A stretch of 64,000 nt of DNA from Aquincola sp. (GTDB taxonomy: Bacteria > Pseudomonadota > Gammaproteobacteria > Burkholderiales > Burkholderiaceae_C): NCBI GenBank assembly GCA_022841885.1, contig JALHQP010000006.1, positions 1 through 64,000 on the forward strand. Direction: 5' to 3'. A model generated the notes under the pieces. That model made no database searches. It saw nothing but the letters and a program-made list of their open reading frames with translations, and was not told the origin of the DNA. Shown here one piece after another: positions 1 to 64,000 of the stretch (positions are counted from its first letter, which is position 1; each line of letters opens with the position of its first letter). Both the position numbers and the translations under genes were made by a program.

Positions 1-132
1 GGCACTCAGCACACAGCCCACATCAGATGCCGGATATACGACTGCAGGCTCAACCCCTCGTGTCCTTCACCGATCGATCAATCGCTGGCGTTGGCGGGGG
101 AGTCCATATAGGAGGGGTTGTGCGTCATGGCG

Positions 133-810
133 CTACTGCTTGACGGGCGCTTGAAACACGGACCACTTGCCTTCCTTGAACAGGTAGAGCGCGGAAGAGA
201 TGCGCATGCGCTCACTGCTTGCGTGCAGATACGCGACTGCTTTTCGCATACCCTCCACTGCCCTTTGGTTCGACGCTGGCGCGTAAAGAAGTCCTCCGCG
301 CTTTGCAACTATGGCGACAAGACCCTCGGGATGTTGCTTAAGCAAGTCATTCCAGAACTCACGGTCCAGAAAGTAGCTGCTGTCGAGGTCGGGGGATTTC
401 CCCTGCACTTGCATGAGGTCACTCCACGGCGACGCCTTGGGTTCACCATAGACGCGCCTGATGTTCCTAACAGCCAGCTCCAGCGCCGCCTCGGGCGTGA
501 GCTTCAGGCGCTCAAGATCTTGTGGGGTGGCGTTCGGCATGGACGTGGGGGTATCGAAGACAAACCGAACGTGCATGTCCCCGATGTAAGAGTACCACCC
601 GGTATCAACCTCAATTTCCTTGCCGTCTGCCAGCCTAGCCTTGGCCTTGCCCATAGGAACAAGGGCTTCGTCTTGCTTGTTGGAGCCGACAGACTCCCGC
701 AGGACCACCATCAGGTTTGAGGCACTGTCATCGAACGAGCGTGGGGCCTGGGCCACGGCAGTCGACGACACAGCGCCCGTAACGAGCAACGAGAGAAGCT
801 TTCGAATCAT
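133..810 (-). CDS. Secreted hypothetical protein
   Basis: I do not recognise the family. The 225-residue product opens with a clear signal peptide (MIRKLLSLLVTGAVSSTAVA, cleavage likely near AQA at 20-23), so it is probably periplasmic. The mature part has mixed alpha/beta character with no cysteine-rich or catalytic motif that I can name. The ribosome-binding site before the ATG at 810 is weak. Codon use and base composition look less GC-rich than the genes that follow, which suggests more recent acquisition. It has no same-strand partner inside the window; upstream of it the minus-strand neighbour is korB, 226 nt away. Confidence 0.7.
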   Translation of the reverse strand: MIRKLLSLLVTGAVSSTAVAQAPRSFDDSASNLMVVLRESVGSNKQDEALVPMGKAKARLADGKEIEVDTGWYSYIGDMHVRFVFDTPTSMPNATPQDLERLKLTPEAALELAVRNIRRVYGEPKASPWSDLMQVQGKSPDLDSSYFLDREFWNDLLKQHPEGLVAIVAKRGGLLYAPASNQRAVEGMRKAVAYLHASSERMRISSALYLFKEGKWSVFQAPVKQ

Positions 811-1036
811 GGCGGAGATGGGAGGCTACGAATATGACGCACAACGTGTTCTAGACCGCAACCGTGCGCCGTATGCAGTCCAGCTGCGGCGTATGCAGGT
901 TCGGACAGGATGCGGCAAGTCGTTGTGCCTCCTGATTTTTTTGGGGCCAATACTGGATCTTCATCACAGCATTATCGAATCACGCACTGCGCGCCGCCGC
1001 CGGCGGCCCGGCGGGGCGCTACTGCACCCGCGACAG

Positions 1037-2092
1037 CTAGCGCAACCCCGCGTTCACCTTCGCCAGCACCGCCGCCCCCGGGCACAGCGCCTTCTCGTCG
1101 AGCCGGTTCAGCGGTGTGGCCACGGTGTTGAGCGCACGGTGCATGTCGGTCGCCTCAGGCTCGACGTAGATCAGCCCGGTGGCCACCTCGCCGGCGTGCG
1201 CCAGGCCCTGCACCAGGGCCATCGCGGCCAGGCGGTCGGTGGGGTCGTGGTCGGCACGGAGTTTGCGCAGCCGCATCACGCGGCCGTCGGGCTGCGGCAG
1301 GTCGATGGCCTCGCCGGGCGCGGGCGCGGCCTCGGTGGGCTTGGCCAGGTCGATGAAGTCGATGCGCGACACGGCCTCGTTGTGCTGGCGCACATAGTCG
1401 TAGCTCTTGGTGCTGCCCTCGTGGTTGTTGAAGGCCACGCAAGGGCTCACCACGTCGATGAAGGCGGCGCCGCCGTGGCGGATCGCGCCTTCGATCAGCG
1501 GCACCAGCTGGCCCTTGTCGCCCGAGAAGCCGCGCCCCACGTAGGTGGCACCGAGCTGCAGCGCCATGGCCACCAGGTCGATCGGGCTGTCGGCGTTGGC
1601 CACGCCCTTCTTGCTCTTGCTGCCGCGGTCGGCGGTGGCGCTGAACTGGCCCTTGGTCAGGCCGTACACGCCGTTGTTCTCCACGATGTACACCATGCGC
1701 ACGCCGCGCCGCATGGCGTGGGCGAACTGGCCGAGGCCGATCGAGGCCGAGTCGCCGTCGCCGGACACACCCAGGTAGAGCAGCTCGCGGTTGGCGAGGT
1801 TGGCGCCGGTGAGCACGCTGGGCATGCGGCCGTGCACGGTGTTGAAGCCGTGGCTGGCGCCGAGAAAGTAGTCCGGCGTCTTGCTGCTGCAGCCGATGCC
1901 CGACAGCTTGGCCACGCGGTGCGGCTCGATGTCCATCTGCCAGCAGGCCTGCACGATGGCGGCGCTGATGCTGTCGTGGCCGCAGCCGGCGCACAGCGTG
2001 CTGATCTTGCCTTCGTAGTCGCGCCGCGTGTAGCCGACCTTGTTGGTCTCCAGCGTCGGGTGGTGCAGCCGGGGTTTGGCGAGGTAGGTCAC
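1037..2092 (-). CDS. korB: 2-oxoacid:ferredoxin oxidoreductase, beta subunit (KorB-like)
   Basis: This is the thiamine-diphosphate subunit of a 2-oxoglutarate/2-oxoacid:ferredoxin oxidoreductase, 351 residues. The TPP-binding stretch starts GDGDSASIGLGQFAHAMRRG and continues through NNGVYGLTKGQ. Cysteines for a [4Fe-4S] cluster are visible at C34 and C37 (CAGCGHDS), in GIGCSS and in SPCVAF. I chose the GTG at 2092 because it overlaps the korA stop as GTGA, the usual sign of translational coupling; the open frame continues much further upstream but only antisense-like sequence is there. The enzyme decarboxylates a 2-oxoacid with CoA to an acyl-CoA and reduces ferredoxin. 2-oxoglutarate is the likely substrate but cannot be proved from sequence. 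Confidence 0.9.
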   Translation of the reverse strand: MTYLAKPRLHHPTLETNKVGYTRRDYEGKISTLCAGCGHDSISAAIVQACWQMDIEPHRVAKLSGIGCSSKTPDYFLGASHGFNTVHGRMPSVLTGANLANRELLYLGVSGDGDSASIGLGQFAHAMRRGVRMVYIVENNGVYGLTKGQFSATADRGSKSKKGVANADSPIDLVAMALQLGATYVGRGFSGDKGQLVPLIEGAIRHGGAAFIDVVSPCVAFNNHEGSTKSYDYVRQHNEAVSRIDFIDLAKPTEAAPAPGEAIDLPQPDGRVMRLRKLRADHDPTDRLAAMALVQGLAHAGEVATGLIYVEPEATDMHRALNTVATPLNRLDEKALCPGAAVLAKVNAGLR

Positions 2093-3951
2093 TTCACCGT
2101 CTCCTTGCGCGGCTTGGCGGCAGTGGCATGGGGTTCGACGATCTCGGCGTGCACATGCTTGGTGATGGCATGCGCGATGAAGCGTGCGGTGATCGGCGTG
2201 CCGTCGTAGTGCAGCACGGGCACCAGCTTCAGCGGGTCCACGTCCAGCTCGTTCATCAGCAGCGTGCGCATCTGGCCGTCGCGGTTCTGCTCGACGACGA
2301 ACACCTCCTCGTGGGTCTCGAGGAATTCGCCCACCGCGTCGGCAAACGGGAAGGCGCGCAAGCGCAACGCGTCGAGCGGGATGCCGCCGGTGACCAGCAG
2401 GTCGAGCGCCTCGTCCATCGCCGGGCTGGTGGAGCCGAAGTAGATCGCGCCCAGGCGCGTCTTGCGCGGCGCCTTGCGGATGACTGGCGTGGGCACCAGC
2501 GAGCGCGCGGTGTCGAACTTCTGCAGCAGGCGCTTGACGTTGTAGACGTAGTCGGGCCCGGCTTCCGAGTAGCGCGCATAGGGGTCGCGCGTGGTGCCGC
2601 GCGTGAAGTAGGCGCCCTTGCTCTCGTGCGTCGCCGGCAGCGTGCGCCAGGGGATGCCGTCGCCGTCCACGTCCTTGTAGCGCGCGAACTCCTTGCCCAT
2701 GTCGAGTTCGGCGGCGGTCATCACCTTGCCGCGGTCGTACTTGTGGTCGTCCTTCCACTCGAAGGGTTCGCACAGGCGCTGGTTCATGCCGATGTCCAGG
2801 TCGGTCATCAGGAACACCGGCGTCTGCAGGCGGTCGGCCAGGTCGAGCGCGGCAGCCGCGAAGTCGAAGCACTCCTTCGGGTCTTCCGGCAGCAGCATCA
2901 CGTGCTTGGTGTCGCCATGCGAGGCGTAGGCGCAGGACAGCAGGTCGGCCTGCTGGGTGCGCGTGGGCATGCCGGTGGACGGGCCGCCGCGCTGTACGTT
3001 GATGATGGTCACCGGGATCTCGGCGAAGTAGGCCAGCCCGATGAACTCGGTCATCAGGCTCACGCCCGGGCCCGAGGTGGCGGTGAAGGCGCGCGCGCCG
3101 TTCCAGCCGGCGCCGGTGACCATGCCGATCGACGCAATCTCGTCCTCGGCCTGCACAATGGCGTACTTGGCCTCACCGGTCTCGGGGTCGTGGCGGAACT
3201 TCTTGCAGTAGGCGGTGAAGGCCTCGGCCACCGACGAGCTGGGCGTGATCGGATACCAGGCGCACACGGTGGCGCCGCCGTACACGGCGCCCAGCGCCGC
3301 GGCCGCGTTGCCGTCGATGAAGATGCGCTGGCCCACGCGGTCGCGCCGCAGCACCTGCAGGCCCACCGGCTGCGGGCCCAGGTGCTCGCGCGCGAAGTCG
3401 ATGCCCAGGTGCAGCGCCTGCACGTTGGACGCGAGCAGCTTTTCCTTGCCCTTGTACTGCTCGGAGAACAGGGTCTCGATGACGGCGGGCTCGATGCCCA
3501 TCAGCTGCGCCAGCGCGCCGACGTAGAGGATGTTCTTGAACAGTTGGCGCTGCCGCGGGTCGCTGTAGGTGGCGTTGCAGATCGCCGTCATCGGCATGCC
3601 GAGGGTGTTGACGTCGGAGCGGAAGGCGCTCTCGGGCATCGGCTTGGTGCTGTCGTAGAACAGGTAGCCGCCGGGCTCGAGTTCGCGCAGGTCCTGGTCC
3701 CAGGTCTGCGGGTTCATCGCCACCATCATGTCGATGCCGGCACGCCGCCCGAGCCAGCCGCGCTCGGACACCCGCACCTCGTACCAGGTCGGCAGGCCCT
3801 GGATGTTGCTCGGGAAGATGTTGCGCGGGCTCACCGGCACACCCATGCGCAGGATGGCCTTGGCGAACAACTCGTTCGCACTCGCCGAGCCCGAGCCGTT
3901 GACGTTGGCGAACTTGACGACGAAGTCGTTCGTCGCTTCGATGCGTTTCAT
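2089..3951 (-). CDS. korA: 2-oxoacid:ferredoxin oxidoreductase, alpha subunit with fused gamma domain (KorA-like)
   Basis: A 620-residue protein. Residues of about 10-190 form the gamma (ferredoxin oxidoreductase catalytic) domain, recognisable from ANVNGSGSASANE. The pyrimidine-binding alpha domain follows, with the family signature YPITPSSSVAEAF and the downstream SGPGVSLMTEFIGLAYFAE. The gamma-alpha fusion is the standard arrangement of bacterial KorA. The ATG at 3951 is preceded by GGAG six bases away and gives MKRIEATND; an in-frame ATG 21 bases upstream would add a tail with no better ribosome site. It is coupled to korB by a 4-base overlap. With the flavoprotein 540 nt upstream it resembles the three-part 2-oxoglutarate oxidoreductases of Azoarcus and Thauera. 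Confidence 0.92.
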   Translation of the reverse strand: MKRIEATNDFVVKFANVNGSGSASANELFAKAILRMGVPVSPRNIFPSNIQGLPTWYEVRVSERGWLGRRAGIDMMVAMNPQTWDQDLRELEPGGYLFYDSTKPMPESAFRSDVNTLGMPMTAICNATYSDPRQRQLFKNILYVGALAQLMGIEPAVIETLFSEQYKGKEKLLASNVQALHLGIDFAREHLGPQPVGLQVLRRDRVGQRIFIDGNAAAALGAVYGGATVCAWYPITPSSSVAEAFTAYCKKFRHDPETGEAKYAIVQAEDEIASIGMVTGAGWNGARAFTATSGPGVSLMTEFIGLAYFAEIPVTIINVQRGGPSTGMPTRTQQADLLSCAYASHGDTKHVMLLPEDPKECFDFAAAALDLADRLQTPVFLMTDLDIGMNQRLCEPFEWKDDHKYDRGKVMTAAELDMGKEFARYKDVDGDGIPWRTLPATHESKGAYFTRGTTRDPYARYSEAGPDYVYNVKRLLQKFDTARSLVPTPVIRKAPRKTRLGAIYFGSTSPAMDEALDLLVTGGIPLDALRLRAFPFADAVGEFLETHEEVFVVEQNRDGQMRTLLMNELDVDPLKLVPVLHYDGTPITARFIAHAITKHVHAEIVEPHATAAKPRKETVK

Positions 3952-4492
3952 GTGGTCTCCATGTATTGGCACGGCAAAGGCGTGGCGGGGCTGCGGCCGG
4001 GGTGCGACCTCGGCGGGTGGCGCGAAGCGCCACCTTCCCTGCGGCGCTCGGGCTTCTGGCCCGCGGTCGAACTCGCTGCGCTCGAACCACGCCCGCGAGT
4101 CAGTTCACGAGGCGCACGCTTCGCGTGCGCGGCCAGAAGCCCTGAGCTCCTCGGCGCCTCCCACGCACCCCAGCCAGAGCCCCGCCACGCCTTCGCAGAC
4201 ACAGCGGTGGTGTGCTCGAGAAACACAACGTGCGGTGCCTCGCTTCGCGGCGGGCGGTGCCCGGGGTGGGCGACCTGTGGGGCGCCGAGGAGCGGAAGGT
4301 TGGAGGTCGGCGCGCGTACCCGCGCGCTTCGTGAACTGACCCGCCGAACGTGTTTGAGCAGAGCGAACGAAGTGAGCGCCGCGAGTTGTTCGGCGCGACC
4401 TCCGACCTGAGCACCACAGGGCAGCCGCAGCGAAGCGGAGACCGCCCCAGGGGGAGCCCACCCCGGGCACCGCCCGCCGCGAAGCGACGCCA
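3952..4492. repeat. Non-coding gap with nested inverted repeats
   Basis: No credible gene lies in this 540-nt gap inside the kor locus. It is built of inverted repeats. The longest has arms 4237-4270 and 4457-4490, 34 nt each with one mismatch (arm start GCCTCGCTTCGCGGCGGG). A second pair is GTCAGTTCACGA near 4100 against TCGTGAACTGAC near 4330. A third is GGGCTTCTGGCC near 4048 against GGCCAGAAGCC near 4132. There are also small hairpins such as CGCACGC/GCGTGCG. Any transcript crossing from the flavoprotein gene to korA would fold strongly here. Confidence 0.75.
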
Positions 4493-6346
4493 TCACTTCG
4501 GCGCCACCTCCAGCGCGACTTTCAATGAACGAGGCTTGTCAGGCGCCACCGGCCCCGCGTGCGCCATCTGCACCAGGAACTTCTGCATGTCCCAGGCCCC
4601 CGTCGGGCAACGCTCGGCGCACAGGCCGCAGTGCAGGCACACGTCCTCGTCCTTGACCATCACGCGCGCGGTCTTGAGCGCGCCGCTCACGTACAGGTCC
4701 TGCGTCGCGTTGCGCGCCGGCGCTTTCAACCGCGTGCGCAGGTCGGCCTCCTCGCCGGGCTCGGTGAACGAAATGCAGTCCATCGGACAGATGTCGACGC
4801 AGGCGTCGCACTCGATGCACAGCTTGTCGGCGAACACCGTCTGCACGTCGCAGTTGAGACACCGCTGCGTCTCCTTGAATGCGGTGGCGGCGTCGAAGCC
4901 CATCTCGGCCTCGATCTTGATGCTCTTGAGTGCCTCCTCCGCCTTCATCCAGCGCGTCTTGTGGCGCAGGTCGCCCGAGATCGCGTTGTCGTAGCTCCAC
5001 TCGTGAATGCCCATCTTCTGCGACAGCACGTTGACGTGCGGCGCCGGGCGTTGCGCCGGGTCCTCGCCGCGCAGGTGCTTGTCGATCGACACCGCGGCCT
5101 CGTGGCCATGCGCCACCGCCCAGATGATGTTCTTGGGGCCGAAGGCCGCGTCGCCGCCGAAGTAGACCTGCGCATGGGTCGAGCGCAGTGTCTTGTCGTC
5201 GATCTTGGGCAGGCCTGAGGAGTGGAACTCGATGCCCACGTCGCGCTCGATCCACGGGAAGGCGTTCTCCTGGCCGATCGCCACCAGCACCTCGTCGCAC
5301 TCGATGAACACATCGGGCGCGCCGGTGGGCTTCAAGCTGCGCTTGCCCTTGGCGTCGTAGACGCTCTCGACGATCTCGAAGGTCATGCCCTTGAGCACGC
5401 CGTTCTCGTGCACCACCGCCTTGGGCACATGGCAAGGCAGGATCGGGATGCCCTCGTGCATCGCGTCCTCCTTCTCCCAGGGCGAGGCCTTCATGTCCTC
5501 GAAGGTCGAGCGCACGACCACCTTCACGTCGTCGGCGCCCAGGCGCCGCGCCGAGCGGCAGCAGTCCATCGCGGTGTTGCCGCCGCCGAGCACGATGACG
5601 CGCTGGCCGACCTTGCTCACATGGCCGAAGTACACCGAGGCCAGCCAGTCGAGGCCGAGATGGATGCTCGCAGCCGCCTCTTGGCGCCCCGGCACGTCGA
5701 GGTCGCGCCCGCGCGGCGCGCCGCTGCCGACGAAGATGGCGTCGTAGCCTTCGGCGAGCAGCGCCTTCATCGAGTCGATGCGCCGGCCGCCGACGAACTG
5801 CACGTTGTCGCGCAGGATGTAGCCCACCTCCTCGTCGATCACGCTCTCCGGCAGGCGGAAGCGCGGCACCTGGGTGCGCATGAAGCCGCCGGCCCTGGGG
5901 TCGGCGTCGAACACCGTCACCTCGTAGCCCAGCGGTGCCAGGTCGCGCGCCACCGTCAGCGACGACGGCCCGGCGCCGACGCAGGCGATGCGCCGGCCGT
6001 TCTTCGGCCGCGCCTGGGGCAGGCGCGCGGAGATGTCCTCCTTGTGGTCGGCCGCCACGCGCTTGAGGCGGCAGATCGCCACCGGCTCGGGCTTCTCGGC
6101 GTTGGCCTCCTCGACGCGCCCGCGCCGGCAGGCCGGCTCGCAGGGGCGGTCGCAGGTGCGGCCGAGGATGCCGGGGAAGACGTTGGACACCCAGTTGACC
6201 ATGTAGGCGTCGCCGTAGCGGCCCTGCGCGATCAGTCGGATGTATTCGGGAACCGGGGTGTGGGCTGGACAAGCCCACTGGCAATCGACGACCTTGTGAA
6301 AGTACGCCCCGAGCTCCGCCGGGGCCGACTGGGTAGGCTGCAACAA
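4493..6346 (-). CDS. FAD/NAD(P) oxidoreductase with two ferredoxin clusters (GltD-like, KorC-type partner)
   Basis: 617 residues. The N-terminal cysteine region (CQWACPAHTP, then GRTCDRPCEPACRRG) is that of the glutamate synthase small subunit and dihydropyrimidine dehydrogenase family. An FAD Rossmann motif (CVGAGPSSLTVARDL) near residue 120 and an NAD(P)H motif (VIVLGGGNTAMDCCRSARRL) near 245 follow. The C-terminus carries two [4Fe-4S] motifs, CIECDACVDICPMDC and CLHCGLCAERCPTGAW. Its likely role is to pass electrons from KorAB to NAD(P), or the reverse. Translation starts at a TTG (6346) placed 8-9 bases after AAGGAG; a second TTG follows directly. It reads toward korA but is separated from it by the repeat-rich gap. 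Confidence 0.85.
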   Translation of the reverse strand: MLQPTQSAPAELGAYFHKVVDCQWACPAHTPVPEYIRLIAQGRYGDAYMVNWVSNVFPGILGRTCDRPCEPACRRGRVEEANAEKPEPVAICRLKRVAADHKEDISARLPQARPKNGRRIACVGAGPSSLTVARDLAPLGYEVTVFDADPRAGGFMRTQVPRFRLPESVIDEEVGYILRDNVQFVGGRRIDSMKALLAEGYDAIFVGSGAPRGRDLDVPGRQEAAASIHLGLDWLASVYFGHVSKVGQRVIVLGGGNTAMDCCRSARRLGADDVKVVVRSTFEDMKASPWEKEDAMHEGIPILPCHVPKAVVHENGVLKGMTFEIVESVYDAKGKRSLKPTGAPDVFIECDEVLVAIGQENAFPWIERDVGIEFHSSGLPKIDDKTLRSTHAQVYFGGDAAFGPKNIIWAVAHGHEAAVSIDKHLRGEDPAQRPAPHVNVLSQKMGIHEWSYDNAISGDLRHKTRWMKAEEALKSIKIEAEMGFDAATAFKETQRCLNCDVQTVFADKLCIECDACVDICPMDCISFTEPGEEADLRTRLKAPARNATQDLYVSGALKTARVMVKDEDVCLHCGLCAERCPTGAWDMQKFLVQMAHAGPVAPDKPRSLKVALEVAPK

Positions 6347-6464
6347 GGTCGCCGTCTCCTTGCGGGAACTGGCGTCCCGCTGGTAACGGCAGTCTAGGCC
6401 TGCGCCCGGGCCCCGCGGTCAGGGCAATTCACTAGCGCGGACAGGGGGAAAGGCGGCCGCGCTG

Positions 6465-7424
6465 TCAGCCGAACGTCAGCTTCTGGGAGATCACGAGCTC
6501 GCTCCAGCGCTGCGCCTCGGCGCCCATGAAGGTCTCGAACTCGGCGGGCGACGAACCCACCCACTCCAGGCCCTGCTGGGCCAGCGTGGCCTTCACCGCC
6601 GCCTGGGACAGCGACTGCGTCACCGCGGCGTGCAGCTCGCGCTGGCGTTCGGCGCCAATGCGCGCCGGGGCCAGGGCCCCGATCCAGGTCGACACGTCGA
6701 AGTTCCTGACGCCCGCCTCCTGCAGCGTCGGCAGCTCGGGCGCCACCGAGTAGCGCTTGGCCGAGGTGACGCCCAGGGCCTTGACGCGCCCGCTCTTGAC
6801 GTGCGGGCCGATCGCCACCCAGGAGCCCATGAACAGCTGCACCTCGTCGTTCATGACGGCCTGCAGCGCCGGCACGCCGCCGCGGTAGGGGATGTGAACG
6901 ATGTGCGTGCCGGTGCGCATCTTGAACAGCTCGGCCGCCAGGTGGTTCAGCGTGCCCAGGCCCGCCGACGAGACGTTCAGCGCCCCCGGCTTCTTCTTGG
7001 CCAGCGCGACGAAGTCCTGCAGGGTGTTGACCGGCAGGTTGGCCGGCACCGCGAACACGAGCGGGAAGCTCAGCAGGCGCGAGATCGGCGTGAAGTCGCG
7101 CAGCGTGTACGGCAGGTTGGCGTAAACCAGCGGGTTGGTGACATGCGAGTCGAACACCAGCATCAGCGTGTTCGGGTCGGCGGCCTGGCGCGCCACCGCG
7201 GCGGCGGCGATCGAGCCCGAGGCGCCGGGTTGGTTCTGGACCACCACGTTCTGCTTCAGCGTCCGGGGCAGGTGCTCGCCGAGCAGGCGCGCAGTCAGGT
7301 CCACCGAGCCGCCGGGCGGCACGGGCACGACGAGGTTCAGGTTGGGGGCGCTGGGCGCGGCCTGGGCCAGCGCCAGGCCGGGCGCGGCGGCCATGCCGGC
7401 CAGCAGCAGTTGCCTGCGGTCCAT
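6465..7424 (-). CDS. Bug-family tripartite tricarboxylate transporter substrate-binding protein (orphan)
   Basis: 319 residues, a periplasmic solute-binding protein of the Bug/TctC family. A signal peptide (MDRRQLLLAGMAAAPGLALAQA) is followed by the family hallmarks VVPVPPGGSVDLTAR, VQNQPGASGSIAAA and HIPYRGGVPALQAV. No TctA or TctB gene lies next to it, so it is one of the many orphan Bug proteins typical of Burkholderiales and may share membrane subunits encoded elsewhere. Its ligand cannot be read from sequence; carboxylates are usual. The ATG at 7424 is followed by a twin-arginine-looking DRRQ but the hydrophobic core suits the Sec pathway. Confidence 0.88.
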   Translation of the reverse strand: MDRRQLLLAGMAAAPGLALAQAAPSAPNLNLVVPVPPGGSVDLTARLLGEHLPRTLKQNVVVQNQPGASGSIAAAAVARQAADPNTLMLVFDSHVTNPLVYANLPYTLRDFTPISRLLSFPLVFAVPANLPVNTLQDFVALAKKKPGALNVSSAGLGTLNHLAAELFKMRTGTHIVHIPYRGGVPALQAVMNDEVQLFMGSWVAIGPHVKSGRVKALGVTSAKRYSVAPELPTLQEAGVRNFDVSTWIGALAPARIGAERQRELHAAVTQSLSQAAVKATLAQQGLEWVGSSPAEFETFMGAEAQRWSELVISQKLTFG

Positions 7425-7482
7425 GTAGTTATCTCCTGCGAGAGCGCCCGGGAGTGTGACAGAGGCGCGTGACAGTGCGAAG

Positions 7483-9780
<2,298 letters not shown>

Positions 9781-9961
9781 CGAGAGCAGGAACAGGGGCG
9801 CGCCGCACTGCGGCGGCTCCGGCAAGGCGGGCAGTGTAGCGAGGCGCTGCATCGCCATCCCCCCAGGATCGTGACTGTCACGCCGTTGAAAGACGCGCCA
9901 CCTAGGGTTACGGTGCGGCGGCGCGGTGCGCCGCGACGACCAACAACTCCTGGAGACAACG

Positions 9962-11242
9962 ATGTTGCAGAAGCGATCGTTCCTGTGGTTCCTGATGGCG
10001 CTGCTGTGCACTGCCGCGCTGTGGATGGCCACGCCCGGCAGCGCCCGCGCCGACGGCGGCGCACGCGGCGCCGACCCGGGCAAGCGCCCGCTGGTGATCG
10101 GCCACCGCGGCGCCAGCGGCTACCTGCCCGAGCACACGCTCGAGGCCTACGCGCTGGCGATCGAGCTCGGCGCCGACTTCATCGAGCCCGACCTGGTGGC
10201 CACCAAGGACGGCGTGCTGATCGCGCGCCACGAGCCGAACATCACCGCCACCACCAATGTCAGCACGCTGCCGCAGTTCGCCGACCGTCGCAAGACGCGC
10301 ATCGTCGACGGCGTCAGCGAGACCGGCTGGTTCGCCACCGACTTCACCTGGGCCGAGTTGCAGCAGGTGCGCGCGGTGCAGGCCTTCGGCGAGCGCGACC
10401 AGGGCTTCAACGGCCTGTACCGCATCCCGAGCTTCGACGAGGTGATCGCGCTGGCCAAGCGCAAGAGCGCCGAGGAAGGCCGCACCATCGGCGTCTATCC
10501 CGAGACCAAGCATCCCACCTTCCACCAGCAGCTCGGCCTGGCGCTCGAGGACCGGCTGCTGCACGTGCTGCAAAAGCACGGCTGGAACCACCGCAGCGCG
10601 CCGGTGTTCATCCAGAGCTTCGAGCAAGCCAACCTGAAGTACCTGCGCGGCAAGACCTCGGTGCGCCTGGTGCAGCTGGTCGACGCCGACGACGTGGCAC
10701 CCGATGGCTCGATCACCTACGCGGCGCCGTTCGACCGCCCGTACGACTGGGCGGTGGCCGGCCGCACCGGCACCTTCGGCGACCTGGTCACGCCGGCCGG
10801 CCTGGCCGAGGTGCGCACCTATGCCGACGGCGTCGGCCCTTGGAAGCCCTACCTGATCAGCGCGGCCTGCATCAACGTCGTGGCCGGCCGCTGCGCGGAC
10901 GCCAACGGCGACGGCCTCGTCAACGACGCCGACCGCAGGCTGCTCGCCCCCAGCGCCGTGATCGCCAACGCGCATGCGCAAGGGCTGTTCGTGCACACCT
11001 GGACCTTCCGCAGCGAGCAGCGCCGCCTGGCCAGCAACTACCGGGGCATGCCGGCCAACGAATACCTCGCCTTCTACGAGGCGGGTGTCGATGGCCTGTT
11101 CAGCGACTTCCCGGACACGGCGGTCGTGGCGCGGACGCTGTGGCTGCTGAAGAAGGATCCCGACGCGGCGAAGTGCCTGGTCGACGGCAAGCATGGTCGC
11201 CAGGGCTCGTGCAAGGGCCTGCGCTGGCTGAACGCCAACTGA
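9962..11242 (+). CDS. glpQ: Periplasmic glycerophosphodiester phosphodiesterase (GlpQ-type) with a dockerin-like calcium loop
   Basis: 426 residues. It hydrolyses glycerophosphodiesters to glycerol-3-phosphate and an alcohol. A signal peptide ([21 protein letters not shown]...ARA) is followed by the catalytic opening [19 protein letters not shown], metal ligands in ADFIEPDLV, and HEPNI. The family's large insertion is present. Near residue 315 lies [18 protein letters not shown], which looks like an EF-hand/dockerin type I calcium loop and is unusual for GlpQ. The ATG at 9962 follows TGGAGACA by six bases, better than the GTG-like upstream frame start. It is divergent from parC, with 181 nt between the two starts. 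Confidence 0.9.
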
Positions 11243-11245
11243 TGG

Positions 11246-11330
11246 CCCACCCCCGAAGCGGCTGACGCCGCTCCCCCTCTAGGGGGCGCCGCCAGCGGAC
11301 CGGCGCAGCCGGATCCGCGGCGGCTGCCTG
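11246..11330. repeat. Dispersed intergenic repeat, copy 1
   Basis: This sequence between glpQ and the MFS gene contains CCCCCT-AGGGGG followed by GGACCGGCGCAGCCGGATCC (core 11297-11323). The core, including the GCGGCGG that follows it, recurs at 40908-40934 with only a few differences. The paired C and G runs and CCGGC/GCCGG would fold into hairpins. It follows the glpQ stop directly and may act as a terminator or a REP-like element. Confidence 0.6.
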
Positions 11331-11352
11331 GAAGCGCGGCGAGAATGCCGCG

Positions 11353-12585
11353 ATGACGTTGCATGAACCCGACTCGCGCTACGCCTGGTGGCGGCTCGCG
11401 CGCACGCTGGCGTTGATGACGATCGGCAGCGCTGCGATGTACGTCATCGCCGTCGTACTGCCGGCAGTGCAGGCCGAGTTCGGCGTCGCGCGCGCCGACG
11501 CTTCGCTGCCCTACACGCTGATGATGGTCGGCTTCGGCCTCGGCGGCATTGCGATGGGCAAGCTGGCCGACCGCTTCGGCGTGATGTGGGTGGTGCTGAT
11601 CGGCACGCTGGGCCTGGGCAGCGGCTTCATCCTGGCCGGCATGTCGAGCAGCCTCCTGGGGTTCGCCATCGTGCACGGCCTGCTGCTCGGTGCGCTCGGC
11701 AGCTCGGCGACCTTCGCGCCGCTGGTGGCCGACACCTCGCTGTGGTTCGTGCGTCGGCGCGGCATCGCAGTGGCCATCTGTGCCAGTGGCAACTATGTGG
11801 CGGGCGCGATCTGGCCGCCCATCGTGCAGCACTTCATCGAGGCGGTGGGCTGGCGCACGACCTACATCGGCCTCGGCCTGTTCTGCCTCGCGACGATGCC
11901 GCTGCTCGCGCTGGGCATGCGCACGCGGCCGCCGGCGGCGCAACCCGCCGCGCCGCTGCCGGGTGCCGCGGCGATGACCTCGTCGCGGCCCTTCGGCTGG
12001 AGCCCGACGCAGGCCCAGGTGCTGCTGTGCATTGCCGGCGTGGCCTGTTGCGTGGCGATGTCGATGCCGCAGGTGCACATCGTGGCCTACTGCGGCGACC
12101 TCGGCTACGGCGCGGCGCGCGGCGCCGAGATGCTCTCGCTGATGCTGGCCTGCGGCATCGTCAGCCGCCTGGTGTCGGGCTGGATCTGCGACCGCATCGG
12201 CGGCCTGCGCACCCTGGTGCTCGGCTCGGTGCTGCAGGGCCTGGCGCTGCTGCTCTTCCTGCCCTTCGACGGCCTGGTGTCGCTGTACATCATCTCGGCC
12301 CTGTTCGGCCTGTTCCAGGGCGGCATCGTGCCGAGCTACGCGATCATCGTGCGCGAGCACTTCGCGCCCAAGGAGGCCGGCGCGCGGGTCGGCACCGTGT
12401 TGATGGCCACGCTGTTCGGCATGGCCCTGGGCGGCTGGATGTCGGGCAAGGTGTTCGACCTGACCGGCTCGTACCACGCCGCCTTCATCAACGGCATCGG
12501 CTGGAACCTGCTGAACCTGGCGATCGCGCTCTTTCTCCTGCTCCGCGTGCGCAGGCTGCAGCGCGCCGTGCCGGTGACGGCCTAG
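11353..12585 (+). CDS. MFS transporter
   Basis: 410 residues with about twelve hydrophobic segments. The major-facilitator loop signature GKLADRFGVMWVV sits between segments 2 and 3, with its second-half counterpart SGWICDRIGGLRTLVLG. The substrate is unknown; the shape resembles monocarboxylate or oxalate/formate-type carriers. Its stop overlaps that of the convergent DUF1513 gene by 4 bases, so the two transcripts collide end to end. No regulator is adjacent. Confidence 0.85.
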   Translation: MTLHEPDSRYAWWRLARTLALMTIGSAAMYVIAVVLPAVQAEFGVARADASLPYTLMMVGFGLGGIAMGKLADRFGVMWVVLIGTLGLGSGFILAGMSSSLLGFAIVHGLLLGALGSSATFAPLVADTSLWFVRRRGIAVAICASGNYVAGAIWPPIVQHFIEAVGWRTTYIGLGLFCLATMPLLALGMRTRPPAAQPAAPLPGAAAMTSSRPFGWSPTQAQVLLCIAGVACCVAMSMPQVHIVAYCGDLGYGAARGAEMLSLMLACGIVSRLVSGWICDRIGGLRTLVLGSVLQGLALLLFLPFDGLVSLYIISALFGLFQGGIVPSYAIIVREHFAPKEAGARVGTVLMATLFGMALGGWMSGKVFDLTGSYHAAFINGIGWNLLNLAIALFLLLRVRRLQRAVPVTA

Positions 12586-13703
12586 CCGGTCATCACAACC
12601 CAGTGGTTGTCCAGCGCCATCGGCGCAGGCCAGCGCAGCATCGCAGGCGGCTGGGTCGGGTGCCAGCGGGCCATGCCAGCGCCACAAGCCATCAGCACCG
12701 CGTCGCGGTCGGCCCCCTGATCGGGTGAGGCCAGCGCATAGGGCTCGTCCACTTCAGCGAAACGGTGCAGCGCCGACGCCTGCTGCGGCCACCACAGGAA
12801 GGCGCGCCGCAACTTGTGGTTGCTGACGGCAAAGCCACCCGGCCCGGCCGGAGCGATGTCGCCGGCGTAGCCCGCACCGTCCGCCGCCGAGTTGGCCAGA
12901 CGCAATTCGCGCCCGTCCCACACCGCGAGCACCGGCGCCCGGGCGCGCTGGGCTGGATCGTCGTGCTCTGCCTGCAGCGCCACGCCAAGCAGCGGCTCAG
13001 CCCCTTCGCCCGGCCGGCCCCAGGCGAGGTGGCGCAGGCTCAGGCGCGGGTCGGCCAGGGTCCACTGGCCTTGCAGCGCACCGCTGCGGCTGTCGAGCCG
13101 CACCAGCGAGGAGGCCATGCGATCGAGGTCGCGTTTTCGGCCGTCGGCGGAGCGCAGGATGCCGCCATTGGCCAGCATCAGGTCGCCCCGCGCATCGTGC
13201 AGCAGCTGGTGCGGATCGACCCCGTGCGTGGGCCACTGGTCGACCTTGCGCAAGCTGGCGTGCTCGCGCACCGCGACCCAGCCGCGGCCGTCGCGGTCGG
13301 TCTGTGTGGTGTAGAGCCAGCGGCCGTCCGCGCTGGGCACCGCATGGCCGTCGAAGCGATGGCCACCCCCTTCGTCGTCGATGGACAGCCGACGCACCAC
13401 TCGGCCCTGCGCGTCGCAGCGCAGCAGCCAGGTGCCCGGTCGCATGGCCACCGCGAGCAGCCCACCACCCAGCTCCGCCACCAGCCCATGCGCGCGCGCG
13501 GGCAGCTCGATTGCCCAGCGCACCTTGGTGCGCCGGGTCGCCCAGTCGGCTTCGAGCACGCCCAGTTGCTGCGCGTCGCCTTCGCGCGGGCCGCGCCAGG
13601 CGGCGCCCAGGGCCAGCGGCGCGGCCCCGTCGGCCGCGCGCGCGGCCCAGGGCAGCAGCCACAGGCCCGCGGCCGAGGCGAGCAGCTTGCGTCGAGGCGT
13701 CAT
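12582..13703 (-). CDS. DUF1513 secreted protein, predicted beta-propeller
   Basis: 373 residues with a signal peptide (MTPRRKLLASAAGLWLLPWAARA). The body has repeating motifs such as HGLVAELGGGLLAVAMRPGTW, DGHAVPSADGRWLYTT and GVDPHQLLHDARGDLMLANGG, typical of the DUF1513 family, which folds as a seven-bladed propeller. DUF1513 genes often sit with imelysin-type iron-uptake genes. Here the gene begins 11 nt after the stop of a TonB siderophore receptor and is very probably in the same Fur-controlled unit. No enzymatic role is established. Confidence 0.85.
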   Translation of the reverse strand: MTPRRKLLASAAGLWLLPWAARAADGAAPLALGAAWRGPREGDAQQLGVLEADWATRRTKVRWAIELPARAHGLVAELGGGLLAVAMRPGTWLLRCDAQGRVVRRLSIDDEGGGHRFDGHAVPSADGRWLYTTQTDRDGRGWVAVREHASLRKVDQWPTHGVDPHQLLHDARGDLMLANGGILRSADGRKRDLDRMASSLVRLDSRSGALQGQWTLADPRLSLRHLAWGRPGEGAEPLLGVALQAEHDDPAQRARAPVLAVWDGRELRLANSAADGAGYAGDIAPAGPGGFAVSNHKLRRAFLWWPQQASALHRFAEVDEPYALASPDQGADRDAVLMACGAGMARWHPTQPPAMLRWPAPMALDNHWVVMTG

Positions 13704-13714
13704 GCGCGGCCGCC

Positions 13715-15979
13715 TCAGAACTTGTAGGTCATCGTCGCCTGCACCGCACGGCCCTTGCCCGGAATGTAGTGACCGCGGTACAGGAAGTCGGCGTAGTGCT
13801 CGTCGGTCACGTTGGTCAGGCTCAGCTTGTAGCTGAGCTGGTCCAGTGTGTACTCGGCCATCAGGTCGGCGGTGATGAACTTCGGTGCCACGATCTGCGA
13901 TGTGGCGGCCAGACCCACCGGCCGGTCGGAGCTGCGTGCGTTCAGGCCGCCGCCGACACGCCAGCGCGGATCGATCTGGTAGGTGGTCCAGATCGTGCCG
14001 CTGTGGCGCGGCGTCAGTCCGGGCCGTGAACCGACCGCCTCGGTACCCGCGGCACCCGACGACGCGTCGACGCGCGCGGTCGGGATGTAGGCATACGAGC
14101 CGTAGACCTCCCAGTCATTGGTGATGCGACCGGTGAGGTCGAGCTCGAAGCCGGCCGCGTGTCGCTTACCGGACAGCACGTAGTTGCAGGCGTTGACCGA
14201 CTCGACGTCGCGGTTGCGCTCGTTGTACTTGGTCGAGTGGAACAGCGCGACGCGGGTCGTGAAGTTGCCGCCGGCGCTGTCGATCTTGGCACCGAGTTCG
14301 ACGTTGCGGCTCTTTTCGGGCGGCGTGTTCACCGTGCCGGCGTCGTACTGGTAGGTGTCGCCCGAGGTGTTGAACGACGTGCCGTAGGAGAAGTGGTAGG
14401 ACTGCAGCTCGTTGGGCTGGAACAGTACGCCGACACGGCGGCTCCACAGCGAGTCGCTGCGCTCGATGGTCGCCAGCGGTTGCACACCACAAGGGTTGGT
14501 GGGTGGCACCGCGGCCGTCGACAGGTTGCGGTACGAGCCGTCGAGCTTGTCCCAGCGCAGGCCGGCGAGCAGCTTCCACATCGGCGCGATCTGCATCAGG
14601 TCCTGGACGTAGGCGCCAAGGCCCTTCGCGGTGAAGGTGCGGTTGCGCACCAGCACGCGGCGCGACTCGTCGATCCGGGCGCTGTCGTCGGGGGTGCCCA
14701 CCGTGGTGCGCGGCTTGGCCAGCACCGGGCTGGTCGACGCCAGGCCGAAGTTTTCGAACTGCTCGTGCGCCACGTCCACGCCGGTCTGGACCGAGTGGTC
14801 CAGGCCCAGCCACTGGTGACGGCCGCTGTAGTCGCTCTGGGCGTAGACGGTGTCCATGTTCATGGTCTTCAGCTGCACGCCGGTGCCGTTGGAACGCTGT
14901 AGCAAGGTGGCGTCGCTGAAGGTGTCGGCCGTGACTGCCCGGCCGCCGGGCTGTTGGGCCGCGGCGACGAAGCGCACCGCGCTGGCACGCTGGTCTCGCG
15001 TGTACTCGGCGGCGCGCACCTGCGTCTTGAGTTCGCGCCCGGCGCCGAAGCGGTGGATGTGGCTGGCAAAGGCTTGCGTGGTGCCGCTGCGCGCGACGTC
15101 GCTGGCCATGCCGTAGTAATTGTCGGGGTCCGTCGGCCACAACCAGTCGCCACCGGAGGCGCCGGGCGTCAGCCAAGGCAGGCCGTAGTGCATGCCGTTG
15201 TCGTTGCGCAGTGCGAAGGCGCCGATCTGGAACTCGTTGCGCGTGCCGATGCCCCAGCGGTAGGTCGGCGCGATGCCGCGCTTGTCGAGGCGCGCACCTA
15301 GCTGGGTGCCGTCGGTGACCATCGCATTGATGCGCAGGGCCGCGTCCTCGCCCATGTGCAGGTTGAAGTCGGCCAAGGCGCGCAGGTAGTCCCCGCTGCC
15401 GAGAGTCAACGACACCTCATGCTGGGTCATGGCGAAGGGCTGCTTGCTGACCTGATTGACAGCGCCGCCGGTCGAGCCGCGGCCGAAGAGCATCGACGCC
15501 GAGCCGCGCAGCAGTTCGAGGCGGTCCCAGTTGAAACTGTCGCGTTCGTAGAACGCCGGGTCACGCATGCCGTCGATGAAGATGTCGCCGCTGGCCTGCA
15601 GCGAGAAGCCGCGCAAGCGGATGTCCTCCTCACCGCCTTCGGCCGCCTGAAAGGCGATACCGGCCGTCTGCTTCAGCGCATCCTTGAGCGTGTCGACGTT
15701 GCGGTCGTCGATCAACTTCTCGGTCACCACCGTCACCGACTGCGGAATGTCTCTCAGCTCCTGCTTGCCCTTGCCGATCGACGTGGTCGTGGCGCGCAGC
15801 GTTTCCTTGCCCGTGGGCTCTGCGGCTGCCTTTGCGCGAACGGCCGGCAGCACCGGCGTGGTGTCAGCGGGTTTGGGCTCCGGCGCGGTGGATTGGGCGG
15901 CGGCGCCACTGGCCATCAGGGCCAACAAGGCGGGAATGGGCAGCCGGGCCGGCAGATGCCGTCGGGCACGGATCGTCAT
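13715..15979 (-). CDS. TonB-dependent siderophore receptor
   Basis: 754 residues, an outer-membrane beta-barrel for ferric siderophores. The signal peptide ends at AAAQ near residue 30. A TonB box is not obvious. The plug starts around ELRDIPQSVTVVTEKLIDDR and includes DALKQTAGI, IRLRGF and RLELLRGSASMLFGRGSTGG; the barrel ends in the usual aromatic residue (MTYKF). There is no N-terminal STN signalling domain, so it should not drive an ECF sigma cascade. It is closest in style to catecholate receptors of the Fiu/FhuE group. The ATG at 15979 follows AGGAG and is preferred over the longer upstream frame. Expression is probably Fur-regulated. Confidence 0.92.
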   Translation of the reverse strand: MTIRARRHLPARLPIPALLALMASGAAAQSTAPEPKPADTTPVLPAVRAKAAAEPTGKETLRATTTSIGKGKQELRDIPQSVTVVTEKLIDDRNVDTLKDALKQTAGIAFQAAEGGEEDIRLRGFSLQASGDIFIDGMRDPAFYERDSFNWDRLELLRGSASMLFGRGSTGGAVNQVSKQPFAMTQHEVSLTLGSGDYLRALADFNLHMGEDAALRINAMVTDGTQLGARLDKRGIAPTYRWGIGTRNEFQIGAFALRNDNGMHYGLPWLTPGASGGDWLWPTDPDNYYGMASDVARSGTTQAFASHIHRFGAGRELKTQVRAAEYTRDQRASAVRFVAAAQQPGGRAVTADTFSDATLLQRSNGTGVQLKTMNMDTVYAQSDYSGRHQWLGLDHSVQTGVDVAHEQFENFGLASTSPVLAKPRTTVGTPDDSARIDESRRVLVRNRTFTAKGLGAYVQDLMQIAPMWKLLAGLRWDKLDGSYRNLSTAAVPPTNPCGVQPLATIERSDSLWSRRVGVLFQPNELQSYHFSYGTSFNTSGDTYQYDAGTVNTPPEKSRNVELGAKIDSAGGNFTTRVALFHSTKYNERNRDVESVNACNYVLSGKRHAAGFELDLTGRITNDWEVYGSYAYIPTARVDASSGAAGTEAVGSRPGLTPRHSGTIWTTYQIDPRWRVGGGLNARSSDRPVGLAATSQIVAPKFITADLMAEYTLDQLSYKLSLTNVTDEHYADFLYRGHYIPGKGRAVQATMTYKF

Positions 15980-16117
15980 GGAGATGCTCCTGCGTGTTGC
16001 TGTCAAAGGTCGAGGAAGGGCCTCGGCAGCGACACGCGGCTGCGACCCCGGAGGGCCGCGTTGGCGGCGGCTTTGCACGACAGTGCGCTGAGCGGCTGGT
16101 TCGCATCCTATCACTTG

Positions 16118-16137
16118 AATGCGAATGATTCCTATTT
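16118..16137 (-). promoter_or_regulatory. Putative Fur box upstream of the siderophore receptor
   Basis: The segment AATGCGAATGATTCCTATTT lies about 140 nt before the receptor start in an AT-rich island unlike its surroundings. It matches the betaproteobacterial Fur pattern of overlapping AATGA-type half-sites around an ATGATTC centre, though not perfectly. Iron-dependent repression of the receptor and the DUF1513 gene is the natural reading. Confidence 0.6.
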
Positions 16138-16198
16138 AAATCCATCGATGTTGCGAAACGGCAGCGTTCGTGCCGCCAAGCGCCGTCTGCTGCCGGCT

Positions 16199-17182
16199 TC
16201 AGCCGGCGTACTGAGCCGCCGCGCGCGCCAGCGTCTGCCTCACGCTGGCCAGCAAGGCGGCCGGCGCCAACACCTTCACCTGCTCGCCGTGGCGCAGGAT
16301 GTCCATCGCCAGTTCGGTCGCATCGGTATAGGGCACGCGCAGCGTCAGCGCGCCGTCGCCGTGCAGCTTGGCCTCCTGCTGCGGATGCCATTGCTCGTGG
16401 CGTACCCATTGCGCGGCCTCGGGCGTGAACTGCAGCGTGGCCCATTGCACCTTGGCGCCGCTGAACGCGCCGTAGCCCGCGTCGAGCTCGGCCTCGATGG
16501 TCTTCAGCGCCACGTCCTTGGCTCGCTGCTCGACCGGATCGGCCTCGCGGATGGCGTCGAGCGCGAAGCGCCGCAACGCATCGGTGGCGTGGCACCAGGC
16601 GTCGAGGTACCAGGTGTTGCGCCAGTGCACGAGGCGTTGCGGGCTCACCGTGCGCTCGGTCATCTCGCGCCGGCTGCGCACCCAGTAGTGCAGGTGCACG
16701 CGCTGGCGCCGCGTCAGCGCCCCGCCGATCAGCTCGAAGTGTTTCGGCGCCACCGGGCGACGCGCCGGCGACATGACCTTGATGCGCTTGACCAGCTCCT
16801 TCGCCTCGTCGTCGCTGGTGCCGAGCATGCCGTTGAGCTTGTCGAGCAGCGGCTGCAGGTGGCGCGCCAGCACCCCGCCCTCGTCCAGGCTGCCGATCAG
16901 CTGGTGCATCGTCAGCAGGGCGTGGATCTCGCGCTCGGAGAACCACAGGCCCGGCAGCTCATGCTTCACCTGCCGCGCGTCGCGCGCGTCCGGGCTGAAG
17001 CGGTAGCCGTTGGCGAAGCGGTCGTAGACGATCGGCGCATCCAGGCGCTCGCGCAGGTACTCGAGGTCGCGCTTGAGGGTGGCCCGCGACACGCCCAGTT
17101 CGTCCATCAGGTCGGCGAAGGGCACGCTGGCACGGGTTCGGATCAGCCGTTCGATCTTGTAGAAACGCTCGGTACGGTCCAT
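16199..17182 (-). CDS. WYL-domain transcriptional regulator
   Basis: 327 residues. The N-terminal winged helix (residues about 1-60, DLMDELGVSRATLKRDLEYLRERL) is of the HTH-11/DeoR kind. The WYL domain (about 140-230, with LHYWVRSRREMTERTVSPQRLVHWRNTWYLDAWCHA) and the C-terminal WCX extension follow. WYL proteins sense nucleic acid or nucleotide ligands and often control DNA repair or phage-defence genes. It is divergent from an HNH-like gene, and the region between them holds two perfect palindromes that are likely its operators. Confidence 0.9.
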   Translation of the reverse strand: MDRTERFYKIERLIRTRASVPFADLMDELGVSRATLKRDLEYLRERLDAPIVYDRFANGYRFSPDARDARQVKHELPGLWFSEREIHALLTMHQLIGSLDEGGVLARHLQPLLDKLNGMLGTSDDEAKELVKRIKVMSPARRPVAPKHFELIGGALTRRQRVHLHYWVRSRREMTERTVSPQRLVHWRNTWYLDAWCHATDALRRFALDAIREADPVEQRAKDVALKTIEAELDAGYGAFSGAKVQWATLQFTPEAAQWVRHEQWHPQQEAKLHGDGALTLRVPYTDATELAMDILRHGEQVKVLAPAALLASVRQTLARAAAQYAG

Positions 17183-17192
17183 CGGGGGCCTC

Positions 17193-17215
17193 GGTGGCTC
17201 ACAGGATGAGCCACC
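17193..17215. promoter_or_regulatory. Palindromic operator 1, half-site GGTGGCTCA
   Basis: A perfect 9-bp inverted repeat, GGTGGCTCA then five bases then TGAGCCACC, starting 11 bases before the WYL regulator's start codon. Its inner half-site GGCTCA-N5-TGAGCC is identical to that of the second palindrome 44 bp away (centre to centre). It probably overlaps the regulator's own ribosome site and gives autoregulation. Confidence 0.7.
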
Positions 17216-17233
17216 ATGGTAGCCGCTCGGGCT

Positions 17234-17262
17234 TTGGCAGGCTCATTCGATGAGCCTGCCAA
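17234..17262. promoter_or_regulatory. Palindromic operator 2, half-site TTGGCAGGCTCA
   Basis: A perfect 12-bp inverted repeat, TTGGCAGGCTCA then TTCGA then TGAGCCTGCCAA, 54 bases before the start of the HNH-like gene. It shares GGCTCA-N5-TGAGCC with operator 1, and the 44-bp centre spacing is about four helical turns, so bound dimers would face the same side of the DNA. Confidence 0.7.
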
Positions 17263-17315
17263 TGCCGAAGCTGGAAGCGCCGGGGACGTCCCGGTGCCTT
17301 CTCGAAGCGACTGCC

Positions 17316-18425
17316 ATGCAAACCACCCTGTTCGCCGACACCACACCCGCCGTCCGTCACCCCACTGCGGCCGATGGCCAGGCCGCCGCGGGCTTCGAGA
17401 TCGGCTGGGACTATGCCCACTACCGCCTGACCCCGCCGCCCGAGGCGCTGGCCGACGGCCACCCGGTGCGCCAGGGCTGGCAGGCCGGCGGCGCCACCTT
17501 CGGCACGCGCACGCTCAAGCCCACGCCGCAGGTGCGCAAGTGGCTGCAGCTGCGATTCAACGCCTGGCGCCGCGGCAAGGTGTTCGAAGGCACCCAGGTC
17601 ACGCCCAACTTCCTGGCCCAGATCGACGTGCCGCTGTGCCCGATCACACGCGTGGCGCTGACCCACGCCAGCGGCGCCGGCAGCGACGCCTCGGTCGACC
17701 GCGTCTGCAACCTCGCGGGTTACGCGGCCGGCAATCTGGCGGTGATGAGCGCACGCGCCAACGAAGCCAAGGCCGACCTGTCGTGCCGCGATGCGCTGAC
17801 CGTTGTCAAGCAGCTCGAGGCCTCGGGCCTGGACACGCTCGACGGGCTGAACGCGCTGCAGTGGTCGCGCCTGGCGGTGCTGATGAGCTTCGTCACGCCG
17901 ATGGCGCACGACGAGGCGGCCTGCCTGCCGCTGCTGCTGCTGCCGCCCAACCGCCTGCGCCTGCTGAACCCGGTGCAGGCGCTGCAAGCCATCGTCACAC
18001 TGGCGTTCACGCAGGCACAGGCCGTCCCGCGCTTGCGCGAGCTGATGGCGCATGTGCCCGCCGCGGCGCGGCACGACTTCCAGGTCTTCGTGCTGACACT
18101 GCAGGCGCGCCGCCTGGCCATCGGCATGCGGGTCGCCGGGTCCGAGTTGCGTCAGGCGCTCGAGGATCTGTGGACCGACGCCGCGGTCAACCGCCGCTGG
18201 CAGCGCTTCGCGCTGCAGTTGAGTGAGGCCGACTGCGAGCGCCTGGTGCGCCTGGCCGCCCGGCGCAGCCTCGGCGGCAGCGGCTGGCAGTGGCTGCCGC
18301 GTGCGGCCGCCATCGACGGCTGGGCGCTCGACCGCGAAGGGCGGGCTCAGCCGGTACCGGGCTGGGCCAGGGCCGCCGCGCGGCCACCGGTCAAACACGC
18401 GGCCGGCCCTACCATCTGCCGGTGA
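17316..18425 (+). CDS. Uncharacterised protein with an HNH/treble-clef-like segment
   Basis: 369 residues; I do not recognise a named family. Residues of about 105-150 read PLCPITRVALTH followed by SVDRVCNLAGYAAGNLAVMS and ARANEAK. This strongly resembles the ID-R-N-GY-GN-N-K pattern of HNH endonucleases, but with only one clear cysteine and no obvious catalytic histidine pair. The rest is helical and leucine-rich. The ATG at 17316 gives MQTTLFADT; a GTG/ATG further upstream would run through operator 2. Its stop overlaps the GTG of the next gene (GTGA), so the two are co-translated. Regulation by the divergent WYL protein is likely. Confidence 0.75.
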   Translation: MQTTLFADTTPAVRHPTAADGQAAAGFEIGWDYAHYRLTPPPEALADGHPVRQGWQAGGATFGTRTLKPTPQVRKWLQLRFNAWRRGKVFEGTQVTPNFLAQIDVPLCPITRVALTHASGAGSDASVDRVCNLAGYAAGNLAVMSARANEAKADLSCRDALTVVKQLEASGLDTLDGLNALQWSRLAVLMSFVTPMAHDEAACLPLLLLPPNRLRLLNPVQALQAIVTLAFTQAQAVPRLRELMAHVPAAARHDFQVFVLTLQARRLAIGMRVAGSELRQALEDLWTDAAVNRRWQRFALQLSEADCERLVRLAARRSLGGSGWQWLPRAAAIDGWALDREGRAQPVPGWARAAARPPVKHAAGPTICR

Positions 18426-19537
18426 CTTCGACGCTCCAGAATTGCGACGCCATCGTGATCGGCGCCGGCATCGCCGGTGCCTCGGTGGCCGCCTTCCTCG
18501 CGCCGCACGCCCGCGTGGTGCTGCTGGAACGCGAGGTGCAGCCCGGCATGCACACCACAGGCCGCTCGGCCGCGATGTTCGAGGAGAGCTACGGCCCGCC
18601 TCAGGTGCGCGCACTGACGCGCGCCAGCCGGGCCTGGTTCGAACGCGGCGCCGCCTGGCTCACGCCGCGCGGCAGCCTGTTCGTCGGGCGCGCCGAACAG
18701 CGCGACGCGGTCGACGCCCTGCACGCCGCGCTGACAGCGGAAGGCACCGCGGTGCAGCGCGTCGGTGCAACGCAGGCCGCCGCACGCGTCTCGTTGCTGC
18801 GGCCCGAGGCGGCTGTCCATGCACTGCTCTGCGAGGATGGCTGCGACATCGACGTGCACGCAGTGCACCAGCAGTACCTGCGCGAGGCACGTTCACGGGG
18901 TGCCGAGCTGGTACTGGACCTGCGGCTGGTCCGGCTCGAGCGCGTCCAGGCGTGCTGGGAGGCCGAGGCCTCCGACCGCCGCGGCTGGCGCGCGCCGGTG
19001 GTGGTCAATGCCGCCGGCGCCTGGGTCGACGACGTGGCGGCACTGGCCGGCGTGGCGCCGATCGGCATCGAACCGCGGCGCCGCAGCGCTTTCACCTTTG
19101 CGCCACCAGCAGCAACCGACGTGCGTGCCTGGCCGCTCGTCGTGGGCATAGAGGAGGACTTCTACTTCAAGCCCGACGCCGGTGTGCTCCTCGGCTCGCC
19201 GGCCAACGCCGACCTGGTGCCGCCGCACGACGTGGTGGCCGAGGAGGTGGACATCGCCACCGGCATCGCCCGCATCGAGGAGGCGACGACGATGACGATC
19301 CGGCGCCCGATCCGCACCTGGGCCGGACTGCGCAGCTTCGTGCCATCGGGCGACCTGGTGGGCGGCTTCGACGACGTGGCGCCTGGCTTCTTCTGGTGTT
19401 GTGGCCAGGGCGGCTACGGCATCCAGACCAGCCCGGCGATGGGCGAGGCCTGCGCGGCGCGCATCCTCGGGCACGCGATGCCGTCACACATCGTGGATCA
19501 GGGCCTCACGTTCGACGCGCTCGCCGCGCGCCGCTGA
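18422..19537 (+). CDS. dauA: FAD-dependent D-amino-acid dehydrogenase, D-arginine dehydrogenase-like
   Basis: 371 residues. The FAD-binding motif IVIGAGIAGASVAAFLA begins near residue 11, followed by LLEREVQPGMHTTGRSAAMF. The later blocks VVNAAGAWVDDVA, GIEPRRRSAFTFAPP, FYFKPDAGVLLGSPANAD, IRRPIRTWAGLRSFV and CCGQGGYGIQTS closely follow, from memory, the Pseudomonas aeruginosa D-arginine dehydrogenase DauA (about 375 residues). That enzyme oxidises D-arginine and D-lysine to 2-keto acids. The gene starts with GTG at 18422 overlapping the upstream stop by 4 bases. Substrate assignment is by resemblance only. Confidence 0.8.
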   Translation: MTSTLQNCDAIVIGAGIAGASVAAFLAPHARVVLLEREVQPGMHTTGRSAAMFEESYGPPQVRALTRASRAWFERGAAWLTPRGSLFVGRAEQRDAVDALHAALTAEGTAVQRVGATQAAARVSLLRPEAAVHALLCEDGCDIDVHAVHQQYLREARSRGAELVLDLRLVRLERVQACWEAEASDRRGWRAPVVVNAAGAWVDDVAALAGVAPIGIEPRRRSAFTFAPPAATDVRAWPLVVGIEEDFYFKPDAGVLLGSPANADLVPPHDVVAEEVDIATGIARIEEATTMTIRRPIRTWAGLRSFVPSGDLVGGFDDVAPGFFWCCGQGGYGIQTSPAMGEACAARILGHAMPSHIVDQGLTFDALAARR

Positions 19538-19541
19538 ACCG

Positions 19542-20054
19542 CTACTCCAGGCCGAGCGCGACGCGCGCGTCGTACTCGCGGTCGAGCATCGACATCACGA
19601 TCAGCGAGTCGTAGCCGTCGCCCGCCCGCACGCTCTCGCGCAGACGCCCCTCCTCGACAAAACCTTCGCTTGCGTACAGCGCCTGCGCGCGCTGGTTGAG
19701 CGACTTCACGTCGAGCCAGAAGCGGTGCACCTTGAGGTCGCGAAAGGCCATCTGCTTGAGGCGCCGCACGCAGGCGCGCCCGAGGCCCTGGCCCTTGGGC
19801 TGCAGCACGATGCGCTTCAACTCGACGCTGCGGTTCGGGTTGCGGCAGCCTTGAAAGATCACGAAACCCAGGCGCTCGTCACCCTGCGCCTGGGCTTCGA
19901 CGATGAAGTGGCGCGAATCCGGGAAGCGGATCGCTCCTTCGTGCTGCGTGCGCTCCCAGGGCGTGATGAACGGCAGGTTGGCGGGGTCGGTCTCGACCGA
20001 GACGACCCAGTCGAGGTCGGACAGCATCGTGGGGCGCAAGCGCACGCCGTTCAT
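19542..20054 (-). CDS. GNAT-family N-acetyltransferase
   Basis: 170 residues with the GNAT acetyl-CoA motif around RIVLQPKGQGLGRACVRRL and the C-terminal LDVKSLNQRAQALYASEGFVEEGRLRE. The RimJ/RimL-like layout suggests a small molecule or N-terminal amine acceptor, which cannot be specified. The ATG at 20054 (MNGVRLRP) lies 10 nt after the stop of the preceding methyltransferase gene, so the two form an operon. An in-frame upstream start would overlap that gene. Confidence 0.85.
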   Translation of the reverse strand: MNGVRLRPTMLSDLDWVVSVETDPANLPFITPWERTQHEGAIRFPDSRHFIVEAQAQGDERLGFVIFQGCRNPNRSVELKRIVLQPKGQGLGRACVRRLKQMAFRDLKVHRFWLDVKSLNQRAQALYASEGFVEEGRLRESVRAGDGYDSLIVMSMLDREYDARVALGLE

Positions 20055-20064
20055 GTCGCTGTCG

Positions 20065-20736
20065 TCACGCCGCTTCGCGGCGCGAGATTGCAAAGCTCGG
20101 GCGTTCGAGGCGCTGCACCGTCAGGTAACGCAGCTCCCAGTCGTGCTCGGCGCAGAACTCGTGCACCGCCTCAATCACGCCATAGCGGAAGCCCTTGGCC
20201 CAGTTGCCCATCGAGTAGTCGTGCCCGGCCATGATGCCGCCCGGTCTGAGCTTAGGCGCATAGGCGCGCAGTTCGGCCGCCGTGACGCCGTAGGCGTGGC
20301 TGCTGTCGATGTAGACCCAGTCGAGGCTGGCGTCGGCGAACTGCGATGCGACCTCCAGCGACAAGCCGCGATGCACGCTGACCTGTCCGGCTGCCATCTG
20401 CGCGGCGAACCGGTCCTGCACCCGCTGTGCCTTGTCGTCGTTGTAGCGCTTGGTGGCCCAGCTGTCGACCAAGTGCAGCCGGCTCGGTTGCGCAATGCGC
20501 AGGATGGCCTCGGTGAAGTCGCCCTGATCGACCCCCAGTTCGGCGCCGACCCCGCCCTTGGGCAGCCGAGCCAGCAGCGCCTCGCGGTCGAGCAGGGTCT
20601 GGCAGCGCGCCACATGCTCGGACCGCAGCTGCGTCTGCGGCAGCCGGGCCTCGACGCGCTGACGCTTCAGCTCCTGGTCATGCCGGATGAGCGGCTTCAA
20701 GAGGAAGGTGACAGGACTGAACCATCTCACGCTCAT
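20065..20736 (-). CDS. Class I SAM-dependent methyltransferase
   Basis: 223 residues of the Methyltransf_24 kind. The SAM motif I is GAELGVDQGDFTEAIL near residue 65, an acidic LHLVDSW follows, and DWVYIDSSHAYGVTAAEL marks the later strand. This subgroup includes glycan and small-molecule O-methyltransferases. The acceptor is unknown. It is the first gene of a two-gene unit with the GNAT gene; parE lies 38 nt upstream on the same strand and could read through. Confidence 0.85.
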   Translation of the reverse strand: MSVRWFSPVTFLLKPLIRHDQELKRQRVEARLPQTQLRSEHVARCQTLLDREALLARLPKGGVGAELGVDQGDFTEAILRIAQPSRLHLVDSWATKRYNDDKAQRVQDRFAAQMAAGQVSVHRGLSLEVASQFADASLDWVYIDSSHAYGVTAAELRAYAPKLRPGGIMAGHDYSMGNWAKGFRYGVIEAVHEFCAEHDWELRYLTVQRLERPSFAISRREAA

Positions 20737-20774
20737 GCAATCGCTCCCTCAACAACTCGTGGTGCGGACGGCAT

Positions 20775-22751
<1,977 letters not shown>

Positions 22752-22811
22752 GGCGGGGGATTCTAGGCAGCGAGCCCAGCAAGGTTTCGACACCCCCGCT
22801 ACAGTCAGACG

Positions 22812-24041
22812 ATGAGTTCGCCCGCCGCCGCGCCCAAGCTGTCGATGACCCAGGTGCTGCTGTGCGGCGCGATGATCGTGACCTTGTCGATGGGCATCCG
22901 CCACGGCTTCGGCCTGTGGCTGCAGCCGATCACCATGGAGCGTGGCTGGACGCGCGAGACCTTTGCGTTCGCGCTGGCGGTGCAGAACCTCGCCTGGGGC
23001 CTGGCGGGGCCGGTGGCCGGCGCGCTGGCCGACCGCTTCGGCGCGTTCCGCGTGATCATCGTCGGCGCGGTGCTCTACGCGGCCGGCCTGGTGCTGATGG
23101 CGCTGGCGACCTCGGGCCTGGCCTTCACCGGCAGCGCCGGCCTGCTGTTGGGCATGGCGCAGTCGGGCACCACCTACGCGGTGATCTACGGCGTGATCGG
23201 CCGCAACGTCGACCCGACCAAGCGCTCGTGGGCCATGGGCGTGGCGGCAGCCGCCGGCTCGTTCGGCCAGTTCCTGATGGTGCCGGTGGAAAACTGGCTC
23301 ATCAGCGCCTGGGGCTGGCAGAACGCGCTGTTCATCCTCGGCTGCCTGGCGCTGGCGATCGCGCCGCTGGCCTACGGCCTGAAGGAGCCCAGGGCGGCCG
23401 TGACGCCCGGCGCCCAGCACCAGAGCATCGGCGCCGCGCTGCGCGAGGCCTTCGCCTACCCGAGCTTTCAACTGCTGATGGCGGGCTACTTCGTCTGCGG
23501 CTTCCAGGTCGTGTTCATCGGCGTGCACATGCCGAGCTACCTGAAGGACAACGGGTTGACCCCCGACGTGGCCACCACGGCGCTGGCGCTGATCGGCCTG
23601 TTCAACGTCTTCGGCACCTATGCCGCCGGCGTGATCGGCCAGCGCTGGCCCAAGCGCTACCTGCTGTCGTCGATCTACATCCTGCGCTCGGTGGCGATCG
23701 TGATCTTCCTCGCCGCACCGCTGACGCCGTGGAGCGTCTACATCTTCTCGGCGGTGATCGGCCTGCTATGGCTGTCCACCGTGCCGCCGACCAACGCGGT
23801 GATCGCGCAGATCTTCGGCGTGCAGTACATGTCGATGCTTGGCGGCTTCGTGTTCCTGAGCCACCAGATCGGCTCCTTCCTCGGCGTCTGGCTCGGCGGC
23901 AAGCTCTACGACGCGACGGGCAGCTACAACGTCGTGTGGTGGATCTCGGTGGGACTGGGTGTGTTCGCCGCGCTCGTGAACCTGCCGGTGCGCGAGGGTG
24001 CGATCGCGCGGCCGACGGCGCCCGCAGGAGCCGCGGCGTGA
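22812..24041 (+). CDS. MFS transporter, oxalate/formate-antiporter-like
   Basis: 409 residues with twelve predicted membrane segments. The opening MGIRHGFGLWLQPITMERGWTRETFAFALA and the GALADRFGAFRVI loop are common to OFA-type carriers of Burkholderiales. The substrate is unknown. The TGA overlaps the ATG of a 43-residue membrane protein by one base, and the run continues with a methyltransferase, dapA and bamC on the same strand. Confidence 0.87.
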   Translation: MSSPAAAPKLSMTQVLLCGAMIVTLSMGIRHGFGLWLQPITMERGWTRETFAFALAVQNLAWGLAGPVAGALADRFGAFRVIIVGAVLYAAGLVLMALATSGLAFTGSAGLLLGMAQSGTTYAVIYGVIGRNVDPTKRSWAMGVAAAAGSFGQFLMVPVENWLISAWGWQNALFILGCLALAIAPLAYGLKEPRAAVTPGAQHQSIGAALREAFAYPSFQLLMAGYFVCGFQVVFIGVHMPSYLKDNGLTPDVATTALALIGLFNVFGTYAAGVIGQRWPKRYLLSSIYILRSVAIVIFLAAPLTPWSVYIFSAVIGLLWLSTVPPTNAVIAQIFGVQYMSMLGGFVFLSHQIGSFLGVWLGGKLYDATGSYNVVWWISVGLGVFAALVNLPVREGAIARPTAPAGAAA

Positions 24042-24172
24042 TGCGCACGACGCCCGCCTCGCGCTGGGCCTGGCGGGCGGCTGCGCTGCTCGTGCTGGCG
24101 ATCGTGTTCGCGTCCTACTTCCAGCCCGAGCTGATGCGCGAGCTGGCGACCCAGGTCTGGAACTGCTTCTGA
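24041..24172 (+). CDS. Small single-span membrane protein (43 residues)
   Basis: A short gene starting at the ATG that overlaps the upstream MFS stop (TGATG). The product has a basic N-terminus (MRTTPASRWAWR), one hydrophobic segment (AAALLVLAIVFASYF) and a short tail ending in QVWNCF. The coupling and the clear membrane segment support a real gene. The tail pattern (FQPELMRELATQVWNCF) feels familiar from small hypothetical proteins in related bacteria, but I cannot name a family. It may be an accessory subunit of the transporter. Confidence 0.6.
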   Translation: MRTTPASRWAWRAAALLVLAIVFASYFQPELMRELATQVWNCF

Positions 24173-24204
24173 GTCCACACGCTGCGCTGACCCCATCGCC
24201 CTGG

Positions 24205-24741
24205 GTGCGACGATGGGCACCGCTGATCCGCCCCGGCGGCCATGTGCTCGACCTGGCCTGCGGCAGTGGCCGCCACCTGCGCTGGCTCGCAACGCAGGGC
24301 TTCGAGGTCATCGGCGTGGACCGTGACGCGGCGGCGCTCGCCGCGCTGCAAGGCCTCGGCCGCACGCTCGTCGCCGACCTCGAGGCCGGCCCCTGGCCGC
24401 TCGTCGGCGAAGCCTTCGACGCTGTCGTCGTCACGAACTACCTGTGGCGCCCGCTCTGGCCGGCGCTGCGCGCGGCGCTCGCGCCCGGTGGCGTGCTGAT
24501 CTACGAGACCTTCGCGGTCGGCAACGCGACCTACGGCAAGCCCTCGAACCCTGACTTCCTGCTGCGGCCCGGTGAGTTGCTCGAGGCCTGCCGCGGCCTG
24601 CAGATCGTCGCCTACGAGGACGGCTTCCTCGAGGCGCCGCCGCGCTGCGTGCAGCGCATCGCGGCCCGGGATGCCACCCATCGGGACGCCCCACCCGCCC
24701 CGCTAGAATCGCGGATCGTTTCGCCCCCCGACCGTCCATGA
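24205..24741 (+). CDS. Class I SAM-dependent methyltransferase
   Basis: About 178 residues. The SAM motif [18 protein letters not shown], then [14 protein letters not shown] and [15 protein letters not shown], mark a TehB/UbiG-like methyltransferase. The acceptor is unknown. The start is uncertain: the GTG at 24205 is the first standard start codon after the upstream stop, but relatives seem to keep a few residues before SPWVRRW, so a non-standard start near 24169 is possible. The TGA overlaps the dapA ATG (ATGA), which implies translational coupling. Confidence 0.75.
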
Positions 24742-25619
24742 GACCGATTACCGGCAGCATCGTCGCGCTCATCACCCCGATGCAGGGCGATGGCAGCGTC
24801 GACTACGCCGCGCTGCGGCGCCTGATCGACTGGCACATCGCCGAAGGCACGGCCTGCATCGGCGTGGTCGGCACAACCGGCGAGTCGCCGACGGTCAGCG
24901 TCGAGGAGCACTGCGAGATCATCCGCGTGTCGGTCGAGCACGCCGCCGGGCGCGTGCCGATCATGGCCGGGGCCGGCGCCAACTCCACGGCCGAGGCGCT
25001 CGAGCTGACGCGCTTCGCCAAGAAGGTCGGTGCGGATTGCTCTTTGCAGGTGGTGCCGTACTACAACAAGCCGACCCAGGAAGGCATCTACCGCCACTTC
25101 CGCACCATCGCCGAGGGGGTGGACCTGCCGGTGGTGCTCTACAACGTGCCCGGTCGCACGGTGGCCGATATGCAGCACGAGACCGTGCTGCGCCTGGCGC
25201 AGGTGCCGGGCATCGTCGGCATCAAGGAAGCCACCGGCAACATCGACCGTGCCGCCTGGCTCATCAAGCAGGCGCCCAAGGGCTTCTCGATCTACTCGGG
25301 CGACGACCAGACCGCCATCGGCCTGATGCTGCTCGGCGGCCATGGCAACGTCAGCGTCACCGCCAACGTGGCGCCGCGCGCGATGGCCGAGCTGTGTGCC
25401 GCGGCGATCGCCGGCGATGGCAAGCGCGCCGCCGCGATTCACCTGAAGCTGCTGGCCCTGCACAAGCAGCTGTTCGTCGAGGCCAACCCGATTCCCGTCA
25501 AGTGGGCGATGGCGCGCATGGGGTTTGCCGGGCCGGCCCTGCGCCTGCCGCTGGTGCCGCTGTCCGACGCGCACCATGCGCCCCTCGAGGCCGCGCTGCG
25601 CGAAGCCGGCGCGCTCTGA
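24738..25619 (+). CDS. dapA: 4-hydroxy-tetrahydrodipicolinate synthase (DapA)
   Basis: 293 residues, the usual length. It condenses pyruvate with aspartate semialdehyde in lysine and diaminopimelate synthesis. Visible are the GTTGESPTV loop, the tyrosine in VLYNVPGRT and the Schiff-base lysine in [11 protein letters not shown] near residue 165. The gene order dapA then bamC matches many proteobacteria. The start overlaps the preceding methyltransferase stop by 4 bases. Confidence 0.96.
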
Positions 25620-25712
25620 CGCGCCGACAACCGCCCGGCCCGTTCACGCGTTCTGCCCTCGGTCCCGTCCTCCGCTCTCACCCGCCGCCGCGCCACCGTG
25701 CGCCTTCCAACG

Positions 25713-26876
25713 ATGCACGCTGCTCCGAAGAATTCCCTGCCCCCCCGCACCGCGGTGCGTGCGCTGCTGGCCGCGGCCGTGCTTGCGGCACTGGGTGGTT
25801 GCTCGACCGTCGAGAACTTCCTCGCCGGTGACAAGGTCGACTACAAGAGCCAGTCGGTCAAGACGGCGCCGCTGGAAGTTCCGCCCGACCTGACGCAGCT
25901 GCAGCGCGACGGCCGTTTCGCCACCAGCGGCGGCAGCGTCAGCGCCAGCACCTACCAGACCGGCAATGCGGCCGCGGTGCCGACGACCGGTGCGGCGGTG
26001 GCCACCGTGGCGCCCACGACAGTCGGCGAGATGCGCGTCATGCGCGAGGGCAACCAGCGCTGGCTGATCGTGCCGATGCCTGCCGAGCAACTGTGGCCGC
26101 AGCTGCGCGAGTTCTGGACCGAGCGCGGCTTCAACCTCGTGATCGACAACGCGCAAGCCGGCGTGATGGAGACCGACTGGGCCGAGAACCGCTCCAAGAT
26201 TCCCCAGGATCTCGTGCGCCGCACGATCGGCCGCGTACTCGACTCGCTCTACGACACCGGCGAGCGCGACCGCTTCCGCACGCGCGTCGAGCGCAACGGC
26301 AGCCAGACCGAGGTCTACATCAGTCACCGCGGCATGGTCGAGGAGTATGCAGGTGACCAGCGCAACGAGACAACCGTGTGGACGCCCCGCCCCAGCGACC
26401 CTGGCCTCGAGGCCGAGTTCCTGACGCGGCTGATGGTCAAGCTGGGCACCAAGGAACAGGTGGCCAGGGAGACGGTTGCCAAGCCGGTGACGCCGGCAGC
26501 GGCGGCGCGTGCGCGCGCGATTGCCGGCCAGCCTGCGCTGCAGGTCGACGAGGGCTTCGACCGTGCCTGGCGCCGTGTCGGGCTGGCGCTCGACCGCAGC
26601 GGTTTCACCGTCGAGGACCGCGACCGCGCCGGCGGCCTGTACTTCGTGCGCTACGTCGACCCGAAGAAGGCCGCGACCAACGCCGAGCCGGGCTTCTTCG
26701 CCAAGCTCTTCAGCTTCGGCAAGTCGGATACGTCCGGCGCGCCGGTACGCTACCGCATCGCCGTCAAGGGCGAAGGCGAGCGCACCAACGTGACGGTGCA
26801 AAACAGCCAGGGCCAGCCCGAAAACAGCGACGTCGGGCAGCGCATCGTCGCGCTGCTGGTCGACGACCTGAAGTAG
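25713..26876 (+). CDS. bamC: Outer-membrane assembly lipoprotein BamC
   Basis: 387 residues from the ATG at 25713; a GTG 15 bases upstream is an alternative. The lipobox is LGGC after a hydrophobic signal, followed by the BamC opening VDYKSQSVKTAPLEVPPDLTQL and the conserved RWLIVPMPAEQLWPQLREFW. Two BamC helix-grip domains are present (about 110-210 and 270-375). It is a lipid-anchored part of the Bam complex that inserts beta-barrel proteins. A proline/alanine-rich linker joins the domains. Confidence 0.9.
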   Translation: MHAAPKNSLPPRTAVRALLAAAVLAALGGCSTVENFLAGDKVDYKSQSVKTAPLEVPPDLTQLQRDGRFATSGGSVSASTYQTGNAAAVPTTGAAVATVAPTTVGEMRVMREGNQRWLIVPMPAEQLWPQLREFWTERGFNLVIDNAQAGVMETDWAENRSKIPQDLVRRTIGRVLDSLYDTGERDRFRTRVERNGSQTEVYISHRGMVEEYAGDQRNETTVWTPRPSDPGLEAEFLTRLMVKLGTKEQVARETVAKPVTPAAAARARAIAGQPALQVDEGFDRAWRRVGLALDRSGFTVEDRDRAGGLYFVRYVDPKKAATNAEPGFFAKLFSFGKSDTSGAPVRYRIAVKGEGERTNVTVQNSQGQPENSDVGQRIVALLVDDLK

Positions 26877-26910
26877 CGCCCCTGCAGCGCTAGCGCCCTG
26901 CCGAACCAAG

Positions 26911-27711
26911 GTGCTGCGCTTCTCGAGCCTGGCCAGCGGCAGCAGCGGCAATGCGACGCTGGTCGAAGCCTGGCACGCGCCAGGTGAACGCCCGACGCGG
27001 CTGCTGGTCGACTGCGGCCTGACGCTGCGCCGCTTGACGCAGGCCCTGGCGCAACGCGGTTGCACACCAGACGAGCTCGATGCCGTGTTCGTCACCCACG
27101 AGCACAGCGACCATGTCGGCGGCGTGCTCGCCTTGCAACGGCGCCACGGCCTCTCGGTGTGGACCAGCGCCGGCACCTGGGGCGCGGCCACCGAGGGAGT
27201 CGAGCCGGCCGCCGAAGCCTCGGTCGCCTGCGGCGGCCAGCCGATCACCATCGGCGCCCTGACGCTGCGGCCCTTCGCGGTGCCGCACGACGCCGCAGAA
27301 CCGCTGCAGCTCGTCTGCAGCGATGGGCAGTACCAGCTCGGCATCGTCACGGACCTGGGCGAACCGAATGACGCGGTGGCCCGCGCGTTGCAGGGCTGCG
27401 ATGCGCTGCTGCTCGAGTGCAACCACGACCGCACGATGCTCGACTCGGGACCCTACCCGGTGTGGCTCAAGCGCCGCATCGGCGGCCACCGCGGTCACCT
27501 CGCCAATCACCAGTCGGCCGCGCTGCTCGACGCCTGCCGCCACGACGGCCTGCGTCACGTGGTCGCCGCCCACCTGAGCCGACACAACAACACCCCTGCG
27601 CTCGCGCTCGAGGCGCTGGACCGGGCGCTCGGCCAGGCGCCGCTGTTCGGCTCGCCGATCCTGCATGTGGCCGACGGCAGCCAGGGCTGCGGCTGGATCA
27701 CGCTCGACTAG
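26911..27711 (+). CDS. Metallo-beta-lactamase-fold hydrolase, WalJ/YycJ-like
   Basis: 266 residues starting with GTG. The opening RFSSLASGSSGNATLVEA and the metal motif THEHSDHVGG near residue 66 are typical of the WalJ/YycJ family; further ligands lie in VPHDA, GIVTDLG and LECNHD. Relatives in other bacteria have 5'-3' DNA exonuclease activity or affect cell-wall and replication coordination. It follows bamC by 34 nt on the same strand, and a strong hairpin follows it. Confidence 0.85.
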   Translation: MLRFSSLASGSSGNATLVEAWHAPGERPTRLLVDCGLTLRRLTQALAQRGCTPDELDAVFVTHEHSDHVGGVLALQRRHGLSVWTSAGTWGAATEGVEPAAEASVACGGQPITIGALTLRPFAVPHDAAEPLQLVCSDGQYQLGIVTDLGEPNDAVARALQGCDALLLECNHDRTMLDSGPYPVWLKRRIGGHRGHLANHQSAALLDACRHDGLRHVVAAHLSRHNNTPALALEALDRALGQAPLFGSPILHVADGSQGCGWITLD

Positions 27712-27735
27712 CGAGCCCGACCCCCCCAAATGCAG

Positions 27736-27757
27736 AAGGCCGCCCGAGGGCGGCCTT
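27736..27757. terminator. Bidirectional hairpin terminator
   Basis: AAGGCCGCCC, GA, GGGCGGCCTT forms a perfect 10-bp stem between two convergent genes. It can serve the WalJ-like gene on one side and the small lipoprotein on the other. The flanking U-tract is short on each strand. Confidence 0.8.
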
Positions 27758-27783
27758 CCATCGCAGGCAATTGGAACCGGCGA

Positions 27784-28032
27784 TTACTTCTTGACGGCGT
27801 CGGCAGCGGCCGAAGCAGCACCGGCCACAGCCGAAGCGGCTTGCGTGGCAGCGGCGGCGGCGGCACCCGTGACGGCGGACGCGGCGGCCTCAGCCGCAGC
27901 GGCGACAGGAGCCGGAGCCGGAGCCGGGGCAGCGGCCGGAGCCGGCGCGGGCGCCGGGGCTTCTTCCTTCTTGCCGCAAGCGGCCAGGGCAACAGCGGCC
28001 ACCAAAGAGGCCAGGAGGAGCGACTTGTTCAT
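27784..28032 (-). CDS. Alanine/proline-rich small lipoprotein
   Basis: 82 residues. The signal peptide MNKSLLLASLVAAVALAAC ends in a lipobox cysteine, then GKKEE, an AP-repeat stretch and an alanine-rich helical tail ending in KK. Low complexity prevents any functional call. The start at 28032 is chosen over an ATG three codons upstream because it gives the shorter typical signal. Similar small Ala-rich lipoproteins of betaproteobacteria are structural or stress-related at best guess. Confidence 0.75.
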   Translation of the reverse strand: MNKSLLLASLVAAVALAACGKKEEAPAPAPAPAAAPAPAPAPVAAAAEAAASAVTGAAAAAATQAASAVAGAASAAADAVKK

Positions 28033-28168
28033 TGGATACATTCCTTGTGCAGTGAGTCGAACGATGATCGGTAATTGTCGGACTCGGCAGGGTCCGAATC
28101 CATGCAGGACAAGAATCGAACTGTTCTTGTGCCTAGCCCACGAGTATAGCGGAGCCTAGGGGCATTCC

Positions 28169-28672
28169 CTAGAGCCCCAGGGTGTTGGCGCCAAAGCCTG
28201 GCTCCGAGCGTTGCAGCAACACGTCAACCACCTCGCGCCAGTCGGCCACCTCCTTGTCCGACGAGAGGGTGTGGCCGCGCCAGCGCAGGCGATCGGCCAG
28301 CATCAGGCTGGCCGGCCCGGCGAGCAGCAAGGTCGGGATCTGCGACGGCTCGACCTCGGTGACATGGGGCTCGACGACATGCGCCCAGGTGCCGCGCCAC
28401 TCAGTGAAGCGCGCGCAACGACGCCGCACATGGTCGAAGCTGCCAGCCACCATCAGCAGCTTGCGCAGGGGCTGGCGCGCCCAGGCGGTCAGCGACCCGA
28501 TGACCAGGGCATCGTCGAGCGGCCAGGCCTCGAAGTCCGGGTCGACAAGGCACAACTCGCGTTCGCGTGACCGCACGGCATGCTCGAGCGCCTGTTGCAG
28601 CGCCTGCGTGAACGCGCTGCGGCCATCGATCAGCGTGGCGCCGGCAGGCATGGCGGGATGTTCAGGGGTCAT
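28169..28672 (-). CDS. Hypothetical protein translationally coupled to the cupin gene
   Basis: 167 residues, family not recognised. It is alpha/beta, with ALEHAVRSRERELCLVDPDFEAWPLDD and ARQPLRKLLMVAGSFDHVRRRCARFTEWR as the most distinctive stretches. There is no signal peptide. The ATG at 28672 overlaps the end of the upstream cupin gene by 11 bases, so the two are expressed together. The cysteines and histidines are not arranged as a recognisable metal site. Confidence 0.75.
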   Translation of the reverse strand: MTPEHPAMPAGATLIDGRSAFTQALQQALEHAVRSRERELCLVDPDFEAWPLDDALVIGSLTAWARQPLRKLLMVAGSFDHVRRRCARFTEWRGTWAHVVEPHVTEVEPSQIPTLLLAGPASLMLADRLRWRGHTLSSDKEVADWREVVDVLLQRSEPGFGANTLGL

Positions 28673-29810
28673 CGGTCTCTCCTTCGACGACGTGCAACCA
28701 GCCGGCCTGCAGCCACTCGCCGACCAGGGTGCGGGCTTGCGCACTCAGACGCTCGGCGTCGTGCGCGCTCAGCTCCCGCTGGTCGCACAGCCGCCGGATC
28801 AGGCGCGCATCGCGCCCGCCGGCGCGGAACGACTCGCCGTTGATGAACACATGCGCTGAATCGTAGGCCAAACGCGTGCGTCGATCGGCGACCAGACCGA
28901 AGCGCGCCGGATCGAGCGGCCTTCGCGGGGGCTCGAACCACACCTGCGGCTTGGGTTCGGTGAGCCACTCGCCCAGCGCGCACGCAATCGAGCGCGGCGA
29001 TGCCAGCGCCCGCGCCACCGCCTCCTGAGCGAAGAGCTGCAGCGCCGCCGGCACCTGGCCCGGCTGCGCCGTGGCCGTCTGGCCTGCATCGCGATAGCGA
29101 CGTGCCCGGGTGCCACCCGGCTCGTCAGCCAGCCGCGCCAGCAGCGCCTGCGCCAGTTCGGCATCGGTGGGGGCGCGAAAGCCGATCGATGCCGTCATGC
29201 AATCGCCGCCGACCGCCACGCCGTCGTGCGCCCAGCCGGGCGGCAGGTAGAGCATGTCGCCGGGCCCGAGCGTCCACTCCAGCTCGACGTCGAAGCGGGC
29301 CAGCATCTTCAGCGGCACGTCGTCGCGCAGCACCGGCCGCGCGCAACGCCCGACGCGCCAGCGCCGGTGGCCGGTCACCTGCAGCAGGAACACGTCGTAC
29401 GAGTCGATGTGCGGGCCGACGCCGCCGCCGTCGCTCGCGTACGACACCATCAGGTCGTCCAGGCGCGCGTCGGGCACGAAACGGAACTGCGACAGCAGCG
29501 CATGCGCCGCGTCGACATGCAGGTCCAGGCCCTGCACCAGCACCGTCCAGCCCGGCCGCGACAGCGGTGGCAGCGCACGGCGCGGCAGCGGGCCGCGTCG
29601 CAGGCGCCATTGGCGCCCCTCGCGCTGCACCAGACGCGACTCGACCTCGTCGCGCGCGGCCAGCGCGAACAGCCCGGCGCGGTCGAGTGGCGGCGCGACC
29701 TGGGGCAGCGCCTGACGCACCAGCAGCGGTGCCCTTTGCCAATGCCGGCGCATGAAATTCTGCGGCGACAGCCCCCCGAGCAGCGGCGTCGGGGCATCGA
29801 GGTCGGTCAT
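28662..29810 (-). CDS. JmjC-like cupin, ribosomal oxygenase (RoxA/YcfD)-like
   Basis: 382 residues. The double-stranded beta-helix carries the Fe(II) ligands in GPHIDSYDVFLLQVTGHRRW (H-x-D) and the distal histidine in DMLYLPPGWAHDGVA. The C-terminal winged-helix region (about 290-380, VFINGESFRAGGRDARLIRRL) is that of the YcfD group, which hydroxylates an arginine of ribosomal protein uL16 using 2-oxoglutarate and oxygen. Start taken at MTDLDAP (29810); an ATG nine codons earlier is possible. It is divergent from the SlyD-type isomerase gene. Confidence 0.85.
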   Translation of the reverse strand: MTDLDAPTPLLGGLSPQNFMRRHWQRAPLLVRQALPQVAPPLDRAGLFALAARDEVESRLVQREGRQWRLRRGPLPRRALPPLSRPGWTVLVQGLDLHVDAAHALLSQFRFVPDARLDDLMVSYASDGGGVGPHIDSYDVFLLQVTGHRRWRVGRCARPVLRDDVPLKMLARFDVELEWTLGPGDMLYLPPGWAHDGVAVGGDCMTASIGFRAPTDAELAQALLARLADEPGGTRARRYRDAGQTATAQPGQVPAALQLFAQEAVARALASPRSIACALGEWLTEPKPQVWFEPPRRPLDPARFGLVADRRTRLAYDSAHVFINGESFRAGGRDARLIRRLCDQRELSAHDAERLSAQARTLVGEWLQAGWLHVVEGETDDP

Positions 29811-29844
29811 GGTTTCATTGTCGCCCTGTGCCATCATCTCCCCG

Positions 29845-30369
29845 ATGCAGATTCACAAACCTTGCGTCGTGGCCCTGACCTGGCAGCTCTCGGATGCCCA
29901 GGGCGACGCGATCGACCAGCTCGACGAGCCGGTGGAATTCTTCTTCGGCGGCGAGGACCTGCTGCCCAAGGTCGAGGAGGCGCTCGAAGGCCAGGCGACC
30001 GGCTTCGAAGCCCACCTGCACCTTGAGCCCGAACACGCCTTCGGCGACTATCACAGCGAGTTGGTCTGCTTCGAGAACCGCGAGCTGTTCCCCGCCGAAC
30101 TCGAGCCCGGCATGCGCTTCGAAGGCCTGCCGCCCGGCGCGGCCACACCGGACATGCCGCCCGATGCGATCTACACCGTGACCGAGGTCTACCCCTCGCA
30201 TGTCGTGCTCGACGGCAACCACCCGCTGGCCGGCATGGCCCTGCGGCTGCACCTGAAGGTGCTCGACGTGCGAGAAGCCAGCGGCGCCGAGCTCGAGGCC
30301 GGCAGCGTCGGCACGGCGGGCGTGTTCGACGTCGCGCGCGTGATGGCGCCGCCCGACCGCATGCAGTAA
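29845..30369 (+). CDS. FKBP-type peptidyl-prolyl isomerase, SlyD-like
   Basis: 174 residues. The N-terminal FKBP half (MQIHKPCVVALTWQLSDAQGDAID) and the FFFGGEDLLPKVEEALEGQATG segment are typical of SlyD/FkpB. The inserted-flap domain with LEPEHAFGDY is present. The histidine/cysteine-rich nickel-binding tail of E. coli SlyD is absent, so metallochaperone activity is unlikely. It acts in the cytoplasm as a folding helper. Confidence 0.9.
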   Translation: MQIHKPCVVALTWQLSDAQGDAIDQLDEPVEFFFGGEDLLPKVEEALEGQATGFEAHLHLEPEHAFGDYHSELVCFENRELFPAELEPGMRFEGLPPGAATPDMPPDAIYTVTEVYPSHVVLDGNHPLAGMALRLHLKVLDVREASGAELEAGSVGTAGVFDVARVMAPPDRMQ

Positions 30370-30440
30370 CCCGGCGCTTGCGCGGGCCCGGCCCCACCGG
30401 CCCGCAACAAGGGCCCCCTCGGGGGCAGCGAGCGTGGGGG

Positions 30441-30890
30441 CTAGCGTTTTCCGGTGGAACCGAAGCCGCCCTCACCGCGCGCCGACGCCTCGAACGATTC
30501 GACGCGCCGGAACGCCGCCTGCACGACCGGCACGATCACCATCTGTGCAATGCGCTCCATCGGCTCGACCGTGAACGCGGCACTGCCGCGGTTCCAGCAG
30601 CTCACCATCAGCGGCCCCTGGTAGTCGCTGTCGATCAGGCCGACCAGGTTGCCGAGCACGATGCCGTGCTTGTGACCCAGGCCCGAGCGCGGCAGCAGCA
30701 TCGCCGCGAAGCCCGGGTCGCCGATGTGGATCGACAGGCCCGTGGGAATCAGCTGCGACTGCCCCGGCGCCAACACCAGCGGCGCATCGAGACAAGCCCG
30801 GAGGTCGAGGCCGGCACTGCCGGGCGTGGCGTAGGCCGGCAGGTGCTCGGCCATGCGCGGGTCGAGCACGCGCACATCGATGACGGTCAT
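30441..30890 (-). CDS. dut: Deoxyuridine 5'-triphosphate nucleotidohydrolase (Dut)
   Basis: 149 residues, standard trimeric dUTPase. The five motifs are visible: [56 protein letters not shown] and the C-terminal [13 protein letters not shown]. It keeps uracil out of DNA and supplies dUMP. The ATG overlaps the coaBC stop (ATGA), giving the conserved coaBC-dut pair. Confidence 0.96.
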
Positions 30891-32113
30891 GGGTTCGCGC
30901 AAAGGCGTTGCGCAATCTCGGCCACCAGCTGACGCGCCAGCGTCAACTTGTCGTCAGCCGGCAGCGCGCGCGTGCCGCCGGCGTCGACCAGCAGCAACGC
31001 GTTGTGGTCCTGGCCGAAGGTGGCCGGCCCGAGGTTGCCGACGATCAGCGGCACGTTCTTGCGCTCGAGCTTGGCGCGCGCATGCGCCTCGACCTCGTGG
31101 CTCTCGGCGGCAAAGCCGACGCAGTACGGGCGCTTCGGCAGCGCGGCCACGGTGGCGAGGATGTCGGGGTTCTCGACCAGCGCGAGCGCCGGTGCGCCCT
31201 GCCCGGCCGCCTTCTTGATCTTCTGCGTCGCGGCATCCACCGGCCGCCAGTCGGCCACCGCCGCGGTCGCGACGAAGACGTCGCGCGACGGGGCCAGCGG
31301 CAGCACCGCATCGTGCATCTCGCGCGCACTCCTGACGTCGATGCGCGTCACGCCCATCGGCGTGGCCAACGCTACCGGGCCGGCCACCAGCGTGACCGAC
31401 GCGCCCGCCTCGGCTGCGGCGCGCGCAATCGCGAAGCCCATCTTGCCGCTCGACAGGTTGGTGATGCCGCGCACCGGGTCGATCGCCTCGTAGGTCGGCC
31501 CGGCGGTGACGAGCACCGAGCGCCCGGCCAGCAGCTTCGGCTGGAAGAACGCGATCACCGCATCGCGCAGTTCCACGGCTTCGAGCATGCGGCCGTCGCC
31601 GACTTCGCCGCAGGCCTGGTCGCCGGTCGCAGGGCCGAGCATGGTGGCCCCATCGGCCACGATCTGCGCCACGTTGCGCCGCGTCGCCGGATGGGCCCAC
31701 ATCTCGCGGTTCATCGCCGGCGCGACCAGCAGGGGGCACTCGCCGATGCGCCGCGCCACGCACAGCAGGCTCAGCAGGTCGTCGGCGCGGCCCTGCGCCA
31801 GCTTGGCGATGAAGTCGGCCGAGGCCGGCGCCACGATCACCGCATCGGCCTCGCGCGACAGGTTGATGTGCGCCATCGCGTTGTCCGGCCGCGCGTCCCA
31901 CTGGCTGGTGTACACGGGCCGGTTCGACAAGGCCTGCATCGTCGCCGCGGTGATGAAGTGCTCGGCGCCTTCGGTCATCACCACCTGCACGGTGGCGCCG
32001 GCTCTCACCAGCTCGCGCGTCAGTTCGGCCGCCTTGTAGCAGGCGATGCCGCCGGTCAGGCCGAGCACGAGATGCCGCTTTTGCAAGTCGGGCAATGGGG
32101 GCGAGGAAGACAT
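30887..32113 (-). CDS. coaBC: Bifunctional phosphopantothenoylcysteine synthetase/decarboxylase (CoaBC)
   Basis: 408 residues. The N-terminal CoaC flavoprotein half has [14 protein letters not shown], the active-site PAMNREMW and [13 protein letters not shown]. The C-terminal CoaB half has [24 protein letters not shown] and the KIKKA loop. It makes 4'-phosphopantetheine from phosphopantothenate and cysteine. Start at MSSSPPL (32113) after a GAGGAAG-like region on the opposite strand reading; the frame extends 11 codons further up. It is divergent from cydA. Confidence 0.95.
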
Positions 32114-32160
32114 GACCAGCACTCTAATGCATGCTACAGGTCTCAAAGGAACCGACCACC

Positions 32161-33528
32161 ATGGACGCCCTGATCCTGGCCCGCATGCAGTTCGCGGCCA
32201 ACATCACCTTCCATATCCTGTTCCCCACGATCTCCATCGCACTCGGCTGGCTGCTGCTGTTCTTCCGCATCCGCTGGCTGCGCACGAAGGACGACGCCTG
32301 GCTCGTCGCCTACCGCTTCTGGACCAAGGTCTTCGCGTTGACCTTCGCGCTCGGCGTCGTCAGCGGCATCACGATGAGCTTCCAGTTCGGCACCAACTGG
32401 CCCGGCTTCATGGAGCGCGTGGGCAACATCGCCGGCCCGCTGCTCGGCTACGAGGTGCTGACCGCGTTCTTCCTCGAAGCCACCTTCCTCGGTGTGATGC
32501 TCTTCGGCCACGGCCGCGTCGGCGAGCGGGCGCACCTGGTGGCCACCTTCCTCGTCGCCTTCGGCACCACGATGAGCGCGTTCTGGATCCTGAGTCTGAA
32601 CTCCTGGATGCACACGCCCGCCGGCCACGTCATCCGCGACGGCGAGTTCTTCGTCGACAGCTGGCCCGCGGTGGTGTTCAACCCGTCGTTCCCGTATCGG
32701 CTGGCGCACATGCTGCTGGCCTCCGGCCTCACCGTGGCCTTCCTCGTCACGGGCCTGGCGGCGTGGCAGCAACTGCGCGGCTTCGCCAGCGCCGGCACGC
32801 CGAAGATGCTGCGCGCCGGGCTCACGCTCGGCGCGGCCCTCATTCCGCTGCAGATCGTCGTCGGCGACCTGCACGGCCTGAACACGCTCGAGCACCAGCC
32901 GCAGAAGATCGCGGCGATGGAAGGCATCTGGCAGACGCAGCGCGGCGCGCCGCTGCTGCTGTTCGCCTGGCCCGACGAGGCGGCGCGCGAGAACCGCTAC
33001 GAGATCGGCATCCCCCAGGGCGCAAGCTGGATCCTGCGCCACGAGGCGCAGGGCGAGCTGCAGGGCCTGGACGACTTCAAGGACGCGCACCCGCCGGTGG
33101 CACCGCTGTTCTTCGGCTTTCGCATCATGGTCGGCACCGGCATGCTGATGCTGGCCACGAGCTGGCTCGGCCTGTGGTTTTACAAGCGCAGCGGCTGGCA
33201 GGCGGCACGCCTGCCGCGTGCGCTGCTGTGGCTGTTCGTCGCGATGACGTTTTCCGGCTGGCTGGCCACGGTGGCGGGCTGGTACGTCACCGAGATCGGG
33301 CGCCAACCCTTCATCGTCTTCGGCCTCGTCAAGACCGCGGAGGTCGTGTCCACCACGCCGGCGTCGCAGGTGGCGCTGTCGCTGGCGCTCTACATCACCG
33401 TCTACCTGGCGCTGATCGTGGCCTACATCGCGGTGCTCAAGTACATGGCCGAACATCCGGTGGAAGCCGCCACCGAGCCACCGCTGCATTCGTCCAAGGC
33501 CGTCGCCGAGGCCGCGGGATCGACATGA
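32161..33528 (+). CDS. cydA: Cytochrome bd-type ubiquinol oxidase subunit I (CydA/CioA)
   Basis: 455 residues, a membrane quinol oxidase subunit with hemes b558, b595 and d. Visible are the N-terminal LARMQFAANITFHILFP with the heme-ligand histidine, EVLTAFFLEATFLGVMLFG, and the quinol-loop signature QKIAAMEGIW. The short Q-loop suits the cyanide-insensitive (Cio) type. The family motif GRQPW reads GRQPF here, a small departure. The ATG at 32161 follows AAAGGA. Overlaps cydB by 4 bases. Confidence 0.93.
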   Translation: MDALILARMQFAANITFHILFPTISIALGWLLLFFRIRWLRTKDDAWLVAYRFWTKVFALTFALGVVSGITMSFQFGTNWPGFMERVGNIAGPLLGYEVLTAFFLEATFLGVMLFGHGRVGERAHLVATFLVAFGTTMSAFWILSLNSWMHTPAGHVIRDGEFFVDSWPAVVFNPSFPYRLAHMLLASGLTVAFLVTGLAAWQQLRGFASAGTPKMLRAGLTLGAALIPLQIVVGDLHGLNTLEHQPQKIAAMEGIWQTQRGAPLLLFAWPDEAARENRYEIGIPQGASWILRHEAQGELQGLDDFKDAHPPVAPLFFGFRIMVGTGMLMLATSWLGLWFYKRSGWQAARLPRALLWLFVAMTFSGWLATVAGWYVTEIGRQPFIVFGLVKTAEVVSTTPASQVALSLALYITVYLALIVAYIAVLKYMAEHPVEAATEPPLHSSKAVAEAAGST

Positions 33529-34520
33529 ACTGGGCCGAGCTGCTGCCGGTGATCTTCATGGCGCTGATGGGCCTGTCGATGCTCGCCTACGTGGTGCTCG
33601 ACGGCTACGACCTCGGCGTGGGCATGCTGCTGCACCGCGCCGACGACACGCAGAAGGACATGATGATCGCGTCCATCGGTCCGTTCTGGGACGCCAACGA
33701 AACCTGGCTCGTGCTCGGCGTGGGGATCCTGCTGATCGCGTTCCCGAAGGCGCACGGCCTGATCCTCACCGCGCTGTACCTGCCGGTGGCGCTGATGCTG
33801 GTGGGCCTGATGCTGCGCGGCGTCGCATTCGACTTCCGCGTCAAGGCGCGCGACAAGCACAAGCCGCTGTGGAACCGCGCCTTCCTCGCCGGCTCGGCCA
33901 TCGCGGCGCTGGCTCAGGGCTGGATGCTCGGGCGCTACATCACCGGCTTCGCCGAAGGTTGGGTCTTCACCCTGTTCGCCGCCGCGATCGCGCTGCTGCT
34001 GCCCGCCGCCTACGTGCTGCTCGGCGCGGCCTGGCTCATCATGAAGACCGACGGCGAGCTGCAGCGCGCCGCCGTCGGCTGGGCCAAGACCGCGTGGGCG
34101 CCCTTCGTCATCGGCATGGGCCTGATCTCCATCGCCACGCCCTTCGTCAGCGCCACCGTGCGCGACAAGTGGTTCGCGCTGCCGGCCTTCATCGCCCTGC
34201 TGCCGATCCCGGTGATGACGCTGATCGCGCTCGGCACCGCGCGCGCCGTGCTCAACTCCAGCCGCGTGCTGACAACGCTGTGCTGGCTGCCCTTTGCATC
34301 GGTCATCGCCGTCTTCCTGCTCGGCGCCTGCGGCCTGGCCTACAGCCTGTACCCCGACGTCGTGATCGACCGCCTGACGATCTGGCAGGCCGCCAGCGCG
34401 ACCGAGTCGCTCGTGGTCATCGGCATCGGTTGCGCGATCGCGGTGCCGGCGATCGTGGGCTACACGGTGTTCGCGTACCGGGTGTTCTGGGGGAAGGCGC
34501 GGGCGTTGGACTACGCCTGA
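33525..34520 (+). CDS. cydB: Cytochrome bd-type ubiquinol oxidase subunit II (CydB/CioB)
   Basis: 331 residues with eight to nine membrane spans. The opening LPVIFMALMGLSMLAYVVLDGYDLGVGML and GPFWDANETWLVLGVGILLIAFP are diagnostic. It pairs with CydA to reduce oxygen to water under low oxygen or with cyanide-like inhibitors. Start overlaps the cydA stop (ATGA). No CydX-like small gene follows: only 14 nt separate its stop from that of the next, convergent gene. Confidence 0.93.
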   Translation: MNWAELLPVIFMALMGLSMLAYVVLDGYDLGVGMLLHRADDTQKDMMIASIGPFWDANETWLVLGVGILLIAFPKAHGLILTALYLPVALMLVGLMLRGVAFDFRVKARDKHKPLWNRAFLAGSAIAALAQGWMLGRYITGFAEGWVFTLFAAAIALLLPAAYVLLGAAWLIMKTDGELQRAAVGWAKTAWAPFVIGMGLISIATPFVSATVRDKWFALPAFIALLPIPVMTLIALGTARAVLNSSRVLTTLCWLPFASVIAVFLLGACGLAYSLYPDVVIDRLTIWQAASATESLVVIGIGCAIAVPAIVGYTVFAYRVFWGKARALDYA

Positions 34521-34534
34521 CCGAGCCGGACTGC

Positions 34535-36508
34535 CTAGGTGCCAGTCAGCGGCGGATAGACCAGCGCACCACGAACGCTCTGCACACCGCCGGCGTTGCG
34601 GTCCTGGCGCACCCAGACGACGGCGAAGCCCTCGGCGCTGGCGGCCGCCGCCGGCGCCATCAGGCGTACGTTGGGGTCCTGCGCGGTCAATGGGTGGAGC
34701 AACGTGCCCTTCGCACTCGGGTCGGTGACGCCGAACGCGGCGCCAGGTGCGAAGTAGCGCGCGAACAGACCGGCCGGCTGGACCGGCCCGGCGACGAAGG
34801 TGCCGAGCGTCCAGACCGCGAGCGTGCCCCGGGCGCCCCCGGCCAGGGCCAGCCCGTGCCGTTCACTGTGCGCCACGTTCAATGCGACGCCGCCGCTGTG
34901 CGCCGGCCCGTCGAGCAGCCGGCCGTCGGCCGCGATGCGCGCGCCGTACACGTCGGCCACGGGCACGGGCTGGTCGCCATAGCGGCGCGCGTCGAGCCAA
35001 AGCGCAACGTAGCCATCGCCGCGCGGCGCGACCACCGAGTGCCCCTGGTTCGACGGCGCGGTGCTGACGTCGATCGGGCCGGTGCCATCGAGCAGGTTGC
35101 CGGCGGCGTCGATGCGCACAGCGCGAACGTCTTCGCTGTCGAGGCAGACCAGGTACTGTTCGCCGCGTGCCGTCGGGGCACCGGTCTGGGCGCCGACGGC
35201 GAGCCGCTGCTCGGCGCGCAGCACGCTGCCGTCGCGCCGGAACAGTGTGGCAAACCGTGCCCAGGCCCAGCTTGGCGCGCCGAGATTGCGGCTCGTGGTC
35301 AGCAGCACCGACTGCCCGTTCGAGGCCAGGGACGGCCACTCACCGCCCACCGCGCGCCCGGCGGGTGCTTCGAGCAGCTCACCCTCGGTGGTCACGCGCT
35401 GCAGCACGGTGCCCGCCGCAACGGTGTCTTCCGAGCGTGCCGCGATCCAGAACGCTGCGCCGTCGTAGGCCACCGCGACCGGGCCGTACTCCAGCACGCC
35501 GCGGCCGAGTGCATCGATGACGGTCCTGCGCCAGCGGGCGTGGCCGCCGGCGTCGACGTAGGTCGCGACGATGCGCCCGTCGCCGGCCGCGTCGAGCGCG
35601 CGCGCCACGACCAGGAAGCCGCTGCCGTCCCCGGCGATGCCGGGACGGCCGCTGGCCAGCATCGAGCCCGCCGGCGCCAGCGCGTCGAGCAGTGTGAAGT
35701 CGCCGACCACGCCGGCCTGGGTGCCGGGCACGATGACGCCGGCGAGTTCCTCGACGTACGAGTTGACCTGCGGCATCACGCCGGGGTCGTCGAGCACCTG
35801 CCTGACGATGCCCAGGCGCCGGGCATACCAGCGCGTCAGCGTCGTGACCTGCGTCGTGGGCGCGCCGATCGTGCGCGTGATCGTCACCCGCAGCACGGTC
35901 TTCAGCGCGCCGCCGACGCGTCCGGCCGGCAGGGCGAGGTCCTCGAGGCCGACGATCGTCACGTCGATGCGCACGCTGCGCGTGCCGCTGCCGTCGGGTT
36001 CGCTGCCTTCGTAGGCGCGATAGGTGCCGGGTTCGATCTGCGGCGGCAGTTCGACGTACGAGCGCGCAAGGCTCGTCGGATCGGTGTCGAGGAACGTGCG
36101 GATGCCGTCGACTGGATCGTGCGTGCGGTACTCCCAAGTGGCCCCGAACGGGTTGTTGAAGGGCCGCGAGTGCTGAAAGCGAACCAGGGTGCGCGCGAAG
36201 CGCTGCAACGGCGCACCGATCGTCGTGCGCTGGCGGTACGCGGCACCGCCGTCCACGTTGTCGCGACCATCGAAGACCCAGTGGCTCGCCGCGTCCGCGG
36301 ACCAGTAATCGACCGCGCGGCCGAGCTCGTCGTCTTCCGGCGTCTCGCTGCCAGCGCCACCGCACGCGGCGACGAGCCCGGCCGCCAAGGTGGCGGCGAG
36401 CAGTTCGCGACGGGTGGTCCCGGACCCGTGGCGGCCCGGCGCCTCCGCACTGTGGAGGACCGGCAGGCCCGCGCACCCATCGACGATATCGGGACGCGCG
36501 TTCGACAT
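34535..36508 (-). CDS. Large exported lipoprotein-like protein, predicted repeat fold
   Basis: 657 residues, family not recognised. A long polar N-terminus leads to TTRRELLAATLAAGLVAAC, which combines a twin-arginine pattern with a lipobox cysteine near residue 56, so Tat export and lipid anchoring are both possible. The C-terminal two-thirds repeat units of the kind GDGSGFLVVARALDAAG, AVAYDGAAFWIAARSED and WPSLASNGQSVLLTTSR, suggesting a beta-propeller. The ATG at 36508 has AAAGGGG just upstream. It is divergent from a LysR gene 100 nt away, which may control it. Confidence 0.75.
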   Translation of the reverse strand: MSNARPDIVDGCAGLPVLHSAEAPGRHGSGTTRRELLAATLAAGLVAACGGAGSETPEDDELGRAVDYWSADAASHWVFDGRDNVDGGAAYRQRTTIGAPLQRFARTLVRFQHSRPFNNPFGATWEYRTHDPVDGIRTFLDTDPTSLARSYVELPPQIEPGTYRAYEGSEPDGSGTRSVRIDVTIVGLEDLALPAGRVGGALKTVLRVTITRTIGAPTTQVTTLTRWYARRLGIVRQVLDDPGVMPQVNSYVEELAGVIVPGTQAGVVGDFTLLDALAPAGSMLASGRPGIAGDGSGFLVVARALDAAGDGRIVATYVDAGGHARWRRTVIDALGRGVLEYGPVAVAYDGAAFWIAARSEDTVAAGTVLQRVTTEGELLEAPAGRAVGGEWPSLASNGQSVLLTTSRNLGAPSWAWARFATLFRRDGSVLRAEQRLAVGAQTGAPTARGEQYLVCLDSEDVRAVRIDAAGNLLDGTGPIDVSTAPSNQGHSVVAPRGDGYVALWLDARRYGDQPVPVADVYGARIAADGRLLDGPAHSGGVALNVAHSERHGLALAGGARGTLAVWTLGTFVAGPVQPAGLFARYFAPGAAFGVTDPSAKGTLLHPLTAQDPNVRLMAPAAAASAEGFAVVWVRQDRNAGGVQSVRGALVYPPLTGT

Positions 36509-36608
36509 AACATTCCCCTTTGAGAACCTGCAGCGCGAGAGCGCTTCAGCATTGATCGAGGTGGCCACTGTGCGTGCGGCGCGCACGCAGCTCAAACGGA
36601 ATCCGCGC

Positions 36609-37583
36609 ATGAATGCCATGCCCGATGCGAATGCCAGGACGCCTTCGGCACGACTGCCTTCGTTCGATCTGTTCAAGGGTTTCGAGGCCTCGGCTCGCTT
36701 GCTGTCGTTCACGAAGGCGGCCGCCGAACTGCACCTGACGCAGTCCGCGGTCAGCCGCCAGGTGCAGGATCTCGAGAGCCAGCTCGGCGTGGTGTTGTTC
36801 GTGCGCCGGCCACGTGCGCTGGTGCTGACCGAGGCCGGCCAGCTGCTGTATCCGGTCGCCGCTCAGCTCATCGCGTCGGTGCGCGCGGTGACCGACCGCG
36901 TGCGCAGCCTGGCGGCCGGGCGGCGCGTGCTGGTCGTGGCGACGCCGCCATCGTTTGCCTCGTTCTGGTTGATCCCGCGCCTGGCCGACTTCGCCCAACG
37001 CTGCCCCGGCGTCGACGTGCGCATCGCGACGCAGCAGCGCGGCGCCGACGCCGTTCACGACGGTATTGCGCTGACCATCCGCTATTGCGAACCCGAACGC
37101 GCCGGCACGAAGGCCGTGCGGCTGTTCGGCGAGCGCGCGTTCCCGGTCTGCGCACCGGCCCTGCTTGGCGATCCGAAGCGGCCTCTGCGCGCACCGCAGG
37201 ACTTGCGCCACCACGCGCTGCTGCGGATGGAGGACGCGCCGTGGCGCTATCCGTGGCTGAGCTGGCGCACCTGGCTCGAGGCCGTAGGCGCCGAAGGTCT
37301 GCGGCCGTCGCGCACGCTGACCTTCGCGAACTACGAGCAGGTGATCGCCGCCGCGCGCGCCGGCCAAGGCGTCGCGCTCGGTCGCAGCCCGCTGCTGCGG
37401 CGCGAACTCGCCGCGGGCAGCCTCGTGGCGCCCTTTGCGGCCGATGTGGCGAGCGCGCGCGCGTTCTACGCCGAAACGGCCGCCGACGCGGGTGCGCGCG
37501 AGGAGGTCGTCACGTTCGCGCGCTGGCTCAAGTCCGAGGCGTCACGCGACGAGCGCATGGCGACCCGACCTCGTACGCCCTGA
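36609..37583 (+). CDS. LysR-family transcriptional regulator, GcvA-like
   Basis: 324 residues. The helix-turn-helix lies at about 20-80 (ASARLLSFTKAAAELHLTQSAVSRQVQDLESQLG), then the substrate-binding domain with FANYEQVIAAARAGQGVALGRSPLL, which is typical of the GcvA group. The inducer is unknown. It is transcribed away from the large lipoprotein gene, the usual geometry for a LysR regulator and its target. Confidence 0.9.
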   Translation: MNAMPDANARTPSARLPSFDLFKGFEASARLLSFTKAAAELHLTQSAVSRQVQDLESQLGVVLFVRRPRALVLTEAGQLLYPVAAQLIASVRAVTDRVRSLAAGRRVLVVATPPSFASFWLIPRLADFAQRCPGVDVRIATQQRGADAVHDGIALTIRYCEPERAGTKAVRLFGERAFPVCAPALLGDPKRPLRAPQDLRHHALLRMEDAPWRYPWLSWRTWLEAVGAEGLRPSRTLTFANYEQVIAAARAGQGVALGRSPLLRRELAAGSLVAPFAADVASARAFYAETAADAGAREEVVTFARWLKSEASRDERMATRPRTP

Positions 37584-37603
37584 AGCTTGCTCGTGAGTTC
37601 CTG

Positions 37604-38140
37604 TCAAGACAGTTGCGGTGGCCTCGGATGCAAGCGCGCCATGCACACCGCATCCACATACACCCCGTCGCGCAGGGCATACGCCCGGTGCGTGCCCTCG
37701 GCGACGAAGCCGAACTTGCGGTACAGCGCCAAGCCGGCCCGGTTGTCGGTGTAGACGGTCAGTTCGAGGCGCAGCAGTTGCGCCCAGTTGTCGGCCCAGT
37801 CGACGATCGCGGCCATCAACGCGCTGCCCACACCCTGGCCCTGCGCGTCGCGCGCCACCGCCATGCCGATGCCGGCGGTGTGGCGGCGCCGCACATGCGT
37901 TGCCGGCTGCACGCCGGCGTTGCCGACGATGCGGCCGCCGCGCTCGGCGACGAGGAACAGCTCCGGCGTGTTGGGACCGGTCGGCATCTCGTCGATGCGC
38001 TTTCGCCACGCCGCTTCGGTGGGGTAAGGCAACTGCAGCAGGCCGGCAAACACCTGCGGGTCGCCCATGACCTCGGCCATCGCCGCCGCGTCGTCGGGAC
38101 GCGGGCGGCGGATCGTGATGACCTCTCTAGGCTCGTTCAC
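37604..38140 (-). CDS. GNAT L-amino-acid N-acetyltransferase, YhhY/AaaT-like
   Basis: 178 residues. The match to E. coli YhhY (AaaT, which acetylates phenylalanine and methionine) is recognisable through [36 protein letters not shown] and [21 protein letters not shown], ending [17 protein letters not shown]. The GTG at 38140 lies 14 nt inside the end of alaS, so the gene is probably translated from the alaS message. No other start fits the conserved N-terminus as well. Confidence 0.85.
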
Positions 38141-40826
38141 CCACCCACCCGGCCACCGAGGCCAGCGCCTTCGGCAACGCCGCCGCATCGCTGCCGCCGG
38201 CCATCGCCAGGTCGGGTTTGCCGCCGCCCTTGCCGCCGACCTGCTGCGCGACGAAGTTCACCAACTCGCCGGCCTTGACCTTGCCCACGCGATCGGCCGT
38301 GACGCCGGCGGCGAGCTGTACCTTGCCACCACCATCGACCGCCGCCAGCACGATGGCCGCGCTCTTGAGCTTGTCCTTGAGCTTGTCCATCGTCTCGCGC
38401 AGCGTCTTGGCGTCGGCGCCATCGAGGGTCGCCGCCAGCACCTTGATGCCCTTGACGTCCACCGCCTGCGACAGCAGCTCGTCACCCTGCGACGAAGCCA
38501 GCTTGCCCTTGAGCGCCGCGACTTCCTTCTCGAGCGCGCGCACCTGGTCGAGCACGCTGGCCACGCGCGTGCCCACCTCGGCCGGCGTCACCTTCAGAGA
38601 GGCTGCGACAGCGTCGACCGTGTGCTCGAGCTGCTGCAGGTAGGTCAGCGCGTTGTCGCCGGTCACCGCCTCGATGCGGCGCACGCCGGCCGCGATGCCG
38701 CCTTCGGCCACCACCTTGAACAGGCCGATGTCCCCCGTGCGCTGCACATGCGTGCCGCCGCACAGCTCACGGCTCGTGCCGATGTCGAGCACGCGCACCG
38801 TGTCGCCGTACTTCTCGCCGAACAGCATCATCGCGCCCAGCTTCTGCGCGTCGTCGATCGCCATCACGCGCGCATGCGTTGCCGCGTTGGCCAGGATCTC
38901 GGCGTTGACCAGCTGCTCGATCCGGCTGATCTGTGCGTCCGTCAACGGCGCGTTGTGGCTGAAGTCGAAGCGGGTGTGCGCGGCGTTGACCAGCGAGCCC
39001 TTCTGCTGCACATGCGTGCCCAGCACCTCACGCAGCGCCTTGTGCATCAGGTGCGTGGCGCTGTGGTTGCGCACGGTCTTGGCGCGTTGTTCGCCATTGA
39101 TCCGCGCGGTGAATGTGTCGCCGAGCGCCACCTCGCCCTCGACCACGCGGCCCTGATGGCCATGCACCGCGGCCTGGATCTTGGTCGTGTCCTCGACCAC
39201 CACGCGCGTCGTCGGGTTGCGCAGCTCGCCGGCGTCGCCGACCTGGCCGCCGCTCTCGGCGTAGAACGGCGTCCTGTCGAGCACGATCACCACGTCGTCG
39301 CCGGCACGCGCGCGCGCAACCGACGCGCCGTCGACGTACAGCGCCGTGACCTTGGCGCCCTCGACCACCAGGTGCTCGTAGCCGTCGAACGCGGTGTCCA
39401 CGCCGCTGTAGGCCAGGCCCTGCGCCACCTTGAACTTGCCTGCCGCGCGCGCCTGCTCGCGCTGGCGCTGCATCCCAGCGTTGAAGCCGGCCTCGTCGAC
39501 CGTGACACCGCGCTCGCGGCACACGTCGGCCGTCAGGTCGAGCGGGAAGCCGAAGGTGTCATGCAGCTTGAAGGCAACTTCCCCCCCCAACACCGGCGGT
39601 CCGCTGTCCAACAGCGTACGGGGTGATCCGAGCATGCCAACGTCCTTCTGGCCCTCATCGCCCAGACGCAGACGAGTGATCTCTGCGTCAAGGATCTCCA
39701 TGCCGTTGGCGATCGTCTGGAAGAAGCGCTCCTCTTCCTGCCTCAGCACCTCGGTCACGCGCGCGGCCTCGCGGCGGATCTCCGGGTAGGCCTCGCCCAT
39801 CTCGGCGGCCAGCGGCGCGACCAGCGCATGGAAGAAGGGCTTGCGTGCACCGAGCTTGTAGCCATGGCGGATCGCGCGCCGCGCGATGCGGCGCAGCACG
39901 TAGCCCCGGCCCTCGTTGCCGGGGATCACGCCGTCGGCGACCGTGAAGGCGCAGGAGCGGATGTGGTCGGCGATCACCTTCAGCGACGGCGAGTCGCGAT
40001 CGCAGTCGCCCGCGCCCGCTCCATCGACCGCCTTCTTCGCGGCACCGATCAGCGCCTGGAAGAGGTCGATCGAGAACACGTTGTGCACGCCCTGCAGCAC
40101 GCTGGACAGGCGCTCCAGGCCCATGCCCGTGTCCACGCTCGGCTTGGGCAGCTTGTGCATCACCCCGTCTTCGGTGCGGTTGAACTGCATGAAGACGTTG
40201 TTCCAGATCTCGACATACCGGTCGCCGTCCTGCTCGGGCGATCCCGGCGGGCCGCCGGCCACCGCCGGGCCGTAGTCGTAGAAGATCTCGCTGCACGGGC
40301 CGCAAGGCCCGGTGTCGCCCATCATCCAGAAGTTGTCGGACATGTAGCGGGCGCCCTTGTTGTCGCCGATGCGCACGATGCGCTCGGCGGGCAGCCCGAT
40401 CACCTTCAACCAGATGTCGTAGGCCTCGTCGTCCTCCGCATAGACGGTGGCCCACAGGCGCTCCTTCGGCAGCTCGAAGTGCTCGGTCAGCAACTGCCAC
40501 GCGTACTTGATCGCGTCGTGCTTGAAGTAGTCGCCGAAGCTGAAGTTGCCCAGCATCTCGAAGAACGTCAGGTGGCGCGCGGTGTAGCCCACGTTCTCGA
40601 GGTCGTTGTGCTTGCCGCCGGCGCGGATGCACTTCTGCGCCGTGGCCGCGCGCGTGTACGAGCGCTTGTCGAAGCCGAGGAACACGTCCTTGAACTGGTT
40701 CATGCCGGCGTTGGTGAACAGCAGCGTCGGATCGTCACCGGGCACCACCGGGCTCGAGGCCACGACGGCGTGGCCCTGGCTCTCGAAGAACGACAGGAAG
40801 GTGGAGCGGATCTCGGAGGCTTTCAT
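38127..40826 (-). CDS. alaS: Alanyl-tRNA synthetase (AlaS)
   Basis: 899 residues, slightly longer than E. coli AlaS. The N-terminus [46 protein letters not shown] is the class II catalytic core. The editing domain carries the zinc ligands in [11 protein letters not shown] and [11 protein letters not shown]. The C-Ala domain follows and ends with the family-typical [13 protein letters not shown] short insert around [19 protein letters not shown] near residue 410 accounts for the extra length. Its 3' end overlaps the YhhY-like gene. Confidence 0.96.
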
Positions 40827-40854
40827 GGGCGCGGATTATCGCAGCGCATGAGTG

Positions 40855-40940
40855 GAGCCCCCGAGCTCGCTCGCGCTCGCGACCCCCCAAGGGGGCCGTG
40901 CGCCGACGGACCGGCAAAGCCGGATCCGTGGCGGGAAGCT
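40855..40940. repeat. Dispersed intergenic repeat, copy 2
   Basis: Between the alaS start and the GGDEF-like gene lies CCCCCC-AAGGGGG followed by GGACCGGCAAAGCCGGATCC (core 40908-40934). It matches the copy after glpQ in order and sequence with a few changes. Each copy could fold into two hairpins. Confidence 0.6.
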
Positions 40941-40946
40941 GGCCTG

Positions 40947-41843
40947 TCAGCCGTTGTCGTTCGCTGCTGCGCCCGGGGCGCGATCGACGCGGCGGCCGGT
41001 GCCCTCGCCACCCATGGCGGCCAGGCTGGCCGCTTGACCCACCGAGCGGCGCAGCAGCGCGTCGGCCGTCTTGCCATGTTCGGGGTAGAGCGCCAGGCCG
41101 ACGCTGACCGACACCGCCACGTCGCTGCCGGCCACCGAGAACGGCTGGCGCAGAGACTGCCCCAGCTTGGCGGCCACACGCTCACCGTCGCCGGCGGCGT
41201 CGATCCAGGCCAGCAGCACGACGAAGGCGTCACTGCCGATCGAGGCCACCACGTCGCTGGCGCGCAGGCTGGCGCGCAGGCGCACCGCCACCTTGCGCCG
41301 CAACACATTGGCCGACTCGATGCCAAGCGCCGCACGCACCGAGGCCAGGCCGTCGATGCGCAGCGCAATCACGGCCATCGGCGCCGGCTCACGCTCGCGC
41401 AGCGCCAGCAGGTGCGTCATGTGTTCGAGCAACTGGGCGTGATTGGGCAGGCCGGTGGCCAGGTCGGTGGCGAAGGCCTTGCGCGCCGTGCGGTCGAGCG
41501 ACTTGCGCTGCACCGCGATCTCCATGCGCCGGCGCAACGCGTCGGCCGCGCCTTCGGCCGGCACCACGATGTCCTGCACGCCGCGCTCGAGCAGCAGCAG
41601 CTGCGTCGCGTCGTCGGGCAGTTCGGGCAGCACCGCCACCACCGCGGTGTCGAGCACCGCATGCGACAGCGCCGGCCAGGCCAGCAACTCGCCCGCCGGC
41701 ACGGCAGCCAGCAGCACCTCGAACGCCACGTCCCTCAGATGGGCCGCCGCCTCGTCGAGCGTGCGACAGCAGGCAGCGCCGGGCACCTCGATGCCAATGG
41801 ATAGCAGCGTCGCGGTCGGCTTGGGCGGGGCCTTGAGGCTCAT
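40947..41843 (-). CDS. Degenerate GGDEF-domain protein
   Basis: 298 residues. Residues 1 to about 120 resemble a receiver-type fold but without a clear phosphorylation aspartate. Residues of about 125-280 are a diguanylate cyclase-like domain (TDLATGLPNHAQLLEHM, then ALRIDGLASVRAALGIESAN). The signature loop reads IGSDAFVVLL where active enzymes have GGDEF, so cyclic-di-GMP synthesis is not expected. It may bind nucleotide or act as a scaffold. The gene ends next to the repeat before alaS. Confidence 0.8.
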   Translation of the reverse strand: MSLKAPPKPTATLLSIGIEVPGAACCRTLDEAAAHLRDVAFEVLLAAVPAGELLAWPALSHAVLDTAVVAVLPELPDDATQLLLLERGVQDIVVPAEGAADALRRRMEIAVQRKSLDRTARKAFATDLATGLPNHAQLLEHMTHLLALREREPAPMAVIALRIDGLASVRAALGIESANVLRRKVAVRLRASLRASDVVASIGSDAFVVLLAWIDAAGDGERVAAKLGQSLRQPFSVAGSDVAVSVSVGLALYPEHGKTADALLRRSVGQAASLAAMGGEGTGRRVDRAPGAAANDNG

Positions 41844-41851
41844 GAAGCGGT

Positions 41852-41886
41852 TGGAGCGGGTGAAGGGAATCGAACCCTCGTATGAA
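41852..41886 (-). tRNA. tRNA-Gly(CCC) 3' exon, split by a group II intron
   Basis: Read on the minus strand these 35 nt hold half of the anticodon stem (TTC), the variable loop, the T-arm (GAGGG-TTCGATT-CCCTT), the acceptor strand CACCCGC and TCCA. Together with 44578-44616 they make exactly 74 nt, the length of the intact tRNA-Gly(CCC) at 43688-43761. The acceptor GCGGGTG/CACCCGC pairs perfectly between the two exons. Confidence 0.85.
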
Positions 41887-41928
41887 GTCGGGTAGGAAGG
41901 GCACCTCGCGGTGACCCCTCCCCCCTAA
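41887..41928 (-). ncRNA. Group II intron domain VI
   Basis: A G-rich strand (AGGGGGGAGGGGTCACC), the GCGA turn and the complementary GGTGCCCTTCCTACCC form a long helix. The unpaired A in CCTACCC, seven bases from the intron end, is the expected branch point. The structure looks competent for lariat formation. Confidence 0.75.
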
Positions 41929-41962
41929 GAACCGGACGTGCAAGTTTCCTCGCATCCGGCTC
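41929..41962 (-). ncRNA. Group II intron domain V (catalytic)
   Basis: 34 nt with stem GAGCCGGATGC/GCACGTCCGGTTC and a GAGGAAAC-type distal loop. It contains the AGC catalytic triad near the 5' end and the two-base bulge expected of domain V. This is the most conserved part of the intron and shows no damage. Confidence 0.85.
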
Positions 41963-42041
41963 AAGCAGTCTGAAGTCACCCGCCATTTCTGGCAATGGTA
42001 ACCGCTGCAAAGTTTTCGGGGCCTTCGGTCGTGCCCCTGAC

Positions 42042-43670
42042 TCACTCGTTGGCGTGGTGTTGCCGATGACAGTTCGGATGGAGCAGTTGAAGATTGCTCA
42101 TCTGTTCCGACCCGCCTTCCGATCGCTTGACGACGTGGTGGATGTGCCACCCCGTCTCCTTCGTGATCTTCTGGTTGCAGCACGGACACAGTCCTTCCTG
42201 CCAGTACCACAACCACGCCAGCTTCCGGCGGCCCTTCAAGTCCGACTCCATCTTGCGCGCGAGGCGCGTGTCGAAGTAGTCCTCGTCTTCCGGGCTGTAC
42301 GGATTTCGGCTGCCATCGATTTTGGCGTGGGGCTTCTTGCGGAAGCTCACCAGCGTCAACAGCGCCTTGTCCTTCTCCGCGAACCGCCAATCGCGACCCT
42401 TGATGCGCCGGAAATACCGGGCCTTGGTCCACCGCTCCCCTTTGTTAGGGTGGCGACGGCGAGCCCAGCGCCACAGCGCCTGCCAGATCAAATGGTCGGT
42501 CTTCGCGAACGTGCGCGTCGCCATCTGGCTTCGGTGATAGTTGGCCCAGCCCCGTATGATCGGGTTGAGCTTGTCAATCACGTCTTCCTGTCTGGCCGTG
42601 CGCATCTGCCGCAGCGTCCCGCGAATCTTCTCCAGAAAGTTCTTGACGTTCTTCCTGGCTGGTTTCGTCAACAACATGCCGCCTTGCCAGCGGGCCGTCC
42701 ATCCCAGAAAGTCGAAGCCGTCGTCCACGTGGGTGATCAACGTCTTCTTCTCTGAAAGTTCGAGCCCGCGCTCGCGCATGAACTGCTGCACGAGCGGTTT
42801 GATCTTCTCTACCAACAGCTCTCGCGAACTGCTGGTGATGATGAAGTCATCGGCGTAGCGCACGAAGTTGACCTTGGCCGCTCTGGCATCGCGCACCGTG
42901 CGGAAGAGTCCCGCCAGCTTGCTCTGCAGACCGTCCAGTGCCAAGTTCGCTAAGACGGGCGAGATGATCCCGCCCTGCGGTGTCCCGCTCGCTGTCGGGA
43001 AGAGGGCATTGCCCTCGAAGTACCCGGCTTTCAGCCACTTGCGCAACACGCCTTTGTCCATGGGGACGTGGGCGAGCAGCCACTCGTGACTGATGTTGTC
43101 GAAACACCCTTTGATGTCTCCCTCTAGCACCCATTTCGGCGAGTGCTTTCGTCCAAGCGCGTTGCGCACCTGTTCGATTGCATCTGCCGTCGAGCGCCCA
43201 CGGCGGAAGCCGTAGGAGTGAGTGTCGCCGGTCGTCTCGGCTGTCGGGTCGAGCGCCAACAGGTGCAGCGCTTGCATGGCCCGGTCGCGCATGGTCGGGA
43301 TGCCCAGTGGGCGTCGGTCCCCATTTGCTTTCGGGATGTAGACCCGTCGCATCGGCTTCGGCTTGTAGCCCTTGTGTTGCAAGGTGCCGACCGCCTGCCA
43401 CTTGTCGTCCGGAGTACTCCATGTCTGCCGGTCGATCCCCGGGGTCTTGCGACCCTGGTTCTCGGTTACCCGTTTGACCGCCAACGCTTTCGCGCTGATG
43501 GAGCGGGTGAGGAGTCTCTGCAGGCGTTTGACATTGCGCCATTCGCCTGCCTTTGCTGCTTTCGCGATTCTTGCCTGCAGCCTCCCGACCACCTGATGCG
43601 CGTCCTGCCACGGTATGCCGTGCCAATGCGTCCAGTTGGTGGAGGCAACATCGCAATTGCTTGCGTCCAT
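42042..43670 (-). CDS. ltrA: Group II intron-encoded reverse transcriptase/maturase with HNH endonuclease
   Basis: 542 residues. Reverse transcriptase blocks RT1-7 are intact, including RRPLGIPTMRDRAMQ, the catalytic FVRYADDFIIT and GFDFLGW. The maturase (domain X) follows (about 350-430, NPIIRGWANYHR). The C-terminus is an HNH endonuclease with two CxxC-type pairs (LCPCCNQK, LLHPNCHRQH) and HIHHVVKRSEGG. The protein splices and mobilises its intron. The ATG at 43670 follows CGGAGG by five bases and replaces a longer frame that would translate the internal tRNA. Every expected domain is present, so the element may still move. Confidence 0.93.
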   Translation of the reverse strand: MDASNCDVASTNWTHWHGIPWQDAHQVVGRLQARIAKAAKAGEWRNVKRLQRLLTRSISAKALAVKRVTENQGRKTPGIDRQTWSTPDDKWQAVGTLQHKGYKPKPMRRVYIPKANGDRRPLGIPTMRDRAMQALHLLALDPTAETTGDTHSYGFRRGRSTADAIEQVRNALGRKHSPKWVLEGDIKGCFDNISHEWLLAHVPMDKGVLRKWLKAGYFEGNALFPTASGTPQGGIISPVLANLALDGLQSKLAGLFRTVRDARAAKVNFVRYADDFIITSSSRELLVEKIKPLVQQFMRERGLELSEKKTLITHVDDGFDFLGWTARWQGGMLLTKPARKNVKNFLEKIRGTLRQMRTARQEDVIDKLNPIIRGWANYHRSQMATRTFAKTDHLIWQALWRWARRRHPNKGERWTKARYFRRIKGRDWRFAEKDKALLTLVSFRKKPHAKIDGSRNPYSPEDEDYFDTRLARKMESDLKGRRKLAWLWYWQEGLCPCCNQKITKETGWHIHHVVKRSEGGSEQMSNLQLLHPNCHRQHHANE

Positions 43671-43687
43671 ATCAACCTCCGTTGACG

Positions 43688-43761
43688 TGGAGCGGGCGAT
43701 GGGAATCGAACCCACGCTATCTGCTTGGGAAGCAGAAGTTCTGCCATTGAACTACGCCCGC
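43688..43761 (-). tRNA. tRNA-Gly(CCC), complete, inside the group II intron
   Basis: 74 nt ending in an encoded CCA. The acceptor stem GCGGGCG/CGCCCGC, D-arm GTTC/GAAC, anticodon stem TCTGC/GCAGA around the loop TTCCCAA, and T-loop TTCGATT are all intact. The closest remembered relative is E. coli glyU. It sits 17 bases before the reverse transcriptase start, so it must be cut from the intron or intron mRNA by RNase P and 3' nucleases, or have its own promoter; no good -10 box is visible just upstream. Confidence 0.93.
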
Positions 43762-44088
43762 CCGGTCCCGAAGGATGGACAACTGCCCCGAAGGGCATGT
43801 CCCCCTCCGGGATGGGTTGAAGCAGACCTGTCTCGCGACAGGCCACCACACGGAAGTCAGCGCTCTTTCGAGCCGGGGCGATCGTTGCATCCCCTATCCG
43901 GACCGTTACAGCCCGGCGTTCGCTTTCTCCGCGATCCTCTACCCGCAACAGATACGCCTGATTTTACAACCAGACTTGTCACGCCTCGCGGCGCGACTCT
44001 GCTTCGGGCTTACCCTGTTCCGTGCGACGAGCACGAGTCAGGAGGACCCCACCTTTCTGCCGATGATCGTTTTGCCAGCGTGTCCCCA

Positions 44089-44094
44089 CCAAGC
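44089..44094 (-). other. Putative EBS1 of the group II intron
   Basis: On the minus strand GCTTGG lies in the loop of a hairpin formed by TGTCTCC and GGGGACA. It is the perfect complement of CCAAGC, the last six bases of the tRNA 5' exon (IBS1). The same six bases occur in the internal tRNA. Confidence 0.7.
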
Positions 44095-44154
44095 AGGGAG
44101 ACATCCGATCACGTACCGTTTTGGTCGGAGCCTGTCAGTCGATTTGGCTCGCTC

Positions 44155-44160
44155 AAGCTT
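44155..44160. other. Putative EBS2 of the group II intron
   Basis: AAGCTT in domain I can pair with exon positions -8 to -13. The present exon (CAGCTT) pairs at five of six positions; the mismatch is at -13. Confidence 0.5.
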
Positions 44161-44577
44161 GACGGCATTTACCAGTGGTTCACTTACGTTGGTCCTTTGA
44201 CCCAGCCTTGCGCCTCATCCGGATTTCGACTTCCAGAATCACGCGATGACCCTCACGGGCACCACGTACCCGTTGAGGGTGGCTACGTTGTCAGTGCGCT
44301 CGGCACAGGGTCGTTACCAACCCCGCACTGCACCTAGGCTACTGGCGGCTGAACGCCAGGTTGCATGCGGGCTTGCGCCCGAGCAACAACTCATCACACG
44401 GCTTGCGCCGCGTTCACAACCCGACCTCGGTTTAGCCGAGGCCACGACCCGAGGGCCGTACTCCATCAGGCTCTTACCTGACCATGCGATCCGAGGATCG
44501 CAACTCTAGGGCTGCATCTCCCACACTTCGAAGCAGTGTGGCCAGTCACAGCTGACTGGGCGACTCTCAGGTCGCAC

Positions 44578-44616
44578 GCTTGGGAAGCTGCCGTTCTGCC
44601 ATTGAACTACACCCGC
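44578..44616 (-). tRNA. tRNA-Gly(CCC) 5' exon, split by the group II intron
   Basis: 39 nt: acceptor strand GCGGGTG, D-arm GTTC-AATGGCA-GAAC, anticodon stem strand GCAGC, loop TTCCCAA (anticodon CCC) and GC. The intron enters after nucleotide 40 of the standard numbering. If spliced to 41852-41886 the anticodon stem would be GCAGC/GCTTC with a C-U mismatch at 28-42. It lies 47 nt downstream of a sugar isomerase gene on the same strand. Confidence 0.85.
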
Positions 44617-44628
44617 GTGCCGCGGCGG

Positions 44629-44634
44629 ATTCTA
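44629..44634 (-). promoter_or_regulatory. Possible -10 box of the split tRNA-Gly gene
   Basis: TAGAAT lies 12 bases upstream of the tRNA 5' end. No convincing -35 box stands at the usual distance, so read-through from the long upstream operon may also transcribe the tRNA and intron. Confidence 0.4.
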
Positions 44635-44663
44635 TCGTGGCACCCGTGGTCCGCGCGCGCGGC

Positions 44664-45542
44664 TCAGACGCAGGTCCGGTGCCGCTCGATGCAGGTGTCC
44701 AGCACTTCGCCACCGTCGCGCCGCCACCAGTTGCCGGACGAGAAGATCTCGGCCTCGCTATAGCCCGCGTAGCCCTGGGCCTCGACCCAGCCGCGCAACT
44801 GGCGCAGATCGATCACGCCGTCGCCCATCATGCCGCGGTCGTTCAGCAGGTCGGTGGTCGGGGTCAGCCAGTCGCATACGTGCAGGGCCAGCAGGCGCTC
44901 GCGGCCAGCACGTTGGATCTGGTCCTGCAGCTTCGGGTCCCACCACACGTGGTAAGCGTCCACCGCGACGCCCAGCGCGCCCGAGCGCGCCGGGTCGAGC
45001 GCGTCGCACAGGTCCAGCGCCTGCTCGAGCGTATTGACGCACGCGCGGTCGGCCGCATACATCGGGTGCAGCGGCTCGATGGCCAGCGGCATGCGACGCT
45101 CGCGCGCGTCTTCGAGCAGGTCGGCGATGCCTTCGCGGACTTGGGCCCGCGTGCCAGCAAGGTCGCGGTGCACCGCCTTGCCGGCCAGCGCGCCGGGCAG
45201 GCCGCCGACCACCAGCACCAGGCATGGTGCCCCGAGCGCGCAGGCCTCGTCGAGCGCGCGCCGGTTGTCGTCTCGCGCCGCCTGGCGGCCCGCAGCGTCG
45301 GTGTGCGTGAACAGGCCGCCACGGCAATAGCCGGAAAGCGCAAGTCCGAGCGCCTTCAGCTGCCGGGCCGTGGCCTCGAGGCCGGCTGCGGCCACCTGGT
45401 CGCGCCAGGGCGACACCGCGCGGATGCCGCGCGCCGCACAGGCGTCGAGGATCTGCGGCAGCGGCCAGTCCTGGCCACGCTGCTTGCGCACGGTGGCGGT
45501 GTTGATCGACAGCCAGCGGTGATCTTGCGAAAAGTCGCGCAT
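44664..45542 (-). CDS. Sugar phosphate isomerase/epimerase family protein (TIM barrel)
   Basis: 292 residues of the xylose isomerase-like, AP endonuclease 2 superfamily. Metal-binding stretches include AIEPLHPMYAADRACVNT, GVAVDAYHVWWDPKLQDQI, LALHVCDW and GYAGYSEAEIFSS. Relatives include hydroxypyruvate isomerase and myo-inosose-2 dehydratase, so an isomerisation or dehydration of a sugar-acid intermediate is likely. It is the last gene of the eleven-gene operon, 15 nt after the upstream dehydrogenase gene. Confidence 0.85.
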   Translation of the reverse strand: MRDFSQDHRWLSINTATVRKQRGQDWPLPQILDACAARGIRAVSPWRDQVAAAGLEATARQLKALGLALSGYCRGGLFTHTDAAGRQAARDDNRRALDEACALGAPCLVLVVGGLPGALAGKAVHRDLAGTRAQVREGIADLLEDARERRMPLAIEPLHPMYAADRACVNTLEQALDLCDALDPARSGALGVAVDAYHVWWDPKLQDQIQRAGRERLLALHVCDWLTPTTDLLNDRGMMGDGVIDLRQLRGWVEAQGYAGYSEAEIFSSGNWWRRDGGEVLDTCIERHRTCV

Positions 45543-45557
45543 GGCGGCGCTCCCGGG

Positions 45558-46445
45558 TCAGGTGGTTGAACGCCGGATCTGCCGGATCACGGCCGCGTTG
45601 TCGAGTTCGCCGTCGCCGGCCGCGACCGCCGCCTGCAGCAGCGCGGCATGCGCCTCGGACAGTGGCAGGCGCTGGCCGGAGGCGGCCGCCTGCTGGAGCA
45701 TCAGGGTCACGTCCTTCAGGTGCTGCTGGATGCGCGACTGCGGCCGGTCGAATTCGCCGCGCACCATCAAGGCCCCCTTGACCTGCGCGGCATCGGAGCG
45801 CGCGGGCGTCGCCAGTACCAGGGCCAGGAAGGCCTCGGGGGCGATGCCCAGCCGCTCGGCGAAGACCAGGCCTTCGGCGAGCGCGGCGCGGTTCAGGCCG
45901 AGCACGAGATTGGTGGCGAGCTTGGCGCGCGCGCCCATCCCGGCGCCGCCGACCACGAGGCGTTGCGGCGCCAGCGCCTCGAGCACGGCGCCGTGGCGCT
46001 GCAGCGCCGCGGGGTCGGCGCCGAGCAGCATCGTCGCCTGGCCCTGTTCGATCTGGGTGCTCGATCCTGACAGGGGCGCTTCGATGAAGTCCACGCCTCG
46101 CGCCGCGAGACGGTCGGCCAGCGCCTGCAAGGCATCGGGGTCGCCGGTCGAGCAGTCGATCAGCGCGTGTACCGCGCCACGCGCGAGCAGTCCGTTCGGC
46201 CCCTCCACCGCGTCGAGCACGCCGGCCGTGTCGTAGACCGCGAGCACGACGCAGGCACAACGCTGGCCCAGCTCGGACAAGGACGCGGCGACCTGCCCCC
46301 CCGCTCGGGCAAATTCGGCGTTCGCTTCATCGCGGCGGTCGAAGCCGATTGGGCCGAGCCCGGCCGACGACAGACGCCGCGCCAGGGCGCGCCCGACCAG
46401 TCCGAGGCCGACCAGGCCCACCGTCGGCTTCGATTCACCCGTCAT
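45558..46445 (-). CDS. NAD(P)-dependent dehydrogenase, 3-hydroxyisobutyrate dehydrogenase family
   Basis: 295 residues. The Rossmann motif GLVGLGLVGRALARRL is at the N-terminus; the substrate motif LIDCSTGDPDALQ, APLSGSSTQIEQGQATMLLGAD, and the catalytic-lysine segment GARAKLATNLVLGLNRAALAEGL follow. Members reduce or oxidise beta-hydroxyacids such as tartronate semialdehyde or 3-hydroxyisobutyrate. ATG at 46445 overlaps the preceding SDR stop by 4 bases. Confidence 0.88.
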   Translation of the reverse strand: MTGESKPTVGLVGLGLVGRALARRLSSAGLGPIGFDRRDEANAEFARAGGQVAASLSELGQRCACVVLAVYDTAGVLDAVEGPNGLLARGAVHALIDCSTGDPDALQALADRLAARGVDFIEAPLSGSSTQIEQGQATMLLGADPAALQRHGAVLEALAPQRLVVGGAGMGARAKLATNLVLGLNRAALAEGLVFAERLGIAPEAFLALVLATPARSDAAQVKGALMVRGEFDRPQSRIQQHLKDVTLMLQQAAASGQRLPLSEAHAALLQAAVAAGDGELDNAAVIRQIRRSTT

Positions 46446-47140
46446 GACGGCAGCGAAGCCCCACCGCAGAGGGTGATTTCCTGCCCGGTGATTGCCGCCG
46501 CGTCGGACGAGAGCAGGAAAGCGGCCAGCGCCGCCACCTCGTCGGGCCGGATCAGGCGACCGATCGGCGGCAGGCGCGGCGCAGTTCCCGCGCGCTGCGG
46601 GTCGACCATCATCGGCGTGTCGGTGGCCGCCGGCGCGATCAGGTTGACCGTAACGCCGTCGACCACCACCTCGGCGGCCCAGCTGCGCGCCAGCGCCACC
46701 AGCGCCGCCTTGGTGGCCGCGTACTGGCTGCGCCCGGGCATGCCGTGCGAGACGCGGCTGCCGATCAGCACGACACGGCCATGGCCCGCGCGCCGCATCG
46801 CCGGCAGCAGCGCGTCGGCAAGACACGTTGCGGCGTGCACGTGCAGCCGCCACATCAGTTCACCGTCTTCGGCTCGTAGTGCGCCGAGCGGGGCCGTTCG
46901 CATCAGCCCCGCCGCGTGGACGAGCGCCTGCGGCTCGCCTGCGGCCCGCAGGGCACTGATGCCGTCGACGATCTGCGCGTCATCGCACAGATCGACCCGG
47001 CGCGCGTGGAAGCGCTCGTGCTCGATCGTCGGCGCAGCGCGGTCCCAGCCCTGCACCCGCCAGCCGTCGGCGAGCAGGCGCTGCGCCACCGCAGCGCCGA
47101 TGCCCGAGCTGCTGCCGGTGACAAGGGCCGTAGAGGTCAT
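46442..47140 (-). CDS. SDR-family oxidoreductase
   Basis: 232 residues, a classical short-chain dehydrogenase. It has the NAD(P) motif TGSSSGIGAAVAQRLL, the catalytic serine in VVLIGSRVSHG, the YxxxK pair in SQYAATKAALV and the C-terminal ITGQEITLCGG. The ATG at 47140 overlaps the upstream Bug gene's stop by 4 bases (ATGA). It probably oxidises a hydroxyl group of the imported carboxylate or sugar acid. Confidence 0.92.
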   Translation of the reverse strand: MTSTALVTGSSSGIGAAVAQRLLADGWRVQGWDRAAPTIEHERFHARRVDLCDDAQIVDGISALRAAGEPQALVHAAGLMRTAPLGALRAEDGELMWRLHVHAATCLADALLPAMRRAGHGRVVLIGSRVSHGMPGRSQYAATKAALVALARSWAAEVVVDGVTVNLIAPAATDTPMMVDPQRAGTAPRLPPIGRLIRPDEVAALAAFLLSSDAAAITGQEITLCGGASLPS

Positions 47141-48102
47141 TCCACCGAGATTTTCTTGTCCGCGATGATCTTGCCGGAGGCGGCGATGTCGTCGGCCTGG
47201 AACCTGGCGAAGTCGGCCGGGCTGCCGCCGCCGGGCACCAGCCCGTCGGCGACGAGGCGCTCGCGCATCTCGCCCGACAATGCCTTGTTGACCGCGGCGT
47301 TGAGCTTGTCGACGATGTCGGCCGGCGTCTTGGCCGGCGCCCACACGCCGTACCAACTGGCGCACTCGAAGCCGGGCAGCGTCTCGGATGCGGTGGCGAC
47401 GTCGGGCAGATTGGGCAGGCGCTTGGCGGCCGTTACCGCCACCACCTTGAGCTGGCCGCCGCGGTGGAACTGCACCGACCCGAGTACCGGGTCGATGAAG
47501 CCTTCGATCTGCCCGCCCACCAGGTCCTGGAACGCGGGTGCGGTGCCCTTGTACGGCACGATGCCCACGCTGATGCCGGCCGCCTGCTCGAGGCGCACGG
47601 TGCACAGGTGCCCCGCCGAGCCGACCGAGCCCACGGCGAAGTTCAGGCCGCCGGGCTTGGCCTTGGCCGTCGCCACGAGGCCCTTGACGTCGGTCACGCC
47701 CAGCTTGTTGCTGATCGCGATCGACAGCGGGGCCTGGGCCACCAGGCTCACCGCGATGAAGTCGCTCTGCACCTTGTAGGGCACCGACTTCATCGTCATC
47801 GGCGCGGTGACGAAGGTGCTGGCGTTGAACAGCAGCGTGTAGCCGTCGGCTGGCGCCTTGGCCACCGCGTCGCCGCCGATCACGCCATTGCCGCCAGGCT
47901 TGTTCTCGACCACGAAGGTCTGGCCGAAGCTCTTGCCGAGTTCCTGCGCCAGCTGGCGGCCCACCTTGTCGAGCGTGCCGCCCGGCGGGAACGGGATCAC
48001 CATGCGCACGGGCCGCTCGGGCCAGGCTTGCGCCAACGCGCTGGCGCAGGCCATGCCGGACAGGGTGAGGACCAGGGCAGCAGCGATCGGTCGGTTCGTC
48101 AT
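47137..48102 (-). CDS. Bug-family substrate-binding protein, second of the operon
   Basis: 321 residues with a signal peptide ending ALAQAWPERPVR. The Bug hallmarks MVIPFPPGGTLDKVG, VVENKPGGNGVIGG and IVPYKGTAPAFQDLVGGQIEGFID are present. The start at 48102 follows AGGAGACA. It differs clearly from the operon's first Bug protein, so the TctAB pair may serve two ligands or one of the two may sense. Confidence 0.9.
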   Translation of the reverse strand: MTNRPIAAALVLTLSGMACASALAQAWPERPVRMVIPFPPGGTLDKVGRQLAQELGKSFGQTFVVENKPGGNGVIGGDAVAKAPADGYTLLFNASTFVTAPMTMKSVPYKVQSDFIAVSLVAQAPLSIAISNKLGVTDVKGLVATAKAKPGGLNFAVGSVGSAGHLCTVRLEQAAGISVGIVPYKGTAPAFQDLVGGQIEGFIDPVLGSVQFHRGGQLKVVAVTAAKRLPNLPDVATASETLPGFECASWYGVWAPAKTPADIVDKLNAAVNKALSGEMRERLVADGLVPGGGSPADFARFQADDIAASGKIIADKKISVE

Positions 48103-48125
48103 CGGTGTCTCCTTGCGTTGGGATG

Positions 48126-49313
48126 TCAGGCAATGCCGTGCAGCGCCAGCAGCGCCTTCATGCGCCGCACCGCGAGCTCGGGCTGTTCGATCAGCCCCGC
48201 CGCGTCGGCCAGGCGGAACAGCTCGGCGAAGTGCAGCAGCGAACGCGTGCTCTGCTGGCCGCCGACCATCGTGAAATGCTCCTGGTGCCCGTTGAGCCAG
48301 GCCATGAACACCACGCCGGTCTTGTAGAAGCGGGTCGGCGCCCGAAAGATGTGGCGCGACAGCGGCACCGTCGGCGCCAGGATGGCGTGAAAGCGCGCCG
48401 TGTCCCCAGCGGCCAGTGCAGCCAGCGCCGCGCTCGCCGCCGGTGCGATGGCGTCGAAGATGCCGAGCAGCGCGTCGCTGTGCTGCTGGGTCGGCGCCGC
48501 ACCGACAGCGTCGCCGGCGATCAGCTCGGCGTAATTGAAGTCGTCGCCGGTGTACATGCGCACGCCCGGCGGCAGGCGGCGGCGCATCGCGATTTCCTTG
48601 TCCTTGTCGAGCAGCGAGATCTTGATGCCGTCCACCTTGGCCGCATGCGCGTCGATGATGCCCAACGCGGTGTCCATCGCGGCATCGACGTCGCCACGAC
48701 CCCAGTAGCCCTTGAGCGCCGGGTCGAACATGTCTCCGAGCCAGTGCAGGATCACCGGCTCGCGCGCCTGGGTGAGCACGCGGTCGTAGACACGCTCGTA
48801 GTCGGCCGGCCCCTTGGCCACACGAGCGAGCGCACGGCTGGCCATCAAGATCAGCTTGCCGCCGAGCTTTTCGATCGCCGCCATCTGCTCCTCGTAGGCA
48901 CGAATCACGTCGTCGATGCTCCTCGCGGCCTCGGGCGCGAGGTGGTCGGTGCCGCAGCCGCTGGCGAGGAAAGCACCCGGCACGTCGCGCGCGGCGTCGA
49001 TCGAGCGCCGGATCAGTTCGAGCGAGGTCGGCCAGTCCAGGCCCATGCCGCGCTGCGCAGTGTCCATCGCCTCCGCCACGCCGAGACCCATCGACCACAG
49101 GCGGCGCCGGTAAGCGATGGTGCTGTCCCAGTCGATGGCGCTGTCGAGCCAGGGGTCGTTGGTTGCGCGCGGATCGGCCACGACATGCGCGGCCGAGTAG
49201 GCGATGCGGCTCAGCTTGGTGCCGGGCGCGGCCGGTGTGAAGGCGCCTGGGCCACGCAGCGAACAGGGCGCGAGCGTGCCGTCGGCCGCAGGCAAGTTGA
49301 TCGTGATCGTCAT
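48126..49313 (-). CDS. DUF993 protein, dihydrodipicolinate-synthase-like TIM barrel
   Basis: 395 residues, the typical DUF993 length. Members are grouped with the DapA superfamily. A candidate Schiff-base lysine is in KVDGIKISLLDKDKEIAM near residue 240, and GVRMYTGDDFNYAELIAGD follows. An aldolase or lyase step on a keto-sugar acid is a fair guess, but no function has been shown that I know of. It lies between the Gfo/Idh/MocA and Bug genes, 2-3 nt from the former. Confidence 0.85.
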   Translation of the reverse strand: MTITINLPAADGTLAPCSLRGPGAFTPAAPGTKLSRIAYSAAHVVADPRATNDPWLDSAIDWDSTIAYRRRLWSMGLGVAEAMDTAQRGMGLDWPTSLELIRRSIDAARDVPGAFLASGCGTDHLAPEAARSIDDVIRAYEEQMAAIEKLGGKLILMASRALARVAKGPADYERVYDRVLTQAREPVILHWLGDMFDPALKGYWGRGDVDAAMDTALGIIDAHAAKVDGIKISLLDKDKEIAMRRRLPPGVRMYTGDDFNYAELIAGDAVGAAPTQQHSDALLGIFDAIAPAASAALAALAAGDTARFHAILAPTVPLSRHIFRAPTRFYKTGVVFMAWLNGHQEHFTMVGGQQSTRSLLHFAELFRLADAAGLIEQPELAVRRMKALLALHGIA

Positions 49314-49315
49314 GG

Positions 49316-50479
49316 CTACAGCCCCAGCGACGGCACGTCGACCCAGCGCCGTTCCTGCCAGCTCTGCAGCGCCGCCTCGACGAGTTGCACGCCCTTCGCA
49401 CCCTCGGGCAGGGTCCAGCGGTACGGCGCGTCCTCCGCGACGTGGCGGATGAAGGCCTCCCACTGGATCTTGAAACCGTTGTCGTAACTCTGGCTGTCCG
49501 GCACTTCCTGCCACTGGTCGTGGAAGTTCATCGTCTGCCTGACGTCCGGGTTCCACACCGGGCGCGGCGTCGTCACGCGGCTTTGCGCGCGGCAGTCCTG
49601 CAGGCCCGCGACCGCCGAGCCGTGCGTGCCGTCGACATGGAAGGTCACCAGGTCGTCGCGCCGCACCCGCGTGGCCCAGCTCATCGTCAGCTGCGCCACC
49701 ACCGGCTCGCCGTTGTGGCCCTTGAGCTGCGCGGTCGCGTAGGCCGCGTCGTCGGCGGTGGCCTTGAAGGGCCGACCGGCCTCGTCCCAGCGCTTGTCGA
49801 TGTGGGTCGCTCCCAGGCAGGTGATGGACTGCACCTCGCCGAACAGGTTGTCGAGCACGTAGCGCCAGTGGCACATCATGTCGAGGATCATGCCGCCGCC
49901 GTCCTCCTGACGGTAGTTCCAGCTCGGGCGCTGGATCGGCTGCAGGTCACCCTCGAAGACCCAGTAGCCGAAGTCGATGCGCACCGAGAGCATGCGGCCG
50001 AAGAAGCCGGCGCGGCGCAGCATGTCGAGCTTGCGCAGGCCGGGCAGGAACAGCTTGTCCTGCACCGCTCCATGCTTCAGGCCCGAGGCCTGCGCCAGCT
50101 TGCAGATCTCGACCGCCTCGTTGAGGTTGGTCGCGATCGGCTTCTCGCAGTAGACATGCTTGCCGGCGCGGATGGCCTGCGCCAGCAGGGTCGGCCGCAT
50201 CTGCGTCGTGCCGGCGTCGAAGAACACCGTGTCGGCCGGGTTGCCGAGCGCCGCGTCCAGGTTGGTGCCGAAGCGCGCGATGCCATGGGCGCGCGCCAAG
50301 GCCTCGATCTTCTCGGCATTGCGGCCGATCAGCACCGGGTCAGGCATCACCCTGTCGCCGTTGGCCAGCGTCACGCCGCCCTGCGCGCGGATCGCGACGA
50401 TCGAGCGGATCAGGTGCTGGTTCATGCCCATGCGGCCGGTCACGCCGTGCATGACGATGCCGAGGTGTCGAGTGGCCAT
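49316..50479 (-). CDS. Gfo/Idh/MocA-family oxidoreductase
   Basis: 387 residues. The N-terminal Rossmann region reads LGIVMHGVTGRMGMNQHLIRSI, and the family's EKP motif is in KHVYCEKPIATNLNEAVEICKLA. The C-terminal domain has DMMCHWRYVLDNLFGEVQSI. Such enzymes oxidise sugars, inositols or their acids with NAD(P). The N-terminal loop is longer than usual and resembles DapB (GVTGRMG). ATG at 50479 is 20 nt after the upstream stop. Confidence 0.9.
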   Translation of the reverse strand: MATRHLGIVMHGVTGRMGMNQHLIRSIVAIRAQGGVTLANGDRVMPDPVLIGRNAEKIEALARAHGIARFGTNLDAALGNPADTVFFDAGTTQMRPTLLAQAIRAGKHVYCEKPIATNLNEAVEICKLAQASGLKHGAVQDKLFLPGLRKLDMLRRAGFFGRMLSVRIDFGYWVFEGDLQPIQRPSWNYRQEDGGGMILDMMCHWRYVLDNLFGEVQSITCLGATHIDKRWDEAGRPFKATADDAAYATAQLKGHNGEPVVAQLTMSWATRVRRDDLVTFHVDGTHGSAVAGLQDCRAQSRVTTPRPVWNPDVRQTMNFHDQWQEVPDSQSYDNGFKIQWEAFIRHVAEDAPYRWTLPEGAKGVQLVEAALQSWQERRWVDVPSLGL

Positions 50480-50499
50480 GTGGGGCTCGCTTCCTTGCT

Positions 50500-51864
50500 T
50501 CAGTGAATGGGTTGCAGGCTCGCCCAGTGCGGCTGCGCCGCGCTGGCAAAGCCGGGGAGGTGCAGGCTGCGCAGGTCCAGGCGGCCGTCACGCACCGCCA
50601 GGCGAACGCGCCCGCCGCGTTCGGCGTAGAAGCCGGCGTGCGCGCGCAGGAACTCGACAGCCTCGGCCTCGGGCGCGACGCCGAAGCCGTCGACATAGTG
50701 GTGGCCGTTGCGCTCGATGTGCGCCACGCCCAGGCTGGCCGCGAGCAGCGTGTCCTGCTGCACCGCCAGGCCGGCCTGGCAGGTGAGGTCCTCGCCCGAG
50801 AGCAGCAGCCTGCGCGGCTCGCGCGCGACGCGTGCGGCGCTGTGCAGCGAGCGATACAGCCCCTTGCAGGCCTTGCTCGAGATGCCACGGTAGCCCAGCG
50901 CGAGGCCGCGCTCGAAGGCGTCGGGGGCGTCGTCGGATTCGTCGAGGATGACCGGCACGCCGATGCCCAGACCGTCGATCGGCTCGACCAGCGCCCGCGC
51001 GCGGGCGATCGGCTGCTCGAGCAGCAGCGTGCGCGACAGCAGCCGCTGCAGAGCGGGTTGCGCCGTCATCGCACGCCAGAAACGCCCCAGCGCCTCGCGA
51101 TCGGCAAAGGTCTCGTTGCCGTCGAGTGTGACGCGCCAGTCCGCCGCGGCGCAGCGCTCGAGCAGCGCGGCGATCGCGGCCAGACGTGCCGTGTCGCGCT
51201 CGACGTCGCCGCACAGCTTGAGCTTGAAGAAGCGCAGGCCGTAGGTCGCGATCGCCGCCTCGAGCGTGGCCGGCAAGCCGTCATCCGGGTCGGCCCCGGG
51301 CTCGTCGACGCTCAGCCGATCGGCCAGACCCACCGTGTGGCGCACAGCCACCGCCTCGGGCGCGCTCAGCCCGAGGCCGGCGCTGTGCGGATCGCCAAGC
51401 ACACCGGCGCGCAACCCGTCGCACCACGACCGTTGCGCAGCGTGCAGGGCCGCATCGGCCACCGCCTTGTCCAGTTGAGCGGGGCCGAACTGCGCCGCCA
51501 GGCGCGGCAGTCCGCGCACCACGCCCTGCGCGACGGCCACGCTGCCGGCCGCGTCCGACAGCTGCCAAGGCGTCAGCGCCGCGTCGGCGCCGAGGTAGGC
51601 CTCGCGCGCGATCCGCAGCGCCTCGCGCAGTTGCTCGAAGTTCTGCTCGTGCGTCAACGCCGGCGACTTGTCGAACCACTTGGGCACCATCAGCTCGGCC
51701 GCGGCGCCTTCGACACGCCGCCCACCGACCTCTGCGGCCACGCGCACGAAGGCCTGAGGACAGCGCGTCACCGTCGCGGCGCCGAAGCGAAACGGCAGGC
51801 GCAGCGTGACCGGGCGCTCGAACAGCTCGACGCTGCGCACACGCAGCCTCACCGCCTGGCTCAC
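50500..51864 (-). CDS. Enolase-superfamily protein, mandelate racemase/muconate lactonizing type
   Basis: 454 residues. In the barrel, FFKLKLCGD gives the KxK base, and metal ligands are in VTLDGNETF (Asp), LLEQPI (Glu) and VPVILDESDD (Glu/Asp). A further lysine sits in GISSKACKGL. A sugar-acid dehydratase or a racemase is likely. GTG at 51864 overlaps the upstream isomerase stop (GTGA). Confidence 0.87.
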   Translation of the reverse strand: MSQAVRLRVRSVELFERPVTLRLPFRFGAATVTRCPQAFVRVAAEVGGRRVEGAAAELMVPKWFDKSPALTHEQNFEQLREALRIAREAYLGADAALTPWQLSDAAGSVAVAQGVVRGLPRLAAQFGPAQLDKAVADAALHAAQRSWCDGLRAGVLGDPHSAGLGLSAPEAVAVRHTVGLADRLSVDEPGADPDDGLPATLEAAIATYGLRFFKLKLCGDVERDTARLAAIAALLERCAAADWRVTLDGNETFADREALGRFWRAMTAQPALQRLLSRTLLLEQPIARARALVEPIDGLGIGVPVILDESDDAPDAFERGLALGYRGISSKACKGLYRSLHSAARVAREPRRLLLSGEDLTCQAGLAVQQDTLLAASLGVAHIERNGHHYVDGFGVAPEAEAVEFLRAHAGFYAERGGRVRLAVRDGRLDLRSLHLPGFASAAQPHWASLQPIH

Positions 51865-52691
51865 TGGATCGCCTCCCAGATGCCGCGCACATAGGCCGCG
51901 CTCGCGGCCGCGCAGGCGAGCGGCTCGGGCAGGTAGTCGAAGGGCTCGAGCGCGGTCCAGCCGCGGTAGCCCGCGGCGTGCAGCACGCGCAGCACCGGCG
52001 CCACCGGAGTGTCGCCCTGCCCCGGCCCGCGCCGGTTGCGGTCGTTGAGCTGCACGTGCGCGATGTGTCCGCTGCCGAGGTAGCGCGCCAGCAGCTCGGC
52101 CGGGTCGCGCGCCTCGGTCAGCGAGGCCGAGCTCAGGTCGAACATCGTGCGCAGCGCCGGCGAGCCGATGCGGTCCACCAGTGCCGCGGCTTCGGCCAGC
52201 GTGTTGAGCACCGGTGTCTCGGCGCGCGACAGTGGCTCGATGCAGTAGACGAGGCCGGCCGCTCGCGCACGCTCGGCCAGGTAGGCCCAGGCGTCCTCGC
52301 AGCGCGCCAGCGCGTCGGCCACGCTCTGTCCGGGCTGCGGCGAACGCTGCGCCGGCGAGCCGTGCACCAGCACCGGTGCGCGACAGGCGGCAGCGAAGTC
52401 GATCAGCCGCGCCAGCAACGACAGCGTGCGCGCGCGCAGCGCCTCGTCGGCCGTCGTCAGCGACAGGCCCGCGGGTTGCACCAGCAGCCAATGCAGGCTC
52501 GAGATCGCCAAACCGTGCTCGGCGGCGACGTGCCGGTACTGCGCCGCCTGCGCCTCGCCGAGCGTGGTCGGATCCGCGGCCAGCGTGAACGGCGCCAGTT
52601 CGAGGCCGGTGCAGCCGATCGCCGCGGCCAGGCGACACTGCTCGGCGAACGGCCGCTCGCGCAGCACCTCGTTGCACAGCGCGAGCTTCAT
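51861..52691 (-). CDS. Sugar phosphate isomerase/epimerase family protein (TIM barrel)
   Basis: 276 residues. KLALCNEVLRERPF opens the barrel; ligands lie in VYCIEPLSRAETPVLNT, TMFDLSSASL and IAHVQLNDRNRRGPGQGDTP. The layout is that of D-tagatose/psicose 3-epimerase and hydroxypyruvate isomerase relatives. It is distinct in sequence from the operon's other barrel at its far end. Start at 52691 overlaps the tctA stop by 4 bases. Confidence 0.87.
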   Translation of the reverse strand: MKLALCNEVLRERPFAEQCRLAAAIGCTGLELAPFTLAADPTTLGEAQAAQYRHVAAEHGLAISSLHWLLVQPAGLSLTTADEALRARTLSLLARLIDFAAACRAPVLVHGSPAQRSPQPGQSVADALARCEDAWAYLAERARAAGLVYCIEPLSRAETPVLNTLAEAAALVDRIGSPALRTMFDLSSASLTEARDPAELLARYLGSGHIAHVQLNDRNRRGPGQGDTPVAPVLRVLHAAGYRGWTALEPFDYLPEPLACAAASAAYVRGIWEAIQ

Positions 52692-54181
52692 GCGACGGCC
52701 TCGCGTCGCGCGCGCCGCAGCGTGACGAGCTTCCAGGCCACGGTGCCGATGATCAGTGCCGCGAACACGGCCGAGATCGGGCGCGTGAAGAACGGCGTCA
52801 GGTCGCCGTCGGACAGCACCAGCGCGCGGCGCAGGTTCTTCTCGAGCAGGTCGCCGAGCACGATGCCCAGCACCAGCGGCGCCATCGGGTAGCCGAAATG
52901 GCGCAGCCCGAAGCCGATCAGGCCGAAGGCGAGCATCACGTAGATGTCGAACAGCCGACCCGAGATCGCGAAGCTGCCGACCGTGCACAGCACGAAGATG
53001 ATCGGCACGACCAGGTGCTGCGGCACGCGCAGCACCTGCACCAGCAGCTTGGTCAGCGTCAGGCCGTAGATCAGGATGCCGAGGGTCGCGAACAGCATCA
53101 TCGCGACCACGTCGTACACGAACTGTGCGTTCTCGACCATGATCATCGGGCCCGGTTTGACGCCGTGGATGATCATCGCGGCCATCAGCACCGCGGCCGG
53201 CGCCGAGCCGGGAATCGCCAGCGTCAGCACCGGGATCACCGCGCCGGGCACGCAGGCGTTGTCGCCCGTCTCGGCCGCCATCAGACCCTCGATCGAACCC
53301 TTGCCGAACTCCTCGGGCGTCTTGCTCGCGCGCTTGGCCGCGGCATACGACGACCACGCCGCCACATCCTCGCCGACGCCCGGAATGATGCCCACGCCGG
53401 TGCCGATCAGCCCCGAGCGCAGGATCGTGCGCCAGTGCTGGACCACGTCGCGCAGCTTCGGGATCACGGTGTCGAAGGGGTTGATCCTCACCGGCGCTTG
53501 ACGCGTCCTCATCGCCGTCAGCAGCTCGGCGAAGCCGAAGGCTCCGACCAGCGCCGGCACGAGCTGGATGCCGCCGGCCAGGTCGCGCACGCCGAAGGCG
53601 AAGCGCTCGTGGGCATACATCGGCTCCTGCCCGATCGTGGAGACGAACAGGCCCGCCATGCCCGCGATCCAGCCTTTGAGCGGGTCGTTGCCGGTCAGCG
53701 TGCCGGCGATGATGACGCCGAACAGGGCGAGCCAGAAGAACTCGTAGGCGCCGAACTTGAGCGCCAGATGGCCGAGGACCGGCGTGAAGCCGGCCAGCGC
53801 GAGCATGCCGATCAGCGTCCCCAGCACCGAGCCGGTGGTCGCGATGCCCATCGCGCGCCCGGCCAGGCCTTGGCGGGCGAGCGCGTAGCCATCCAGACAC
53901 GACGCGGCCGAGGCCGGCGTGCCGGGAATGTTGAGCAGGATGGCCGAGCGCGAGCCGCCGTAGATCGCGCCGACGTAGGTGCAGATCAGGATCAACAGCG
54001 CCTGGTCGCTCGGCAGCTTGATCGTCAGCGTGGTCATCAGCGCCAGGCCCATCGTCGCGGTCAGGCCGGGCAGCGCGCCGATGACCACGCCGACCAGCGA
54101 CGACAGCAGCGCGTAGAAGATCACCGTCGGCGTGCCGAAGTGGGCGACCGAGTGGCCAAAGGCGATCAGTCCGTCGAACAT
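52688..54181 (-). CDS. tctA: Tripartite tricarboxylate transporter, large membrane subunit (TctA)
   Basis: 497 residues with about 11-12 membrane spans. The conserved GALPGLTATMGLALM and YVGAIYGGSRSAILLNIPGTPAS near the start, and IPGVGEDVAAWSSYAAAKRAS later, are signature TctA motifs. It moves the ligand brought by Bug proteins using an ion gradient. The start MFDGLIAFG at 54181 is just 1 nt after the tctB stop region, so the two are co-translated. Confidence 0.95.
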   Translation of the reverse strand: MFDGLIAFGHSVAHFGTPTVIFYALLSSLVGVVIGALPGLTATMGLALMTTLTIKLPSDQALLILICTYVGAIYGGSRSAILLNIPGTPASAASCLDGYALARQGLAGRAMGIATTGSVLGTLIGMLALAGFTPVLGHLALKFGAYEFFWLALFGVIIAGTLTGNDPLKGWIAGMAGLFVSTIGQEPMYAHERFAFGVRDLAGGIQLVPALVGAFGFAELLTAMRTRQAPVRINPFDTVIPKLRDVVQHWRTILRSGLIGTGVGIIPGVGEDVAAWSSYAAAKRASKTPEEFGKGSIEGLMAAETGDNACVPGAVIPVLTLAIPGSAPAAVLMAAMIIHGVKPGPMIMVENAQFVYDVVAMMLFATLGILIYGLTLTKLLVQVLRVPQHLVVPIIFVLCTVGSFAISGRLFDIYVMLAFGLIGFGLRHFGYPMAPLVLGIVLGDLLEKNLRRALVLSDGDLTPFFTRPISAVFAALIIGTVAWKLVTLRRARREAVA

Positions 54182-54182
54182 C

Positions 54183-54671
54183 TCAGGGCAGGCGCACGAG
54201 GAACACGCGCTCGAAGACAAGCACCACCACGGCGGCGGTCAGCACGCCGGCCAGCAGCGCGACGGCGACTCGGCGCCGCGGCTCGGCCTGCTCGGAGAAC
54301 AGGCCGCAAAACGCGGTGACGAAAATGGCCGTCGCGAGCCAGAACGGCACCCGGCCCACCGCCAGCGCGGCGTAGCCGAGCGACAGCGCCAGCATCCCGC
54401 CGACGCGGCGGTTCAGCAGCGGCCCCGGCCCTTCGCCGGTGTGCCCCGCGGGCACGATGCCGCGCCAACCGCGCCACGCGAGCGCCGCACCGAGCACGAC
54501 CAGCGCCCCACCGAACAGGCCCGGCACGAGACCCGGTGCGGAGTACAGCGTCGCGCCCATGGACTCGAAACGCTCCATGCGCCACGCGGCGACCAGGATC
54601 ACCAGGCCAAACACCATCCAGCCCACTCCCCCGCGCAGGTCGGAGCGGGCGGCTTCACCGCCCCGGGACAC
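54183..54671 (-). CDS. tctB: Tripartite tricarboxylate transporter, small membrane subunit (TctB)
   Basis: 162 residues with four hydrophobic segments, the usual TctB size. The opening GGVGWMVFGLVILVAAWRMERF and the linker GLVPGLFGGALVVLGAALAWRG are typical. It starts with GTG at 54671, 12 nt after the first Bug gene. It partners TctA. Confidence 0.88.
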   Translation of the reverse strand: MSRGGEAARSDLRGGVGWMVFGLVILVAAWRMERFESMGATLYSAPGLVPGLFGGALVVLGAALAWRGWRGIVPAGHTGEGPGPLLNRRVGGMLALSLGYAALAVGRVPFWLATAIFVTAFCGLFSEQAEPRRRVAVALLAGVLTAAVVVLVFERVFLVRLP

Positions 54672-54683
54672 TTCAGCTCCTCG

Positions 54684-55688
54684 TCAGGGCTTCGGGATGC
54701 CCACCGTGTCGGGCGATACCTTGGCCTTGCCGGCGGCCTGCTGCGTCCACGCGTAGGCCTGGATCGCCGGGAACACCGCGTTCTGCGCCACGTCGCCGGC
54801 CATCGGCGCGAACAGCGCGCCCCGGCCCTGTGCGTACTTCTTCAGCGCCTCGTTGTTGGCCATCTGCGAGGCCCACACCTTGTCGAGCGTGGCCGTCACC
54901 TCGGCCGGCACGCCCTTGGGCACAAAGATGCCGAAGTAGTTGATCGGGTCCCTGAAGCCCGGGATGAACTGCGACAGCGGCGGCACCGTGCCGAAGCCCT
55001 CGATCTCGAGCGGCTTGTCGCCCACCACCGCCAGCGGGCGGATTTTCTTGGCGCGGATCATGTCGGTCTGCTCGGCGGCCAGCTGCGTCGTCACCTGCGT
55101 CTCGCCCGACACCGTGGCCACCACCGCCGGGTTGCCGCCGTCGTAGGTGACGTGCTTGTAAGTCGTATTGGTGGCGCGCGCGATCGCCTCGATCGCCGAA
55201 TGCCCACTCGAGTTGACGCCGGCCGTGGCCACCGCCACGGCACCGGGCTTGGCCTTCATCGCGTCGAGCAGGTCCTTCATCGTCTTGTACGGCGTGTCGG
55301 CGTTGACGCCGACCACCGCGATGTGCGCGACATTGAGGTACATGTTCCAGTCCTTGGCACTGGTATCGACCATGCCGAGCACCTTGTAGGTGCCCAGGTC
55401 CTTGGCCGCGCCCGCCGCCCAGGTGTAGCCATCCTTCGGCGCTTCCATCGCGTTCTTGGTGCCCACCGATCCCGAGGCGCCCGGCTGGTTCAGGATCACC
55501 ACCTTCTGGTTCAGCGCCTTCTCGAGCTCGGCTGCGGTGACGCGCGTCACCTGGTCGGTCGAGCCGCCCGCAGCCCAGGGCACGATGATCGTGATCGGCT
55601 TGTTGGGTTGCCACTGGGCGTGCGCGGCCAGCGCGGCGGTGAACAGGGCTGCGGCCAGCACGGCCTTCGGGAACGAAGTCTTGGGCAT
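54684..55688 (-). CDS. Bug-family substrate-binding protein, first of the operon
   Basis: 334 residues. The signal peptide MPKTSFPKAVLAAALFTAALAAHA is followed by ITIIVPWAAGGSTDQVTR, VVILNQPGASGSVGTKNAM and HVTYDGGNPAVVATVSGE. WAAGGSTD is the motif of the Bug subgroup found with complete TctAB systems. It is the promoter-proximal gene, and a palindrome for the adjacent TetR regulator lies 16 nt before its start. AGGAGACA precedes the ATG. Confidence 0.93.
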   Translation of the reverse strand: MPKTSFPKAVLAAALFTAALAAHAQWQPNKPITIIVPWAAGGSTDQVTRVTAAELEKALNQKVVILNQPGASGSVGTKNAMEAPKDGYTWAAGAAKDLGTYKVLGMVDTSAKDWNMYLNVAHIAVVGVNADTPYKTMKDLLDAMKAKPGAVAVATAGVNSSGHSAIEAIARATNTTYKHVTYDGGNPAVVATVSGETQVTTQLAAEQTDMIRAKKIRPLAVVGDKPLEIEGFGTVPPLSQFIPGFRDPINYFGIFVPKGVPAEVTATLDKVWASQMANNEALKKYAQGRGALFAPMAGDVAQNAVFPAIQAYAWTQQAAGKAKVSPDTVGIPKP

Positions 55689-55703
55689 CGTTGTCTCCTG
55701 GTT

Positions 55704-55722
55704 AATTCACCGAATGGTGAAT
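55704..55722. promoter_or_regulatory. TetR operator at the head of the transporter operon
   Basis: ATTCACC-GAAT-GGTGAAT is a perfect palindrome between the regulator's 3' end and the first Bug gene. Its half-site and 4-base spacer equal those of the site at 56391-56410. Binding would block transcription of the whole operon. Confidence 0.75.
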
Positions 55723-55734
55723 CAGGCGGTGTCC

Positions 55735-56382
55735 TCAGTCCCTCAGGACATACCCGAGGATTACGTCGCACATGTGCGAGAGCCGCTCGCTCTTCGCCTT
55801 GGGCGACATCAGGTTGCGCCCGAAAATCGCCGACAGGGTGTGGTTGTTGCCGAGGTAGAAGTAGGACAGTGCTGCGATCGAGATGTAGAGTTGCATTGGG
55901 TCGATGCCGCCACGGAACACCCCCTCGGCGCGGCCGCGCTCGAGCACCTCACCCAGCGTCTCGATCAGCGGCGTGTTGAGCTGGCGCGCACGCTTGGAGC
56001 CCTCGAGGTGACGCGCGCGGTGCAGGTTGGCGCTGTTGAGGAGCGTCAGGAACTCCGGGTGCTCGAGGTAGTAGTTCCAGGTGAACTCGGTCAGCTTGCG
56101 CACCGCCTCGGCTGGCGGCAGGTCGGTCAGGTGGAGCTGCTGCTCGGCTTCGCGGATGCTGCGGTAGGTGTCCTCCAGCACGGCGAGGAACAGGCTGTCC
56201 TTGTTCTCGAAGTAGTAGTAGATCAGCCGTTTGTCGACGCCGGCGCGCTCGGCAATGGCCTCCATGCGAGCACCGCCCAGGCCGAGTTCGGAGAACTCGT
56301 CGCGCGCGGCCGTCAGGATGGCCTGCTGCGAGCGGTCGGCGTCGCGCGAACGCGCGTCCAGGGGCGAAGGCTTGCGAGGCAT
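55735..56382 (-). CDS. TetR-family regulator of the transporter operon
   Basis: 215 residues. The helix-turn-helix is at about 20-65 (ILTAARDEFSELGLGGARMEAIAERAGVDKRLIYYYFENKDSLF). The ligand domain has LYISIAALSYFYLGNNHTL, as in the TetR_C_6/RutR-like group. The start MPRKPSP at 56382 is chosen because a longer frame would run through an operator. It lies immediately upstream of the operon on the same strand, with palindromes on both sides of it. Confidence 0.9.
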   Translation of the reverse strand: MPRKPSPLDARSRDADRSQQAILTAARDEFSELGLGGARMEAIAERAGVDKRLIYYYFENKDSLFLAVLEDTYRSIREAEQQLHLTDLPPAEAVRKLTEFTWNYYLEHPEFLTLLNSANLHRARHLEGSKRARQLNTPLIETLGEVLERGRAEGVFRGGIDPMQLYISIAALSYFYLGNNHTLSAIFGRNLMSPKAKSERLSHMCDVILGYVLRD

Positions 56383-56390
56383 CGCGGCAT

Positions 56391-56410
56391 AATTCTCCAA
56401 CTGGTGAATT
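56391..56410. promoter_or_regulatory. TetR operator between the regulator and trmB
   Basis: AATTCTCCAACTGGTGAATT is a near-perfect palindrome (ATTCtCC-N4-GGTGAAT) ending at the base before the trmB ATG and 9 bases from the regulator start. It would give autoregulation and could also influence trmB. Confidence 0.75.
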
Positions 56411-57163
56411 ATGTCGACCCCACAAACCCGCACGCAAGGCACTGGCGACAATGCGGGCGTGACCACCGCCCCCACCACGCCCGGCGACAGCGAGACCCCG
56501 CGACGCCCCGTGCGCAGCTACGTGCTTCGTGCCGGCCGCATGGGCAGCGGCCAGACCCGTGCGCTCGCCGAGCTGGCGCCGCGCTTCGTGCTGCCCTTTG
56601 CCGCCACACCGCTCGATGCGCAGCGCACGTTCGGGCGCCGTGCCCCGCTCGTCGTCGAGATCGGCTTCGGCATGGGCCAGGCGACGGCTGCGATCGCGGC
56701 CGCGCGGCCCGGCGACGACTTCCTCGGCGTCGAGGTCCATGAACCCGGCGTCGGCGCGTTGTTGCAGCGCATCGACGAGCAGCAACTGACCAACCTGCGC
56801 ATCGTCCGGCACGACGCGGTGGCCGTGCTCGGATCGATGATCGCGCCCGCCTCGCTGGCCGGCGTGCACGTCTACTTCCCCGATCCCTGGCCGAAGAAGC
56901 GGCACTGGAAGCGGCGCCTGATCCAGCCGCCCTTCGTGGCCCTGCTCGCCTCGCGCCTGGCGCCGGGCGGCCTGTTGCATTGCGCCACCGACTGGCAGCC
57001 CTATGCCGAGCAGATGCTCGAAGTTCTGTCGGCCGAACCGCTGCTGGCCAACAGCGCCGACGGCTACGCCCCCCGCCCGCCCTGGCGCCCCGAGACCAAG
57101 TTCGAGCGCCGCGGCCTCGCGCTGGGCCACGGCGTCTGGGACCTGTTGTTCCGGCGCGTCTAG
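56411..57163 (+). CDS. trmB: tRNA (guanine-N7-)-methyltransferase (TrmB)
   Basis: 250 residues. It makes m7G46 in tRNA. The SAM motif [17 protein letters not shown] and the catalytic [19 protein letters not shown] are diagnostic. The N-terminal 45 residues are poorly conserved, and a GTG at 56459 could be the true start, which would move the operator well clear of the ribosome site. It is divergent from the TetR gene. Confidence 0.95.
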
Positions 57164-57167
57164 CGAC

Positions 57168-57851
57168 TCAGGTGCGCGACTTGCGGTACGGCTCCTCGAA
57201 GTCGAGGAAGTCCCGCTCGGCGAGTGCGTCGCGCACCCAGGCGGCCACGCCGGGCGCGGCCCAGACCCGATCGGCATAGGCCTGCGCATCGGCCGACAGC
57301 GGCAGGCCGTAGGTGCGAGTGCGCGCGACCACCGGCGCGTAGTACGCGTCGACGATGCCGAAGCCCCCAAACAGGTAGGGGCCGCCGCTGGCAGCCAGCT
57401 GCTGCGACCACATCGCGTCGATGCGGGCCAGGTCGGCCCGCACCGCGGCCTGTTCGGCCAGCACGCGCGCGCCGACTTCGGGCAGTGCCGCCTCGATGTT
57501 CATCGTGCAGTGACTGCGCAGCGCCGAGAAGCCGGCGTGCATCTCGCAGGCCAGGCTGCGTGCGCGGGCGCGCTGCAGCGGGTCGCGCGGCCACAGCGGG
57601 TGATCCGGGAAGCGGTCCGCCAGGGTTTCGGCAATGGCCAACGTGTCCCAGACCGAGAAGCCGTCGACCACGAGCACCGGCACCTTGCCCACCGGCGTGA
57701 AGCGCGCCAGGCGCTGGTAGAAGCCCGAGGCTGGCGTGAAGTCGAAGCGCAGCTTGATCTCCTCGAACTCGATGCCGAACTGGCGCATCAGCACCCACGG
57801 TCGCATCGACCACGACGAGTAGTTCTTGTTGCCGATCACCAGTTGAAGCAT
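57168..57851 (-). CDS. Glutathione S-transferase family protein
   Basis: 227 residues. The thioredoxin-like half opens LVIGNKNYSSWSMRPWVLMRQFGI, with the GSH-site serine in YSSWS and the cis-proline in GKVPVLV. The helical half has GFGIVDAYYAPVVART. This layout is seen in a GST subgroup common in proteobacteria; the substrate is unknown. Its stop is 4 nt from that of convergent trmB. Confidence 0.9.
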   Translation of the reverse strand: MLQLVIGNKNYSSWSMRPWVLMRQFGIEFEEIKLRFDFTPASGFYQRLARFTPVGKVPVLVVDGFSVWDTLAIAETLADRFPDHPLWPRDPLQRARARSLACEMHAGFSALRSHCTMNIEAALPEVGARVLAEQAAVRADLARIDAMWSQQLAASGGPYLFGGFGIVDAYYAPVVARTRTYGLPLSADAQAYADRVWAAPGVAAWVRDALAERDFLDFEEPYRKSRT

Positions 57852-57942
57852 GGGCAGTCCTCCTTTGCAAGCGCGATGCTATCGGCCGACGAAGTTTCGA
57901 GTGATGCGCTTCGGTGATGGCTGTGATGCACGCCGCCGCGCG

Positions 57943-58806
57943 CTACGCCTTCCAGTCCACCCACCCGGTCCACGCCGTCAGCAGCACGAGCCCGCCGAAC
58001 ACGATGCGGTACCAGGCGAAGGCACTGAAGTCGTGCGTCGACACATAGCGGATCAGCCAGCGGATGCACAGCAGCGCCGACACGAAGGCAAACACCGTGC
58101 CGACCGCGAACATCGGCAGGTCGGCCATCGACAGCGCCCCGCGCTCTTTCCACACTGAATAAGCGCCGGCGCCGATCAGGGTCGGGATCGCCAGGTAGAA
58201 GCTGAACTCGGTGGCCGCCTTGCGCGAGAAGCCGAACACCATTGCGCCAATGATCGTCGCTCCCGAGCGGCTGGTACCGGGTATCAGCGCCAGGCACTGC
58301 ACCAGGCCCACCTTGAGCGCATCGAGCGCACTCATGTCGTCGACCGTCTCGACCCGCGCGTGGCGCTGGCCCTCGAGGTCACGCTCGCCATAGGCCTTGC
58401 GGTGCCGCGCCTCCACCCACAGGATGATCACGCCGCCGACCACGAAGGCCAGCGCCACCGGCACCGGATGGAACAGATGCGCCTTGATCGCGCTGCCGAG
58501 CAGCAGGCCGAACACGACCGCGGGTGCAAAGGCGATCAGCACGTTGCGCGCGAAGCGCTGCGCCACCGGGTCGCGCCCGAGGCCGCCGAAGGTGCGCGCC
58601 AGGCGCTCGCGGTACTCCCAGATCACGGCGAACATCGCGCCGGTCTGGATCGCCACCTCGAACACCTTGACCGCGCTGCCGGTGAAGTCCAGCAGCGAGG
58701 CCGCGAGGATCAGGTGCCCGGTCGACGAGATCGGCAGGAACTCGGTGAGTCCCTCGACGACGCCCATCACCGCGGCCTTCGCCAGCACCCACCACTCCAC
58801 GCGCAC
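57943..58806 (-). CDS. uppP: Undecaprenyl-diphosphate phosphatase (UppP/BacA)
   Basis: 287 residues, a polytopic inner-membrane enzyme that recycles the lipid carrier for cell-wall synthesis. The two catalytic motifs are [17 protein letters not shown] near residue 17 and [12 protein letters not shown] near 170. High expression gives bacitracin resistance. It stands alone, with no operon partner evident. Confidence 0.95.
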
Positions 58807-58866
58807 TCCCTCGCGCCGCGCACGCCCGCGGCAAAGGCGCGGATGATACCGGCCGGGTCTGCTGCC

Positions 58867-59439
58867 TCAGCGGCCCTCGACGAAACGCAGTTCGATGCCG
58901 CGTGCGGTGACCACGAAGTCGGCGCGCTCGAGGCCGGCGCGCTTGAGCGCCTCGCGCCGTTCGTCGTTGACGCGGTAGATCACGAAGTCGTCGAGCATCC
59001 GTTCGGCCAGCGCACCACCCAGGCGCGCCGCCTGCGCCGACAGCGGCGTGCCGCCGACGTCGAGCGTCAGCGCACTCACCTTCACCTGTGCCAGCCGCAC
59101 GGTGGCGTCGCTCGGCTCGTAGCGCAGCCCGTGATCGAGCGCCAGCCGGCCGCCCAGGCTGCGGCCCGACAGGCGCTCCACCGCCGACAGTTCCAGTTCG
59201 GTCGCGATGCGGTTGCGCTCGGGCAGCATGCGCACCACCGGCCGCACCAAGCTCAGGTCCACCACCTCGAGCACACGCCGCTCGCGCGGAAACTGGCGCT
59301 CGATCAGGGTCTGCAGGTCGGCATGCGACAGCGTCAGGTTGCGCGGGCCGAGGCTGGCGCAGCCGGCGAGGGCCGCACCCAGCAACGCGGCCAGGGTGGC
59401 GACCGCGCCGCGGCGCGAAAGTCGGGGGTCGGGCCGCAT
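58867..59439 (-). CDS. DUF1439 lipoprotein (YceB-like)
   Basis: 190 residues. The lipobox is ALAGC after a signal starting RLSRRGAVATLAALLG. The family pattern NLTLSHADLQTLIERQFPRERR and TLDVGGTPLSAQA fits DUF1439, which folds as a TULIP-like lipid-binding barrel. The ATG at 59439 follows GAGGAGCA by four bases. It is divergent from the TetR gene. Confidence 0.85.
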   Translation of the reverse strand: MRPDPRLSRRGAVATLAALLGAALAGCASLGPRNLTLSHADLQTLIERQFPRERRVLEVVDLSLVRPVVRMLPERNRIATELELSAVERLSGRSLGGRLALDHGLRYEPSDATVRLAQVKVSALTLDVGGTPLSAQAARLGGALAERMLDDFVIYRVNDERREALKRAGLERADFVVTARGIELRFVEGR

Positions 59440-59559
59440 CGGTGCTCCTCGGTCGTCGATGGACCGCACAACGCCCCCTTGGCGCCGCCGGATGACCGGC
59501 CGCGGGCTTGCGCTGGCGCAATGGCCCCGCGTTGACCCCGACCGGCGCGCTGGACTACA

Positions 59560-59581
59560 TTACTGACCAGTCGGTCAGTAA
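59560..59581. promoter_or_regulatory. TetR operator upstream of the second TetR gene
   Basis: TTACTGACC-AGTC-GGTCAGTAA is a perfect 9-bp inverted repeat ending five bases before the TetR start codon. The GACC-N4-GGTC core is the classic AcrR/TetR operator shape, so autorepression is expected. Confidence 0.85.
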
Positions 59582-59585
59582 TTCG

Positions 59586-60227
59586 ATGTCCACCGCCACG
59601 TCCCCCGCCCGTCAGCGCCGCAAGGACGCCCGCCCGCTCGAACTGCTCGAGGCGGCGCTGGCGCTGTTCGGCGAGAGGGGTTTCGCCGCCACCCGCATCG
59701 AAGAGGTAGCCCAGCGCGCCGGCGTCTCCAAGGGCACGCTCTATCTGTACTACCCGAGCAAGGAAGAACTGTTCAAGGCGGTGATTGCGCACTACCTGTC
59801 GTCGCGCATCGCCGACACGGCACAGCAGGTCGAGGCCTATCGCGGCGCGATGGGGCCCTTGCTGCAGGACCTGCTCGTCAGCTGGTGGCAGCAGACCTAT
59901 GCCAGCCCGGCCTCGGCCGCGTTCAAGATCATCATCTCGGAGTCACGCAACTTTCCCGAGATCGCCGAGTACTACGTGCACCATGTCATCGAGCCCGGTT
60001 CGGCGCTGATCGGCGGCATCATCGGACGCGGCGTGGCCAGCGGCGAGTTCCACACCGACAACATCGAGGACGTGGTGCACTCGCTGGTACTGCCGATGGT
60101 GATGGTGTGCGCGCACAAGCACGGCCTGGGCGCCTGCTCGCACCACCACAAGATCGACGGCCATGCATTCATTGCGGCGCATGTGTCCTTGATCGTGCGC
60201 GGCCTGACGCACCGGCCGCGAAACTAG
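59586..60227 (+). CDS. TetR/AcrR-family regulator
   Basis: 213 residues. HTH at about 15-60 (LELLEAALALFGERGFAATRIEEVAQRAGVSKGTLYLYYPSKEELF). The C-terminus (SESRNFPEIAEYYVHHVIEPGSALIGGIIGRG) is of the TetR_C_33 or AefR-like type found with efflux pumps. A histidine/cysteine-rich patch (CAHKHGLGACSHHHK) near 185 could bind metal. Pcm and a TolC-type gene follow on the same strand. Confidence 0.9.
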   Translation: MSTATSPARQRRKDARPLELLEAALALFGERGFAATRIEEVAQRAGVSKGTLYLYYPSKEELFKAVIAHYLSSRIADTAQQVEAYRGAMGPLLQDLLVSWWQQTYASPASAAFKIIISESRNFPEIAEYYVHHVIEPGSALIGGIIGRGVASGEFHTDNIEDVVHSLVLPMVMVCAHKHGLGACSHHHKIDGHAFIAAHVSLIVRGLTHRPRN

Positions 60228-60270
60228 AATCGCGCCCTTCCCCCACCCGCCTCCTGCAAGCCTTCCTGCC

Positions 60271-60924
60271 ATGGACCTCGAACAAGCGCGCTTCAACATG
60301 ATCGAGCAGCAGATCCGCCCCTGGGAGGTGCTCGACCAGAACGTGCTGTCGCTGCTGGCCGCGGTGCGGCGCGAGGACTTCGTGCCGCCGGTCTACAAGG
60401 CGCTGGCCTTCGTCGACACCGAGGTGCCGCTGCCCGAGGGCCAGTGCATGCTGGCGCCCAAGGTCGAGGCGCGCCTGCTGCAGGAACTCAAGCTGCAGGG
60501 CCACGAGCGCGTGCTTGAGGTCGGTGCCGGCTCCGGCTTCATGGCTGCGCTGCTCGGTCACCAGGCGCAGCAGGTCGTCTCGCTCGAGATCCGCCCCGCG
60601 CTGGCCGCGCTCGCGCGCGCCAACCTGCAGCGGGCCGGCGTCGCCAACGTGATGGTCGGCGAGGCCGACGGCTCCAGGCCGGTGGCCCACGAGGCGCCGT
60701 TCGACGCCATCGTGCTGTCCGGCTCGGTGGCCGAGGTGTCGGCCGCCACGTTGACGCGCCTGAAGGTGGGCGGCCGCCTGATCGGCATCGAAGGCCAGGA
60801 ACCGGTCATGCGCGCGGTGCTGATCACGCGCGTGGCCGAACACCAGTTCAAGCGCGTCGAGCTGTTCGACACCGTGGCGCCGCGCCTGTCCGGCTTCGGC
60901 GAGCCGTCGCGCTTCGCGTTCTGA
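60271..60924 (+). CDS. pcm: Protein-L-isoaspartate O-methyltransferase family (Pcm)
   Basis: 217 residues. The opening ARFNMIEQQIRPWEVLDQNVL and the SAM motif ERVLEVGAGSGFMAALLG, with QVVSLEIRP, are typical of the betaproteobacterial Pcm group that precedes tolC. It would repair isoaspartyl residues, though this subgroup lacks the longer C-terminal extension of E. coli Pcm. Confidence 0.88.
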   Translation: MDLEQARFNMIEQQIRPWEVLDQNVLSLLAAVRREDFVPPVYKALAFVDTEVPLPEGQCMLAPKVEARLLQELKLQGHERVLEVGAGSGFMAALLGHQAQQVVSLEIRPALAALARANLQRAGVANVMVGEADGSRPVAHEAPFDAIVLSGSVAEVSAATLTRLKVGGRLIGIEGQEPVMRAVLITRVAEHQFKRVELFDTVAPRLSGFGEPSRFAF

Positions 60925-61043
60925 CATTGCAATTCAAGACCTTCATTTGGCATCTCGTCGCAGCACAGGGGCCGTCACCGCGGCCTGAGGCTACAACGCG
61001 CGCTTCACGAGAAACCGACCCACATCCCGGAGGAACCCCGCCC

Positions 61044-62381
61044 ATGCCGCGCCGTACCCTGCCCCTGCTGTCCGCCGCCCTGGCCGCGAGCCTGCTGCTC
61101 GCGCTGCCGGCGCGCGCGCAGAGCCTGCAAGAGCTGTACGACGCGGCGCGCGCGTACGACGCCAGCTACCTGGCTGCGCGCGCGCTGGCCGACTCGTCGC
61201 AGTACCGCCTCGAGCAGACGCGTGCCTTGAGCCGCCCCAACGTCAGTGCGGTGGGCAGCATCACGCGCAGCGAGACCGACCCGCCGGCCTCGGCCACCAA
61301 TCCGGGCGGCTCGAACATCGGCCTGACGACGAGCGCGATCACGCTCAGCGGCCGCCAGCCCTTGTTCAACCGCAGCAACAGCAGCACGATCAGCCAGGCC
61401 GAGCGCACGTTCGAGATCGCCAAGGCCGACCTGCAGATCGCCGAGCAGGACCTGATCGTGCGCGTCGCGCAGGCCTACTTCGACGTGCTGGTGGCCAAGG
61501 ACGCGCTGGCCGCCACGCAAGCCAACAAGCAGGCCGCCGGCGAGCAACTGGCGTCGGCCAAACGCAATTTCGAGGTCGGTACCGCGACCATCACCGACAC
61601 GCGTGAGGCCCAGGCACGCTTCGACCTCGGCACCGCGCAGGAGATCGCTGCCGACAACGACCTGCGCGCCAAACGCATCGCGCTGGACGTGCTGGTCGGC
61701 CGCACCAATGTCGAACCCAAGCCGCTGGCCACGCCGGTGGCGCTGCCGGCGGTGGTGCCAGCCAATGTCGAGGACTGGGTCGGCCCGTCGCAGAGCGGCC
61801 ATCCCTCGGTGCGCAAGGCCCTGCTCGGCGCCGAGATCGCCAAGCTCGAGACCGAGAAGGCGCGTGCCGGCCACCTGCCCACGGTCGACGCGGTCGGCAG
61901 CCTCGGCTCCAGCCACGCCAACTACAACCGCCTGGGCGTCAACGGCAGCACGTCCAACGCCTCGATCGGGGTGCAGGTCAACGTGCCGATCTTCTCCGGC
62001 TACTCGGTGCAGAACCGCATCAAGGAAACGCTGGCACTCGAAGAGAAGTCGCGCAACGACCTCGAGGCCGCGCGCCGCTCGGTGGCGCAGGGCACACGCG
62101 TCGCCTACTTCGGCGTGCAGTCGGGCCAGGCCCAGGCCAAGGCGCTCGAAGCGGCCGAGGCCTCGGGCAAGCTGGCGCTCGAGGCCACGCAACTCGGCTA
62201 CCGCGTCGGCGTGCGCGTCAACCTCGACGTGCTCAATGCCCAGCGCGACCTCTACAGCACGCAACGCGACCTGTCCAAGGCGCGCTACGACTCGCTGCTG
62301 GCCACGCTGCGCCTGCGCCAGGCCGCCGGTACGCTGCAGCCCTCGGACGTGAACGCGGTCAACGCGCTGCTCGCCAAGTAG
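61044..62381 (+). CDS. tolC: TolC-family outer-membrane channel protein
   Basis: 445 residues. The signal peptide ends LPARAQS; SLQELYDAARAYDASYLAARA begins the first coiled-coil repeat. The second repeat has HPSVRKALLGAEIAKLETEKAR, and GYRVGVRVNLDVLNAQRDLYSTQRDL is diagnostic. It forms the exit duct for type I secretion or tripartite efflux. GGAGGAA lies before the ATG at 61044, and a strong terminator follows. Confidence 0.92.
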   Translation: MPRRTLPLLSAALAASLLLALPARAQSLQELYDAARAYDASYLAARALADSSQYRLEQTRALSRPNVSAVGSITRSETDPPASATNPGGSNIGLTTSAITLSGRQPLFNRSNSSTISQAERTFEIAKADLQIAEQDLIVRVAQAYFDVLVAKDALAATQANKQAAGEQLASAKRNFEVGTATITDTREAQARFDLGTAQEIAADNDLRAKRIALDVLVGRTNVEPKPLATPVALPAVVPANVEDWVGPSQSGHPSVRKALLGAEIAKLETEKARAGHLPTVDAVGSLGSSHANYNRLGVNGSTSNASIGVQVNVPIFSGYSVQNRIKETLALEEKSRNDLEAARRSVAQGTRVAYFGVQSGQAQAKALEAAEASGKLALEATQLGYRVGVRVNLDVLNAQRDLYSTQRDLSKARYDSLLATLRLRQAAGTLQPSDVNAVNALLAK

Positions 62382-62420
62382 TCCGCGCACCCGCGTAAAG
62401 CTGGGTAAATCCACCGGGGG

Positions 62421-62454
62421 CGGCGTCGCGCGCTTCAACGCGCGGCGCCGTTTT
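62421..62454 (+). terminator. Rho-independent terminator after tolC
   Basis: A 12-bp stem (CGGCGTCGCGCG with CGCGCGGCGCCG, one G-T wobble) around CTTCAA, followed by TTTT, 40 nt after the tolC stop. Confidence 0.85.
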
Positions 62455-62488
62455 GCCGTTAGCCTCGGATCCTGGCGAGGAGACGGGC

Positions 62489-63991
62489 ATGAGCACTCAA
62501 CCCGCATTGCAGGCGGCGATCGCCGCCCAGCGCTTCGGCCTCGGCGAAGCGGCGATCGAGTCCAGCGTGGGCAGCGATCCGCGCGGCTGGCTGCGCTCGC
62601 AGATCGGCCCCGCCGACCCGCAACGCAATGCCGCCGGCGAGGCGATGCCGGCGGCAGACATCGGTCTGCGCCGCATGGCCGAGTTCCAGCTGCAGCGGCG
62701 TCAGCGCCGCGAACCGCCGCCGGCCATGGCGATGGGCGACAGCGCGATGCAGGACGCGCGCTCGGGCGAACAGCAGTTCGGCGAGCACTTTCGCAGCCTG
62801 GTGCAGGCTGACACCCGCGCTCGCCTGGGCACCGCCGCGACGACGACGCGCCCTTTCGCCGAGCGCCTGGCCCTGTTCTGGAGCAACCACTTCACCGTCT
62901 CGATGGCCAAGGCCAGCGCCCGCGGCCTGGTCGGTGCCTTCGAGCGCGAGGCGATCCGCCCACACATCGCGGGCCGCTTCGAGGACCTGCTGCGCGCTGC
63001 CGTGATGCACCCGGGCATGCTGCGCTACCTCGACAACGAGCAGTCGGCAGGGCCGAACTCCACGGTGGTCACGCGCCGCGCCCGCGCGGCCCGAAACGAC
63101 GACCCGCAAGGCCCGCGCATCACCGGCCTCAATGAGAACCTGGCGCGCGAGGTGCTGGAGCTGCACACGCTCGGCGCGGCGTCGGCGCGCGCCGGCGTCT
63201 ACACGCAGGCCGACGTCACCGCCTTCGCTGCGGTGTTGACCGGCTGGCGCGTGCCGCTGTACGCCTACGCGCCCGACATGGCGCCGCCGCGGCGCATCAA
63301 CCTCAACGTTGTGGCACCGCTCGGTGCGGTGAGCCCGACGCGCTTCGAACCGGCGTGGCACGAACCCGGCGCCAAGACCGTGCTCGGGCAACGCATCCCC
63401 GAAGGCGTCGACGGCCTGTCGCGCGTGCTGCAGTTGCTGGCGCGCCACCCGGCCACGGCGAACTTCGTCGCCACCAAGCTGGCGCGCCACTTCGTCGCCG
63501 ACGAGCCGCCGCCGGCCCTCGTCGAGCGCCTGGCGCAAACCTATCTGCGCAACGACGGCGACCTGCCCGGCGTCTACCGCGCGCTGATCGACGCGCCCGA
63601 AGCCTGGCAACCCGCGCTCGCCAAGCTCAAGTCGCCCGAGGAGATGGTGCTGTCCTCGGTGCGCGTGCTGCGCCTGGGCCACAGGGCCTTCGAGCGCCAG
63701 CCCGACGGCGGCGTGAGCCTGCTCGGCCAGCGCGTGCAGTCCGCGCCGTCGCCGGCCGGCTGGCCCGACCAGGCCGACGAGTGGCTCGGCCCGGACGCCG
63801 TGTGGAAACGCGTCGAGTGGGTCACTCGCGTCGCCGAGCGCGTCGGCGGCCAGGTCGACGCACGCGCACTCGCACAAGCCAGCCTCGGACCGCTGCTCAG
63901 CGCGAACACGGCCAAGCAGATCGAACGCGCGGCCGACGGCCCGCAGGCGCTGGCCCTGCTGCTGCTCGCCCCCGAATTCCAGCGCCGATAG
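62489..63991 (+). CDS. DUF1800 protein
   Basis: 500 residues. Distinctive parts are AAQRFGLGEAA, LALFWSNHFTVSMAKA, GLNENLAREVLELHTLG, DVTAFAAVLTGWR and FVATKLARHFVADEPP. DUF1800 genes nearly always precede a DUF1501 gene, and the ribosome site GGAGGAGA at 63991-63999 fits such a partner starting just past the window. The pair is periplasmic in many bacteria, but no signal peptide is visible here. The biochemical role is unknown. Confidence 0.9.
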   Translation: MSTQPALQAAIAAQRFGLGEAAIESSVGSDPRGWLRSQIGPADPQRNAAGEAMPAADIGLRRMAEFQLQRRQRREPPPAMAMGDSAMQDARSGEQQFGEHFRSLVQADTRARLGTAATTTRPFAERLALFWSNHFTVSMAKASARGLVGAFEREAIRPHIAGRFEDLLRAAVMHPGMLRYLDNEQSAGPNSTVVTRRARAARNDDPQGPRITGLNENLAREVLELHTLGAASARAGVYTQADVTAFAAVLTGWRVPLYAYAPDMAPPRRINLNVVAPLGAVSPTRFEPAWHEPGAKTVLGQRIPEGVDGLSRVLQLLARHPATANFVATKLARHFVADEPPPALVERLAQTYLRNDGDLPGVYRALIDAPEAWQPALAKLKSPEEMVLSSVRVLRLGHRAFERQPDGGVSLLGQRVQSAPSPAGWPDQADEWLGPDAVWKRVEWVTRVAERVGGQVDARALAQASLGPLLSANTAKQIERAADGPQALALLLLAPEFQRR

Positions 63992-64000
63992 GAGGAGACG

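Follow-up and report, generated by a model that had tools for sequence, protein, structure and literature searches.

Mobile group II introns whose proteins combine reverse transcriptase (RT), maturase and HNH endonuclease domains are exemplified by Ll.LtrB. In organelles, the trnK gene is interrupted by a group II intron with matK. The mitogenome of C. atmophyticus features 10 group II introns in tRNA genes (PMC8742464), and in fungal mitochondria tRNA genes have been described inside the introns of protein genes, namely atp6 of Ophiostoma minus and cox1-1281 (PMC7902536); the fungal introns with internal tRNAs and the organelle group II introns in tRNA genes are the nearest precedents for the locus considered here. 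Integrases and islands are known to restore a tRNA 3' end. Engineered systems include the home-and-rescue drive HomeR (PMC7968924) and the Cleave and Rescue elements (PMC7951863). The rescue copy in engineered home-and-rescue drives is made cleavage-resistant. The open-licence literature searched (PMC8919778, PMC4853749, PMC10455443, PMC4390854, PMC3978253 and PMC11050817 included) yielded no description of a group II intron with a copy of its interrupted tRNA, subscription journals lying largely outside that search; the initial annotation, which knew of no described group II intron that does this, is upheld within this scope.

The window, meaning the whole 64,000-nucleotide stretch of DNA analysed (Aquincola sp., GCA_022841885.1, contig JALHQP010000006.1), contains such an arrangement in a tRNA-Gly(CCC) gene. 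The element is considered likely to be a natural home-and-rescue retroelement, in which an intron homes into tRNA-Gly and carries a full replacement of the tRNA it interrupts; expression, splicing and immunity of the replacement to the intron are inferred.

The split tRNA-Gly(CCC) gene and its intron

The mobile group II intron of the window is 2691 nt long and lies on the minus strand within the anticodon stem of tRNA-Gly(CCC); the host tRNA is cut past base 2 of the 3' anticodon stem, leaving halves of 39 nt and 35 nt (Table 1) that ARAGORN reads as tRNA-Gly(CCC) when joined. An Rfam match to RF02012 (44360-44211, minus strand, 103.9 bits) meets the criterion for group II catalytic domains I-IV, and the branch-point A is probably located at 41893, which is an inference. 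The RT/maturase scores 376 bits against TIGR04416, for which the cut-off is 300; its YADD motif is intact, the En domain is present and the start codon is the ATG at 43670. The limits of domain IV depend on a base stem that was read by eye and is conserved only loosely among relatives; in the comparison of domain IV flanks the 3' segment was misplaced for L077 as well as L179, and L078 lacked the 5' segment. The EBS2 loop also pairs with the target in five introns that carry no tRNA and have other targets (L081, L083, L085, L092, L097), and the EBS3 column of the alignment complements +1 in 20 of 22 introns, the two exceptions being introns with the L100 sequence that occupy other targets.

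The orthologous site is empty in two genomes of the same genus (L148 and L151), where an intact tRNA gene stands before the same GGDEF gene and alaS. Compared with the joined exons of the window, this intact tRNA is identical in L151 and one base off in L148; the insertion is therefore precise and the exons are native. Through its domains, RT/maturase, EBS-IBS pairing and precise insertion the element is shown to meet the criteria for a mobile group II intron; splicing, its efficiency and retrohoming are inferred.

Table 1. Features of the intron and of the tRNA-Gly(CCC) gene that it splits (positions in the window).
Feature	Position	Strand	Basis
5' exon, 5' half of host tRNA-Gly(CCC), GCGGGTG...TTCCCAAGC	44578..44616	-	Equals intact gene at orthologous empty site L151
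3' exon, 3' half of host tRNA-Gly(CCC), TTCATACGAGGG...GCTCCA	41852..41886	-	Exon joining and empty-site comparison
Group II intron, GTGCGAC...CCCGAC	41887..44577	-	Ends set by empty-site comparison
EBS2 (AAGCT), complements exon -12 to -8 (AGCTT), 5/5	44156..44160	-	20-intron alignment, by eye
EBS1 (GCTTGG), exact complement of exon -6 to -1 (CCAAGC), 6/6	44089..44094	-	By eye
EBS3 (A), pairs with exon +1 (T)	44055..44055	-	Best among all alignment columns
Domain IV, via likely base stem GTCTG 43827-43823 / CAGAC 41972-41968	41968..43827	-	By eye
Internal complete tRNA-Gly(CCC), CCA encoded	43688..43761	-	ARAGORN; Rfam tRNA 70.1 bits, E 3e-13
Spacer, 17 nt, between tRNA CCA and RT start; likely ribosome-binding site GGAGG	43671..43687	-	
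RT/maturase with HNH endonuclease domain, 542 aa	42042..43670	-	RVT_N, RVT_1, GIIM and HNH domains
Domains V and VI	41887..41964	-	RF00029, 65.6 bits

The internal tRNA is the only tRNA gene that ARAGORN reports in the window; it is called as an ordinary gene and the split gene is overlooked, which serves as a warning for annotation. The internal tRNA is placed in domain IV because it lies directly upstream of the RT frame and between the likely base strands of that domain, with domain V following after the RT. The proposal, made from the sequence alone, that a complete tRNA-Gly(CCC) lies in domain IV 17 nt before the RT is confirmed by ARAGORN, Rfam and coordinates; the further claim that the intron breaks a tRNA gene and delivers a working replacement is supported, although the working of the replacement is inferred. 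The internal copy and the split host tRNA are mismatched at 13 of their 74 positions, -12 and +1 of the target among them; the copy is of another type than the split gene, and standalone genes of other genera match it best (96-97%). The distance from CCA to the RT start codon is 14-17 nt in 18 of 19 loci and 24 nt in L088.

A family of introns with an internal tRNA

The RT was searched for in one genome per species across 84,980 species, and the best 80 of 206 loci were analysed; an intact tRNA-Gly(CCC) is found just upstream of the RT in 15 of these and a truncated one in L072. ARAGORN detects no tRNA in the other 64, and a search of these tRNA-less loci for the pattern of a Gly(CCC) half gave none, except one chance match (L138). 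The genome search of the family found the intron near full length in 7 of 399 genomes, adding G186 and G134, and that of the class was positive in 3 of 369, the window's own genome included, adding G719 and G645; among 11 genomes searched from the family of G645 there were no more carriers. A plasmid search found no place at 80% query coverage, only partial relatives of the RT. With the window included and duplicates across collections taken out, an intact internal tRNA occupies the domain IV site in 21 introns from 20 genomes, in addition to the truncated copy of L072; other introns with a tRNA at this place, which the initial annotation had proposed to look for, have therefore been found. 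The hosts comprise Burkholderiales, Gallionellaceae, Marinobacterium and others; the targets are Gly(CCC) genes for 20 introns and a Gly(UCC) gene for one. Since the same layout of intron and tRNA recurs in 20 genomes, a chance arrangement is excluded.

Conservation across the family is thus shown, as is the grouping of its RTs in one clade: in a tree of 82 RTs, which leaves out L109 as too short, 17 carriers and L072 form a single clade (support 100/99) among tRNA-less introns. A quick RT tree with three added RTs (from G719 and G645), from which L042, L043, L080 and L088 are absent, still recovers one clade. All 19 introns with both exons read interrupt a tRNA-Gly gene at one and the same position. 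The initial annotation was to be considered refuted if related introns at this site lacked the tRNA and the region showed a later unrelated insertion; on this condition the outcome is against refutation, with the RTs forming one clade. A single tRNA capture is the simplest account of the family.

The introns of L042, L070 and L071 exceed that of the window by 177-201 nt; judged by alignment gaps, the added length is located between the RT stop and domain V. The nearest tRNA-less introns (L085, L086, L090 and L091) appear to be positioned at or just past the 3' end of groEL-like genes, as read by eye from the 5' flank. In L072 (L072:1-510) only the last 18 nt of the internal tRNA are left, and they border on foreign DNA where the contig ends; this truncation has the look of island integration into the internal tRNA, which remains a possibility only.

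Joint horizontal spread of intron and tRNA is shown by comparing the window with four other species. In the comparison with G003 the RT genes share 97.7% identity, and four-fold sites are unchanged at 95% in the RT gene, against 69% for GGDEF and 60% for alaS; the corresponding values for RT and GGDEF genes are 93% and 77% against L068, and 94% and 69% against L073. Against L071 (P. defluvii) the intron is not closer, with 71% of four-fold sites unchanged in the intron and 73% in the neighbour. The GGDEF proteins are 77%, 59%, 53% and 47% identical in the pairs of the window with G003, L068, L073 and L071, respectively. The intron is far more alike than its neighbours in three of the four species pairs, which argues for interspecies transfer into the same gene, the tRNA travelling within the intron; the suggestion that the tRNA moves with the intron is supported to the same extent. 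Internal tRNAs have at times been swapped between introns: the window intron shares 94.9% with that of L073 and only 83.8% in the tRNA, while with L043 it shares 72.7% in the intron and 95.9% in the tRNA. Genome G331 features the region twice, without the intron (L155) and with it (L039), the flanks being 94-96% identical, which could represent a strain mixture or a duplication; the intron-free Gly(CCC) copy displays two single-base deletions, which may be sequencing errors.

Identity, recoding and inferred function of the carried tRNA

Wherever both exons were read (19 loci), the intron carries a glycine tRNA whose anticodon is that of the interrupted gene, and this isoacceptor matching includes a change of target in G645. 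One intron of this genome splits Gly(CCC) and carries Gly(CCC). The second, which shares 74.3% identity with it, splits a Gly(UCC) gene flanked by tRNA-Tyr and tRNA-Thr/tRNA-Trp and has Gly(UCC) as its cargo. EBS2 in the UCC intron is AAGGCU, fitting AGCCTT of the UCC gene, instead of the AAGCU that fits AGCTT. When all 42 tRNA hits of G645 were typed, no CCC or UCC gene was found beyond those split or carried, glycine being otherwise represented only by GCC. By the decoding rules, Gly(UCC) should be the sole GGA-reading tRNA in G645. It is probable that the carried tRNA functions in place of the broken one, as the isoacceptor switch is otherwise hard to explain; this function is inferred.

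Recoding of the carried copy at positions contacted by the intron is also shown and, together with the cargo following its target in Gly(UCC), is a new finding beyond the initial annotation. By eye, EBS1 is GCUUGG in the 14 carriers checked, the exact complement of CCAAGC, and EBS2 of L043 is AAGCC. An A at -12 and a T at +1, which pair with one another in the tRNA, are common to all 19 targets for which both exons were read. Of 14 distinct internal tRNAs, 13 are altered within -12 to -1 relative to the target and 11 are without both the -12 A and the +1 T; in 10, the changes within -12 to +1 are confined to -12 and +1. In L079 and L109 a single base pair, formed by -12 (A to G) and +1 (T to C), accounts for the only 2 differences among 74 positions between the internal tRNA and its target; the internal tRNAs of L178 and L179 are altered at -10 and -2 instead. 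Alterations of the internal copies at contact positions are paired changes that preserve the cloverleaf. Five of the 14 types have G in place of A at -12, and a U-G wobble with EBS2 is still possible there. The internal tRNA of L180 (genome G719) retains the whole core target; recoding as an absolute rule is rejected because of this unaltered copy.

Standalone genes have A at -12 in 128 of 140 cases considered in the family and 95 of 106 in the class, both counted by hand; the family set covers only part of the matches and leaves out 10 entries from carrier genomes (12 of 140 without A at -12), and the class set leaves out two entries of G000 (11 of 106 without it). The Fisher values from the comparison of internal and target tRNAs, 2.6e-11 and 3.6e-10, ignore kinship and are considered a rough guide only. 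The carried copy has likely been selected to evade its own intron; both this selection and the immunity of the copy are inferred. The initial annotation had proposed compensation or addiction: compensation receives strong support from isoacceptor matching and recoding, and addiction is not shown, because precise intron loss would restore the native tRNA.

In 11 distinct internal tRNAs, 98.3% of cloverleaf cells are paired; seven pairs have two-sided changes, a number reached by 7 of 500 shuffles, and the covariation score is 0.307 compared with 0.094 for shuffles and at most 0.090 for slid structures. The count of further pair types in the internal tRNAs is not above shuffles, 166 of 500 of which reach it. 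Transcription, processing and charging of the internal tRNA are inferred; a simple promoter scan near the gene gave no match.

Typing of all 39 tRNA hits in the window's draft genome (97.5% complete) revealed no further Gly(CCC). In nine more carrier genomes a Gly gene pattern allowing up to two mismatches, which would miss more divergent genes, found the split and the internal gene, with a Gly(UCC)-like gene in six; G003, G057, G134, G186 and G269 present the same picture, and G331 is the exception among carriers owing to its extra intron-free Gly(CCC) copy. Gly(UCC) can read GGG by wobble, and loss of Gly(CCC) need not kill. The joined exons read as tRNA-Gly in 19 of 19 loci; the split gene has not decayed, and therefore the rescue may be redundant. 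Decay of the host tRNA under cover of the internal copy was considered and rejected, since the C-U mismatch in its anticodon stem is also present in the intact genes at empty sites.

In Duganella CF517 (L109:3001-4633) the RT is frameshifted near residue 155 and both tRNAs are intact. The G003 intron has an IS inserted ~67 nt inside it, with an 8-9 bp target repeat, and its internal tRNA is also intact. The ends of this IS, TGTTGGCGCCGAC and TGTCGGCGCCGA (L033:1-60 and L036:1-55), are located in domain I, the intron being split over two contigs. The IS was rejected as proof of dead splicing because it sits in a part of domain I that is missing from most aligned tRNA-less relatives.

Home-and-rescue reading and comparison with described systems

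The criteria for a home-and-rescue element are met by one specific target gene, a complete copy (21 of 22 introns) and target-site alteration (13 of 14 copies), with expression, function and immunity inferred. Under this reading transcription of the precursor would begin from the promoter of the tRNA gene, and the transcript would contain both tRNAs; host enzymes for 5' and 3' tRNA processing (RNase P and others) are predicted to release the internal tRNA whether or not splicing occurs, and slower ribozyme splicing could rejoin the split host tRNA. The supply of glycine tRNA would be maintained on invasion, under inefficient splicing and after intron death; base-pair swaps at the EBS2/EBS3 (or EBS1) contacts, which leave the fold intact, would prevent insertion into the intron's own rescue gene. 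Excision of the tRNA is predicted to break the intron RNA in domain IV, such that one molecule may provide rescue or retrohoming, not both. A bolder reading, which is considered fairly likely, comprises one tRNA capture, recoding of the captured copy at the bases that the intron's guides recognise, against self-homing, exchange of the cassette between hosts and a switch of cargo with the switch to Gly(UCC).

The internal tRNA could instead be an RNA-processing signal, whose end cuts trim the RT message or shut off full-length intron RNA, decoding being irrelevant. The near-constant spacing between CCA and RT is in favour of this, as is the inference that RNase P would cut a tRNA out of domain IV and split the intron RNA; however, any tRNA would serve such a purpose, yet the carried anticodon matches the interrupted gene in 19 of 19 loci, the UCC switch included, and this explanation is considered unlikely. 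Also unlikely is that the internal tRNA is merely an extra gene copy, where splicing gives enough host tRNA and the differences of the passenger represent lineage drift or acquired alleles. Intact exons in 19 of 19 loci and the exchange of internal tRNAs between introns (the window with L073 and with L043) are consistent with an extra copy; against it, 21 of the 22 introns in the clade have preserved a complete tRNA despite deep divergence, the differences preserve pairing and hit contact positions (exclusively so in L079 and L109), and standalone genes seldom show these differences. A role mainly as a decoy attachment site that spares the split gene from tRNA-targeting integrases, or in priming reverse transcription, is very unlikely: the 18-nt remnant beside foreign DNA in L072 is what island integration would leave, but it is a single ambiguous case, isoacceptor matching and recoding are left unexplained, and group II introns prime via target cleavage.

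The home-and-rescue reading bears on how mobile introns persist in compact, needed RNA genes. Homing with a recoded rescue was devised by designers of gene drives, and evolution seems to have reached the same principle in a bacterial retroelement, whose pairing of guide and target can be read from its sequence. Cultured bacteria make the question testable, namely Piscinibacter sakaiensis 201-F6 (the PET-degrading strain), P. defluvii SH-1, Duganella sp. CF517 and Marinobacterium sediminicola. Internal and spliced Gly(CCC) are distinguishable by 13 positions in P. sakaiensis 201-F6, 10 in P. defluvii SH-1 and 14 in M. sediminicola.

The window family shares with introns of the Ll.LtrB type the ribozyme domains, recognition through EBS1-3/IBS1-3, an RT/maturase/HNH frame in domain IV and precise insertion; unlike these, it carries in domain IV a complete, recoded copy of the tRNA that it interrupts. 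Organelle group II introns in tRNA genes share the interruption of a tRNA gene; in the relevant sections of PMC8742464, these introns are not said to contain a replacement tRNA. Fungal mitochondrial introns likewise have a tRNA inside the intron, but the interrupted gene encodes a protein, such that the tRNA does not duplicate the target, and the introns surveyed are mostly group I (PMC7902536). Integrases that restore tRNAs resemble the family in that a mobile element mends the tRNA gene it has entered; they restore part of the gene via overlapping sequence, whereas the family carries a separate whole gene with the target site altered. The criterion for an integrase element (an integrase gene, insertion at a tRNA 3' end and a direct repeat) is not met, as the element has an RT/maturase and its site is in the anticodon stem. 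With HomeR and the Cleave and Rescue elements the family shares homing into a needed gene and a rescue copy; in contrast to these engineered drives it is natural and bacterial, it is guided by the RNA of the intron ribozyme, and splicing may also restore its target.
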